Of a stretch of DNA of 45,996 nucleotides, positions 1 through 45,996 are shown piece after piece. The first letter of the stretch is position 1, and each line of letters starts with the position of its first letter. The position numbers and the translations under genes are program-made. The notes beneath the pieces were generated by a model, which ran no database searches, was not told the DNA's origin, and worked only from the letters and a program-made list of their open reading frames with translations. This stretch comes from Thermoflexus hugenholtzii JAD2 (GTDB lineage Bacteria > Chloroflexota > Limnocylindria > Limnocylindrales > Limnocylindraceae). Location: assembly GCA_945862225.1 (NCBI GenBank), contig CAMAXG010000003.1, forward strand, positions 1 to 45,996, written 5' to 3'.

Positions 1-1
1 G

Positions 2-739
2 GTTACCTACATGCTCGACGGCATCCTCGACCATCGCGATAGCAACGGTGGAGGCGGACGCATTAGTGATGGCGATACGCAGTGGATGACCGCCGGCGGC
101 GGCATCTTGCACATCGAGACACCACCAGAGTTCTTGGTCGCGAGCGGCGGCCTCTTTCACGGATTCCAACTCTGGGTGAATCTGCCGCGCGCCAAGAAGT
201 GGTCGCCACCCGCCTACCAAGACATCCGTTCAAGCGAGGTAAAACTGCTCGCCTCCCCCGATGGCGGCACCCTCCTGCGCTTGATTGCTGGTGATGTTGG
301 TGGCCACAGCGGACCTGGCTCCACACAAACGCCGATCGCCCTGGTGCACGCAACGCTGCAGCCTGGTGCCGAGCTCGACCTGCCGTGGCGCCCCGACTTC
401 AATGCACTCGTCTACGCCCTCTCTGGCCGCGGCACTGTTGGCGCCGAGCGCGTCGGTATTCAGGCAGGGCAGCTCGCCGTCTACGGCGCGGGTGATCGCA
501 TCGTCGTCAAGGCCTCCGAGCATCAGGACCAGCGCACCCCTGCACTCGACGTGCTGATCCTTGGCGGGCTCCCAATCAAGGAGCCGGTTGCTTGGCTCGG
601 ACCATTCGTCATGAACACGCGCGACGAGGTGGTCCAGGCCTTCGAGGATTACCAGGCTGGAAAGCTCGGCGTGATCCCCGCCGCCCATAGCAATCCACAC
701 AACACACCAACGAGCGTCGTGGAGTCGGGGCACGAGTAG
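2..739 (+). CDS. Pirin family protein, 5' end outside window
   Basis: C-terminal part of a pirin (bicupin). The reading frame is open to the window edge and begins in the conserved stretch VTYMLDG...HRDS, which in pirins follows the first metal-binding His pair, so the true start lies upstream and the ATG at 11 is internal. The GILHIETPPE segment supplies the other metal-ligand His and Glu of the N-terminal cupin. The second cupin follows from about residue 110 to 200. Bacterial pirins bind iron and are variously quercetinases or regulators of enzyme activity; nothing here shows which. The next gene starts two bases after the stop, so the two are probably cotranscribed. The family call is firm, the role is not. 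Confidence 0.9.
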   Translation, partial: VTYMLDGILDHRDSNGGGGRISDGDTQWMTAGGGILHIETPPEFLVASGGLFHGFQLWVNLPRAKKWSPPAYQDIRSSEVKLLASPDGGTLLRLIAGDVGGHSGPGSTQTPIALVHATLQPGAELDLPWRPDFNALVYALSGRGTVGAERVGIQAGQLAVYGAGDRIVVKASEHQDQRTPALDVLILGGLPIKEPVAWLGPFVMNTRDEVVQAFEDYQAGKLGVIPAAHSNPHNTPTSVVESGHE

Positions 740-741
740 GG

Positions 742-1389
742 GTGGAGATCTTTCTCCTTGGCGCCGCACTCGCCTTCTCCATCAATATTGAACTCGGTGT
801 CGTCAACGTCATGATCGTGCGCACCGCGATCGATCGTGGAGCATGGCCCGCCCTTCTCATCGGCCTCGGCTCTTGTATCGGCGATGTGATCTGGGCCTGT
901 GCTGGCGCACTCGGAATCAGCGCCCTACTTCAGTGGCCACCCGCGGCCTGGGTGCTCTGGCTCGGCGGCAGCGCCATCCTCTGCTGGTTCGCCGCTGCCG
1001 CGCTGCGCGACGCTGTGCGCGGCGGCTCAATTGATGACTCATCACCACTCCGTCGCGCCACCGGGCTGCGTGCCGTCGGGCTTGGCCTTGGCGTTGCCCT
1101 CAGCTCTCCTACGTTGATCTTGTGGACCGCCACCGTCGGCGGCAGCGTCGTCGCCTCGCAGGCAACGAGCATCGCCGGATTCATCCCATTCATCTCTGGA
1201 TTCGCAACGGCGGCGGTGTTGCACTCTGTTGTGCTCGCCGGCGTAGTCGGCGCAACGCGTCGCTTCACTGGACCGCGTACGATTCGCGCTGTCGCACTGA
1301 TCTCTGCACTGATGTTTGCCGCGTTCGCGATTGGAATCTTTGTTGACGGTGCAAACCGTCTTGCGTTGCCACTGCTCGCGGGGAACTAG
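742..1389 (+). CDS. LysE/RhtB-type amino acid exporter
   Basis: Integral membrane protein of 215 residues with about six hydrophobic segments, the size and shape of LysE-superfamily exporters, which move amino acids or small metabolites out of the cell. The N-terminal segment FLLGAALAFSINIELGVVNVMIVRTAI fits the family, although the usual GP.N motif is replaced by NIELGVVN. The GTG start at 742 follows the pirin stop by two bases, so it probably depends on translational coupling. Its 3' end converges on the MarR gene with ten bases between them. The substrate cannot be read from the sequence. Confidence 0.75.
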   Translation: MEIFLLGAALAFSINIELGVVNVMIVRTAIDRGAWPALLIGLGSCIGDVIWACAGALGISALLQWPPAAWVLWLGGSAILCWFAAAALRDAVRGGSIDDSSPLRRATGLRAVGLGLGVALSSPTLILWTATVGGSVVASQATSIAGFIPFISGFATAAVLHSVVLAGVVGATRRFTGPRTIRAVALISALMFAAFAIGIFVDGANRLALPLLAGN

Positions 1390-1399
1390 TCCGAGCGCG

Positions 1400-1927
1400 T
1401 CACGAGTTGATCGGCTCCGCGTTTTTCGCTGCGATTTTTAGGAGGTCTTTCGTGAAGCGCTCCATCTCGCTGACGGGGAGTGCGCCACCGAATCGTTCCG
1501 CAACTGCTGCGAGGTGCCCCGGCGCAACAGCCTTGAACGTTCGCACGCCGAGTGGGGTCAGAGTTGCCCAATGCACGCGACCATCTTCGGTGCAGCGGCG
1601 ACGTGTGACCCACCCATTGATTGCGAGTCGATCAATTCGGCGCGTCAGTCCGCTCTTTGAGATGAGGGCTGCATCGGCAAGTTCGCTCATGCGCAGTCGG
1701 TAGTCCTCAGATCGAACCAACTGCGCCAGCACATCAAAGTCGGCAAGGCTCATCCCTGAACTCTCCATGAGCTCAGCGGAGAGGGCGCGCGTCACGCGGC
1801 CGTAGGCCGTGAGCAGCGCGATCCAGGCTTTCGCAACCGTGGGGTCGAGCAGCTTCGACGCGTCGGTACCAAGCACTGCGGAGAGTGCTTCAATTTCGGC
1901 GCTGACGGGTTTGTTCGTTGTTGCCAT
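1400..1927 (-). CDS. MarR-family transcriptional regulator
   Basis: 175-residue winged-helix regulator. The segment FDVLAQLVRSEDYRLRMSELADAALISKSGLTRRIDRLAINGWVTRR is the MarR helix-turn-helix and the start of the wing. A TTG at 1951 would extend the frame by eight residues, but the ATG at 1927 is preferred: TTGACC (1959-1964) and AACTAT (1936-1941) on this strand form a promoter with a 17-base spacer that puts transcription initiation almost at this ATG. The gene is divergent from the LUD gene and the shared spacer holds TTGCAA repeats, so it probably represses itself and its neighbour. The ligand is unknown. Confidence 0.88.
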   Translation of the reverse strand: MATTNKPVSAEIEALSAVLGTDASKLLDPTVAKAWIALLTAYGRVTRALSAELMESSGMSLADFDVLAQLVRSEDYRLRMSELADAALISKSGLTRRIDRLAINGWVTRRRCTEDGRVHWATLTPLGVRTFKAVAPGHLAAVAERFGGALPVSEMERFTKDLLKIAAKNAEPINS

Positions 1928-1974
1928 TGCTTGCAATAGTTGCACTTGCAATCATTTTGGTCAAGGGGTATGGT
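1926..1974. promoter_or_regulatory. Divergent MarR/LUD promoter region with TTGCAA operator
   Basis: Two TTGCAA half-sites (1931-1936 and 1946-1951) are separated by nine bases and framed by ATTGC...GCAAT. On the minus strand TTGACC (1959-1964), a 17-base gap and AACTAT (1936-1941) form the MarR promoter. On the plus strand TTGCAA (1946-1951), a 17-base gap and TATGGT (1969-1974) form the LUD promoter. The operator covers the minus-strand -10 and the plus-strand -35, so one bound MarR dimer would shut both. Repeats and spacings are seen directly; repression is inferred. Confidence 0.65.
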
Positions 1975-2029
1975 TGCGTCTGCAACTACCTGCGCGCTCG
2001 CACGGGGGTTGAGTTGAAGGAGGTCCACG

Positions 2030-2641
2030 ATGTCAGCAGCACGATTCAAGGAAGTGGCAGATAGCGCCAAGATCGATCGCGCCGTAGCGGCGCTCAATAA
2101 GCGCGGCTTCTCCGCGAAGGTCGTTGCCAACGGCGCCGCCGCCAAGGATGCAGTGCTCGCGCTGATTCCTGCCGGCTCGGAGGTCTTCACCTTCACCTCA
2201 GCGACGCTCGACACCGTTGGCCTCACCCAGGCGCTGAACGCAGCTCCGTACAAGAGCCTGCGCGACAAGATGTACGCCCTCGACCGCAACACGCAGAGCG
2301 CCGAAATGCGCGCCATCGGTTCGGCTCCAGCATTTGCCGTGGGTAGCGTGCACGCCATTACCGAAACGGGCGAACTGATGTTGGCCTCTGCAACCGGCTC
2401 ACAGCTTCCAGCGTATGCCTACGGTGCAGGCCACGTGGTCTTCGTCGTTGGCGCACAGAAGATCGTGAAGGATCTTGCCGAGGCAACGGAGCGGATCGCT
2501 ACCTATACCCTGCCGCTCGAAGATGTTCGCGCGCAGGCCGCCTACGGCGTAAACAGTGCCATCAACAAGACATTGACCCTTCACGGCGAGTTTCCAGGTC
2601 GCATTGACGTGGTGATTGTTGCCGAAGAGCTCGGCTTCTAA
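2030..2641 (+). CDS. LUD-domain protein (LutC/YkgG-like)
   Basis: 203-residue single-domain LUD protein. The central GSVHAITETGELMLASATGSQLP and the following VVFVVGAQKIV match the core of the LUD fold found in LutC and the C-terminal part of LutB, proteins tied to lactate oxidation. Here it is free-standing, with no LutA or LutB nearby, so a lactate role is not supported. The start has a strong ribosome site, GAAGGAGGT at 2016-2024. The gene lies behind a promoter overlapped by the MarR operator and is joined by TAATG to the next gene. It is probably an inducible two-gene unit of unknown function. Confidence 0.85.
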   Translation: MSAARFKEVADSAKIDRAVAALNKRGFSAKVVANGAAAKDAVLALIPAGSEVFTFTSATLDTVGLTQALNAAPYKSLRDKMYALDRNTQSAEMRAIGSAPAFAVGSVHAITETGELMLASATGSQLPAYAYGAGHVVFVVGAQKIVKDLAEATERIATYTLPLEDVRAQAAYGVNSAINKTLTLHGEFPGRIDVVIVAEELGF

Positions 2642-3051
2642 TGCTGGCCGCAGTCAATCGCGGCGCAGCACTCGCCGCAATCGGCAATCTTGCTCTGTGG
2701 ATCGCGGTCTCGATCGTCGGCATTGTGCCGCCGATTGGAGAATCGGTCCCGACGGTCGCTGGCGTTGCGTTTGCGTCTGCCGGCGGCGTTGCTGCGGCCA
2801 GCCTCGTGGCGCGGATCTTTGTCGGCACATGGCGCCGCTACATTTGGGATCGCGCTGCACTTGTCGTCTTGCTGATGTCGTTCGGCTCGCCGCTCGGCTT
2901 GGCTCTGGGAGTGATTCCAGTTTCGCCAATTGATCCAACAAACGAGCTGTTGATTTCGTTCAAGGATGGGATCGCGCTGATCTATGCCGTGATGCATGTC
3001 ACGACGTACCTCGCGGTGCAGCGTACGGTTGCCAAAGAGTTCAGTGCGTAA
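2641..3051 (+). CDS. Small membrane protein of unknown function
   Basis: 136 residues with four hydrophobic segments (about residues 8-30, 37-60, 72-92 and 105-128) and no family I recognise. Its ATG shares a base with the stop of the LUD gene (TAATG), so translation is coupled and the two proteins probably act together under MarR control. Charged residues are few and lie mostly in the loop RIFVGTWRRYIWDR, which is probably cytoplasmic. Existence is well supported by the coupling; function is unknown. Confidence 0.7.
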   Translation: MLAAVNRGAALAAIGNLALWIAVSIVGIVPPIGESVPTVAGVAFASAGGVAAASLVARIFVGTWRRYIWDRAALVVLLMSFGSPLGLALGVIPVSPIDPTNELLISFKDGIALIYAVMHVTTYLAVQRTVAKEFSA

Positions 3052-3115
3052 GTTCGCTTGAGAAGTGGGGCTGACCCGCTTGGGGCGATCCATCGCACTA
3101 TCAACGGCGCTCCGC

Positions 3116-3121
3116 TACGCT
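3116..3121 (+). promoter_or_regulatory. -10 element TACGCT of a leaderless start
   Basis: TACGCT ends seven bases before the ATG at 3129, and no Shine-Dalgarno sequence precedes that ATG. Transcription would begin at or next to the start codon. No clear -35 element is visible. Confidence 0.5.
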
Positions 3122-3128
3122 GCTGGGC

Positions 3129-3974
3129 ATGAGCTTTGATCCGCTTGGTCCACTACACGCGCAACCGCGACTGGTCACCTTCATGACCGACTTCGGCCTG
3201 CGCGACCCCTCCGCCGGGGTCCTTTCGGGCGTGGTGCTCGGGATCGCCCCAGATGCGCGAACCCTTGACCTCACCCACGCGATCCCCCCCTATGACGTGG
3301 AGGCGGGGGCTGAGGCGCTCGTCGAGTCGCTCGTGCACCTGCCAATCGGCGCCCATGTGGCGGTGGTGGATCCGGGCGTGGGCACCCAGCGCCGACCGAT
3401 CGCCATTCGCTGCGGGCGTGGTGATGCCCTGATCGGCCCAGACAACGGACTCCTGCTCCCTGCCGCAGCGGCGCTTGGCGGCGCGGTGGCAGCGGTCATC
3501 CTTGATGACGAGCGCTGGTGGGGCTCGAGCCGCTCACACACCTTCCACGGCCGCGACCTCTTTGCGCCAGTCGCAGCGCACCTCGCCGCGGGCATCCCCT
3601 TCGGCGACCTCGGTACGCCGATCTCCCCCAGCGACCTTGTCCCCGCATCCAAGCTGCCGATTGAGATCGGCGCCGGTGTCTTGAACACATCAGTTCGCAT
3701 CGTGGATGGTTTCGGCACGTTGGTGCTCACGGGCGATCGCCAAGCCATTGAAGCGTCAGTTGGTGCCCTGACCGCCGGGGAGCCGCTCAAGATCAGTGTT
3801 GGCGACAAGCAGCTGACAACCGTCTGGGCCAACCGCTTCGGCGACGTGCCTGAGCAGGAGCCCCTCTGCTACATCGACTCGGCTGGGCGGCTCGCGCTGG
3901 CAATCAACCGTGGCAGCGCCGCCGAGCGATATGGTGCAGTTCGCCGAACTCCTGTGGTGATTACCCGCGCATAG
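3129..3974 (+). CDS. S-adenosylmethionine hydrolase (DUF62/SAM hydroxide adenosyltransferase)
   Basis: 281-residue member of the DUF62 family, which hydrolyses S-adenosylmethionine to adenosine and methionine and is related to the SAM chlorinases and fluorinase. The N-terminal FMTDFGLRD, the VVDPGVGTQRRP motif (Asp81, Arg88/89), GPDNGLL, and TFHGRDLF (His140) supply the Asp-Arg-His set conserved in the hydrolase branch. The C-terminal half (from about residue 170) is the beta-barrel domain. The long loop typical of fluorinases is not seen, so halide use is unlikely. The gene stands alone behind a leaderless promoter. The physiological reason for SAM hydrolysis in this family remains unclear. 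Confidence 0.9.
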   Translation: MSFDPLGPLHAQPRLVTFMTDFGLRDPSAGVLSGVVLGIAPDARTLDLTHAIPPYDVEAGAEALVESLVHLPIGAHVAVVDPGVGTQRRPIAIRCGRGDALIGPDNGLLLPAAAALGGAVAAVILDDERWWGSSRSHTFHGRDLFAPVAAHLAAGIPFGDLGTPISPSDLVPASKLPIEIGAGVLNTSVRIVDGFGTLVLTGDRQAIEASVGALTAGEPLKISVGDKQLTTVWANRFGDVPEQEPLCYIDSAGRLALAINRGSAAERYGAVRRTPVVITRA

Positions 3975-4001
3975 CTCGGTTTCCAGCCACCACCCCCCTG
4001 C

Positions 4002-4007
4002 TATCCT
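4002..4007 (+). promoter_or_regulatory. -10 element TATCCT upstream of Arg-rich mini-ORF
   Basis: TATCCT ends seven bases before a GTG at 4015, the same spacing seen at annotated leaderless genes in this window. It is the best promoter candidate for the amino acid transporter operon. Confidence 0.45.
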
Positions 4008-4014
4008 TCCGCTC

Positions 4015-4098
4015 GTGGGGGCACAACGTCGACGGCGCGCCGCGCGCCGATCACCGCCCCACCGTCGCACTGACGCTGTGTCAGATCGTCGCCAATAG
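4015..4098 (+). CDS. Candidate Arg-rich leader peptide of the amino acid transporter operon
   Basis: A 27-codon frame opening with GTG and closing with TAG at 4096-4098. Ten of its 27 codons are Arg, including the run QRRRRAARR near the N-terminus and paired Arg codons later. It starts seven bases after TATCCT and ends nine bases before the ribosome site (4108-4114) of the substrate-binding protein gene. GGCGCG-CCG-CGCGCC (4034-4048) and CTGAC-GCTGT-GTCAG (4070-4084) can form hairpins inside it. A leader that senses charged tRNA-Arg by ribosome stalling is inferred. In G+C-rich DNA Arg codons also accumulate by chance, so this remains a candidate. Confidence 0.4.
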   Translation: MGAQRRRRAARRSPPHRRTDAVSDRRQ

Positions 4099-4120
4099 CG
4101 GCTGTACAGGAGGTATGGAT

Positions 4121-5041
4121 ATGAGCACAACGCGCTCACGCATCGCAATCGGCCAGACCACACGTATGGCGGCCGTGGTCATGGCGATGGCGATGTTCCT
4201 CGCCGCCTGTGGCGGCTCCGCAGCTTCACCATCAGCATCTGTTGACGCTTCATGCGCAAAAGACACGTTGGCACTGAAGACCGCAGGGAAGCTCACCCTC
4301 TCCACTGACAACCCGGCCTACAGCCCGTGGTTCCAGGGTGGTAATGAGGGCGCCACGGTGTGGACCGGTGATTACAACAATGATCCAGTAAAGGGCCAGG
4401 GCTATGAAGGTGCAGTGGCGTACGCCGTTGCCGCCAAGCTCGGATTCACTGCCGACGAGGTTGTGTGGATTCACACCACCTTCGACAATTCGTACGCCCC
4501 TGGGGCAAAGAGCTTCGACCTCTACTTGGCTCAGGTCTCGATTAAGCCAGAGCGCGCAGAGGCCGTAGATTTCAGCAGCGGCTACTACGACGCTGCTCAG
4601 GGTGTGGTGACGATCGAGGGTTCGCCAATTGCTGGTGCCACGAGCATTGCCGATCTAAAGACGGCGAAGCTTGGCGCAATGATCGGCACGACGAGCCTTG
4701 ATGCGATCAGCGAGACCATTAATCCAGACACGGAAGTCGCCGTGTTCAACACGAACGACGAGGCAGTTGCTGCGCTGAATGGCGGCATCATTGACGGCAT
4801 CGTGACCGACGTTCCAACTGCGTTCTACATGCGTGATGCACAGCTCACGGGCGGCATCATCGTTGGGCAGCTCCCTTCAGAGGGTGGCGCACAGGAGCAG
4901 TTCGGCATCGTGATTGAGAAGGACTCAGCACTCACGGCCTGTGTTTCAGCTGCTGTCGACGCCCTAAAGGCTGACGGCACGTTTGCAGCACTGCTCACGG
5001 AGTGGATCGCGGACAAGGCGAGCGCGCCAGTCCTGAAGTAA
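4121..5041 (+). CDS. Amino acid ABC transporter substrate-binding lipoprotein
   Basis: 306-residue extracytoplasmic solute-binding protein of family 3 (polar amino acids). A hydrophobic signal segment ends in the lipobox FLAAC (Cys30), followed by a Ser/Ala linker, so it is probably anchored to the outer face of the membrane. SIKPERAEAVDFSSGYY matches the family region whose Arg grips the ligand carboxylate. ATGs occur at 4115 and 4121; AGGAGGT (4108-4114) touches the first and lies six bases before the second, so 4121 is chosen. Permease and ATPase genes follow directly. The ligand is not readable from the protein; the Arg-rich upstream frame hints at arginine. Confidence 0.9.
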   Translation: MSTTRSRIAIGQTTRMAAVVMAMAMFLAACGGSAASPSASVDASCAKDTLALKTAGKLTLSTDNPAYSPWFQGGNEGATVWTGDYNNDPVKGQGYEGAVAYAVAAKLGFTADEVVWIHTTFDNSYAPGAKSFDLYLAQVSIKPERAEAVDFSSGYYDAAQGVVTIEGSPIAGATSIADLKTAKLGAMIGTTSLDAISETINPDTEVAVFNTNDEAVAALNGGIIDGIVTDVPTAFYMRDAQLTGGIIVGQLPSEGGAQEQFGIVIEKDSALTACVSAAVDALKADGTFAALLTEWIADKASAPVLK

Positions 5042-5053
5042 GCGAATCGCACG

Positions 5054-5860
5054 ATGACGGCGGCGAGGTCAGCCCGTAAGGGAACCCTCGTCGCCGTCAT
5101 CAGCACACTCGTCGTCGCGACACTCGTCGCGATCTCCATCGGCTCATCGCCGAGCTGGCCACTCGTTCAGAAGGCCTTCTTCGACGGAACCTACTTCTCC
5201 TCCTCCCTCCCGGATGTGATTGGCGCATTCGCCATCAACATCCAGCTCTTCGTGCTGGCCGAGATCCTCATCCTGCCGATCGGACTCTTGATTGCACTCG
5301 CGCGATCGATCACCAATCCAGCCTTCACACCGCTGCGGATTTTCGCGACCATCTACACCGACTTCTTCCGTGGTGTGCCGAGCATCTTGCTCATTTACGT
5401 GCTCGGCTTCGGCGTGCCTGCGCTGCGCCTCCCTGGCGTGCCGAAGGAGCCCTTCTTCTGGGCACTCGTCACCTTGGTGCTGATCTACAGCGCCTACGTA
5501 AGCGAGGTCTACCGCGCCGGTATCGAGTCCATTCACCCATCGCAGGAGCGCGCCGCACGTGCGCTCGGCCTGACACGCTTCCAGGCGCTGCGCTACGTCG
5601 TGCTGCCGCAGGCGCTCCGGCGCGTCGTGCCACCGCTGTTGAATGACTTTATCGGCCTGCAGAAGGACACGGCGCTGGTCTCAATTCTCGGTGTCGTGGA
5701 AGCCTTCAAGCAGGCGCAGATCCTGAAGTCAGCCAACTTCAACTTCACCCCACTCATGGTGACCGCGCTGATCTTCTTGGTGATCACGATTCCAATGACG
5801 CGACTCGTTGATTGCCTCGCGGCGAAGGATCGTGCGACGCAGCAGGGAGGTACCCGCTGA
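5054..5860 (+). CDS. Amino acid ABC transporter permease
   Basis: 268-residue inner-membrane permease of the His/Glu/Gln/Arg transporter class. It has an N-terminal membrane segment and about four more, with the ATPase-contacting EAA loop in YRAGIESIHPSQERAARALGLTRFQALRYVVLPQA, including the canonical ALG and LPQA positions. It begins 12 bases after the binding-protein stop with no strong ribosome site and ends in TGATG, sharing one base with the ATPase start, so the operon is translationally linked. Only one permease gene is present, so the transporter is probably a permease homodimer. Confidence 0.92.
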   Translation: MTAARSARKGTLVAVISTLVVATLVAISIGSSPSWPLVQKAFFDGTYFSSSLPDVIGAFAINIQLFVLAEILILPIGLLIALARSITNPAFTPLRIFATIYTDFFRGVPSILLIYVLGFGVPALRLPGVPKEPFFWALVTLVLIYSAYVSEVYRAGIESIHPSQERAARALGLTRFQALRYVVLPQALRRVVPPLLNDFIGLQKDTALVSILGVVEAFKQAQILKSANFNFTPLMVTALIFLVITIPMTRLVDCLAAKDRATQQGGTR

Positions 5861-6642
5861 TGGCCCGCAAGGCGACGAAGCGGGCAGCTGCGCCAGTGCT
5901 GGAGCTGCGCGGCCTCTCGAAGCGCTACGGGCGCCCCCTGGTGCTCGACAAGATTGATCTCTCACTCGCCGAACACGAGGTCGTCTGCCTGATCGGCGCA
6001 TCAGGTTCGGGGAAATCAACGCTGTTGCGCTGCGCCGACCTACTCGAGCCGATTGACGCCGGCAGCATCACGCTCGACGGGGGCACGGTGAGCGCTGATG
6101 ACCGCGATGCAGACGCGACGCGACGTCAGCTCGGGATCGTCTTCCAGGGGTTCAGCCTCTTCCCGCATCTCACCGCCCTGGAGAATGTGGCGCTTGCTCC
6201 GCGCGTAGCGCTCGGCCTGACCACCGCTGCGGCGGAGAAGCGTGCCCGCGCACTCTTGAAGCAGCTCGGGCTTGCCGCAAAAGCGAACGCGTACCCAGAC
6301 AGCCTCTCGGGTGGACAGCAGCAGCGCGTTGCCATTGCGCGTGCATTAGCGACGGAGCCAAAGGTCTTGTTGCTTGATGAGATCACCAGCGCGCTCGACC
6401 CGGTCTTAGTTGCCGATGTGCTTGAAGCGCTGCGCGCACTCGCAAAGGGCGGCATGACGATGCTCATCGCAACGCATGAGATGGCCTTTGCCGCCGACGT
6501 CGCCGATCGCATCTGCTATCTCGAGGGTGGACGAATTGTGGAAGAGGGAAGCCCAGAGAAGATCTTCAAGGCACCACGAGACCCACGAACGCGCGCGTTC
6601 CTGAAGCGGGTGCGCTCTGTTGGGGCAAGCGCCCTTCGCTAA
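5860..6642 (+). CDS. Amino acid ABC transporter ATP-binding protein
   Basis: 260-residue ATPase that powers the preceding permease. Visible motifs are Walker A GASGSGKST, the Q-loop VFQGFSLFPHLTALENV, the signature LSGGQQQRVAIARAL, Walker B VLLLDEITSALDP and the switch ATHEMAFA. FPHLTALENV and the C-terminal GSPEKIF...PRDPRTRAFL are typical of the GlnQ/HisP group. The frame is open 48 bases upstream, but ATG 5860 fits the domain start, has GGGAGGT (5845-5851) before it and overlaps the permease stop by one base. A six-base-stem hairpin follows the stop. Confidence 0.95.
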   Translation: MARKATKRAAAPVLELRGLSKRYGRPLVLDKIDLSLAEHEVVCLIGASGSGKSTLLRCADLLEPIDAGSITLDGGTVSADDRDADATRRQLGIVFQGFSLFPHLTALENVALAPRVALGLTTAAAEKRARALLKQLGLAAKANAYPDSLSGGQQQRVAIARALATEPKVLLLDEITSALDPVLVADVLEALRALAKGGMTMLIATHEMAFAADVADRICYLEGGRIVEEGSPEKIFKAPRDPRTRAFLKRVRSVGASALR

Positions 6643-6646
6643 GTGC

Positions 6647-6662
6647 TGGTGGTACGCCACCA
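6647..6662 (+). terminator. Hairpin after the amino acid transporter operon
   Basis: TGGTGG and CCACCA form a perfect six-base stem around a TACG loop, four bases after the ATPase stop. No T-run follows, so this is only terminator-like. Confidence 0.4.
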
Positions 6663-6677
6663 ATACGTGGGTCGCGA

Positions 6678-6683
6678 TAGGGT
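6678..6683 (+). promoter_or_regulatory. -10 element TAGGGT of a leaderless start
   Basis: TAGGGT ends six bases before ATG 6690. No ribosome site precedes the ATG. Confidence 0.45.
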
Positions 6684-6689
6684 GAACTC

Positions 6690-7229
6690 ATGAGCCGTAT
6701 GTATCGCGTCAAGATCGCCGGGCGTTGGACCGAGGCGCCGAAGTGGGCGCTCGACCTCCCCTTTGAAGTTCGACCGATGCGTGGCTTCACTGTTGCTGCA
6801 TGGCCGCACTGGCGCCCAACGCTCGAGCTCCTCGCAAAAGCTACCGCGCGTGCCAAGCGAAAACTTGAGTGGGTGCGCATTCACGACCACACCGGAACGC
6901 GACGTGAACCATCGCATCCGTTTGGTTGGGTGATCACTGAAGCGGGTGAAATGTTCCTCTGCTCGTACGACAAGGGGACCGCGCTGCATGAGCTTGCGCA
7001 CCTCATCAGTGGCGATTCGCATGGTGATGCGTGGGCGCGGAAGTGCTTTGAACTGCATCGCACCTGGTTACGCGGGGCGGCAATTAAGGCGGCTGACCTT
7101 GAGGTGACGCGCTATCTCTCTGGGCGACGTGAGTGGAAACGACGATTTGGCGAGCGTCCACCGAAGCAGCCGGTGCCGAAAAGCTCCTGGGTTAGCGAGG
7201 GTCGACGGGCGGCGGCAGCAGGGCGGTAA
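6690..7229 (+). CDS. SprT-like putative zinc metalloprotein
   Basis: 179 residues. The HELAHLISGDSHGDAWARKC segment (His100, Glu101, His104, His111) has the HExxH zinc site followed by a third His and Gly-Asp-x-Trp, the layout of SprT-like and related minimal metallopeptidases. The flanking sequence is rich in Trp, Arg and Lys, and the C-terminus is strongly basic. No signal peptide is visible, so it is probably cytoplasmic; neither substrate nor activity can be assigned. The gene has its own leaderless promoter. Its last 38 bases overlap the 3' end of the convergent glycosyltransferase gene. Confidence 0.7.
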   Translation: MSRMYRVKIAGRWTEAPKWALDLPFEVRPMRGFTVAAWPHWRPTLELLAKATARAKRKLEWVRIHDHTGTRREPSHPFGWVITEAGEMFLCSYDKGTALHELAHLISGDSHGDAWARKCFELHRTWLRGAAIKAADLEVTRYLSGRREWKRRFGERPPKQPVPKSSWVSEGRRAAAAGR

Positions 7230-8424
7230 GTCGCTGCACATAGGCGGCACCAGCCGCCTCCCAGCTGAGACCGCCCTGAATCGCTGCGAGGCCAGACGCA
7301 ATGCGACTCGCGCGTTCTGCTGGATCTGACGCTAGCCGTCTGATCACAGTGGCAGCCTCCTCAGCACTCCCCGACGCGTAGCGTGCGACCGACTCTTCTG
7401 GGACGAGGTCGTCAAGCGTCTTGAGCCGTGTCCCTAGTACAAGTCGACCACTTGCCATCCCTTCAAACACCTTGTTTGAGATTGAGAGATCGGTGAACTC
7501 GTCGAGACGCGTTGGTGCCAAGGCAATGTCGGCGCCTCGAATGAGCGCCGGCACCGCTTCAAATGGGACACGGCCCAAGAATTCCACCGCATCCGCGACC
7601 CCAAGTTCTGCGGCAAGTGCCTGGAGGGCCTGCTCACGATCGCCGCGTCCCGCAACAACCAGGTGCACTGGAAGCGGTGCTGGCGCAGCGCGCAGGAGCG
7701 CGACGGCGCGAATGATGACGTCGACCTCGTAGATCGGCGTCAGCGCGCCGGTATAGACAAGGCGGACCGTTCCATCTGACATCCAGGTTCGATCGCCTGC
7801 TGTTGCGGCGGCGAATCGTTGCGTCTCGGGAACGTTGAGGAGCACCTCCACCGCATCGGCGCGTCGCGGTGCGATCTTGACTAGACGATCGCGCAGGCGT
7901 GGAGCGGTGACAAAGACCCAATCGGCGATGGCGATGGAGCGGCGTTCAGCGAACGCGACGAACGAGATCAGTGCACGCGCTGTGAAGCGCGTGAGGAGCG
8001 AGCGCGACGATCGCGCGAAGCGCATGCGGAAGAGTTCCGGGGACGCTTCGTGCAGGTCAAGGATCAGGCCGATGCGGTGGCGTCGGCGCAGCGGCACGGC
8101 GGCAAAGACGAGCCAGTCTGGGACGCTGTTGGTATGGACGACGTCGATCGGATGATCGCAGTCGATGCGGAGCAGTTGGCGCGCGGCCAGCACAGCGAAG
8201 CGACCGTACTCAACGACGTAGGTGCTGATCCCCGCCCCTTGGTGCCGCTGAACGGGCTGGCGGTAGAGCTGGGCACCGTCGAGATCACCTCGTGCGGGAT
8301 CGCCGTCGCGCTGCAGGGAGATGATGCTGACCCGCCAACCGGCGGCAACCGCGGCGCGGGCGGCGCGGCGAACGCGCGGATCTTCATCTACGTACGAGTG
8401 CACCACGAGTGCCAGGTGTGGCAT
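7192..8424 (-). CDS. Glycosyltransferase, GT-B fold (family 4-like)
   Basis: 410-residue glycosyltransferase. The N-terminal Rossmann region opens MPHLALVVHSYVDEDPRVRRAARAAVAAGWRVSII. The C-terminal donor half has VRLVYTGALTPIYEVDVIIRAVALL, FLGRVPFEAVPALIRGADIALAPTR and ISNKVFEGMASGRLVLGT, in which Glu in KVFEGMASG belongs to the EX7E-type motif of GT4 enzymes. The frame continues upstream to 8775, but that part is antisense to the nucleoside hydrolase gene; ATG 8424, with GGCGAGGGG before it and TACGAT (8459-8464) as a possible -10, fits the domain boundary. Acceptor and sugar are unknown. A second GT4 with a related N-terminus lies at 34716-36059. Confidence 0.85.
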   Translation of the reverse strand: MPHLALVVHSYVDEDPRVRRAARAAVAAGWRVSIISLQRDGDPARGDLDGAQLYRQPVQRHQGAGISTYVVEYGRFAVLAARQLLRIDCDHPIDVVHTNSVPDWLVFAAVPLRRRHRIGLILDLHEASPELFRMRFARSSRSLLTRFTARALISFVAFAERRSIAIADWVFVTAPRLRDRLVKIAPRRADAVEVLLNVPETQRFAAATAGDRTWMSDGTVRLVYTGALTPIYEVDVIIRAVALLRAAPAPLPVHLVVAGRGDREQALQALAAELGVADAVEFLGRVPFEAVPALIRGADIALAPTRLDEFTDLSISNKVFEGMASGRLVLGTRLKTLDDLVPEESVARYASGSAEEAATVIRRLASDPAERASRIASGLAAIQGGLSWEAAGAAYVQRLTALLPPPVDPR

Positions 8425-8511
8425 GAATCCCCTCGCCTTCTCTGAATAACTCTGGGCGATCGTAGCAGGGGCTCCCCGCGCATCAGGCACGCAGGTGGGG
8501 AGCGAAACCCG

Positions 8512-8517
8512 TACACT
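8512..8517 (+). promoter_or_regulatory. -10-like TACACT before nucleoside hydrolase gene
   Basis: TACACT ends nine bases before ATG 8527. The transcript would have a leader of only about two or three bases. No ribosome site is seen. Confidence 0.4.
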
Positions 8518-8526
8518 CACCGCCTT

Positions 8527-9507
8527 ATGGAACGCCGAAAGATCTTGCTCGACGCCGACGTGGGGATCGATGATGCGATCGCCATGCTTCACCTCGCCGG
8601 GCGCAACGACGTTGAACTGATCGCCGTTGGTAGCGTGCACGGCAACATCCCCGCTGACCTCGCCGCCGTCAACGCTCGTCGCCTCCTTGAGCTCTGCGGC
8701 CTCGACGATGTTCCGGTCGCCTACGGCGCGCGCCGACCAATGGCGCAGCCGCTGGCCACCGCCGAGTGGGTGCACGGCGAAGATGGCCTCGGCAATACCA
8801 ACCAGCCCGCGCCGAGGCGCGGGCCTGTTGCTGAAGATGCGGTCTCACAAATCCTGCGCCTCACCCGCGAGATGCCTGGAGAGATCGACCTGCTCGCCGT
8901 TGGCCCACTGACTAACCTCGGACTCGCCCTCTGCCTCGACCCAGAGCTCGCGGGGCGTGTGCGCTCTGTAGTGGTGATGGGCGGTGCGATCGCTCACGAA
9001 GGGAACGCCTCCGCCACAGCTGAAGCCAACATCTGGCACGACCCTGAGGCGGCGAATCTTGTCTTCGGTGCCGAGTGGCCGGTGACCATGGTTGGGCTTG
9101 ATGTGACCCAGGTCACGCGCTTGCGCACCAAGGAGCTTGCTGAAATTGAGGCGATCGGCTCAGTGCGTTCGAAGTTCGCCCTCAAGGTGTTGAGTCACTA
9201 CCTCGACGTCTATCAGCGAACGTTTGGCACGCGCGAGTGCCCACTCCATGATCCGCTCGCCGCTGGCATCGTCGCCGATCCCACCTACATGACCGAGTGG
9301 CTTGATCGCGCAGTAGAGGTGAACACCACTGGCCCAACCCGCGGCGCAACGATCATCGATCGCCGCGCCTGGATGGCTCCCGCCGCCGATGCTCGCGAGA
9401 CGCGTGAGCGCAACGGTGGCAAAGATGCCACCCCGCCACTTGTACGAGTACCAATGAAGGTTGATGGCCCACGCTTCGTCGCCGATCTGATCGCCTCACT
9501 CAAGTAA
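8527..9507 (+). CDS. Inosine/uridine-preferring nucleoside hydrolase family protein
   Basis: 326-residue N-ribohydrolase that would split nucleosides into base and ribose for purine or pyrimidine salvage. The N-terminal LLDADVGIDDAIAM (Asp9, Asp11, Asp15, Asp16) is the calcium-binding signature of the family. VGPLTNLGLAL, VVMGGAI, AEANIWHDPEAANLVF and the late PLHDPLAAG complete the active site. Length is usual for the family. The protein has no signal peptide. The gene is divergent from the GT4 gene and is followed by a seven-base-stem hairpin. Base preference cannot be told. Confidence 0.93.
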   Translation: MERRKILLDADVGIDDAIAMLHLAGRNDVELIAVGSVHGNIPADLAAVNARRLLELCGLDDVPVAYGARRPMAQPLATAEWVHGEDGLGNTNQPAPRRGPVAEDAVSQILRLTREMPGEIDLLAVGPLTNLGLALCLDPELAGRVRSVVVMGGAIAHEGNASATAEANIWHDPEAANLVFGAEWPVTMVGLDVTQVTRLRTKELAEIEAIGSVRSKFALKVLSHYLDVYQRTFGTRECPLHDPLAAGIVADPTYMTEWLDRAVEVNTTGPTRGATIIDRRAWMAPAADARETRERNGGKDATPPLVRVPMKVDGPRFVADLIASLK

Positions 9508-9527
9508 GGCGCCCTACTCGGCGCGAC

Positions 9528-9547
9528 CGTGCCACGCTGCTGGCACG
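9528..9547. terminator. Hairpin after nucleoside hydrolase gene
   Basis: CGTGCCA and TGGCACG form a seven-base stem around CGCTGC, 20 bases after the stop. GTGCCACAC recurs at 9554-9562 just before the next start, so the element could instead be an operator for the downstream gene. No T-run follows. Confidence 0.4.
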
Positions 9548-9568
9548 CACACGTGCCACACTACGAAC

Positions 9569-10504
9569 ATGAAGAAGACTCAGCGCACCCCTTGGCTTGT
9601 GGCCGCAGCTCTGGTTGCCCTGATCGTTGGCTCTGCTGCCGCACCACGAACGTTTGGCTGGGGTGCCGGGCTGGTCGCTGCGGCCGACGAAGAGCCAATC
9701 GACGGGGACCCGATCACCGACGAAAGCGCCGATCCCGATGAGAGAACGTCGCCAGACGAGAGCCTCGATCCCGATGCTTCCGCACCTGCCGAGGAGGAGC
9801 CAGAGCCTGACCCGGGGCAAGATCCGGGAGAGGAGATTACCCCTGACGCCACGGACGGCGAAGGTGGCGAAGACGGCGATGTCGAAGTATCTCCAAGTGA
9901 TGAGCCAGCTACGCCAACTCCACCAGAGCTCACACTCGGCGATCTGCTCGCCGCCGCCACTGCCAGCACACCCTTTGATGCCGATCTCGCGCTGCAGATC
10001 CTGCAGGACTATGCGCCACCGGGCGCACGTGCAATTGAAGTCGCTGATCGACAAACCTTCCGCAACGCACGTACCTACACGATCCGCGAAGTGCGTAGCT
10101 GGTCGCGACTTCCGCAACTCGGCACGTCGAGCGCAACGGTATGGATGCGGTTCGTTGGCGGATCAGAGCGAACGCCGTTCGCCGTTGCCGCTGGACGCGA
10201 CCGTAGCGATCCGCGAATTAGCAGTGTGCGTGTTCGCGAAGGGCGAGCATCGCGCGGGAACCCAGCGCCATATCTTCTGAAAATCGCCGGAAGCGATACG
10301 GGCACCGGCACCGTTGCCATTGAGGTACGGGTTGGCTACGAGAAGCCGCTCAGGTTCGCCGCTGGCGATGAGATTGAGATCGGCCCCTTCATGAAGACTA
10401 CGGGCGGGAAGGTGATCTTGTTGATGCGTGGCGTCACCGTTGAGGTGCGCTTGATTGATGCAGCTGGGAACGAGAGTTCCTGGCGCCGCGTGCGCCTCCC
10501 CTAG
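9569..10504 (+). CDS. Acidic secreted or membrane-anchored protein of unknown function
   Basis: 311 residues. A basic start (MKKTQRTPW) and hydrophobic stretch (about residues 9-26) form a signal peptide or anchor. Residues 40-120 are a low-complexity, very acidic linker of Asp, Glu, Pro and Ser. From about residue 165 a beta-rich region follows, ending in KVILLMRGVTVEVRLIDAAGNESSWRRVRLP, which resembles the last strands of an immunoglobulin-like or Big-type domain. No catalytic motif is seen. CACACT, a weak -10, ends six bases before the ATG. The gene abuts the convergent MFS gene with no spacer. Likely extracytoplasmic; function unknown. Confidence 0.7.
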   Translation: MKKTQRTPWLVAAALVALIVGSAAAPRTFGWGAGLVAAADEEPIDGDPITDESADPDERTSPDESLDPDASAPAEEEPEPDPGQDPGEEITPDATDGEGGEDGDVEVSPSDEPATPTPPELTLGDLLAAATASTPFDADLALQILQDYAPPGARAIEVADRQTFRNARTYTIREVRSWSRLPQLGTSSATVWMRFVGGSERTPFAVAAGRDRSDPRISSVRVREGRASRGNPAPYLLKIAGSDTGTGTVAIEVRVGYEKPLRFAAGDEIEIGPFMKTTGGKVILLMRGVTVEVRLIDAAGNESSWRRVRLP

Positions 10505-11764
10505 CTAGAGGATCGCCCGCCACCGCGTTGCCGCGTACGCCGTGGCAATCAGCGCCAACCCGCCCGCAACGATCAGCGCGCCTGGTGCCCCAATGAGCGA
10601 AACCACCGCACCTGTCCCAAGCCCACCAATCGGGGTTGAGCCGGCGAAGACCGTCGTATACACGCTCATCACTCGACCGCGTAGTGCTGGCGGCGTCGAG
10701 GTCTGAATCGATGCGTTTGCAGTGGCCGCCATGGCAATCGCGCCGAAGCCAGCGCCAAAGAGAGCCACACCAGTAACGAGTGCCGCCCACGGTGCTCCAC
10801 TCCCGCTGACTGCACCAGCCACGATGGAGAGCACTCCTAGTGCCGCCGCCCCAAGAATAATCACGGCCGTACGCGGCTGGCGGAGCATGGCGACCGCGAG
10901 CGCTCCACTTAACGAACCGAAGCCGATCGCAGCCATAAGCAAGCCGAGGCCAGGCGCACCAATCTCCAGCACGCTGCGCGCGAGGATCGGGATGATCACG
11001 TTGAAGTTCATTGCCACACCAGAAACTACGCCGATCACAAACACACAGAGGGCAATGAGCGGCGTGCGAGCCACGAATCGAACGCCCTCGGCGAGGCTGA
11101 TGAGCACATCGGCAACGGTTCGCGGACGTGGGGTTCGTGGCGCAGGGCGAAGCTCATCAGCACGCATAAAGAGGAGAGCCAGCAACACTGCAAGGAAACT
11201 GGCGCCGTTGACGGCGAAGCAACCGGCTACGCCGATCACCCCGATCAGCACGCCGCCGATCGCTGGGCCGATCACGCGCGCGCCATTGAACATGGCTGAG
11301 TTCATCGCGACGGCGCGACCGACCTCGTCTTCGGGAACCATCTCGCTGAAGAACGACTGGCGAACAGGCATGTCGATGGCATTTACGGCACCGAGCAAGA
11401 CGGCCATGAGAATCAGCAGCGGCAGTGTCATGTGGCCTGTTGCAACTAGCGCGGCCTGAAGTAGAGCGAGCACCATCAGACTGACCTGCGTCCCCATGAG
11501 GGCGCGGTGCTTGGGGAGCGCGTCGGCGAGCACACCGCCGAAGAGTCCGAGGATCATCACTGGGGTGAACTGCGCGGCGGCAACGATGCCGAGCCATGCG
11601 GGCTCATTCGTGAGCTCGGTGATGTACCAGGCCTGTGCAATTGACTGCATCCACGTGCCAGCCAGCGAGACAAGTTGCCCGAACCAGAAGAGGCGGTAGT
11701 TGCGATGGCGAAACGGCCCACGCCAGGCTGGGGTGATGCGGGATCTGCTTCGTGTATTCGGCAT
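10505..11764 (-). CDS. MFS transporter (MFS_3/EntS-like exporter)
   Basis: 419-residue, 12-segment major facilitator. FRHRNYRLFWFGQLVSLAGTWMQSIAQAWYI and the first-loop motif GGVLADALPKHR are characteristic of the MFS_3 group that includes EntS and other small-molecule exporters. MPVRQSFFSEMVPEDEVGRAVAMNSAMFNGARVIGPAIGG contains the family's second conserved block. No biosynthetic cluster adjoins it, so the cargo is unknown. It has its own promoter (TAGCCT, six bases before the ATG) although the AI-2E gene lies only 53 bases upstream on the same strand. Confidence 0.9.
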   Translation of the reverse strand: MPNTRSRSRITPAWRGPFRHRNYRLFWFGQLVSLAGTWMQSIAQAWYITELTNEPAWLGIVAAAQFTPVMILGLFGGVLADALPKHRALMGTQVSLMVLALLQAALVATGHMTLPLLILMAVLLGAVNAIDMPVRQSFFSEMVPEDEVGRAVAMNSAMFNGARVIGPAIGGVLIGVIGVAGCFAVNGASFLAVLLALLFMRADELRPAPRTPRPRTVADVLISLAEGVRFVARTPLIALCVFVIGVVSGVAMNFNVIIPILARSVLEIGAPGLGLLMAAIGFGSLSGALAVAMLRQPRTAVIILGAAALGVLSIVAGAVSGSGAPWAALVTGVALFGAGFGAIAMAATANASIQTSTPPALRGRVMSVYTTVFAGSTPIGGLGTGAVVSLIGAPGALIVAGGLALIATAYAATRWRAIL

Positions 11765-11770
11765 CGCTAG

Positions 11771-11776
11771 AGGCTA
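11771..11776 (-). promoter_or_regulatory. -10 element TAGCCT of leaderless MFS gene
   Basis: TAGCCT on the minus strand ends six bases before ATG 11764. No ribosome site is present. Confidence 0.5.
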
Positions 11777-11817
11777 CACCTGCGCGGATCTACCCCTCGC
11801 CAGCGTGGCGGGTTGGG

Positions 11818-12930
11818 TTAGCGACGCTTGCTCTTTGCGGCTCGCTTCACCGTTTTTGCGCGGGCTGGGGGCTCATCGCGGCGAATTGCGGCAACGGCAG
11901 CGACCACAGGCAGGGCGAAGATCGCCCCAAGGACGCCCCCCACGAGCCCGCCGATGCTGCCCGCAATGAAGACGGTGGTTCCAGAGAGGCGCAGCACGCC
12001 GTTCATCAGACGTGGTGCGAGCTGCGTGGCACAGAGGAGCCAGCCAACAATGATCACCACCGAGCCAGGAAGCACGTAGGGGCCAGCGGCGAGAATCGAG
12101 AGCGCAAGTGGTGGTAGTACCGCAGCGCCCTGGCCAATTGACGGGATCGCCATCACGATGCCGCCAAGCACGGCGGCCAACAGGCCATCGGCTCCAGCAA
12201 TCGTGGCGCCGACGAACACGACTAGGCCGTAGACAAACCCGAGTGCCACATGTCGTCCAATGAACCGCGCAATGATCGTTTCAAGAATCTTGCGTGAACG
12301 CTGCGCGCTGCGCACTCGCCCGCGCGTTGCAATCTGATCAACGGAATCAAGGTGAGCAGGGTTTGCCGAGAGGATCACGCCAATGCCGATCGCCAAGATG
12401 AGCGGGCCAAGCGCACCAATCGCGCCTGCCGCGATCGCCGCAATGTTTGACTGCACCGACGCCGCCACATCGCGGATGGCGAGGATCGCCGTGGTCGCCA
12501 GCGGTACGAGATCAACATTGAGTCCGACAGAGGCGAGTAGGGCGCTGAGTCGCCCAACCATCACGCCGACCTCTGCCGACGTTGGCTCTGGCCCGGCGAT
12601 GATGCCGCCCAGCGATTGCGCGAAGGCAATCGCAAGCTCAATCGCAATGACGATGACAGGAATAGCGCCTGCAATCCACACAAGGACCGCTGCGCGTGTG
12701 CGCGTCCAGCCGCGTGCCACGAGTCGGTCAATTGGCGCATCGGCCAGCGCCGCCAGCAGCCACCCGCCGGCGAGTGCGTAGAGGAGGGGGCCCTGGGCTG
12801 AGATGAAGGTGGTGACGACGCCAAGTCCCGCCATGATGGCGACGAGGGCAAGGCTTGCGAGCGTGGCCCACGCGATTAGGCGAATGCTCTGTGGCCACTC
12901 ATCGCTGCGGAGAGGATTCGGCAGATTCAT
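11818..12930 (-). CDS. AI-2E family transporter (UPF0118)
   Basis: 370-residue polytopic membrane protein with about seven or eight hydrophobic segments. The conserved block near GRHVALGFVYGLVVFVGATIAGADGLLAAVLGGIVMAIPSIGQGAAVLPPLAL contains the IPxxG element of the AI-2E (PF01594) family, whose members include autoinducer-2 exporters and Na+/H+ antiporters. The C-terminal tail is highly basic. It starts nine bases after the P1 peptidase stop, yet carries TAAGAT at 12937-12942 overlapping that stop codon, so it can be made from its own leaderless transcript. Substrate unknown. Confidence 0.85.
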   Translation of the reverse strand: MNLPNPLRSDEWPQSIRLIAWATLASLALVAIMAGLGVVTTFISAQGPLLYALAGGWLLAALADAPIDRLVARGWTRTRAAVLVWIAGAIPVIVIAIELAIAFAQSLGGIIAGPEPTSAEVGVMVGRLSALLASVGLNVDLVPLATTAILAIRDVAASVQSNIAAIAAGAIGALGPLILAIGIGVILSANPAHLDSVDQIATRGRVRSAQRSRKILETIIARFIGRHVALGFVYGLVVFVGATIAGADGLLAAVLGGIVMAIPSIGQGAAVLPPLALSILAAGPYVLPGSVVIIVGWLLCATQLAPRLMNGVLRLSGTTVFIAGSIGGLVGGVLGAIFALPVVAAVAAIRRDEPPARAKTVKRAAKSKRR

Positions 12931-12936
12931 GAGGTG

Positions 12937-12942
12937 ATCTTA
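12937..12942 (-). promoter_or_regulatory. -10 element TAAGAT overlapping upstream stop codon
   Basis: TAAGAT ends six bases before ATG 12930, and its TAA is the stop codon of the P1 peptidase gene. An intra-operon leaderless promoter is inferred. Confidence 0.5.
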
Positions 12943-14094
12943 GTCCAGCGCCGTGCGCACGATATCGAGCGGGAGTTCCACGGCTGTGGCGCCGTCAGCG
13001 CCACTCATCGTTTCGGCGGCGAAGAGCGCATCAAGGATCGCGGACTCTGTCGCATCAGCGGTCGCCTCAAAGAGCGCAGAGAGGTGTGCATTGACCACCA
13101 TCGTGACTGAGGCTTCGAACGGCTCCTTCGGCTCAAGGTCCTCTGCGGGGAGATGCCCATTCGCGGTGCTAAAGCTGAGCACGAAATCACCCGAGGAGTG
13201 CTCACCGACGCCACCAACGCGGCCGATGCCGATGACCGCTCGCTGCGCAAGGCGATCGAGTTGCATCGGAAGGAGTGGCGCATCCGTCGCGACGATCACA
13301 ATGATGGAGCCTGCCCCGCCGCGAGGATCATCGGGCTTCGGTGCAGCGCCGACCTTGGTCTCCCATGGAAGTGGGTAGTGCTCAGTCGAGAGTGGTCCGT
13401 CGGCGGCGCCCAGCATCTTCCCCTGCAGCGTGAGCCGGTGGCGACGTCCATGGTTCGCCTGAACGAACACCCCAATGGTGTACCCGCCAAGTTCTGCGGG
13501 GAGTCGGCGACTCGATGTGCCGTTGCCGCCCTTAAAGCCGTGGCAGATCATGCCGGTACCGCCACCCTGATTGCCGCGCGGCACTGGCGCACCGTTCGGT
13601 AGCGCAGCTGCCGCATCGAGTGCCTGCTGTGCATGCGCCGCGGTGACATGGAATCCGTTCACGTCGTTCAGCACACCGTCCCAGGTCTCGCCTGCAACGG
13701 GGAGGCTCCATGGTGGTGCGTCGGGTACGTGGTCCAGCGACCAGCTGATCATGGCGTCGTGCACGACACCAACGGAGTGGGTGTTTGTCAGACAGATCGG
13801 CGAGGTGAGCAGACCAGACTCCCGAATCCATTCCAACCCCGTGAGCTCGCCGTTGCCGTTCAGTCGATGGGTGCCAGCAAAGAGCGGGTGTCCCATCTCG
13901 GCGAGCGGGCGGGGAAGAATGGCGGTGACGCCGGTGCGAATCGGTCCAACACCGCGCTTGAGTGCGCCGTCACCCTTGATGATGGTGGTGGCAGCAACGC
14001 GCACGCCCGCAACATCGTTGATTCCGTCCGTTGGGCCAGGAGTAAACCGGCCGATGCGGATTCCAAGGTCGGTGGCTCGGGTGTCTCGTGGCAT
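12940..14094 (-). CDS. P1 family peptidase (DmpA/S58-type aminopeptidase)
   Basis: 384 residues, the usual length of the S58 family of self-cleaving N-terminal nucleophile hydrolases. TDGINDVAGVRVAATT opens the fold, and the N-terminal half holds TGVTAILPRP and NGNGELTGLEWIRESGLL. FKGGNGTSSRRLP (about residues 192-204) contains the expected autocleavage site before a Thr/Ser nucleophile. GAGSIIVIVATDAPLLPMQLDRLAQRAVIGIGRVGG is the conserved C-terminal block. The family releases N-terminal D- or beta-amino acids from peptides; the substrate here is unknown. No signal peptide. A weak CACACT lies six bases before the ATG. Confidence 0.92.
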   Translation of the reverse strand: MPRDTRATDLGIRIGRFTPGPTDGINDVAGVRVAATTIIKGDGALKRGVGPIRTGVTAILPRPLAEMGHPLFAGTHRLNGNGELTGLEWIRESGLLTSPICLTNTHSVGVVHDAMISWSLDHVPDAPPWSLPVAGETWDGVLNDVNGFHVTAAHAQQALDAAAALPNGAPVPRGNQGGGTGMICHGFKGGNGTSSRRLPAELGGYTIGVFVQANHGRRHRLTLQGKMLGAADGPLSTEHYPLPWETKVGAAPKPDDPRGGAGSIIVIVATDAPLLPMQLDRLAQRAVIGIGRVGGVGEHSSGDFVLSFSTANGHLPAEDLEPKEPFEASVTMVVNAHLSALFEATADATESAILDALFAAETMSGADGATAVELPLDIVRTALD

Positions 14095-14100
14095 GGGGGT

Positions 14101-14123
14101 AGTGTGCCATCCCGCACTACACT
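14101..14123. promoter_or_regulatory. Two divergent leaderless -10 elements in a 35-bp spacer
   Basis: CACACT (14101-14106, minus strand) ends six bases before the P1 peptidase ATG, and TACACT (14118-14123, plus strand) ends six bases before the sortase-fold ATG. Each promoter's upstream region overlaps the other, so the two genes may compete for polymerase. Confidence 0.45.
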
Positions 14124-14129
14124 CTCCCT

Positions 14130-14921
14130 ATGTTGCCGCCAACCAAGCCCACGTCCCGCACTCCGCGTGAGCGCATGCCGTTTCGACATATTGGCTCAAC
14201 GATCCTGCTTGCTACCTCGTTCATCCTCGCTGCGGGCGCGCTCGTCACGTGGGGGATCGATCAGCAGATCGGACCCTGGGCCCCAGACGGAGTTGTGGTC
14301 GTCACTGAGGAGCCGTCAACCGGCCCAAGCGGCTCCCCCACTCCAGAGGCCGACCCATCAGACCCTTCAGAGCGCTCGCGCACCACGCCGCCACCCCTCC
14401 CGCCCGTGGATCCAAGCCTGCTCGTTCCCTCGATCGCCGGTGACCCTGTTCGCGTCTTGGTGAGTGGCGTCTGGATCAACCTCCCGGTCGTTCGCCCACC
14501 ACTTGAGGGCGATGGAGCGCCTCGATTCCCCTGGTGTCGTGTTGCCGAGTGGATGCCAAGTAAGGGGAGGGCCGACGGTAAGACGGGCATCCTCTTTATC
14601 TATGCACACAGCCGCTACTGGGAATTCGGCGGTCTTCTCGACAAAACGCCAAAGCAGATGCTTGGTCAGATCATTGAGGTTGATGTTCTGCCAAAGGAAA
14701 CTGGCCAGAAGCTGCTCCGCCTTCGCTACCGCGTGACCGAAGTGCGACAGCACATCACCTCATGGGCTGACATTAGTGATGTGCCAAAGGGTCGCGTCGT
14801 CTTGCAAACCTCTGAAACTGATCGTAGTGATGGAACAAAAATGGTCGTCATTGGAAAGTACGTAGATACAACAGTCTCCACCCGGCCGATGCCGGTAGCA
14901 ACGCCGCAGATCTGCGAATAG
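14130..14921 (+). CDS. Sortase-fold protein with altered catalytic residues
   Basis: 263 residues: an N-terminal membrane anchor (about residues 21-43), a Pro/Ser/Thr linker, then a sortase-like domain from about residue 105. GILFIYAHSRYWEFGGLLDKTPKQMLGQIIEVDV corresponds to the sortase His strand and the following F..L..L..G..I.V pattern (His160). The strand that normally carries TLxTC reads VVLQTSET, placing Ser228 at the nucleophile position, and the catalytic Arg is replaced by Lys237 in TKMVVIG. It is therefore probably not a normal transpeptidase; a scaffold, a processing protein or a changed enzyme are possible. No LPxTG protein is seen in the window. The start follows a leaderless promoter. 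Confidence 0.7.
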   Translation: MLPPTKPTSRTPRERMPFRHIGSTILLATSFILAAGALVTWGIDQQIGPWAPDGVVVVTEEPSTGPSGSPTPEADPSDPSERSRTTPPPLPPVDPSLLVPSIAGDPVRVLVSGVWINLPVVRPPLEGDGAPRFPWCRVAEWMPSKGRADGKTGILFIYAHSRYWEFGGLLDKTPKQMLGQIIEVDVLPKETGQKLLRLRYRVTEVRQHITSWADISDVPKGRVVLQTSETDRSDGTKMVVIGKYVDTTVSTRPMPVATPQICE

Positions 14922-14968
14922 TTTTTCCGGGATCAGCCCAGCAGTATTGAACGAGCTGATCTAGTGCG

Positions 14969-15760
14969 CTAGCGCTGCGCCCGCTCCGCGGCGTAGAGCA
15001 TGATCGCGGACGCCACCGCAAGGTTGAGACTCTCAGCGGTTCCAAGCATCGGAATCAGTGCCGCACTGGCACAGGCGCGGCGCAGGTTGGCACTCAGCCC
15101 ATCCGCCTCAGTGCCGATCACGATCGCCGTTGGGGTTGCGTATGTGAGCTCGCTGTAATCTGATGCTCCGTCGAGTGCAGTGGCAACGGTGCTCCCCGGC
15201 CAGCGCTTCAGTAGCGCGACCGCCTCTTCGTGTGTCGCGCGATAGATCGGCACCGTAAAAATGGAACCCATCGTGGCGCGCACCGTTTCAATGGAGTACG
15301 GGTCGCACGTGTTGCCAACCAGAATCACGCCCCCAGCCGCACAGGCATCGGCGCTGCGAATGGCGCTCCCAAGATTGCCAGGGTCGCGCGGTGCTTCAAG
15401 CATCAGCCAACGTGCTGCTCGGCTCGGGTCAATGGTGGACACCGATTGGGCCTCTGGCGCAGGATCGGCATAGACGGCAAGCTGCTCCTGCGGGTTGTCG
15501 CGTCCAGTGATCTTGGCCAGCACTTCGGTCGTCACCGAGAACGACTCGCGCGCGTGGCTCGCTCCACCGTCAATGGGAGCGCGCAGGGGCCCAGCGGTCA
15601 GCAGCATCTCAGGGATCCAGCCTGCTGCCGTAGCGGTCGCAATGGTGCGCTCGCCCTCAGCCAGGAAGAGGCGCTGCTCGTCACGACCCTTCGGTGTGCG
15701 CAGGGCGCGCAGCCCCTTCACGATCGGGTTGGAGAGGCTTTCAATGCGCAGCGGTTGCAT
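14969..15760 (-). CDS. TrmH/SpoU-family RNA 2'-O-methyltransferase
   Basis: 263-residue SPOUT methyltransferase that would place a 2'-O-methyl group on rRNA or tRNA using SAM. The N-terminal substrate-binding domain has SNPIVKGLRALRTPKGRDEQRLFLAEGER. The knotted catalytic domain shows motif 1 (EAPRDPGNLGSAIRSADAC), motif 2 (IVIGTEADGLS) and motif 3 (IPMLGTAESLNLAVASAIMLYAAER). The leading Asn and Arg of motif 1 read as Asp-Pro-Gly-Asn and Arg. It lies 15 bases downstream of the GH18 gene but carries TATCCT six bases before its ATG. The exact RNA target is unknown. Confidence 0.92.
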   Translation of the reverse strand: MQPLRIESLSNPIVKGLRALRTPKGRDEQRLFLAEGERTIATATAAGWIPEMLLTAGPLRAPIDGGASHARESFSVTTEVLAKITGRDNPQEQLAVYADPAPEAQSVSTIDPSRAARWLMLEAPRDPGNLGSAIRSADACAAGGVILVGNTCDPYSIETVRATMGSIFTVPIYRATHEEAVALLKRWPGSTVATALDGASDYSELTYATPTAIVIGTEADGLSANLRRACASAALIPMLGTAESLNLAVASAIMLYAAERAQR

Positions 15761-15766
15761 GGGGGG

Positions 15767-15772
15767 AGGATA
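15767..15772 (-). promoter_or_regulatory. -10 element TATCCT of leaderless methyltransferase gene
   Basis: TATCCT on the minus strand ends six bases (all C) before ATG 15760, in the 15-base gap after the GH18 stop. Confidence 0.5.
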
Positions 15773-15775
15773 CCC

Positions 15776-16744
15776 CTAGGGGGCTGCGACGGTTTCGCCA
15801 ATCAGGCGCAAGAGTGAGTCGCTACCGCGCGCATCCTGCGATAGCTCCCAGATCATGATTCCGCCTGCCAACTGCAGGGCAAGCTCCGTCTTGCGCCGAA
15901 TCGTTGCGGGCCCGTTGTAGTTCTGCTCAAAACCCTTGAAGAGGATGCGATCACCGCTTGCGGTCGCTGGGTCGCTTGCGAGCAGGGTGCGGTAGGTTGC
16001 ACCACCGGGGCGGGCGTAAAACGGCACCCCAAGCACGAGCTTGTCGGGATGAATGCCTCGGGCAAGCCAGCTCGTGATCGAACGTTCGGCCATCGCAAAC
16101 GACGAGTGATCGGTTCTCGGTCCGTCGTACGCCATGAGGTTGATGAAGTCGAGAAGCCCAACGGCATCAGTCGAGATCCCATCCGCGTCCGTGGCATCGG
16201 CGAGCACTGCGGCGGTCACCAGCGCCCCCGCAGGGAGCGCCGATCGGAAGTCCATCGCGAGTGCGGCGAAGCGCTCCGCCGATGCCCCGGCATTTGGATA
16301 CTCCCAATCAATGTCGACCCCGTCGAGTTGGTAGGTGGCACAAAAATCAGCCACGCGCTTCGCGAGCTTTGCGCGAATTGCTGGATCCGCCGCGAGCGTC
16401 TCAAACTCCTTATCCCACCCCCAGCCTCCAACAGCGATGAGCACCTTGACGTCATGTTTCTTCGCTTGCGCAACAACGTTGCGTAAATGATTCGGCGCAC
16501 CGAACGGTCGAGTCGTGCCATTCGCCCGTGGAATGAGGAAGGAGTAATTGATGTGCGTCAGGATCGAGAAGTCAATCGCATCGATGTTTGCCGCCGGCGT
16601 CACATATCCAACGACCTTGAATGGTTGAGTTCGCGCGATTGGTGTCGGGCTTGGCGACGCCGTCGGAACCACCGAAGCCGAGCAGCCGATAAGTACGAGT
16701 GCAAGGCCCACGGCACTCCAGGTTGCTCGTACAAAGCGCACCAT
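15776..16744 (-). CDS. Glycoside hydrolase family 18 lipoprotein
   Basis: 322-residue lipoprotein with a chitinase-like GH18 barrel. The signal peptide ends in the lipobox LIGC (Cys21), followed by a Ser/Pro/Thr linker (SPSPTP). VLIAVGGWGW is the conserved strand 3, and LDGVDIDWEYP contains the DxxDxDxE catalytic motif (Asp141, Asp144, Asp146, Glu148). FINLMAYD and the late GGIMIWELSQD are the remaining family strands. It should act on N-acetylglucosamine polymers outside the cell, for instance chitin or peptidoglycan. The start overlaps the stop of the serine hydrolase gene as TGATG, so upstream ATGs in the open frame are rejected. Confidence 0.92.
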   Translation of the reverse strand: MVRFVRATWSAVGLALVLIGCSASVVPTASPSPTPIARTQPFKVVGYVTPAANIDAIDFSILTHINYSFLIPRANGTTRPFGAPNHLRNVVAQAKKHDVKVLIAVGGWGWDKEFETLAADPAIRAKLAKRVADFCATYQLDGVDIDWEYPNAGASAERFAALAMDFRSALPAGALVTAAVLADATDADGISTDAVGLLDFINLMAYDGPRTDHSSFAMAERSITSWLARGIHPDKLVLGVPFYARPGGATYRTLLASDPATASGDRILFKGFEQNYNGPATIRRKTELALQLAGGIMIWELSQDARGSDSLLRLIGETVAAP

Positions 16745-19449
16745 CAGCGCAGCGTCTTCACAGTGCCAAGGTCGATGCGCGGCGATGGCCCGGCCGGGGC
16801 AGACCAGGCGACGAGCGTCACCTTGTAGGTGACCCCTTTGACGAGGCCAGTGATGGTGCACGTAGCGGCAGCCCCTGCGACCTGCGTGACCGCTGTTCCA
16901 GCAAGCGTGCAGGTGCGCGTCGTTCGACCCTTAGCGGTAGCGGTAGCGATCCAGCCAGTTGCAAGGGTGGAATCGGCGGGGAGCGTCCAGTCGACGCGAA
17001 TGGTGCCGCGACCCGCCGTGAGCGTTGCGCCAACAGGGGCGCCAGGCGCCTGGGTCGCCCAGACTCCGATGCAGCGCCCGCCGTTGCCGCCAGGAGCTGC
17101 GCTCCGCACTCGTGTCGCCGCATACACCGTTCCGAATGCGCTCGACGCGAGGGCGTCGGGCTCAATGGCAAGACCAGCGCCGATCGTTGTGTACCGCTGC
17201 GTGATGGGGTCCCATAGTGCGAGATTCGGCGAATTCAACGCGCCGGCATTGGCGAAGTAGCCGCCAACAGCAACGGTGCCGTCGGAGAGTGTGGTCATCG
17301 CCGTAACCCACGCCGTGCGTCGCGGGTAACTGACGCCGCCGCCCAGCGCGACCCAGCCACCAGGAGCGGCGGGTTCAATCATCTGGACCGCTTCGCCATA
17401 CCAGCCAACGCCACGCCCAATGAGTGGATGGCCGAGTGAATCAATGACCATACTCGTCGGAAGGTCAGAGAAGAGTCGAGCGTCACCGATCGCGCTCCAG
17501 TCTTTCGTTGTGGGGTTCCATGTTGACACCAGCCCATCAGTAAACTGACCGGCGGCGTAGACGGTGCCGTCGCCTGCGAGCGCAGCGGTGACAACGTCAG
17601 ATTTCACTCCGGTGCCAAGGGCGAGCCAGCGCTTCCGTGCTGGGTTCCACGTTGCGATGTTTGCCGAGGCGATGCCGCCCGCGCGCGTAAAGCGGCCCCC
17701 GACCAGCAGGTTGCCACTCGCTGCGTCCAGCGAGAGTGTTCTGGCGAAAACCCCTTTGCCGGTGAGGCCTGTGCCGACCTTTGACCAGAGCCCAGTTTTG
17801 AGATTGAGCTGGGCGATCCCAACAGCTGCAACGCGGCGGTTGCCCCGCGTCACGCTGCTGAAGTTGCCAGCGACATAGAGGAGTTTCCGCGAGGCATCAA
17901 CGGCCAACGCGTACACCGAGGCGACGCGCCCGTTAGAGGTCTTCAGACTTGCGAGGGCCTGCCACGCGCCCGTCCGCGGGTCGAGCACCGCAAGCCCCGC
18001 GACGGCACTACCGGCCGCCTTCGTCAGTCCTGTGCCGCCAACGACGAGGCGCCCATCGGGGAGCTCAACCATCGATGTCGTGCCGCCCACCCAACCGGTG
18101 GAAGAGCCGAGAGCGATCCAGCGGGCAGCCAGAGCATCGCTGCTGCTGATCGGTGTGGGATCACCGCAGTAGTCGGCAGGGAGAACCACCGGCGCGTCGG
18201 GTGGCTCCGGGTCGCCGCTGTCGGCAGCGGTGGGGCGCGGTAGGCCACTACCATCAACTGCGGGCTGATCAATCAACTTGAAGAGTTCCATAACAAGATC
18301 GTCGGCGAACGAGTTCCTTGTCGGCGAGCCGTTCGCCACCGCAGCGATGGTGATCCCCAGCGTGGGAATTCGCTTGAGTGAGCTCGTGACGCCAGAGAAT
18401 CCACCATCGTGGCCGTACGTGCGCAGTTCGCCGAGCCAGGTTCGATCCACTTGTGTGCCGTAGTTGTAGAGCCATGATGCCCAGGTTCGATATCCGATTC
18501 CGTTCATCGCGAGCGTTGCCTCACCCTCGGTGAGTCGGTTCCCCCAGAAGAGCTCACCGAATCGTGCAAGGTCGCGTGGCGTGGAGAGCATGTCACCTGC
18601 GCCACGCAAGATCGTGCCGACCGCCTTGCTCGGCCCCCAGCTCGCAAAGCCGTATGGCTTGCCGCTCATGTGTGGCCGCGCCGCGCCAACTTTTGGTCCC
18701 CAGCCTGTCTCAGTCATGTTCATTGGATCAAGGAGCAGCGACTGCACCAGCGACTTCCAGCCAACACCAGTAGCGCGTTCAGCGGCGATTGTGAAGAGAG
18801 TGAAGCCTGAGTTGGAATACGAGAAGTTCCCAACCGTTGTCGGGGAGAGCAGCCCCTGCACGGCCGTCAGTGGCGTCACCTTGGCGTTCTGATTTCTGCT
18901 CAGCCACCCCATTCTGGAGTCCTTGTCGGTCAGCCAGTCGCTCATCCCTGATCGATGCAACAGCAACTGCGCAATGGTGACTTCAGGTTTCACGTCAGCT
19001 TCGGGTACGAGATCAGAGGCGCGTGTGCTAAGTGGCAAGATTCCACAGCGATCAAGGAGCAGCGCCACTGCGGCGGTCATTGCCTTGCTGGTACTCGCGA
19101 TGGTGAATGGCATTGCGGGCGTAACGACACGCTTGCTCTTCGTATCACCAACACCAACGGCAGCGGTGAGGCTGCGGCCATCATCCCAGCGAATGGCGAC
19201 GGAGACGCCGGGGTGGCGGGTTCGACGCGCCTTCTGCCAGGCAACCACTTTGGCGGTGAGGGCCTTTGCAAGAGTGGGGTCAACTGCGCGCGCCGGTGGG
19301 AGCGGGACAGGGCGTGCCGCACAGGTGCGCCAATCCACTGGATCCGTCGCGGCAACCGGCGCCACCGATTGACCCGAGAGGCTGATGGCGACGGTGAGCA
19401 GCGCGACGCAGAGGCGGACGGTGCGGTGCGGCACGGCGGCAGATGGCAT
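16744..19449 (-). CDS. Secreted serine hydrolase (class C beta-lactamase fold) with beta-propeller and FN3-like C-terminus
   Basis: 901 residues in three parts. After a signal peptide (about 34 residues), residues 55-400 are a penicillin-binding-protein-like serine hydrolase with IASTSK (Ser119, Lys122), FSYSNSGF (Tyr-Ser-Asn) and YGHDGG as the third motif. Residues 440-800 hold about six repeats that pair a GGxF-type strand with a closing WxxLGxG strand (for example WSKVGTGL, WLALGTGV, WVALGGGV), a beta-propeller pattern. The last 95 residues resemble a fibronectin type III domain. It is probably exported and cuts an ester or amide such as a peptidoglycan stem peptide; the substrate is unknown. 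It is coupled by TGATG to the GH18 lipoprotein. Confidence 0.85.
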   Translation of the reverse strand: MPSAAVPHRTVRLCVALLTVAISLSGQSVAPVAATDPVDWRTCAARPVPLPPARAVDPTLAKALTAKVVAWQKARRTRHPGVSVAIRWDDGRSLTAAVGVGDTKSKRVVTPAMPFTIASTSKAMTAAVALLLDRCGILPLSTRASDLVPEADVKPEVTIAQLLLHRSGMSDWLTDKDSRMGWLSRNQNAKVTPLTAVQGLLSPTTVGNFSYSNSGFTLFTIAAERATGVGWKSLVQSLLLDPMNMTETGWGPKVGAARPHMSGKPYGFASWGPSKAVGTILRGAGDMLSTPRDLARFGELFWGNRLTEGEATLAMNGIGYRTWASWLYNYGTQVDRTWLGELRTYGHDGGFSGVTSSLKRIPTLGITIAAVANGSPTRNSFADDLVMELFKLIDQPAVDGSGLPRPTAADSGDPEPPDAPVVLPADYCGDPTPISSSDALAARWIALGSSTGWVGGTTSMVELPDGRLVVGGTGLTKAAGSAVAGLAVLDPRTGAWQALASLKTSNGRVASVYALAVDASRKLLYVAGNFSSVTRGNRRVAAVGIAQLNLKTGLWSKVGTGLTGKGVFARTLSLDAASGNLLVGGRFTRAGGIASANIATWNPARKRWLALGTGVKSDVVTAALAGDGTVYAAGQFTDGLVSTWNPTTKDWSAIGDARLFSDLPTSMVIDSLGHPLIGRGVGWYGEAVQMIEPAAPGGWVALGGGVSYPRRTAWVTAMTTLSDGTVAVGGYFANAGALNSPNLALWDPITQRYTTIGAGLAIEPDALASSAFGTVYAATRVRSAAPGGNGGRCIGVWATQAPGAPVGATLTAGRGTIRVDWTLPADSTLATGWIATATAKGRTTRTCTLAGTAVTQVAGAAATCTITGLVKGVTYKVTLVAWSAPAGPSPRIDLGTVKTLR

Positions 19450-19455
19450 GCAGCG

Positions 19456-19461
19456 ATTCTA
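19456..19461 (-). promoter_or_regulatory. -10 element TAGAAT of leaderless serine hydrolase gene
   Basis: TAGAAT on the minus strand ends six bases before ATG 19449. No ribosome site is present. Confidence 0.55.
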
Positions 19462-19485
19462 CCGCTCTACGCTCCGAGGGAGCCG

Positions 19486-19491
19486 TACAAT
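19486..19491 (+). promoter_or_regulatory. -10 element TACAAT for the P450 transcript
   Basis: TACAAT lies 40 bases before the small frame at 19532 and 84 bases before the P450 ATG, on the plus strand. It is the best -10 in the divergent spacer. Confidence 0.4.
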
Positions 19492-19531
19492 CGGCGGAGC
19501 GAGCCGTGTGGCGCGCACGAGCTAGGAGGGC

Positions 19532-19579
19532 ATGGAGATAGTCTCTGGTTCGCGACAATTCACACCTCAGTACGCATGA
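19532..19579 (+). CDS. Candidate 15-residue upstream peptide coupled to P450
   Basis: Frame of 15 codons (MEIVSGSRQFTPQYA) whose TGA overlaps the P450 ATG as ATGA. TAGGAGGG (19523-19530) precedes it, though only two bases separate the AGGAGG core from the ATG, which is shorter than ideal. The P450 ATG itself has no ribosome site, so coupling through this peptide would explain how it is translated. Alternatively the P450 starts by another route and this frame is accidental. Confidence 0.3.
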   Translation: MEIVSGSRQFTPQYA

Positions 19580-20631
19580 GCGGCCCGACACGGATTGAAC
19601 GCCTACCGCGCATCACTGGCTACGACGCCGTCCGAGCGGCAGGAAGAAACTTTGAACGATTTTCGTCGCTCCACCAAGGCGACGAAGATGTACGCGACTA
19701 TCGACAGCTGCCGCTGGAGGCGGACCCGCCGCTGCACTCTGCGCTGCGCGCGTTTCTTGTTCCCTTCTTCTCTAAGGGATCACTCGCGCCACACCAGCAC
19801 CACATTGACGCGGATGCGCGTGCGCTAATCGCTCCGCTGGCGCACAGTGATCTTGAACTGGTTCGCGGGGTTGGCCTCCCACTTGTGGTGCGCACCATCG
19901 CGCGGCTCCTCGACCGCGAAGGCGACATCGAAGAGTGGGCTTCATGGGGTCCGTCGGTGTGGGGTGATCACGATGGGCGACGCGACGGCACGGCGTTGCT
20001 CGGATTCTTGGAGCGTGCCGTTGATGAGGGGGCTGCGGGGCGCGGTGGGCGCCTCTTTAACCTCCTTGCGGCCACACCGATCAACGGTATGGTGCTGAGC
20101 CGTGAGGAGCAGATCGGTGTTGGTAGCCTCCTCCTCGCCGGGGGACGAGATACGGTCATGAACCTGATCTCCGGAATCGCCTGGATGCTCGCGATGCACC
20201 CAGCCCATGCCGACGCCGTGCGAGGCGATGCAGCACTACGGGCAACGTTCATTGAAGAGACGTTGCGGCTTACCACCCCGCTTGGCCTCATGGAGCGCAT
20301 TGATCGCGGTGATGCTGCTGGTAACCCCGCGACTTCGCCACACGTCGGGCTCGACTTTGCCTCAGCCAATCACGATCCCGCCACCTTCACCTGCCCCGCC
20401 GAACTGCGCCTCGACCGCCCCGCAAGCACGCCGCATGTGGCGTTCGGGATTGGTCCTCATGCCTGCGTTGGGGCGCCTCTCGCGCGCATGGAGGCGCATG
20501 CCGTACTTGGCGCACTCTTGGACGCGGCGCCAAACGGATGGCAGATCGTTCACTGCGAAGCACAGTACCGAACAGTTGACGGGAGAGAGGTTCCCGCAAG
20601 CTTCCAGCGCCTGGTGATCGCTGCTCGCTAG
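19576..20631 (+). CDS. Cytochrome P450, short N-terminus
   Basis: 351-residue soluble bacterial P450 monooxygenase. Motifs present: the C-helix region PLEADPPLHSALRAFLVPFFS, the I-helix AGGRDT (188-193), ExxR as EETLR (Glu228, Arg231), the aANxDP equivalent ASANHDPATF and the heme loop FGIGPHACVG with ligand Cys297. Bacterial P450s are usually near 400 residues; here the DPP.H motif falls at residue 50 instead of roughly 85-95, so the N-terminal strand and A-helix region is missing. The open frame upstream to 18955 is antisense to the serine hydrolase and looks unlike P450. No ferredoxin or reductase gene is adjacent. Substrate unknown. Confidence 0.88.
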   Translation: MSGPTRIERLPRITGYDAVRAAGRNFERFSSLHQGDEDVRDYRQLPLEADPPLHSALRAFLVPFFSKGSLAPHQHHIDADARALIAPLAHSDLELVRGVGLPLVVRTIARLLDREGDIEEWASWGPSVWGDHDGRRDGTALLGFLERAVDEGAAGRGGRLFNLLAATPINGMVLSREEQIGVGSLLLAGGRDTVMNLISGIAWMLAMHPAHADAVRGDAALRATFIEETLRLTTPLGLMERIDRGDAAGNPATSPHVGLDFASANHDPATFTCPAELRLDRPASTPHVAFGIGPHACVGAPLARMEAHAVLGALLDAAPNGWQIVHCEAQYRTVDGREVPASFQRLVIAAR

Positions 20632-20640
20632 CTCAGGCAG

Positions 20641-22503
20641 CTACGCGTGCAGCCCGAACTGCACCGCGGCGAGTTCAGCGTAGAGGCCGCCGTTGGCGCG
20701 CAGTTCTTCATGTCGACCGCGCTCCACGATGGTGCCGTGATCCAAGACGATGATCTGATCTGCCGAAGCAACGGTGCTCAGCCGGTGCGCCACGGCGATG
20801 GTGGTGCGGCCCGCCATGGCGCGCTCGAGCGCCTGCTGCACATGGCGCTCCGAGACCGAGTCGAGTGCCGAGGTCGCCTCGTCGAGCAAGAGGATTGGTG
20901 GGTCCTTCAAGAGCACGCGGGCGATGGCAAGGCGCTGACGCTCACCACCAGAGAGCTTGTAGCCGCGCTCCCCTACGACGGTATCGAGCCCCTGCGGCAA
21001 CTCCTTGATGCGCTCTTCCAGCGATGCTCCCGCAAGTGCCGCGAGGATCTGTGTGTCGCTTGCCTCTGGTCGGGCATAGAGCAGGTTGTCGCGGATGCTC
21101 GCATGCAGCAGGTGCGTCTCTTGGGTCACGACGCCGATCATCTCGCCGAGCGATCGCAACTTGATCCCGCGCACATCCACACCATCAACCTGCACCGATC
21201 CGGCGCTCGCATCCCAGAAGCGTGGAATCAAACTCAAGATCGTGCTCTTCCCTGAGCCTGATGGGCCAACGAGCGCGGTGAGGCTCCCTGATTCGGCGGT
21301 GAACGAGATGTTTGTGAGACCGAAGGAATCACGCCTCTGTCGACCCTGGCCCTCGGGTGGCTGCGGATAGCGGAAGCCGACATCGCGCACAGAGACCTGC
21401 CCGCGAACTCCAGCGCGCGTCAGTGTTACCGCGTTCGGCGCGTCCACAATTTCTGGAACAAGGTCGAGGTAGGCAAAGATGCGCTCAAAGAGCGCGAGGC
21501 TTCCACCGATCTCGACCTGCAGACCGAGCAGTGAGGCGAGTGGGAAGAAGAGGCGGCTCTGCAGTGTGGTGAAGGCGACGATGTCACCAATGGTTGGCGC
21601 ATCTGGCGCGCCAGCGACAGAGAGTGAACCAGCGACGAAGTAGACCAGCGCCGGAATGCCGCTGAATACGACTTGCACCACCACGCCGACCCAGCGACCA
21701 GTGAGCGCTTGCCGCAACTGCAGTGTGGCGAGCTCACCGGAGCGATGCGTGAATCGCTCAGCACCAGCCTCAGAGCGACCGAACGACTTGGCAAGAAGTG
21801 CGCCGCCCACGGAGAGGTGCTCTTCAGCAATAGAGGTCAGGTCGGCAAGCGCCGTCTGCACCTCACCACTCGCCTTGCGGCGGGCCGCTGAGGCCTTTGA
21901 GCTTAAGAAGAGGAAGAGCGGCGCAACGGCAACGCTCACCGCTGTGAGGCGCCAGTCGATGATTGTCATCGCCACCAACGTTGAGACGACGATGGCAATG
22001 CTTGATGCCAAGTTCGCGGCGGCGTCACTGACGACTGACTGCACGCCAGAGACATCGTTGGTGAGGCGGCTCTGAATCTCGCCGGTGCGTGTCTCTGAGA
22101 AGAAGCGGATCGGCATCGACTGCACATGGGTGAAGAGGGCGTTGCGCAGGTCGCGCATCACGAACTGGCCAACCGAGGCGGTAAGCCACGCCTGGGCGAG
22201 TCCAATGCCACCGTTGACGATCGGCACCACCACCATCAGCCCGGCGTAGAGGGCCAGCAGGCCAAGATCGCGCTGCGGAATCGCCTCGTCGATGAGGAGC
22301 TTTAGTAGATACGGGTTGGCGAGCCCCAAGATGCTCGACCCAAGGATGGCGAGCCCAATGACGCTCAGTCGCCCTCGATATGGCCCAAAGAACTTGGCCG
22401 CTCGTCGTAGTAGCGGCAGCGCCGCCCCGGCCGGCTTCGTTGGGCCGGTGTCATCGCCGCCGAACATGTGGCCACCACGACCTGAACCCATGCCGCCGCT
22501 CAT
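20641..22503 (-). CDS. ABC exporter, fused membrane and ATPase domains
   Basis: 620-residue half-transporter of the MsbA/BmrA type. A Gly/Met-rich N-terminus is followed by six membrane segments (about residues 40-320) and the ATPase domain with GPSGSGKST, a Q-loop at VTQETHLLHASIRDNLLYARP, the signature LSGGERQRLAIARVLL, Walker B ILLLDEATSALDS and the switch VAHRLSTV. No partner gene is adjacent, so it probably works as a homodimer exporting lipids or hydrophobic compounds. The ATG overlaps the stop of an 18-residue leaderless frame as ATGA and has no clear ribosome site of its own. Confidence 0.93.
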   Translation of the reverse strand: MSGGMGSGRGGHMFGGDDTGPTKPAGAALPLLRRAAKFFGPYRGRLSVIGLAILGSSILGLANPYLLKLLIDEAIPQRDLGLLALYAGLMVVVPIVNGGIGLAQAWLTASVGQFVMRDLRNALFTHVQSMPIRFFSETRTGEIQSRLTNDVSGVQSVVSDAAANLASSIAIVVSTLVAMTIIDWRLTAVSVAVAPLFLFLSSKASAARRKASGEVQTALADLTSIAEEHLSVGGALLAKSFGRSEAGAERFTHRSGELATLQLRQALTGRWVGVVVQVVFSGIPALVYFVAGSLSVAGAPDAPTIGDIVAFTTLQSRLFFPLASLLGLQVEIGGSLALFERIFAYLDLVPEIVDAPNAVTLTRAGVRGQVSVRDVGFRYPQPPEGQGRQRRDSFGLTNISFTAESGSLTALVGPSGSGKSTILSLIPRFWDASAGSVQVDGVDVRGIKLRSLGEMIGVVTQETHLLHASIRDNLLYARPEASDTQILAALAGASLEERIKELPQGLDTVVGERGYKLSGGERQRLAIARVLLKDPPILLLDEATSALDSVSERHVQQALERAMAGRTTIAVAHRLSTVASADQIIVLDHGTIVERGRHEELRANGGLYAELAAVQFGLHA

Positions 22504-22556
22504 GCGGGCACGGCGAAGAGGGCGAGGGCGTTACGCGTCGGTAGGCGATTGGGCAT
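22500..22556 (-). CDS. Candidate leaderless 18-residue peptide coupled to ABC exporter
   Basis: Frame of 18 codons beginning MPNRLPTRN and ending TGA inside the exporter start (ATGA). TAGAAT ends six bases before its ATG, the spacing used by leaderless genes here. It could deliver ribosomes to the exporter gene, or regulate it if its translation is sensitive to a drug or an amino acid. The peptide is hydrophobic at its end (LALFAVPA). The sequence evidence is positional only. Confidence 0.4.
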   Translation of the reverse strand: MPNRLPTRNALALFAVPA

Positions 22557-22575
22557 GGCGGGATTCTATCCCGCC
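22557..22575. promoter_or_regulatory. Palindrome enclosing the exporter -10 (operator or cysE terminator)
   Basis: GGCGGGAT and ATCCCGCC form a perfect eight-base inverted repeat around three bases. The minus-strand TAGAAT (22563-22568) sits in its centre, and the cysE stop lies six bases away. It may be a repressor operator on the exporter promoter or the hairpin ending cysE mRNA. No T-run follows. Confidence 0.45.
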
Positions 22576-22580
22576 GAGCG

Positions 22581-23471
22581 TTAGATCCCTGAACCCTCGG
22601 CAGCGAGCTCGTCGGTGCGCACGCGTGCCTGCGAAAGTTGGCTCCCAGCAGGAACGCTCTTCGTCAGCCATACGTTGCCGCCGATCGTTGAACCGCGTCC
22701 AACGGTGATGCGACCCAGGACCGTCGCCCCGGAGTAGATCACCACGTCGTCTTCGATGATCGGGTGCCGAGGCTGGCCCTTTACGAGGTTGCCGTCTTCA
22801 CCCTTCGGGAAGCTCTTGGAGCCAAGGGTGACGCCTTGATACAGGCGCACGCCACTCCCGATGATCGCCGTCTCGCCGATCACCACGCCGGTGCCATGGT
22901 CAATAAAGAAGCGCTCGCCAATCGTTGCGCCGGGGTGAATGTCGATTCCCGTTGCGGAGTGCGCCGCCTCCGATGCGATGCGCGGCAGGAGCGGCACGCT
23001 CAACGTATAGAGAAGGTGGGCCATGCGGTGGTCAATCATGGCGCGCACGCCAGGGTAGCCATGCAGGATCTCTGAACGGCTGCGTGCTGCTGGGTCTCCC
23101 GCAAACGCTGCGGCGATATCGCCTTCAATCAGCGTGCGAATCGCGGGGAGCTCGGCCGCGAATGCGCTCGTGACGCGATCGACCTGATCAGGGGCGAGCC
23201 CTTCGCCTGGTCGCTCAGCAGCAAAGAGCACCGTGCATCGTCGGATCTGCTCGCGCAGGCCGGCGAGCGCCGCGGTGAGATGCGCGGCTACTGCCGCATC
23301 GCCATCGGCGGCGACGCCGAGCTCGCGTGGGAAGAGTGCCGCACGCAACTCGGCCAACACGCGTGTGATCTCGCCACGCGATGGGCGGTCGCCCGCCGCC
23401 ACCGCGCCGCCCGCGAGGGCAGCGTCGGCAGCGGTGAGTGCACGACTAAGTTCGTTCACCTCAGAACTCAC
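22581..23471 (-). CDS. cysE: Serine O-acetyltransferase (CysE/EpsC-like)
   Basis: 296-residue acetyltransferase that makes O-acetylserine from serine and acetyl-CoA, the first step of cysteine synthesis. The N-terminal half is the helical EpsC/SAT region, with [31 protein letters not shown]. The left-handed beta-helix follows: [43 protein letters not shown] (catalytic Asp-His pair within IDHGTG), then [18 protein letters not shown]. The GTG start overlaps the cysK stop as GTGA. The C-terminus ends in Ile (GSGI), matching the usual terminal Ile that lets CysE dock into CysK. Confidence 0.95.
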
Positions 23472-24457
23472 AGGGCGATGCCGCTGGCATCAAAGAGCCC
23501 CTCGTAGAGCGCGGTGCTCAAGTAGCGCTCGCCCGAATCTGGCAGTACCACCACGATGGTCTTCCCCGCGTTCTCTGGCAGGTGCGCCAACTTCAGCGCA
23601 ACGTGTGCGGCAGCGCCGCATGAGATGCCAACGAGGATCCCCTCTTCGCGAGCGATGCGACGCGCCATGGCGATCGCCTCTTCGTTCGTCACTGACTCAA
23701 CCTGATCAATCAGCGAGATATCAAGAATGTCAGGAACGAATCCTGGCCCGATCCCTTGAATCTTGTGCGGCGCAGGCTGATTTGGCTGGCCAGCAATGCG
23801 CTGCGCAATGACTGGGCTGGTGGCAGGCTCAACGGCAACGATGTGTACCGCCTTACCACGACCCTTCTTGAAGTAGCGAGCGACGCCGGTAATGGTGCCG
23901 CCGGTGCCACTCCCTGCAACGAAGATGTCGACCTTCCCGTCGGTGTCTGCCCAGATCTCTGGACCGGTGGTTGACTCATGAATGGCCGGGCCGGCTGGGT
24001 TTTTGAACTGCTGCAGCAGCACGTAGCGTGCAGGATCTGATGCGGCAATCTCTTCCGCCTTCGCGATCGCGCCGGGCATTCCCTTTGCGCCCTCGGTAAG
24101 CACCAGCGTTGCGCCGTAGGCAACGATGAGCTTGCGTCGCTCAATGCTGACGGTGTCGGGCATGGTGAGGGTGACCTTGTAGCCGCGTGCCGCACCAACC
24201 ATCGCCAAGGCAATGCCGGTGTTGCCGCTCGTTGGCTCAACGATCTCTACGCCTGGCTTCAGTACGCCGCGCTTCTCGGCGTCGAGCACCATGGCGGTGC
24301 CAAGTCGGCACTTCACGGAGTAGGCAGGATTGCGCCCCTCAACCTTGGCAAGCACCGTTGCGGCGGCGCCGTCGGTGACGCGGTTCAGGCGCACGAGTGG
24401 CGTACCGCCAATGGTGATCGCGTTGTCGGAGAAGATCTCTGGGTTCTGAACGCTCAT
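23468..24457 (-). CDS. cysK: Cysteine synthase A (O-acetylserine sulfhydrylase)
   Basis: 329-residue PLP enzyme that converts O-acetylserine and sulfide to cysteine. NPAYSVKCR holds the PLP lysine (Lys49); TSGNTG (76-81) is the substrate loop; GSGTGGT and the late SCGAAAHVA bind the cofactor phosphate and ring. [10 protein letters not shown] is the conserved site near the CysE docking cleft. The usual length and motifs favour CysK over CysM or cystathionine beta-synthase. GGAGGT (24463-24468, minus strand) precedes the ATG. The gene is first in a cysK-cysE operon behind a leader that holds a short Cys-containing frame. Confidence 0.95.
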
Positions 24458-24538
24458 GTCGGGTACCTCCAGCTACATGGTGGGTGGTGGACTACATCCG
24501 CCGCCCCCTCTGCCGTTTGGTCCCTGGTTGCGATCGCC

Positions 24539-24631
24539 TCAGCGCGCGCAGGACGGCCCGAAGGAGAGCGACGGGCATCGACAGATGCTCGGCTCGCCAG
24601 CGGCTTGGGCAATGAGGTCAGCTGCGGTCAT
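24539..24631 (-). CDS. Candidate Cys-containing leader peptide of cysK-cysE
   Basis: Frame of 30 codons starting MTADLIAQAAGE with Cys at codons 17, 19 and 28 (CRC, then C) and several Ser codons. TACGAT ends exactly six bases before its ATG, as at leaderless genes elsewhere in the window. Its stop lies 81 bases before cysK. The Cys17-Cys19 codons sit inside a GCATC-TGTC-GATGC hairpin, so a ribosome stalled for lack of charged tRNA-Cys would change the downstream folding. Cys-rich upstream frames that control cysteine genes are known in mycobacteria; this one has fewer Cys codons and they are not consecutive. Confidence 0.45.
   Translation of the reverse strand: MTAADLIAQAAGEPSICRCPSLSFGPSCAR
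24556..24588 (-). promoter_or_regulatory. Two competing hairpins in the cysK leader
   Basis: On the minus strand GCATC/GATGC (24584-24588 with 24575-24579) makes a five-base stem with a TGTC loop, and GCCCG/CGGGC (24572-24576 with 24556-24560) makes a second stem. They share bases 24575-24576, so they cannot form together. The first contains the Cys codons of the leader frame. Structures are drawn by eye. Confidence 0.35.
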
Positions 24632-24637
24632 ATGGAT

Positions 24638-24643
24638 ATCGTA
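24638..24643 (-). promoter_or_regulatory. -10 element TACGAT of the cysK leader transcript
   Basis: TACGAT on the minus strand ends six bases before ATG 24631 of the leader frame. It is the strongest -10 between the VanZ-like gene and cysK. Confidence 0.5.
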
Positions 24644-24685
24644 TCGCCTACGCGTGGAGGTCGTTACTGCAACGTCTCGCAACCG

Positions 24686-25270
24686 CTAGATGCGGCGCGT
24701 GACCCCATCAATGAAGCTAAGGAGGCTCCCCTTGCGAAGGGTGGGGGTGATCCAGAGGCGCCAAAGCGCGGCAACAACCTTCAGTGCGAGGTAGATCGCA
24801 AGTGCCCCGGCCGCTCGGGCCATGATGTCGTGCACGTCGATCCGATACGGCGGTACTGGGCTCGAGAAGTAGTTAGAGAAGCCCTGGCTGATCTCGAGGC
24901 CCACCGCAATGATGCCGATGACCGCAAACGCTGCGCGTCGGGCATCGCCATAGAGGGCAAGGGTTGCGAGCAAGAATGTTGATGCGCCCATGCTGACCTG
25001 CACCAGCAGCCACTGCGTTTGCAGAAGGGCAGGGTCAAAGTCCATAAATGGAATCAGGCGGATCACATCGCTGCCGAGCGGAGCACGCGACCAATCAGAG
25101 TTGGGAAATCCGAACGGTGCCCAAACGTAGGCGACGAGGGCGGCAAACGCGATGGCACTCACCATCGTTCCGCGGGATTGATGGATGCGCTGCGACCGCT
25201 GCACAAACAGCACAACAAGGAAGCTAACCAGCCCCCCGATGATGCCCGTCCAGTCCCACTGCGCCAGCAT
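24686..25270 (-). CDS. VanZ-like membrane protein
   Basis: 194 residues with four or five membrane segments. The late VGLEISQGFSNYFSSPVPPYRIDVHDIMARAAGALAIYLAL matches the VanZ pattern, in which a Glu in a membrane helix and an Asp before GA(L)(A/G) are conserved. VanZ proteins relate to teicoplanin resistance and occur widely with no known biochemical activity. The gene has a leaderless promoter (TAAAAT) and is divergent from nhaA. Confidence 0.8.
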   Translation of the reverse strand: MLAQWDWTGIIGGLVSFLVVLFVQRSQRIHQSRGTMVSAIAFAALVAYVWAPFGFPNSDWSRAPLGSDVIRLIPFMDFDPALLQTQWLLVQVSMGASTFLLATLALYGDARRAAFAVIGIIAVGLEISQGFSNYFSSPVPPYRIDVHDIMARAAGALAIYLALKVVAALWRLWITPTLRKGSLLSFIDGVTRRI

Positions 25271-25277
25271 GTCTGGG

Positions 25278-25283
25278 ATTTTA
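25278..25283 (-). promoter_or_regulatory. -10 element TAAAAT of leaderless VanZ-like gene
   Basis: TAAAAT on the minus strand ends seven bases before ATG 25270; no ribosome site is present. Confidence 0.55.
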
Positions 25284-25320
25284 CCGAACGGGCTCCGTTT
25301 CCGCCAACCCCCTCAGGCGA

Positions 25321-25326
25321 TACGAT
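25321..25326 (+). promoter_or_regulatory. -10 element TACGAT of leaderless nhaA
   Basis: TACGAT ends six bases before ATG 25333. TTTCCG, a weak -35, lies 17 bases upstream. Confidence 0.55.
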
Positions 25327-25332
25327 GCACGC

Positions 25333-26502
25333 ATGAATACTCGAGAGCGCATGCAGCTCTTTCTTCGCAGCGAGACCGTGGGTGGCGCGCTGCTGATCGC
25401 TGCAGCGCTCATCGGCATCCTCCTGGCGAACAGCCCCCTCTCAGAGGTACTGCGCGCCGTTGCCACGACGCAGATCGGCAGCGACGCGCTCCACCTGAAC
25501 CTCACCGTGCAGGAGTGGGCCGCGGATGGGTTGCTCGCCATCTTCTTCTTTGTGATCGGCTGCGAGCTCAAGCATGAGCTGGTGGTGGGCACACTCTCGA
25601 AGCCGCGCCAGGCGGCCCTGCCGGTTGCCGCGGCACTCGGCGGGATGATCGTTCCAGCGCTCTTCTACGTTGCAATCAATCAGGGCGGTGCCGCCGATGC
25701 GCTCAGCGGCTGGGGTATTCCGATGGCCACAGATATCGCCTTCGCCCTCGCAGTGCTTGCGGTGCTCGGTCGCGGACTGCCCACTGGCGTGCGCACCTTC
25801 TTGCTGACACTGGCGGTGGTCGACGATCTCGGAGCGATTCTAGTAATCGCACTCTTCTACTCCGCGAGCCTGCACGTAGAGTGGCTAGTCATTGCAGCGG
25901 TGCTGCTCGCACTCTTTGCGATCGCGCAGCGACAACGCATCACCTCACCGCTCATCTACGTGCCCCTTGCACTCGGCACCTGGTACGCCGTGCATAGTGC
26001 TGGGATTCATCCAACGATCGCGGGCGTTGCCCTCGGGCTACTGATGCGCGTCAAGAAAGATCCTGGCGAGCAAGATGCACCCGTTGACCGCGCAACGGAA
26101 CGCTTCCATCCCATCAGTGCGGCGATCGCCGTGCCGCTCTTCGCCCTCTTCGCCGCTGCAGTTGACCTTCGCTCCATCGACCTCGGTGCGGTAACCGGTT
26201 CGCCAATTCTGCTCGGCGTACTTGTTGGCCTTGTCCTCGGCAAGCCAATCGGCATTCTTCTCGCCGCCCGGCTTGCAACCGCGCTAGGGGCGAAGCTTTC
26301 GGCGGGCATGCGCTGGATTGACATCGCCCTCGTTGGTGCACTTGGAGGGATCGGCTTTACCGTCTCGCTGCTCATTAGTGAGCTCGCCTTTGCTAACGAG
26401 GCGTCGCTCGGTGCCGCCAAGATTGGCGTCTTGATCGCGTCAGTTGCCGCAGTTGCACTCGCTGCCGTTGTTCTCGCCCTGCGGCGATCACTCGCTCGCT
26501 AG
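25333..26502 (+). CDS. nhaA: Na+/H+ antiporter NhaA
   Basis: 389-residue, 12-segment antiporter that expels Na+ or Li+ in exchange for protons across the cytoplasmic membrane. MATDIAFALAVLAVLG (Asp134) and AVVDDLGAI (Asp164, Asp165) contain the three membrane Asp residues essential in E. coli NhaA. FFFVIGCELKHELVVG is the conserved GLE(L/I)K region, here GCELK. LGGIGFTVSLLISELAF is the late signature. Length is normal. The gene is monocistronic with a leaderless start. Confidence 0.95.
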   Translation: MNTRERMQLFLRSETVGGALLIAAALIGILLANSPLSEVLRAVATTQIGSDALHLNLTVQEWAADGLLAIFFFVIGCELKHELVVGTLSKPRQAALPVAAALGGMIVPALFYVAINQGGAADALSGWGIPMATDIAFALAVLAVLGRGLPTGVRTFLLTLAVVDDLGAILVIALFYSASLHVEWLVIAAVLLALFAIAQRQRITSPLIYVPLALGTWYAVHSAGIHPTIAGVALGLLMRVKKDPGEQDAPVDRATERFHPISAAIAVPLFALFAAAVDLRSIDLGAVTGSPILLGVLVGLVLGKPIGILLAARLATALGAKLSAGMRWIDIALVGALGGIGFTVSLLISELAFANEASLGAAKIGVLIASVAAVALAAVVLALRRSLAR

Positions 26503-26523
26503 CCCAACTCGATCGCGTTCGGA

Positions 26524-26529
26524 TATCCT
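26524..26529 (+). promoter_or_regulatory. -10 element TATCCT of a leaderless start
   Basis: TATCCT ends six bases before ATG 26536, in the short gap after nhaA. Confidence 0.5.
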
Positions 26530-26535
26530 CGCGCC

Positions 26536-27027
26536 ATGGAAAACACCACGTTGAACCGCACCCTGGAGCACATGGCCTGGGCGAACACCCAGATGTTCAC
26601 AGTGCTTGCAGCACTTCCTGTTGATGCGCTCGCCTACACCTCACCCGGCTCCGAATGGAGCGTTGGAGCGATTACCCATCACCTGGTCACCGCCGCCGAG
26701 AACTACGCGCAGCGACTGCACGGTGAGCCGCGCGCCGAGAAGCGCGAGCTCCCCACCACCATCGCCGATCTCGCCGCCCTCGCGGTCGCCGTGAAGGTTG
26801 CCGACGCCAAGCTCCATGCGGGTGCGCAGCTCCCCGGCGACGAGATCCTCACCTGGATCTCGTACGGCGGTGAAGAGATCTCCGTACCCCGTTGGGTGCT
26901 CATCAACCAGGCGGTGCACCACGCCACCGAGCATCGCGCCCAGATCGCTGGTGCACTCGCCGCGAACGGCAACACCACGCTCGACCTCGATGCGCTCGAC
27001 GTCTGGACGTATAACGACGCCCTCTAG
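26536..27027 (+). CDS. DinB-like four-helix metal-binding protein
   Basis: 163 residues of the DinB/YfiT superfamily. LNRTLEHMAWANTQMF is the family's first helix, SVGAITHHLVTAAENYAQRL supplies the first metal His, and NQAVHHATEHRAQI the HxxxH pair, giving the usual three-His site. GEEISVPRWVLI corresponds to the conserved strand before the last helix. Members include thiol transferases (bacillithiol or mycothiol-dependent) and proteins of unknown role; no partner gene here points to either. It has its own leaderless promoter and converges on the DUF1015 gene. Confidence 0.82.
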   Translation: MENTTLNRTLEHMAWANTQMFTVLAALPVDALAYTSPGSEWSVGAITHHLVTAAENYAQRLHGEPRAEKRELPTTIADLAALAVAVKVADAKLHAGAQLPGDEILTWISYGGEEISVPRWVLINQAVHHATEHRAQIAGALAANGNTTLDLDALDVWTYNDAL

Positions 27028-27062
27028 ACCGCTCGCTAAGCGACGGAGCTAGCCTCCGCCCT

Positions 27063-28253
27063 TTACGCGTTCTGGTCGTGCGATAGAAAGAGCAGACCAG
27101 TTGCTGGCTTCGGCGAGAAGTGCGTCGACTTCTGGGGCATCACCTGCTGCGCGAGCGCCATAGTTGTCACGAGTTCCGCTCGCTCTGGCGGAAGGAGCAA
27201 CGTGATCACCCCATCAGTGCGTGAAGCCTCAACCGCGTCCGTCACTCGTCGCTCATAGCGAAGTGCCCCGCCGGCAATATCCTCTTTGGTGATTCCAAGG
27301 AGCGACCGAAGGAGATCCTCTACCTGCTGCGTGATCGGCTGCGCCTGTTGGCTTGGCGCCAGCGTGATGAGGTGCGCCGCTCCATTGGCGCAGAGCGAAA
27401 ACTCCGCTCGCTCGCCACGGTGCACTTCGGAGAATCGCGCTCTCGCATCTGCCAGATCAACTGCCTGAACAGTGACGACGTCACTGCTCTCTCGGAGGGC
27501 GGTTAGGAATCGCTCGCTTTCGTAGCCGCGCAGGATCCGGTGGGTGGCATGCAGCGTTGGGCCAGCGGCATCGGCCTCAACGATGAGGCCCATCGTGGCC
27601 GCAGGGCCGCCGTGGCGCTCGGCATATTCGCGCGCTGCTTCGTATCGGTGATGCCCGTCGGCAATGATCAGCGGCGCGCCAGATGCCCAGCCCAGCAGGG
27701 TTCGGCCCGCCTCGCTCTCTGGCGGTACGTGCCAGAGTCGAATACGCGTGCCATCTGGTGCAGTTGTGCGCGTTGTCGGTTCACCTGCTGCAACCTGCGT
27801 GAACGCCGCGCTGAATGTGTTGGCATCGCCCGCGCGCAAAAGTAGGATCGGTGAGAGGTTCGCACGCGTTGCCGCGAGCAGTGCTAGTCGACCTGCGCGC
27901 GGTGCATCGAGGGTGCGCTCGTGCCCATAGACGCCGGTCTCTGGTCCGTATGCGCCAACTGGCACTGCGGCAAAGATGCCGCGCATGGTGACGCCGTTTT
28001 CGCTGACCCCTTCGTACAGGTAGATCGCAGGCTCGGCTTCGTCGATCAGCACGCCGCTCTCGCGCCACGAGCGCCAGAGTGCCGCGGACTCTTCGGGAGA
28101 GTTTGAGGCGTCGAGCGCCGCCGAGTTGAGCGGCTCGCTCGCGCACAAGCGTTGAATCACCTCTGCCTCTGCCGCGTCATACGGCGGACTCAGGAGCGCG
28201 TCAATCTGCTCGCGCGCGTAGCGCGTCGCCCGGAAGGGTCGTACGTTCGCCAT
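27063..28253 (-). CDS. DUF1015 family protein
   Basis: 396 residues, the family's usual length. Diagnostic blocks are VRPFRATRY...SPPYD at the start, GVTMRGIFAAVPV, GHERTL, IADGHHRYEAAREYAE in the middle and MPQKSTHFSPKPATGLLFLSHD at the end. The HHR and KST motifs are nearly invariant in this family, which has been linked to serine-phosphate metabolism in some organisms but lacks a settled function. It follows the TrpB2 gene by 20 bases on the same strand and is probably cotranscribed. No signal peptide. Confidence 0.92.
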   Translation of the reverse strand: MANVRPFRATRYAREQIDALLSPPYDAAEAEVIQRLCASEPLNSAALDASNSPEESAALWRSWRESGVLIDEAEPAIYLYEGVSENGVTMRGIFAAVPVGAYGPETGVYGHERTLDAPRAGRLALLAATRANLSPILLLRAGDANTFSAAFTQVAAGEPTTRTTAPDGTRIRLWHVPPESEAGRTLLGWASGAPLIIADGHHRYEAAREYAERHGGPAATMGLIVEADAAGPTLHATHRILRGYESERFLTALRESSDVVTVQAVDLADARARFSEVHRGERAEFSLCANGAAHLITLAPSQQAQPITQQVEDLLRSLLGITKEDIAGGALRYERRVTDAVEASRTDGVITLLLPPERAELVTTMALAQQVMPQKSTHFSPKPATGLLFLSHDQNA

Positions 28254-28273
28254 GAGCGTCTAACGCCGGTGCG

Positions 28274-29638
28274 TTACGGCTTTGGCAGGTCGCTGAGCGC
28301 AGCCTCGATCTTGCTCTGCTCAAGGCTCAAGTCCTCGAGCTTGCCAGCGAGGTAGTTCTCATACGCCGCCAGGTCGAGGAAGCCGTGCCCGCAATTGTTA
28401 AAGACAATCACGCGCTCCTTCCCCTCGGCCTTGGCGATCAGCGCCTCACGTACCGCCGCCGCAATGGCGTGGTTCGCTTCGGGTGCTGGCAAGATCCCCT
28501 CTGCTCGGGTGAACTCCACGCCGCGCTCAAAGGTTTCACGCTGCGGAATGGCGACCGCCTCGATGGCGCCCTTCTCCTTTAGGAGAGAGACCAGCGGGGC
28601 CATGCCGTGATAGCGCAACCCACCGGCGTGGATTGGATCTGGCATGAAGGCCGAACCGAGCGTGTGCATCTTCACCATTGGGGCCATATGCGCGGTGTCG
28701 CCGTAGTCATACGCATAGATGCCGCGCGTCAGCGATGGCGCCGCCGTCGGCTCCGCCGCAATCACCCGCACCTTGCGCCCGCCACGGAAGGCGGCACCCA
28801 AGAACGGGAAGGTGAATCCGGCAAAGTTCGATCCGCCGCCGGTGCAGCCGACCAGGATGTCGGGCTCAACGTCCGCCATCTCGAGCTGCAACTGCACCTC
28901 TTGGCCGATCACCGTCTGGTGCAACAGCACGTGATTCAACACCGAACCGAGCGCGTACTTGGTGTCGTCGCGCGTGGCGGCATCTTCGACCGCCTCGCTA
29001 ATCGCCATGCCAAGCGAACCGGTCGTGTGCGGATCCGACGCGAGCACCGAACGACCGTAGTTCGTGTCGGGGCTTGGGCTTGCAACCACCTTCGCGCCGT
29101 ACGTCTCCATAAGGATGCGGCGATACGGCTTCGCGTCGTAGCTCGCACGCACCTGGTAGACCTTGATCTCCAGGCCGAACATTGCCCCTGCGAACGCGAG
29201 CGACGTACCCCACTGGCCAGCGCCCGTCTCGGTTGCCAGTCGCTTCACACCCTCTTGCGCGTTATAGAACGCCTGCGCAATCGCGGTGTTTGGCTTGTGG
29301 CTTCCGGCTGGGCTCACACCCTCGTACTTGTAGAAGATCTTCGCCGGCGTGCCCAGCAGCTTCTCAAGTCGATGCGCGCGAAAGAGCGGGCTCGGTCGAT
29401 AGAGACGATACGCGTCGCGCACCGGCTCTGGAATCTCAATCTCTCGTTCCGTCGAAACCTCTTGGCCAATGAGTGCCATTGGGAAGAGTGGGGCGAGATC
29501 ATCGGGGCCAAGGGGCTGGCCGGTCTGAGGATTCAGCGCCGGCGATTGGGGCCACGGAAGATCCGCCGCGATGTTGTACCAGGCCTTAGGCATCCGATTT
29601 TCGTCGAGCACGAATTTCGTCTGCTTTGGGTCGGCCAC
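28274..29638 (-). CDS. trpB: TrpB2-type tryptophan synthase beta chain
   Basis: 454-residue TrpB-like PLP enzyme of the second (TrpB2) type, longer than standard TrpB and able to work without TrpA. It would join indole and serine to tryptophan, or act as an indole-salvage enzyme. GVSPAGSHKPNTA holds the PLP lysine (Lys115); TGAGQWGTSLAFAGAMFGL and GCTGGGSNFAGF form the active site and phosphate loop. The start is GTG at 29638 with TAGGAGGTG (29644-29652, minus strand) six bases upstream. No other trp gene is in the window. The DUF1015 gene follows. Confidence 0.93.
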   Translation of the reverse strand: MADPKQTKFVLDENRMPKAWYNIAADLPWPQSPALNPQTGQPLGPDDLAPLFPMALIGQEVSTEREIEIPEPVRDAYRLYRPSPLFRAHRLEKLLGTPAKIFYKYEGVSPAGSHKPNTAIAQAFYNAQEGVKRLATETGAGQWGTSLAFAGAMFGLEIKVYQVRASYDAKPYRRILMETYGAKVVASPSPDTNYGRSVLASDPHTTGSLGMAISEAVEDAATRDDTKYALGSVLNHVLLHQTVIGQEVQLQLEMADVEPDILVGCTGGGSNFAGFTFPFLGAAFRGGRKVRVIAAEPTAAPSLTRGIYAYDYGDTAHMAPMVKMHTLGSAFMPDPIHAGGLRYHGMAPLVSLLKEKGAIEAVAIPQRETFERGVEFTRAEGILPAPEANHAIAAAVREALIAKAEGKERVIVFNNCGHGFLDLAAYENYLAGKLEDLSLEQSKIEAALSDLPKP

Positions 29639-29773
29639 GATACACCTCCTATAGATGACACAGCCTCAGGGCAACGCCCCGATTGTGCTGCGGCGGATGC
29701 CACGATACCGCACGCGCCACTGCCACCGCCGTTGCGGTGCAGATTCCTCGCTTGGGGTGGTTCGCGTTCTTGT

Positions 29774-29779
29774 TACCAT
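29774..29779 (+). promoter_or_regulatory. -10 element TACCAT before isochorismatase-fold gene
   Basis: TACCAT ends nine bases before ATG 29789, with TTGGGG (29752-29757) 16 bases upstream as a -35. The mRNA leader would be a few bases at most. Confidence 0.45.
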
Positions 29780-29788
29780 CCCGCAACG

Positions 29789-30343
29789 ATGAGCACCCTC
29801 CCGCAACGTACGGCAACCGCGCTCCTGATCATCGACGTGCAGGTCGGCGTGGTTGGCGCCGCCTACCAGCGCGACACCGTGATCGCCAACATCCAAACGC
29901 TCCTCACCGCGGCGCGTGCATCTGGCACCCCCGTGATTTGGGTGGCGCACTCGGAAGAGCAGATGCCCATCGGCAGCGAGGCCTGGCAGTACGTACCCGA
30001 GCTCGTGCGCCTAGAGAGCGAGCCGCTCGTGCACAAACTCTACGGCGACTCATTCGAGGCGACTGATCTAGAGGCGGCGCTTGCTGCTGCGAATGTGGCG
30101 CACCTAGTGGTGGTCGGCGCTCAGACCGATGCCTGCATTCGCTCAACGATTCACGGCGCCTTTACTCGTGGCTACGACGTAACGCTCCTAAGCGACGCCC
30201 ACACCACCGAAGACATGACCGAGTGGGGTGCGCCGCCCCCCGGAGTGATCATCAAGCACACCAACATGTATTGGGGCTTTCAGTCAGCGCCAGGTCGAAC
30301 CGCGAAGGTGTTGACGACCGCAGAGGTCTCGTTTAGCGCTTGA
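29789..30343 (+). CDS. Isochorismatase-fold cysteine hydrolase
   Basis: 184-residue hydrolase of the isochorismatase/nicotinamidase family. ALLIIDVQVG (Asp16), HKLYGDSFE (Lys83) and VVGAQTDACIRSTI (Cys116) form the Asp-Lys-Cys triad. The family removes ammonia or carbamate from small amides or splits isochorismate. Members with this short form are often annotated only as cysteine hydrolases, and the substrate cannot be told here. An open frame reaches back to 28607, but that part is antisense to TrpB2; ATG 29789 matches the family start. Confidence 0.9.
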   Translation: MSTLPQRTATALLIIDVQVGVVGAAYQRDTVIANIQTLLTAARASGTPVIWVAHSEEQMPIGSEAWQYVPELVRLESEPLVHKLYGDSFEATDLEAALAAANVAHLVVVGAQTDACIRSTIHGAFTRGYDVTLLSDAHTTEDMTEWGAPPPGVIIKHTNMYWGFQSAPGRTAKVLTTAEVSFSA

Positions 30344-30369
30344 CCGCCGAACTTCCTCGTCGCTTCTCC

Positions 30370-31164
30370 TTATTGGGCAACTAGAACGATTGCAACCCCG
30401 ATCAGGAAAATAGCGAAGCCTCGACGAAGTACTCCTGCTGGGATTCGTTCGGCGAGCGGTGTAATCAGAAACGCGGTACCGATAGCTAACGCCGCAACTA
30501 GCCCAACGGGGCCGAGCTGCAACGTGCCCCATTGGTCGGCACGCAGAAGCAGCACGACTGCCGAGTTCAAGCTGATCGCTACAAGAGATGCTCCAGAGGC
30601 TTCACGAACAGAGAGACCCATGCCGAGCACTAACGCCGGCACGATCATGAACCCACCCCCTATTCCGAACAGGCCGGTGAGCGCCCCCACCCCAGATGCG
30701 ATGAGAACCGTTCGCCATCGCCCACCCCAAACTTTTCCGTTGGGGGGTACCGAACGCCACATAGAAGCGGCTGCAGCAAGCACAACAAGAGAGAAGGCAT
30801 ACACAACGATGCGCTCGTCGATCAGCGACGCAAGTCGAACTCCGACGATCGCACCGAGAAGGCCGGTTGCACTGAAAACCACCCCAGCACGAACGTTGAT
30901 CGACTCGGTTGTTCGACGCCGAATGAGCCCCGCTACCGACGCGCTGCCAACGATTACTGCTCCAGAGAGGGTCGCCTCGTTCATGGGGAGACCGAGCACG
31001 GCGATCAAGCCAGGAACGGCCAAAATCGAACCACCGGCGCCAATCAACCCAACAAGCGCACCGATTGTGATGCCGAGTGCAACGAGCCCAACGGGTGGCA
31101 CGGTGACGTTAAGGGTGTGCTGGTTCGTCTGATGGGGCAACGGGCGTGTGATCTGAGGCGCCAC
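30370..31164 (-). CDS. TauE/SafE-family anion exporter
   Basis: 264-residue membrane protein with about eight segments. The duplicated signatures GLIGAGGSILAVPGLIAVLGLP near the N-terminus and GLFGIGGGFMIVPALVLGMGL in the middle are diagnostic of TauE/SafE proteins, which export sulfite, sulfoacetate or related anions. It lies next to the metallo-beta-lactamase/rhodanese gene, so sulfite made from persulfide is the likely cargo. The GTG at 31164 makes a 56-base overlap with that gene; a GTG at 31101 would begin just past its stop and give a more usual N-terminus. Neither has a good ribosome site. Confidence 0.88.
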   Translation of the reverse strand: MAPQITRPLPHQTNQHTLNVTVPPVGLVALGITIGALVGLIGAGGSILAVPGLIAVLGLPMNEATLSGAVIVGSASVAGLIRRRTTESINVRAGVVFSATGLLGAIVGVRLASLIDERIVVYAFSLVVLAAAASMWRSVPPNGKVWGGRWRTVLIASGVGALTGLFGIGGGFMIVPALVLGMGLSVREASGASLVAISLNSAVVLLLRADQWGTLQLGPVGLVAALAIGTAFLITPLAERIPAGVLRRGFAIFLIGVAIVLVAQ

Positions 31165-32512
31165 GAACTATCGTGAGACCGGTCGCCCCAAGTGCTGCGC
31201 TGTATGGCTCGTCAATGAGCACCGCCGTGCGACCAGAGCGCTCCAAGACTCCTACGGCGGCCGCAGCGCGATACGCGCCAGCACAGTGCACCCAGATTTC
31301 ACTGAAGGGCGGGATCTCCTCCACCCGTCGCTCCAACTCGTGCAGAGGAATGTGGTGCGTTCCCAGCACATGCGAACCCTCACGCTCGCTGTTGCGACGA
31401 ACGTCAAGGACGAGTTTGCCGGGGTCGCTCAGCACTGCGGCAACTTCGCTGAAGGTCACCCGCCGGGTTGAGCCGCCATCAAGTTGTTCGCGCGGGGCGA
31501 CCATTGCCGCCGCTGGACGGTCGATGCCAATGCGTACCAACTCACGCTGTGCGACCGCAACCTGCTGCGCTGAATCGCTGACGAGCAGAAGTTGGCGCTC
31601 GTAGGGAAAGACCCATCCAAGATACGTAGCCATAGAGCCGTCGGTGCCGAATGGGATGCTTCCAGGAATATGCCCACTGCACCATTGCGCACGCGGTCGC
31701 ACATCTACGGCCCACGCCCCAGAGGCAATTGCGCGCTCGACGGATGCACGATCCGCAGCAGGAAGCGCCGTTAGATCAACGGGAGAGGGTCCGGCAAGAT
31801 TTGCGGGTCCCATATGACGATAGTAGGCAGGGAATGCATCAAGGCCAGCGAGTGTCTCCTTGATGAACTGTTCGCGCTGCAAAAGTAGTGCCGGGTTCAC
31901 GCGGCGCTCGTCTTCGATGGTTGACGCGGTGCCACTCGTTGGCGTTGCCGCACAGAACGATCCGAAGCCATGGGTTGGATAGATTGACGTCTTCGCTTCA
32001 AGCAGCTCACTGAGTCGATGTGCAGAGCCGTGCTGTAGGCCCGCTAATGTTGGTGCATGTTCAGGGCCAAGTAGATCGGGGCGACCAGTTGAACCGTGGA
32101 GGAGCGAGCCACCAGTGAAAACCCCCTGCGCCTCGCCGTTGGCGGCAAGCAACGAGAAAGACAGATGCGTGAACGTGTGGCCAGGGGTATGAAGAGCTTG
32201 TACGCCGAAACTGCCAACGTTGACAACATCGCCGTCGCGCATTTCACGGCGAGTGAATCGCACCGGATCCTCGGCGCTGACGAGGTAGTGCGCGCCGTTT
32301 AGCCGAGCCAGCTCCAAGCCACCGCTCACGTAGTCGTTATGCATGTGGGTTTCGGCGACGGCGGCAATAGTGACGCCCTCTTGCTCCGCGAGTAGCTGGA
32401 CGCGGTCAATATCGCGCTGCGGATCAACGACCAGGGCCTGCGCGCCATCGTGTACGAGGTAGGAGCGATCACCAAGCGTTGGGGTGTCGATCGCGATGAC
32501 TTTCAGGTTCAT
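31109..32512 (-). CDS. Metallo-beta-lactamase/rhodanese fusion (persulfide dioxygenase-like)
   Basis: 467 residues. The N-terminal domain is an ETHE1-like metallo-beta-lactamase with THMHNDYVSGG (His56, His58, Asp60), HTPGHTFTHLSF and a late PTHGFGS, which bind non-heme iron in persulfide dioxygenases. Two rhodanese domains follow. The first (about residues 265-350) has no active-site Cys (LLLVSDSAQQ), the second has one (WVHCAGAYR). The protein would oxidise glutathione- or low-molecular-weight persulfide to sulfite and shuttle sulfane sulfur. GGAGGG precedes the ATG. The gene faces the CstR-type regulator across a palindromic operator and overlaps the TauE/SafE gene. Confidence 0.9.
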   Translation of the reverse strand: MNLKVIAIDTPTLGDRSYLVHDGAQALVVDPQRDIDRVQLLAEQEGVTIAAVAETHMHNDYVSGGLELARLNGAHYLVSAEDPVRFTRREMRDGDVVNVGSFGVQALHTPGHTFTHLSFSLLAANGEAQGVFTGGSLLHGSTGRPDLLGPEHAPTLAGLQHGSAHRLSELLEAKTSIYPTHGFGSFCAATPTSGTASTIEDERRVNPALLLQREQFIKETLAGLDAFPAYYRHMGPANLAGPSPVDLTALPAADRASVERAIASGAWAVDVRPRAQWCSGHIPGSIPFGTDGSMATYLGWVFPYERQLLLVSDSAQQVAVAQRELVRIGIDRPAAAMVAPREQLDGGSTRRVTFSEVAAVLSDPGKLVLDVRRNSEREGSHVLGTHHIPLHELERRVEEIPPFSEIWVHCAGAYRAAAAVGVLERSGRTAVLIDEPYSAALGATGLTIVRGASDHTPVAPSDEPAHP

Positions 32513-32538
32513 GGGCCCTCCACTCGCCTACGGTAGCA

Positions 32539-32556
32539 CATACCCCAGGGGGTATG
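32539..32556. promoter_or_regulatory. CsoR/CstR-type operator palindrome
   Basis: CATACCCCAGGGGGTATG is a perfect eight-base inverted repeat around AG, the G/C-tract form bound by CsoR-family repressors. It lies between the divergent persulfide dioxygenase and CstR-type genes. On the minus strand TTGACG (32576-32581), a 16-base gap and TAGCAT (32554-32559) form a promoter whose -10 overlaps the palindrome. On the plus strand TATGCT (32553-32558) may be the -10 for the regulator operon. Confidence 0.8.
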
Positions 32557-32604
32557 CTAATCTGCCGCCATCGGTCGTCAAAGTGTCCGAAGTAAGGAGT
32601 GAAC

Positions 32605-32892
32605 ATGGTGAAGGAAAGCATCGTTCCGGCAGCTGCAGATCAGCGATTGATCCTTGCCCGGGTTAACCGCGCGCATGGTCAGTTAGGTGCTGTTGCCCGC
32701 ATGATCGAAGAGGGGCGTGACTGCGAAGAGGTTGTCACGCAGCTTGCAGCCGTCAGCAAGGCGATCAATACGGCAGCCTTCACGATGATCTCTTCGAGCC
32801 TTCGTGAATGCATTTTGGACGGCAACAAAAAGAGGCGAGGGGGAGTGGACGCTTCGGCGCGCCTAGAGAAACTCTTCTTGACGCTGGCATAG
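32605..32892 (+). CDS. CsoR-family sulfur sensor, CstR-like
   Basis: 95-residue helical repressor of the CsoR/FrmR (DUF156) family. RLILARVNRAHGQLGAVARMIEEGRDCEEVVTQLAAV carries the first thiol (Cys40) and MISSSLRECI the second (Cys69), 29 residues apart as in both CsoR and CstR. CsoR binds Cu(I) with a His four residues before the second Cys; here that position is Ser65. Loss of the His with both Cys kept is the hallmark of CstR, which senses persulfide by forming sulfur bridges. Sulfur genes on both sides agree. GTG 32599 is possible, but AAGGAG (32594-32599) favours ATG 32605. Confidence 0.85.
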   Translation: MVKESIVPAAADQRLILARVNRAHGQLGAVARMIEEGRDCEEVVTQLAAVSKAINTAAFTMISSSLRECILDGNKKRRGGVDASARLEKLFLTLA

Positions 32893-32909
32893 GCAAAAGG
32901 AGGCTCAAC

Positions 32910-33104
32910 ATGTGCTCAAAAGTAACGTGCGGAACGTGCAAGAAACCGACCTGGTCCGGTTGTGGCCAACATATTGACCAGGCCCTGAAGGGTGTGCCAA
33001 AGGCTGAGCGTTGCCGCTGCCGAGCTGAGGCGAGCCAGGCCCGCCCAACAGCGACAAGCACCAAAGAGAGAGGGTTCCTCTCTCGTTTGTTTGGCGGCGA
33101 ATAG
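32910..33104 (+). CDS. Small Cys-rich protein of the sulfur locus
   Basis: 64 residues with six Cys: Cys2, Cys7 and Cys10 (CGTC), Cys18, and Cys35/Cys37 (CRC), plus GQHIDQALKGVP between them. I recall similar small proteins (C.TCGK.TW.GCG.H...V..GV....RC) in many bacteria but know no assigned function. The first half looks like a small metal or persulfide-binding knuckle, and the C-terminal tail is basic and Gly-rich. AAGGAGG (32897-32903) sits seven bases before the ATG. The gene lies 17 bases after the CstR-like gene and 21 before the rhodanese, so it is very likely part of the same operon. Confidence 0.75.
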   Translation: MCSKVTCGTCKKPTWSGCGQHIDQALKGVPKAERCRCRAEASQARPTATSTKERGFLSRLFGGE

Positions 33105-33125
33105 CTCTACCGATAGGAGGAGAGT

Positions 33126-33536
33126 GTGAATATGATCCGAATGCCCCGATTGGCCAAGGTTGCACTGCTCACGTTGTCTGCGGTGCTCATTGCTGCTGCT
33201 TGCAGTAGCGGGAGCGCAACTGGTATTGGAATCCGCAAACTCGGAGCGAAGGAGGCTGTCACCGTGATTGATCAGCGAACTGTTATTGACGTCCGGAGTG
33301 CCGGCGAGGCCGCCTCAGGCATCGTTGCTGGCGCTACTGTCCTGGACTTCAACTCTGGTGAGTTTGAGACCAAAATTGGCGCATACGATCGGAGCGCAGC
33401 CTATTTCGTCTACTGCCGCAGCGGCAGTCGCTCGGGCCAGGCCGTGGAGATCATGAAGAGCCTCGGCTTTACCGACGTGATTGACGGGGGTGCGTACGCA
33501 GATCTCGTGGACGCGGGGGCGCCCACCGCGCCGTAG
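33126..33536 (+). CDS. Rhodanese-domain lipoprotein
   Basis: 136 residues: a signal peptide ending in the lipobox IAAAC (Cys26) and a single rhodanese domain. IDVRSAGEAASGIVAGATVLDF is the family's N-terminal block, and YFVYCRSGSRSGQAVEIMKSLGF holds the active-site loop CRSGSRS, with a persulfide-forming Cys. It would bind or transfer sulfane sulfur on the outer face of the membrane, as part of the CstR-type operon. The start is either GTG 33126 or ATG 33132; GGAGG (33116-33120) is five bases from the first, so that is listed. The stop precedes the tRNA gene by 45 bases. Confidence 0.88.
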   Translation: MNMIRMPRLAKVALLTLSAVLIAAACSSGSATGIGIRKLGAKEAVTVIDQRTVIDVRSAGEAASGIVAGATVLDFNSGEFETKIGAYDRSAAYFVYCRSGSRSGQAVEIMKSLGFTDVIDGGAYADLVDAGAPTAP

Positions 33537-33564
33537 CCGGCTACCTGGGTGGTTGTGGCTCCGC

Positions 33565-33570
33565 TACAAT
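33565..33570 (+). promoter_or_regulatory. -10 element TACAAT of tRNA-Thr
   Basis: TACAAT ends 11 bases before the mature 5' end of the tRNA. No convincing -35 is seen. Confidence 0.45.
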
Positions 33571-33581
33571 CCCCCTTCGGC

Positions 33582-33656
33582 GCCGATGTAGCTCAGTGGT
33601 AGAGCAGCTGTTTCGTAAACAGCAGGTCGTGAGTTCAATCCTCACCATCGGCTCCA
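33582..33656 (+). tRNA. tRNA-Thr (anticodon CGT)
   Basis: Full cloverleaf. The acceptor GCCGATG (33582-33588) pairs with CATCGGC (33646-33652); the D-arm is 33591-33605; the anticodon stem GCTGT/ACAGC encloses the loop TTCGTAA with anticodon CGT at 33614-33616; the T-arm GTGAG-TTCAATC-CTCAC is 33629-33645. The discriminator base is T33653 and CCA (33654-33656) is encoded. It would read ACG threonine codons. Confidence 0.97.
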
Positions 33657-33670
33657 GCCGCTACGGCTGG
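33654..33670. terminator. Hairpin shared by tRNA 3' end and glycosyltransferase stop
   Basis: CCAGCCG and CGGCTGG form a seven-base stem around CTA. The stem includes the tRNA CCA tail and the last codons of the convergent gene. It may act in both directions but has no T-run. It could also interfere with folding of the tRNA precursor end. Confidence 0.4.
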
Positions 33671-34719
33671 TTGACCGGAACCCCCATCCACTTGGCCAGC
33701 ACGGCCGCTGAGTAGCGCCCGTCGTGATACTTGCGGGCGAAGGCTTGCCCTGCGGCGGCGCGTGCGGACCAGGTTGTTCGATCGGCAACGAGGTCGCGGA
33801 TCACTGCCTCGAGGGTGGCGATGGAGCTCTGAACCAGCGGTATCTCGTCAAGCTCGTCGCGCTCGATTTGATCGATGTCACCAATGAGGAGTCGCCCAGA
33901 GGCCATCACCTCGGCACCCATGACGCCCGTACCTCCAATGCCAATCTTGTCGATCACGATGTCTGACCATTCCACATGTGCGCGCACCTCCGCCGGAGTG
34001 ACTCCCGTGATGCTGCGGTACTCAATGACGCCCTCCTCGTGCAGCGCCTGACAGATCTGATCCACCCGGTCGCTTTGGAAGAGTGCGCGTCGGGATGGTA
34101 GATGCAGCACGTGTGGACGTGGTCGATCCGTGGAGATTGCCGACATTGGCGTAAACCAGGAAGCGTCCGGGACGATCGGGAGCCAACGCCCACGCGGCAC
34201 GAAGCGCTTCAGGTCAAGTGTTGAGATAAAGACTGGAAACGGCCAGACCCGCAACCAACGGTGCATCTGTTGCGTTTGCGTTTCGAGCTTCGCAGTCAAG
34301 CCATCGAGGCTCTCATGGAACGGTGAGTCAGGGTGCCTGGCGGCGTGCATGCTCGGCACGCGGATGTCACTGCCGTGAAAGAGTAGCGCTGGTCGAATAC
34401 CGTGGCGGCGCGCCGTGAGTGCCTGGAAGAGCATGCGCCGGAACGTGCCCCTGATGACAATCGGCTTGCCGCTTTCGATGATGAGATGCGTTGGTTTCGT
34501 GGGGGCTTGTAGTAGATCCTTCCAAGCTTGATCGGCTGCACCGTTTACAAGTGTGTAGGTGCGATCCGCCGCAAACGAGATGGCCGCCTCGTCGGGCCGC
34601 TTGATTCCCCATGACTCGGCTGTTGCTGGGGTGTTGTGTCGCACGGCGTTCGCCCATTCACGCGCCTGCCCAGCGGTATTGAGCATGCCGATCACGAGTC
34701 GACGCGGCGAGCGGCTCAT
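33661..34719 (-). CDS. Putative GT-B glycosyltransferase
   Basis: 352 residues. The layout suggests a two-domain GT-B enzyme: an N-terminal half with FHGSDIRVPS, a central VPRGRWLPIVPDASWF, and a C-terminal half with PHVLHLPSRRALFQSD, EYRSITGVTPAEVRAHVEWSDIVIDKIGIGGTGVMGAEVMASGRLLIG, which resembles the donor-binding end of GT4 enzymes. Similarity is weaker than for its neighbour, so the exact family is open. The ATG overlaps the upstream GT4 stop as ATGA, so both are made together. The pair is divergent from the nucleotide-sugar operon and probably uses its product. Confidence 0.7.
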   Translation of the reverse strand: MSRSPRRLVIGMLNTAGQAREWANAVRHNTPATAESWGIKRPDEAAISFAADRTYTLVNGAADQAWKDLLQAPTKPTHLIIESGKPIVIRGTFRRMLFQALTARRHGIRPALLFHGSDIRVPSMHAARHPDSPFHESLDGLTAKLETQTQQMHRWLRVWPFPVFISTLDLKRFVPRGRWLPIVPDASWFTPMSAISTDRPRPHVLHLPSRRALFQSDRVDQICQALHEEGVIEYRSITGVTPAEVRAHVEWSDIVIDKIGIGGTGVMGAEVMASGRLLIGDIDQIERDELDEIPLVQSSIATLEAVIRDLVADRTTWSARAAAGQAFARKYHDGRYSAAVLAKWMGVPVNQP

Positions 34720-36059
34720 GCTGATGGTGTTGGTGGCAGCGATCTGTAGAGCTCGGTAAGGCGGGTGGCCTGCGCCTCCCAGTTCCAGCGCGCGGCGGCT
34801 GCGCGAATGCAGTGGGCGCGCAGAGCCGCGCGATCGCTTGGGCTCATGCTGAGGATCGAGTGAATGGCGGTTGCGACGTCGTGTGCGTTCGTCGGATCGC
34901 AGACAGCGCCGAGGGGAGCGTCGGGATCTCCGAGCAGAATGTCGCGCATCGTGGTGAAGTCGCTACCAACGACCGGCACACCAGCACCGATTGATTCAAA
35001 GAGCTTGTTCGGCGTGGAGATTCGATGATTCAACGTGCTGGGCAGCACGGTGCACATGCCGACATCGGCACCCGAGACCCAACGATCGAGCACTTCTGGT
35101 GCGACCGCCTTCAGCACATGAACGCGCCCGCTGTATGCGGGATCAGCGGCAGCCGCACGCAGCGTGGCCTCAAGCGGTCCGTATCCAAGGAACACCAAAT
35201 GTGCGTTGGTAAGGCGCGGGTCTCGCTTCGCTTCAAGCAGCTCTTCGAGCCCACGGTGTGCCGAGAATCCACCGTGATAGAGCACGACCTGCGCCGTGGC
35301 ATCAACACCAATGGCGGCGCGCAGCTCTGTGCCGCGCGGCTCGGCGTTCCATGCTGGCGGGCAGTTGTACGTCACGACCTGGCGCTCTGGAATCTCGTAG
35401 CGCTTGGCGAGCTCCTCGATGACCTGGGGGTTCACCGCGATCAGCGCGGCAGCGCGACGGAGCGCCGGCTGCTCAAATCGTGTGGCGAGGAGACGGCGAA
35501 TGAACGCAGGGCTTTTCGCCCAGCGCCCACTCTCAAGGAAGACTTCGTGGCTGTCATAGAGCAGCGTGGCGGTGGGGTTGGTGCGGAGTGTGGCGAGGGC
35601 GGGCAGTGCGCCGGAGAGGTCATGGGCGTGCAGGATCTGCGCGGAGTTTGCCGCGCGTGCCGCAAGCGTTGCCCATGATGTCCAGCGGATGGCAAGAAGT
35701 GCAGCGCCAGCAAGTGGGAGTCGAACCTTTCGCGCAACAGCGACGGCGATGGCAAGCGCGCACCAGAGCGGATGAAGGAGTAGGGCGAGAAGTCGTGGGC
35801 GGATTGGTAGTACCGGCGGAATCAGCCCGAGCCGATGACGAAGAATCGTGAATCCGTCTGGGTGCTCCTCTCGTAGTGGGAGCACCTCACGTCGCTGTGC
35901 GATCGCGTGCACCGTGACGGCGAACCCAGCCGCGGCCACCGTTGCCGCCTCGCGGATCACACGGCGGTCGCTCACCATGTTGTTGGCCACGAACATCGCC
36001 ACCTGCCGCTTCGGCTGGGAGGCACCCTTTGGTACGGTGTGCGGAGCGGGGTTCGGCAT
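34716..36059 (-). CDS. Glycosyltransferase, GT4-like
   Basis: 447 residues. VAMFVANNMVSDRRVIREAATVAAAGFAVTVHAIA is the N-terminal Rossmann opening, with a hydrophobic stretch near residues 85-130 that may touch the membrane. VVLYHGGFSAHRGLEELLEA, VFLGYGPLEATLRAAA, GMCTVLPSTLNHRISTPNKLFESIGAGVPVVGSD form the donor domain, with Glu in KLFESIGAGVP. The start follows TAGACT by six bases and has no ribosome site. The gene is head-to-head with the sugar-nucleotide operon, so it may transfer that uronic acid onto a surface polysaccharide. Confidence 0.88.
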   Translation of the reverse strand: MPNPAPHTVPKGASQPKRQVAMFVANNMVSDRRVIREAATVAAAGFAVTVHAIAQRREVLPLREEHPDGFTILRHRLGLIPPVLPIRPRLLALLLHPLWCALAIAVAVARKVRLPLAGAALLAIRWTSWATLAARAANSAQILHAHDLSGALPALATLRTNPTATLLYDSHEVFLESGRWAKSPAFIRRLLATRFEQPALRRAAALIAVNPQVIEELAKRYEIPERQVVTYNCPPAWNAEPRGTELRAAIGVDATAQVVLYHGGFSAHRGLEELLEAKRDPRLTNAHLVFLGYGPLEATLRAAAADPAYSGRVHVLKAVAPEVLDRWVSGADVGMCTVLPSTLNHRISTPNKLFESIGAGVPVVGSDFTTMRDILLGDPDAPLGAVCDPTNAHDVATAIHSILSMSPSDRAALRAHCIRAAAARWNWEAQATRLTELYRSLPPTPSA

Positions 36060-36065
36060 GCGGCG

Positions 36066-36071
36066 AGTCTA
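36066..36071 (-). promoter_or_regulatory. -10 element TAGACT of leaderless glycosyltransferase gene
   Basis: TAGACT on the minus strand ends six bases before ATG 36059. Confidence 0.55.
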
Positions 36072-36108
36072 TCGCAGCACGCACGGGCGCCAAGGGTGAG
36101 GAGGGGCT

Positions 36109-37227
36109 ATGCGCATCACGGCGATCGTCGGAACGCGCCCGCAACTCATCAAGCTTGCCGCCCTTCGCCCGCACCTCTCACCTCCCATTGAGCCGTTCGT
36201 TATTGATACCGCCCAGCACCACGATGAGTTGCTTGCCGGCCAGATCTACCGCGACCTGGGGATGGCACCGGCCGACCTCCTCCTCCCTGAGCCAGGAGAT
36301 CTCCACGGCACCGAGCGACTTGATGCCATGGTGCGTGGGCTGGATGCAGCACTCGCGCAGAGTCAGCCCGATGCCGTGCTCGTGTTTGGTGACACCGACT
36401 CCACGCTTGCAGGTGCGCTCGCTGCGCACGCTCGCAAGATTGCAGTCGTGCATGTTGAGGCAGGGGTGCGCTCTGGCGACACGTCGATGCCCGAAGAGCG
36501 CAATCGCATTGCGGTCGACAAGATCGCTGCACTGCGACTTTGCACGAGTGACGCCGCGGTACAGGCGTTGCGCGGTGAAGGACTCACCGAAGAGAACGTG
36601 GTCGTCGGCGACCTGATGGCCGACCTTGCGGCGCGACTCGCACCAACAGCGCGCGGCGCTACAGCCCTTGATGCTGCCGCGCTGCATATCGGCCGATCAC
36701 TGACATCAGGTGGGTTCGCCTACGCCACCCTGCATCGCGCCGATGTGCGCGAGGCGTCACGGCTGCGCGCCGCGCTTGATGTGCTGCGCGTTGCCGCAGA
36801 GCACCTCGGCGTGCCAATGCTCTTTGCGGCGCACCCTGGAACCAGCGCCGCGATCGCCGCGCACAACATCGACGTACCCGATGGCGTGGAACTGGTGCCG
36901 CCCGTCGGCTATCTCGACTCACTCGCCCTCGCTGCACACGCCGCCGCAGTGCTCACCGACTCCGGCGGGTTGCAGCGCGAGGCGGTCTGGCTCAATACGC
37001 CAACGCTGATCTTGCGCGACACCACCGAGTGGCCAGAGCTCGTGCACCCGGCTGGTCCGTCGCTCCTTATTGGGGTGGATGCGGCTCGCGCTGCAGGTGC
37101 CCTCGTAACGGTCGGGGCCACAACGGGTGCGGCTGCGGTCGCTGCGCGGGCCTCCCAACCACTCCCCGCCGGGGGTGCCGCGGAGGCGATCCGAGCCGCC
37201 CTAATCGCGCGCCGCTTCGCTCGCTGA
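36109..37227 (+). CDS. UDP-N-acetylglucosamine 2-epimerase family (WecB/WbpI-like)
   Basis: 372-residue non-hydrolysing 2-epimerase. RITAIVGTRPQLIKLAALRP is the N-terminal UDP-sugar fold, HVEAGVRSGDTSMPEERNRIAVDKIA the conserved central block, and LTDSGGLQREAVWLNTPTLILRDTTEWPE the C-terminal site. WecB acts on UDP-GlcNAc, whereas WbpI acts on UDP-GlcNAc3NAcA; the two are too alike to separate by eye. The four genes that follow make WbpI chemistry more likely. A ribosome site (GAGGAGGGG) precedes the ATG. The gene opens the operon and stops 13 bases before the aminotransferase. Confidence 0.9.
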   Translation: MRITAIVGTRPQLIKLAALRPHLSPPIEPFVIDTAQHHDELLAGQIYRDLGMAPADLLLPEPGDLHGTERLDAMVRGLDAALAQSQPDAVLVFGDTDSTLAGALAAHARKIAVVHVEAGVRSGDTSMPEERNRIAVDKIAALRLCTSDAAVQALRGEGLTEENVVVGDLMADLAARLAPTARGATALDAAALHIGRSLTSGGFAYATLHRADVREASRLRAALDVLRVAAEHLGVPMLFAAHPGTSAAIAAHNIDVPDGVELVPPVGYLDSLALAAHAAAVLTDSGGLQREAVWLNTPTLILRDTTEWPELVHPAGPSLLIGVDAARAAGALVTVGATTGAAAVAARASQPLPAGGAAEAIRAALIARRFAR

Positions 37228-37233
37228 TACGCT
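37228..37233 (+). promoter_or_regulatory. Internal extended -10 (TGA-TACGCT) before the aminotransferase
   Basis: TACGCT ends seven bases before ATG 37241 and is preceded by TG at the extended -10 position; the TGA is the epimerase stop codon. It would give an extra leaderless transcript of the last four genes. Confidence 0.45.
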
Positions 37234-37240
37234 CCCCGCA

Positions 37241-38362
37241 ATGAGTACACCGCCAATTCGCATCCCGATCACCCGCCCCGCCGTTGGCCGCGAGGAGGCT
37301 GACGCCGCCGCCGACGCGATCATGTCGGGCGCCCTCGCACAGGGCCCACGCGTTGCCGAGTTTGAGCGCCGCTTCGCCGAGCTCGTTGGCGTGAAGCACG
37401 CGATCGCCACGGCGAACGGCACGCTCGCCGAAGAGGCGATCATTCAAGGACTCGGCATCAAGCCAGGCGACGAGGTCATCACCGTTGGTCACACCTTTAG
37501 TGCCACCGCAGCCGCGATCTTGCGCGCAGGTGCCACGCCTCGATTCGTAGACATCGATCCGGTCACCTGGTTGATGGACCCCGCTGCTGCTGCAGCGGCG
37601 ATCACGCCAAAGACGAAGGCCCTGATGCCGGTGCACCTCTTCGGCCTCATTGCCGACATGAACGCCCTTGGCGCACTCGCCGCCAAGCACAACCTCGCGA
37701 TGATCGAAGACGCCTGCCAAGCGGTTGGTGCGACACAGAACGGCAAGCAGGCCGGTTCGTTCGGTGTTGGCGCCTTCTCGCTCTACGCCACCAAGAACAT
37801 CACCAGCGGTGAGGGGGGCATGATCACCACGAACGACGACACGCTGAACGAGTGGCTGCGCACCTTCCGCAGCCAAGGGATGAAGGTGCGCTACCTGCAC
37901 GAGATGCTCGGCACCAACTACCGCATGACCGACATCGCCGCCGCAATCGGCACCGTGCAGCTCGGCAAGCTTGCCCAGTTCACTGCGGCGCGCGTCACCG
38001 CTGCGTCGCGCTACGACGAACTCCTTGCTGGCGCACCAATCGTTCGTCAGGGAACTCCAGCCGGCAATCTGCACGTCTATCACCAGTACACGGTGCACGT
38101 TGGTCCAGCGCGCGACGAGATCGTGAAAGATCTTGCCAACGATGGCATTGGCACTGGCATCTACTACCCAATTCCGGTGAGCCAGCAGCCATACATTAAG
38201 GAGCGCGGTCTCGACGTTGCGCTCCCGGTTACGGATGCGCTGGCGAAGGGTTGCCTCTCGCTCCCAATGTTCGCGGCGATCACCGCTGCGGAACAAGAGG
38301 AGGTTGCCGCATCGCTCCGACGCGCCGTGGAACGCCACGGCGGGAGCGCATGGCCCGCATGA
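37241..38362 (+). CDS. wbpE: DegT/DnrJ/EryC1 sugar aminotransferase (WbpE-like)
   Basis: 373-residue PLP aminotransferase acting on keto sugars bound to UDP. ATANGTLAEEAIIQGLGIKPGDEVITVGHTFSATAAAIL, IEDACQAVGA (Asp157) and FSLYATKNITSGEGGMITTND (PLP Lys185) are family landmarks, and LGTNYRMTDIAAAIGTVQLGKL is the conserved dimer region. It groups by context with WbpE/WlbC, which convert UDP-3-keto-GlcNAcA to the 3-amino sugar with glutamate. The next gene starts inside its stop (ATGA). Confidence 0.85.
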   Translation: MSTPPIRIPITRPAVGREEADAAADAIMSGALAQGPRVAEFERRFAELVGVKHAIATANGTLAEEAIIQGLGIKPGDEVITVGHTFSATAAAILRAGATPRFVDIDPVTWLMDPAAAAAAITPKTKALMPVHLFGLIADMNALGALAAKHNLAMIEDACQAVGATQNGKQAGSFGVGAFSLYATKNITSGEGGMITTNDDTLNEWLRTFRSQGMKVRYLHEMLGTNYRMTDIAAAIGTVQLGKLAQFTAARVTAASRYDELLAGAPIVRQGTPAGNLHVYHQYTVHVGPARDEIVKDLANDGIGTGIYYPIPVSQQPYIKERGLDVALPVTDALAKGCLSLPMFAAITAAEQEEVAASLRRAVERHGGSAWPA

Positions 38363-39372
38363 AGGTTGGCCTGATCGGCCTCGGTGTGATGGGTCGCAAC
38401 CATCTCCGTGTTCTCGCAACACTCCCCGACGCCGAGATCGTGGCGATCAGTGACCCAGTCGATGCGGCGCGCGACGCTGCACTCGCCGTGGCGCCAGCGG
38501 CCACCGCCTATGCCGACGCCGCAGAGCTGTTGAGCCACCCCGGCCTTGAGGCGGCGATCATCGCCGCGCCAACGCGCTTCCACGCCGCGCTGGTGATTCG
38601 CGCAATCGAGCGCAAGATTCCAATTCTGGTCGAGAAGCCGCTCGCCGCCGATTCAACCGAGGCGCTCGACTTGGTCGCACGCGCCACAGCCGCCGGCGCC
38701 ATCGTGCAGGTCGGCCACGTGGAGCGCTTCAACCCTGCCGTCACGCGCCTCTTCGAGCAGATGGGCGGCAGTGCTGGTGAAGCGCTCTACGCGATCGAGG
38801 CGATGCGCGAGAGCCCACTCCCCGAGCGGATCAGCGACGTTGGTGTGGTGCGCGACCTGATGGTCCACGACATCGATCTCGCCTGTGCCATCGCTGGCAG
38901 CTCGCCGCTCTCGGTCACCGCCGTAGCCGGCTCACGACTCATTGAAGGGCGAGAAGATTTTGCGGAAGCGCTCTTCACCTTTGCGGGTGGCGCCGTTGCG
39001 CGCATTCGCGCCTCATGGCTTGCGCCAGCAAAGCGTCGACAACTGCTCGTCACCACGAGTGCGGGCGCCTACGACGTGAGCCTGCTGCAGCGCACCGTCT
39101 CGTTCACCAGCGCCGATCCGAACTCGAGCGCCATGCTCGATGGATTCGCCCCCGTGCAGCCGGGTCGCACCGCCGACCTCCCCGCCGCACGACAGGAGCC
39201 GCTGGCGCTCGAGCTGAGCTCCTTCCTTGCCGCTGCACGTGGTGAGGCGAAGCCTGCGGTCAGCATTCACGATGGCGCGCGTGCCGTGATCCTCGCAGAC
39301 GCAGTTCTTGAGTCCGCACGTGGCGGCGGCGTCCCTGTGCGGCCGAACCTCGAGGCGATCGCCGCGGTGTAG
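38359..39372 (+). CDS. wbpB: Gfo/Idh/MocA sugar oxidoreductase (WbpB/WlbA-like)
   Basis: 337-residue NAD-dependent oxidoreductase. VGLIGLGVMGRNHLRVLATLP is the dinucleotide-binding start, ILVEKPLAADSTEA contains the signature EKP with catalytic Lys, and VGHVERFNPAV plus VRDLMVHDIDLACAI (His-Asp-x-Asp) complete the active site. WbpB/WlbA oxidise C3 of UDP-GlcNAcA. Met codons at 38350 and 38359 are both possible; the second overlaps the aminotransferase stop as ATGA and starts the Rossmann fold. An open frame to 38251 is an extension inside the previous gene. Confidence 0.86.
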   Translation: MKVGLIGLGVMGRNHLRVLATLPDAEIVAISDPVDAARDAALAVAPAATAYADAAELLSHPGLEAAIIAAPTRFHAALVIRAIERKIPILVEKPLAADSTEALDLVARATAAGAIVQVGHVERFNPAVTRLFEQMGGSAGEALYAIEAMRESPLPERISDVGVVRDLMVHDIDLACAIAGSSPLSVTAVAGSRLIEGREDFAEALFTFAGGAVARIRASWLAPAKRRQLLVTTSAGAYDVSLLQRTVSFTSADPNSSAMLDGFAPVQPGRTADLPAARQEPLALELSSFLAAARGEAKPAVSIHDGARAVILADAVLESARGGGVPVRPNLEAIAAV

Positions 39373-39401
39373 CATCCCCTCCAAGGGAACAAGGAGGGGC
39401 A

Positions 39402-40811
39402 ATGAGCGCACGCACCACAGATCCGCTCGGTCGAGCAACGTCCATGCTCGGTGGCTCCTTTACTGCTGAGCCGCATCCCTGCACCCATGGCACGCCCATT
39501 ACCGCCAAGCCGTGGGTCGGCGCCCCTGACACCGTTGGCACCATCGCCGTCATCGGCTCCGGAAAGATCGGCCTGCCGCTCGCCCTGCAGTTCGCCTCCC
39601 ACGGGTGGCGCGTGCATGCCGTCGACATCAATCAGGCACTCGTCGACATCATCAACTCGGGCGTTGCCCCGTGGGGTGGCGAGCCGAATCTTCCCGAGCT
39701 CCTCGCCGAGCACGTTGGCTCTGGCCGACTGCGCGCCACCATCGACGGCCCTGCTGCAGTGCGTGACGCTGACGTTGCCCTTGTCGTAGTGCCGGTACTC
39801 GTTCGCGACGACGGAAGCATCGCCGACAAGGCGCTCGTTGGCGCCACCGAAACGCTGATCGCCGGTGCGCACGACGACCTACTCGTCATTCTTGAAACCA
39901 CCGTGCCGATCGGCACCACCCGCGACCTGGTCGCGAAGGTTGCTGCCAAGAGTGGCGCCAAGGTCTTCGGCTGCTTCTCGCCAGAGCGCGTGCTCACCGG
40001 CCAAACGTTCCGCAACCTCGCCGCGTATCCGAAGCTGGTTGGTGGCACCGAAGCCGCCAGCTTGGCGCGTGCAACTGCCTTCTACGAGAGCGTGCTCGAC
40101 GCGCCAATCGCGCAGATGCAAACGCTCGAGGCCGCCGAGATGGCAAAGCTTGCCGAGACGACCTATCGCGATGTGAACATTGCGCTCGCCAACGAGTTCG
40201 CTCGCGTTGCGGATCGACACGGCATTGATCTCTCTGAGGTGATTCGCGCCGCGAACTCGCAGCCGTACTCACACATTCATGAACCGGGCATCGGCGTTGG
40301 TGGGCACTGCATTCCCGTCTATCCGCGCATGATCCTCTCGACCGATGGCGACCTTGACGTGATCAAGACCGCGCGCGCAGTGAACGATGGACAGGTGGAT
40401 CGCGCCGTTGACGCCGTAGCGAAGCAGCTCGGTTCGCTGAAGGGGGCGACGGTTGCGGTGCTTGGGCTCACCTACCGCGAAGGTGTGCGAGAACTTGCAC
40501 ATGCGCGCGGACCACTCGTTGCCGACGCATTGCGAGCACGCGGCGCAACCGTCCTTGGTGCCGATCCACTACTTTCTGCTGATGATGTTTCGGCGCTCAA
40601 GATGACGCCGTGGGACGGCACTGCGAATGCGAGCGTCAGCGCCGTGGTGGTTGCGACCGCTGATGCTGCGTATCGCACGATGGACTTCGCAACACTCTTC
40701 CCGGCGCTGAAGGTGCTGATTGACGGGCGTAATGCCTGCGCTGGTGCGACGTTGCCAGCTGGCGCGAAGCGCATCGGTTTCGGCCGACCAAACGGAGTCG
40801 CAGCTCAATGA
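39402..40811 (+). CDS. wbpA: UDP-N-acetylhexosamine 6-dehydrogenase (WbpA/WecC-like)
   Basis: 469-residue UDP-sugar dehydrogenase that oxidises C6 to a uronate with two NAD+. About 45 extra residues precede the Rossmann motif IAVIGSGKIGLPLALQFASHGW. VPVLVRDDGSIADKA, ILETTVPIGTTR, SPERVLTG and AEMAKLAETTYRDVNIALANEFA follow, and the catalytic Cys303 lies in GIGVGGHCIPVYP. VLGLTYREGVRELAHARG is the C-terminal domain signature. UDP-GlcNAc (WbpA) or UDP-ManNAc (WecC) are the likely substrates. A good ribosome site (AAGGAGGGG) lies before the ATG. It overlaps the acetyltransferase gene by four bases. Confidence 0.9.
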   Translation: MSARTTDPLGRATSMLGGSFTAEPHPCTHGTPITAKPWVGAPDTVGTIAVIGSGKIGLPLALQFASHGWRVHAVDINQALVDIINSGVAPWGGEPNLPELLAEHVGSGRLRATIDGPAAVRDADVALVVVPVLVRDDGSIADKALVGATETLIAGAHDDLLVILETTVPIGTTRDLVAKVAAKSGAKVFGCFSPERVLTGQTFRNLAAYPKLVGGTEAASLARATAFYESVLDAPIAQMQTLEAAEMAKLAETTYRDVNIALANEFARVADRHGIDLSEVIRAANSQPYSHIHEPGIGVGGHCIPVYPRMILSTDGDLDVIKTARAVNDGQVDRAVDAVAKQLGSLKGATVAVLGLTYREGVRELAHARGPLVADALRARGATVLGADPLLSADDVSALKMTPWDGTANASVSAVVVATADAAYRTMDFATLFPALKVLIDGRNACAGATLPAGAKRIGFGRPNGVAAQ

Positions 40812-41410
40812 TTGACCCAACGGCGTTCATTGACCCAACGGCGATTGTCGAAGATGGCGCGACGATTGGCGCGCGCAGCAAGGTGTGGGGCGGCGCCGTG
40901 GTACGACGCGGCGCCCGAATCGGCGCCGACTGCATTATTGGTCGCGGTGCCTTCATCGACGCCGACGTTGTGCTTGGCGATCGCTGCAAGGTGCAGAATC
41001 TCGCCCTCGTCTATCACGGTGTCACCGCTGGCAACGGTGTCTTCATCGGCCCCAACGCGATCCTCACCAACGACCGCTTCCCGCGCGCGCAGACACCCGA
41101 CGGCGGCCTTGCCGCAACGAGCGACTGGGTAGTTAGCCCGATCCACGTTGGCGACGGGGCCTCGATTGGTGCTGGCGCCGTGATCGTGGCTGGCATCACC
41201 CTGGGCGAGTACTGCATGGTTGGTGCGGGTGGAGTCGCCTCACGGAACGTGCCGCCGCGCGCCCTTGTGGTTGGCAGCCCAGCCAAGCGGATCGGCTGGG
41301 TCTGCGACTGCGGAAGCCGCCTCCCCAATGAGGGAGCCACGCTCAGCTGCAGCACCTGCGCACGCTCATACACGCTCAATGCATCGAACGGTGGCCTAGC
41401 CCGCGCTTAA
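40808..41410 (+). CDS. wbpD: UDP-sugar N-acetyltransferase (WbpD/WlbB-like)
   Basis: 200-residue left-handed beta-helix acetyltransferase. Hexapeptide repeats run from residue 5 (IDPTAFIDPTAIVEDGATIGARSKVWGGAVVRRGARIGADCIIGRGAFIDADVVLG) to about 155; FIGPNAILTNDRFPRA is typical of the WbpD/WlbB 3-N-acetylation enzymes. An added C-terminal CDCGSRL...LSCSTCARSY looks like a zinc ribbon, absent from the basic fold. It would acetylate the 3-amino group of UDP-GlcNAc3NA with acetyl-CoA. Start overlaps the wbpA-like stop as ATGA. It ends the operon. Confidence 0.88.
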   Translation: MIDPTAFIDPTAIVEDGATIGARSKVWGGAVVRRGARIGADCIIGRGAFIDADVVLGDRCKVQNLALVYHGVTAGNGVFIGPNAILTNDRFPRAQTPDGGLAATSDWVVSPIHVGDGASIGAGAVIVAGITLGEYCMVGAGGVASRNVPPRALVVGSPAKRIGWVCDCGSRLPNEGATLSCSTCARSYTLNASNGGLARA

Positions 41411-41484
41411 TCGCCGACGGTCTCGCTAACCCCCCTCCGCTACCATTACCCCAACGCCAAACGGCGACTAGTAAGGGGGACTTC

Positions 41485-42459
41485 ATGGGCGGCAACGAAC
41501 TCTTCTCGCCACTTGGAATTGGATTCATGGTCTTCCTCGTTGCCGCGCTCGCCGTTGACTTTGGACTTCTCCGAAAGAATGGCACGCACGTTGTGCCGGT
41601 CAAAGAGGCGGCGGCCTGGACCCTGGTCTGGATCGTACTCGCCATCATCTTCGGCATCGCGATGCAATTCGTCTGGCAAGATGGAACGAAGACCACGGAG
41701 TACTTTGTCGGCTACCTCGTAGAGAAGTCGCTCTCTGTCGACAACATCTTTGTCTTCACGCTAATCTTCGCTGCGCTCAAGACGCCGAAGAAGTTGCAGC
41801 AGCTCGCCCTGATGTGGGGCATTCTTCTCGCGCTCGTGCTGCGCGGCATCATGATCTTGATCGGCGCTGCGCTGATTGAGCGCTTTGAGTGGATCATCTG
41901 GGTCTTTGGCGGATTCCTTCTCCTTACCGGCGTGCAGATGCTGCGCGGTGGTGGCCATGCAAATGAAAATGAGCCGTCGGCGATCAAGCTCGCACGACGC
42001 TTCATCCACGTGAACAACGACTACACCGAAGAGCGCTTCTGGATCGTTAAGGCGGGTAAGCGAGTCTTCACGCCGATCTTCTTGACCATCGCGGTAATCG
42101 GCATCATTGACCTCGTCTTTGCCATTGATAGCATCCCAGCAATCTTTGGCATCACGCTTGATCCGTTTATCGTGTTCACTTCAAACGCGTTCGCCATCCT
42201 CGGTCTTCGCAACCTGTACTTCTTGCTTGCTGACGCGAAGGATCGATTCCATTACCTGAGTGCGGGCCTCGCCTTTGTGTTGATGTGGATCGGCGTGAAG
42301 ATGATCCTGCCGGCAATCAATCATGACTGGAAGGTTCCGCCACTCGTGAGCTTGGTGATTGTGCTTTCCATCTTGACGCTCTCCATCGTGGCTTCACTGC
42401 TCCGTACGAGGCGCGTCGCGCGCAAGGCTGCTCGACCCGCTCGCGCGCGCAAGCGCTAG
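41485..42459 (+). CDS. TerC family membrane protein
   Basis: 324-residue protein with about eight or nine membrane segments. FLVAALAVDFGLL, FVGYLVEKSLSVDNIFVFTLIFAAL and VIGIIDLVFAIDSIPAIFGITLDPFIVFTSNAFAILGLRNLYFLL carry the family's conserved Asp and Glu/Asn residues, some of which form the metal path. This family includes the manganese exporters Alx/MeeF and TerC of tellurite resistance. AAGGGGGA lies before the ATG, and TACCAT (41441-41446) may be the -10, giving a leader of about 35 bases, too short for a yybP-ykoY riboswitch. A strong hairpin follows the gene. Confidence 0.92.
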   Translation: MGGNELFSPLGIGFMVFLVAALAVDFGLLRKNGTHVVPVKEAAAWTLVWIVLAIIFGIAMQFVWQDGTKTTEYFVGYLVEKSLSVDNIFVFTLIFAALKTPKKLQQLALMWGILLALVLRGIMILIGAALIERFEWIIWVFGGFLLLTGVQMLRGGGHANENEPSAIKLARRFIHVNNDYTEERFWIVKAGKRVFTPIFLTIAVIGIIDLVFAIDSIPAIFGITLDPFIVFTSNAFAILGLRNLYFLLADAKDRFHYLSAGLAFVLMWIGVKMILPAINHDWKVPPLVSLVIVLSILTLSIVASLLRTRRVARKAARPARARKR

Positions 42460-42467
42460 GCGCAACA

Positions 42468-42498
42468 ACGCCGCTGGTAGGAGGACCACCAGCGGCGT
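42468..42498. terminator. Bidirectional hairpin between TerC and DUF5666-like genes
   Basis: ACGCCGCTGGT and ACCAGCGGCGT form a perfect 11-base stem around a nine-base loop, between two convergent stop codons. It is the strongest hairpin I found in the window. T-runs are absent on both sides, so termination may need no U-tract or may rely on Rho. Confidence 0.6.
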
Positions 42499-42521
42499 CG
42501 CGCGATAACTAGGTGCGCTCG

Positions 42522-43289
42522 TTACTTGACGATAAGCACCGACTCAGCGGCTGCGACCTCTCGGCCCATGTCCACAACCACGCTGTCACCGGCGGTGACG
42601 TCGGCGTTCGTAGCAGCTGCAATCTTGCTGAACACGGTGTTGTCACTGACTGTGACGGTAATGGTCTTTGTTCCGCTCGGAGTGACCATCGCAAGGGTGA
42701 GGGTGTTGCCGTCCACGGCGGTGACCTTCGCAGGTCGGCCAAGGTGAACGTGCGCCTCGGTGAGTCCGGTCGCTAGAACGGCGATACCGTCAGCTTCACT
42801 TACTGCACCGTCGACCGGCTTCTCAGCTCGGACGAGTACATAGGAACCAACCGCCACGTCAGCAGCGGTGCCCGCCGTCTTCGTGAAGTACTGGCTCTCG
42901 CTGTTGAGCACGACCGTCTTGGTCGTACCGTCAGCGAGCGTGATCGAGAGCTCGGTTGGGCTCACGCTGGTAACGGCCCCGGTGAGATCAGCGCTAGCCT
43001 GTGGCCCGCCCTCGCCTCGATGCCGGTCGCCGTGTCGATCGCCGTCTCGGTCCATGCCGCCGCGCATGTGATCGCGCTCCATCTCCATGCGCGCTTCCGC
43101 ACCCTGTCCAGGGTGACGATCATCTCGACCGTCAGGACCACCGTTTGCGAGTGCCGTACCGGCAAGAGCGCCTGCAGCCACAAGGGCCGCTGCGCCAAAG
43201 ATGGCCGGGAGGTTGTTGCGAATGCCGCTGAAGCGTGAAGGGGCAACGATCTGCCTCTCTGTTGGAGCAAGCTTTACCGTTCGTGCCAT
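42522..43289 (-). CDS. Membrane-anchored DUF5666-like protein
   Basis: 255 residues. Residues 25-50 form a membrane anchor or signal peptide (NLPAIFGAAALVAAGALAGTALA). Residues 52-95 are a His/Asp/Arg/Met-rich linker (HMRGGMDRDGDRHGDRHRGEGG) that could bind metal. Two repeats of a small beta-fold follow (from about 98 and 178), each with a ...V..V....L(T/S)(I/L)....G...TV...S.(T/S).(F/V) pattern, as in DUF5666 domains. ATG 43289 is chosen because GGAAGGAG (43297-43304, minus strand) lies seven bases upstream. Extracellular, role unknown. Confidence 0.72.
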   Translation of the reverse strand: MARTVKLAPTERQIVAPSRFSGIRNNLPAIFGAAALVAAGALAGTALANGGPDGRDDRHPGQGAEARMEMERDHMRGGMDRDGDRHGDRHRGEGGPQASADLTGAVTSVSPTELSITLADGTTKTVVLNSESQYFTKTAGTAADVAVGSYVLVRAEKPVDGAVSEADGIAVLATGLTEAHVHLGRPAKVTAVDGNTLTLAMVTPSGTKTITVTVSDNTVFSKIAAATNADVTAGDSVVVDMGREVAAAESVLIVK

Positions 43290-43398
43290 ACATGGCTCCT
43301 TCCCAATTCCCGAGGTCATTTGCCTCGTTCTCCCTCATGGTGCGCCTCGCGCATTAGCCGACTCTTTGTTGAAGATGGGAATGCGCCAAACTATCGCC

Positions 43399-44391
43399 AT
43401 GAACCGTGCTCACCACCCCCGGCCACCCATGCGCGTCGTGCCCCTTCTCGCGCTGATTCTTGGTGCCTCGGTCCTGGGGGCCGCCCTTCCCGGGGGTGGG
43501 GTCGTGGCGGCGGGCGTTGCCCCGCACACGGTTGTAGTGCCCCCCATCACCGCCTGCTCAGAAATCAACAAGCGCAAGATCATCATCACGCGCACATCGA
43601 TCGGCATTCAAGGGGCAGTGACCACCAAGAACTGGCGCACAAGCCAATGGGCTACCTCCGTTCTTGACCCCATGTACCGCCTCTCGTCGAGCTATAAGCC
43701 AACGAACCTCGTCGCTATCACCTGGCGCGGCGTCATCAGCCCCAAAGGTGGATACCTGTTGAAGCGCGAGGCGGCCCAAGCGCTCAGCGCCATGTTCATC
43801 GAGGCCAAGGTCAGCAACATCTCGCTGAAGATCCTCTCCGCATATCGCTCATACGCCACGCAGAGAGCCACCTTTGCGAAGTGGGTGGCGCAATCTGGGC
43901 TGCAGCAGGCTCGAAAGTACAGCGCCGTTCCTGGGCACTCTGAGCATCAGCTTGGCACGACCGTTGACCTTGGAAGTCTCACCGGAGTGGCCTGGAGTAA
44001 TCCAAAATTCCCCACGTCGCCAACAGCACTCTGGCTTGAATCAAACGCATACAAATTCGGATTCGTTCGTTCGTATCCGGCAGGTTCAGCGAACATCGCG
44101 CTGAGTTGCTACGGCGCAGAGGCGTGGCACTGGCGCTACGTTGGCAAAGATCTCGCCTACGAGATCGTCTGCAGCGCGCAAGTCCCACGCATCTTTTTGT
44201 GGAACCGCCAAAACGGCGGGGATCGCGTGATTGGCCCCGCATGTGATTCGTTCACGCCGCCAGATGGCTACGTGTTGCCAAGCCCAAGCGTGTCGCCACC
44301 AGCGAGTGAGACGCCGAGTGAGACGCCGAGCGAATCGCCGACTGAGTCGCCGACTCCGTCGCCTACTGGTTCGGAGCCGACTCCGCCGTAG
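43399..44391 (+). CDS. D-alanyl-D-alanine carboxypeptidase, VanY type (M15B)
   Basis: 330-residue zinc peptidase that trims peptidoglycan stem peptides. Signal peptide (about residues 11-39). SAYRSYATQRATFAKWV, PGHSEHQLGTTVDL (His183, Asp190) and EAWHWRYVG (Glu241, His244) are the M15B motifs, with the two His and the Asp as zinc ligands and Glu as catalyst. The last 45 residues are Pro/Ser/Thr/Glu repeats, a likely wall-spanning or flexible tail. ATGs at 43381 and 43399 are both possible, neither with a ribosome site; 43399 has a weak CAAACT six bases upstream. Its 3' end overlaps the YhfC gene by 29 bases. Confidence 0.9.
   Translation: MNRAHHPRPPMRVVPLLALILGASVLGAALPGGGVVAAGVAPHTVVVPPITACSEINKRKIIITRTSIGIQGAVTTKNWRTSQWATSVLDPMYRLSSSYKPTNLVAITWRGVISPKGGYLLKREAAQALSAMFIEAKVSNISLKILSAYRSYATQRATFAKWVAQSGLQQARKYSAVPGHSEHQLGTTVDLGSLTGVAWSNPKFPTSPTALWLESNAYKFGFVRSYPAGSANIALSCYGAEAWHWRYVGKDLAYEIVCSAQVPRIFLWNRQNGGDRVIGPACDSFTPPDGYVLPSPSVSPPASETPSETPSESPTESPTPSPTGSEPTPP
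44304..44351 (+). repeat. 12-bp tandem repeats encoding the VanY tail
   Basis: Four imperfect 12-base units (GAGTGAGACGCC, two identical, then GAGCGAATCGCC and GACTGAGTCGCC) encode Ser/Glu/Thr/Pro repeats. They could change in number by slippage. Confidence 0.75.
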
Positions 44392-45121
44392 TCTCCTGGC
44401 CACGTCGATAGACGAGTGCGGCTACGAGTAGCGCGAGAAGTAGGACCGGCATGGTCGCCCCTGGGAAGAGCGTGCGTACCACCGCGACGGGCGTGTGAAT
44501 AGCGGCAGGCAGAAGAAGCCCGCGGCCAATCGCGCGTGGTCCACCGCCACGAACCACCGCGCGCAGCACGATCACCGTAAGGAGCGCGTGGAGTCCAAGC
44601 ATCAGTGCACCCTGAGCAACCAGCAGCGCCGCAGAGAAGAGCGTTTGGCTGGCGAGGAAGACTGCGACCGCCTGCACCTTCTCGGTGACTTCGGCATCCA
44701 GGCCGACGAAGATGCTGCCGTCTCTAATGCCGCTAAGAATGATGACCGCCGAGAGTGTTGGAATCAGTGAGCTCGTCAACAGGTCAATCGCGCCGTGTCC
44801 GAATCCGAAGGCCGTGCTCGGCCTCGTGTCGCGAACGCCTCGTGCGGCGGTAGAAAGAATGATCGCGCGGCTTGCCTCTTGCAGCGGCGCACTCGTAAAC
44901 GCCGCGATGAGTGGGCCAAAGAGAAAGAGGGTCACAACTTGTGCAGTCTGGCTCAACACGAACGAGACGCCGCCAAGCGCCCAGCCGTTCAGTGAACGCG
45001 CCCAGGTGGCGGCAGCGACTGCGCTGCCGACGATCAGAAGGCCAACGCCGACGAGGGCAAAAGTGAAGGCAGCGGAGGCTGCCTCAAGCGCTGCGGATGA
45101 TGGGAGATCGACCGTGATCAC
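44363..45121 (-). CDS. YhfC-family membrane protein (putative intramembrane metalloprotease)
   Basis: 252 residues and about seven membrane segments. PLQEASRAIILSTAARGVRDTRPSTAFGFGHGAIDLLT matches the YhfC pattern EExxR...GxGHGxxE, with Glu, Arg and the GHG His as proposed catalytic or zinc residues, but the second Glu (ID in place of IE) is changed to Asp. YhfC relates to CPBP-like proteases. The GTG start overlaps the SdpI gene stop as GTGA, so the two form an operon. The substrate is unknown. Confidence 0.75.
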   Translation of the reverse strand: MITVDLPSSAALEAASAAFTFALVGVGLLIVGSAVAAATWARSLNGWALGGVSFVLSQTAQVVTLFLFGPLIAAFTSAPLQEASRAIILSTAARGVRDTRPSTAFGFGHGAIDLLTSSLIPTLSAVIILSGIRDGSIFVGLDAEVTEKVQAVAVFLASQTLFSAALLVAQGALMLGLHALLTVIVLRAVVRGGGPRAIGRGLLLPAAIHTPVAVVRTLFPGATMPVLLLALLVAALVYRRGQETTAESAPNQ

Positions 45122-45795
45122 CGGCGGCGTTTCGTGCGCGGCGACCTCGGTTCACGACTCCAAACGCGATAGGCAACGAAGACGGTGCCGACCACGCTGA
45201 GCGTCAAGCCAACCAGCAGCGTGAGGATTGCCGCTGCACTAAGGCCGAGGTAGCCGAGGAGCGCCGTGGCGACCCCGACAAGAATCCAAATGCCGCCGAT
45301 GAATCGGTGTGACGCATCCCACGCCGCCTCGCTCTCAATCGTCCAGGGGAGGCGCACACCAATGGTGTAGTTCTGGCGAATGTTCGGCATGGCGTAGCCA
45401 AAGATGGCGAAGAGGGCGCCAGCAGCGACAGGCACCGCATGATCGAGTCGCGCCGCCTCGCCGAATCCTGAGTTGATGATTGCCGACTGCGTGACGGCAA
45501 CCAGCAGGGAGAGAGCGACAACAACCAGACCGAGAGAATCGGCGCTGCGCGCGATATTGACGCGCTTCGGGTCGTAGCGCACCGCGAGCCAGAGCAGGCC
45601 GCCGACCAGAGCCGTGGTGATCGGAACGAATAAGAGCGCCTCTCGGCCGGCGAAGCCGTCAGCAACACCGTTGATGTTCCAGTGAATCGCTAGCACTGCG
45701 TCGGCAGGGAGCTGCAGGAAGGCTGCAAGCGTGAAGAAGGCGGTGGCGGCCAAGGCGACCGTGCTGACCGCTCGTGCGAGTGGGTTGAGCTCCAT
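45118..45795 (-). CDS. SdpI/DUF1648 family membrane protein
   Basis: 225 residues with six membrane segments. LPADAVLAIHWNINGVADGFAGREALLFVPITTALVGGLLW is the DUF1648 block. AMPNIRQNYTIGVRLPWTIESEAAWDASHRFIGGIWILVGVATALLG is the SdpI block with N.xxR.NxxxGVRxPWTxxxxxxW. SdpI of Bacillus subtilis is both the immunity protein and the signal receiver for the toxin SdpC, but many homologues lie far from toxin genes, as here. It starts six bases after pntB, and GAAGGGGC precedes the ATG at about 12 bases. Confidence 0.87.
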   Translation of the reverse strand: MELNPLARAVSTVALAATAFFTLAAFLQLPADAVLAIHWNINGVADGFAGREALLFVPITTALVGGLLWLAVRYDPKRVNIARSADSLGLVVVALSLLVAVTQSAIINSGFGEAARLDHAVPVAAGALFAIFGYAMPNIRQNYTIGVRLPWTIESEAAWDASHRFIGGIWILVGVATALLGYLGLSAAAILTLLVGLTLSVVGTVFVAYRVWSREPRSPRTKRRR

Positions 45796-45801
45796 TCGGG
45801 C

Positions 45802-45996
45802 CTAGAGCCCCTTCACTTCGGTGACGACCTGGGAGAGGACGCTCTTAGCGTCGCCGAAGAGCATCGACGTCTTGTCGAGGTAGAAGAGCTCGTTCTCAAT
45901 GCCGGCGAAGCCGGTGGCCATGCCGCGCTTCACGACAATGACCTGCTCGGCGTCCTGCACGTTGAGGATCGGCATGCCGTAGATCGGCGAGCCTGG
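45802..45996 (-). CDS. pntB: NAD(P) transhydrogenase subunit beta, C-terminal fragment
   Basis: The last 64 residues of PntB; the rest lies beyond the window. SPIYGMPILNVQDAEQVIVVKRGMATGFAGIENELFYLDKTSMLFGDAK is the NADP(H)-binding domain III, with the loop KRGMATGFAGIENELF and LFGDAK at the expected spacing. The membrane enzyme couples proton flow to hydride transfer from NADH to NADP+. The SdpI gene begins six bases after the stop and may be cotranscribed. Confidence 0.95.
   Translation of the reverse strand, partial: PGSPIYGMPILNVQDAEQVIVVKRGMATGFAGIENELFYLDKTSMLFGDAKSVLSQVVTEVKGL

Follow-up and report, generated by a model that had tools for sequence, protein, structure and literature searches.

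Results

Gene and protein at the locus

The window (the whole stretch of DNA analysed here, 45,996 nucleotides long) contains on its forward strand, at 14130..14921, an open reading frame encoding a serine-type sortase-like protein of 263 amino acids. The host genome (G000) comprises 1.1 Mb, is 90% complete and has its nearest named relatives in Candidatus Aquidulcis (class Candidatus Limnocylindria, Chloroflexota). The gene is neighboured by genes for an S58 peptidase and a SpoU methylase, both of which are kept where the sortase gene is missing, and no convincing conserved operon partner was found among its neighbours. In another genome (G108), the sortase and SpoU genes are separated by a gene for an SGNH-domain acyltransferase (L205:5994-7979), which the window lacks. 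Elsewhere in the window (9569-10504), there is a gene for a secreted protein of 311 amino acids, rich in Pro, Glu and Asp and without a Pfam match.

The protein consists of an N-terminal membrane anchor, a linker and a C-terminal domain of about 160 amino acids. The anchor corresponds to residues 21-39 (14190..14246; this and the following features all lie on the forward strand), where hydropathy reaches a peak of 2.06 in a region invariant among orthologues. By hydropathy it is the only hydrophobic segment, as the initial annotation had proposed, and the protein accordingly has the single anchor expected of a sortase. The linker (approximately residues 60-101, 14307..14432) is of low complexity, rich in Pro, Ser and Thr, and represents the sole region of indels among orthologues.

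The equivalent of the sortase catalytic His is His160 (14607..14609), found in the context YAHSR and invariant both in A1, our order-wide alignment (30 rows, sharing 29-89% identity with the window protein), and in A4, the alignment and profile of the sister LTLQTST group. The position of the catalytic Cys is occupied by Ser228 (14811..14813, codon TCT) within VLQTSE, likewise invariant in A1 and A4, and Lys237 (14838..14840), nearly invariant in A1, aligns exactly with the catalytic Arg. The nine residues separating Ser228 from Lys237 equal the spacing between Cys and Arg in Chloroflexota Cys sortases (TLITCYPYRVDTHR) as well as that between Ser and Arg in sister Ser enzymes (TLQTSTGPNREDPR). 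The retained His and the two replacements, Cys to Ser and Arg to Lys, had been read from the single sequence, and all three hold in the alignments. Further residues invariant in A1 include Glu229 and three that the initial annotation did not mention: Arg162 (14613..14615) of an (A/G)HxR motif, where some sister enzymes have Gln or another residue, Cys136 (14535..14537), present in 30 of 30 rows and absent in the sister TLQTST group, and Cys262 near the C-terminus (14913..14915). We infer that the two cysteines are possible disulfide partners.

Relationship to sortases

Compared with Pfam on its own, the window protein gives no match, the sortase family PF04203 included, and a PF04203 search of its genome found nothing. 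Its relatives are more informative: PF04203 recognises 20 of 30 family members at E<=1 (best 5.6e-9), and a match above the cut-off is present in 110 of the 177 genomes of the class. When the A4 profile was compared with the PDB, 8gmx was matched at E 3.7e-7, together with 31 more entries at E<=0.1. In this alignment Ser stands opposite the Cys of solved sortases and Arg opposite Arg. Profile-profile comparison connects the window family to A4 with a probability of 99.8%. The proposal that a sortase-related protein is encoded at this locus is thus borne out by sequence profiles, and at the sequence level the homology of the window family to sortases is established. No relatives were found among viral contigs.

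AF2 models, computed from nine input sequences, were poor for the full protein (pLDDT 42.5) and the domain alone (43.3), and we left them out of any consideration of active-site geometry. Because of their quality, neither the sortase beta-barrel nor a common pocket for His160, Ser228 and Lys237 could be demonstrated from them. In a Foldseek search with the low-confidence domain model, the top 50 PDB matches were all sortases, but weak ones (E>=0.011, TM about 0.35).

Conservation and origin of the serine

Eight orthologues, 77-92% identical to the window protein and originating from independent metagenome-assembled genomes from lakes and reservoirs, all keep Ser, His and Lys. The initial annotation had asked whether Ser is fixed among orthologues, and evidently it is; since these genomes are independent, a read error or a local mutation is excluded as the source of Ser228. 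Pairwise dN/dS values against the orthologues (0.06-0.12) rule out a pseudogene, and the window gene is under strong purifying selection.

The profile derived from A1 finds matches in 146 of the 177 Limnocylindria genomes. In the loci fetched, the subfamily of the window displays LQTSE...K, families f3 and f4 as well as a second subgroup of f2 display LTLQTST...R, and f5 displays LTLQTSQ...E, i.e. Glu at the position of Arg. Of 113 distinct sequences compared at the nucleophile site across the class, 109 carry Ser and the remaining four Cys. Each of the six codons for Ser (TCN and AGY) is in use, so it is the amino acid and not one codon family that is kept.

Some of these loci have unusual architectures. 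Some Ser sortases (L021, L028, L029) possess an additional, unidentified N-terminal domain with a conserved Cys pattern of its own. In G107, a single reading frame (L198:8012-9577) contains two Ser-sortase domains in tandem and is followed by a gene for a surface protein of LPxTA type, weakly similar to SpaA, and then by another Ser-sortase gene. In several f4, f5 and f2 genomes (L189-L191, L193-L195, L202, L203), a Ser-sortase gene is found near genes whose large products have 11-12 hydrophobic segments and resemble NADH dehydrogenase subunits by appearance alone.

Outside the class, all 59 PF04203 loci sampled from Chloroflexota have Cys. In two maximum-likelihood trees, every Ser enzyme falls into one clade, and two Cys enzymes with the motif LTLQTC (L101 and L317) are sister to it. 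Owing to this sister position, a single Cys-to-Ser change fits the data; support for the deepest forks is moderate (94/78). One Cys enzyme, L127 of G015, is nested within the Ser clade beside Ser enzymes, and as far as sequences and trees can tell, its Cys is a probable reversion. The Ser of its tree neighbour in G016 is encoded by AGT, a single base from TGT. The genes of this pair (L231:4965-5621 in G015, Cys; L226:1718-2446 in G016, Ser) each adjoin a near-identical gene for an LPRTD substrate.

Another group of Cys paralogues, with the motif SMTLQTC (L298-L316), is found in genomes of f2, within the same order, in some of them together with Ser enzymes. Wholesale abandonment of Cys sortases in the class is ruled out by genomes of this kind.

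Sorting signals accompanying the serine enzymes

Profile searches of the window's genome revealed six proteins with C-terminal LPxT[N/S] followed by a hydrophobic stretch and basic residues, a count that may be incomplete; PF00746 alone was too noisy for listing substrates. Two are encoded on contig C23 (LPETNREG and LPETNRDE), three in tandem on contig C6 (LPETNREG, LPSTNRDG and LPETSRDG) and one on contig C13 (LPSTNGNS). The three in the C6 cluster, which lies at a contig end (L294, 26.5-31.9 kb), are large surface proteins, DUF5050-like and bearing LPxT[N/S]R tags. The window gene is the only sortase-like match in this genome in searches with PF04203 and the A1 profile, and no exosortase (PF09721) was matched at E<=1.

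Within the genus, a signal profile built from genomes possessing the gene finds matches in 7 of the 10 gene-bearing genomes and in none of the 9 others (Fisher p 0.003, or 0.011 with the weakest left out; not corrected for kinship). Weak PF00746 matches in the gene-lacking genomes contained no LPxT motif in those that were read. In seven of the nine, the SpoU and S58 genes directly adjoin, leaving an intact empty site, and so the absence is true there and no assembly gap. As the nine gene-lacking genomes probably form one sublineage, the co-occurrence is nearer to one event than to nineteen and is partly phylogenetic.

In the LTLQTSTSY sister subgroup, a substrate gene directly adjoins the sortase gene in all ten loci examined, its product being a secreted protein whose C-terminal signal (LPSTS, LPNTS, LPRTS or LPRTD) precedes a hydrophobic stretch and a tail of basic residues. 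Next to the Cys enzyme gene of G015 there is a gene of the substrate family that also accompanies these Ser enzymes (LPRTD). Within the subfamily of the window, a signal-protein gene adjoins the Ser-sortase gene in G059, and in G107 one such gene lies between two Ser-sortase genes and another beside a third. LPST[AS]T signals are also present in f4 genomes whose only PF04203 sortase is of the Ser type. Such matching of anchor tags and enzymes in the same genomes suggests that the serine enzymes still work.

Discussion

Sortases have been described as using a His-Cys-Arg triad (PMC5148588), and all of them are stated to have this triad or an essential active cysteine (PMC13257024, PMC8416519). 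We found no report of serine sortases in the literature searched, which mostly did not cover subscription journals. Compared with the sortases of PF04203 and MEROPS C60 (classes A-F), the window protein has the N-terminal anchor, the strand order as inferred from sequence, the conserved His, a T[C/S] motif behind a strand with a basic residue nine positions on, and secreted partners with LPxTx, a hydrophobic stretch and a basic tail. It qualifies as a C60 sortase by homology, His, single anchor and cognate signal proteins in its genome. It does not qualify by the catalytic Cys of TLxTC, for which all orthologues and family members, and essentially the whole Limnocylindria clade, have Ser, nor by the catalytic Arg, which is Lys in the subfamily of the window, whereas the sister TLQTST groups have kept it. 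Further differences are the tag, LPxT[N/S]R[D/E]G versus LPxTG, and the lack of a PF04203 score in the window protein. The nearest Cys relatives found are TLQTC sortases of the same class (L101, L317, L298-L316); L101 and L317 share LTLQT with the Ser enzymes, but all of them keep Cys, and in some genomes they coexist with Ser enzymes.

Rhombosortase and exosortase/archaeosortase systems process such tags (GlyGly-CTERM and PEP-CTERM) by means of multi-pass membrane proteins with unrelated folds, and rhombosortase is a rhomboid-type serine enzyme. With its one hydrophobic segment, the window protein differs from the multi-pass rhombosortase.

The initial annotation left undecided whether the protein is a pseudo-sortase or a serine-based variant. 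Conservation of His and Ser within a single clade, sorting signals, co-loss and gene adjacency favour the latter: the protein is best regarded as a sortase variant of the serine type, very probably sortase-like in action, its catalysis being inferred. More specifically, we assign a probability of roughly 0.72 to the window protein being an active, membrane-anchored serine-type sortase, again with nucleophile chemistry inferred in the absence of biochemical data.

The following course of reaction can be envisaged. A secreted precursor would be held in the membrane via its hydrophobic tail, and the sortase domain would most likely bind the C-terminal LPxT[N/S]-R-[D/E]-G signal in front of the hydrophobic stretch and basic tail. 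With His160 presumably as its activator and Lys237 helping in place of Arg, Ser228 would then attack the Thr carbonyl. Cleavage of the Thr-Asn bond would yield an acyl-ester instead of a thioester intermediate, to be resolved by a cell-surface amine acceptor, so far unidentified, which would thereby receive the protein. The roles of His and Lys, the geometry, the point of cleavage, the transfer and the acceptor are all inferred. The Glu found at the Arg position in the f5 sister family counts against this reading.

Ser228 may act as a nucleophile, and yet the enzyme might mainly hydrolyse the signal, so that surface proteins would be released and not attached to the wall. An acyl-ester is generally shorter-lived in water than the thioester of sortases, and no acceptor has been identified; gene adjacency and co-loss are compatible with both joining and release. 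The tandem clusters of large tagged surface proteins (L294), on the other hand, fit display better than release, and we regard predominant hydrolysis as unlikely.

It might also be supposed that no reaction takes place at all, and that the fold merely binds LPxT signals or holds substrates as a catalytically dead scaffold or regulator. Two members of the classical triad, Cys and Arg, are altered in the window protein, and Cys-to-Ser changes usually inactivate Cys enzymes; in studied sortases, too, they usually abolish activity. A dead protein, however, does not readily account for His and Ser being kept class-wide at about 30% identity, nor for the retention of Arg in the TLQTST groups. Moreover, the window protein is the sole sortase found in a genome where six sorting signals need an enzyme, and in one subgroup the Cys version shares its gene context with Ser versions, which suggests that the chemistry is interchangeable. 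Loss of catalysis is therefore not favoured, and we judge it quite improbable. Relocation of the nucleophile, for instance to Cys136, with Ser228 being structural, is very improbable despite the invariance of Cys136 and Cys262 in the order-wide family, as neither is conserved in sister Ser groups, where Ser is invariant, and two invariant extracytoplasmic cysteines suit a disulfide.

Returning to the active serine-type sortase, the same reading can be extended, with somewhat less confidence but still as the probable course of events, to a class-wide radiation: Cys would have changed to Ser once near the base of a Limnocylindria sortase clade, the descendants would act through an acyl-ester on LPxT[N/S/D/A], and one lineage would have reverted to Cys in the same context.

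Ser sortases are carried by freshwater and soil Chloroflexota, throughout the whole class Limnocylindria, and a search that insists on TLxTC overlooks the sortases of this entire bacterial class. The Ser enzyme of G016 and the Cys enzyme of G015 constitute a natural swap pair with near-identical substrates, in which tolerance of the nucleophile change can be studied. Enzymes of this type could serve as ligation tools unaffected by oxidation or by thiol-directed sortase inhibitors. If our reading is true, the natural occurrence of a lineage of Ser enzymes together with substrates that match them would mean that sortase chemistry needs no thiol.
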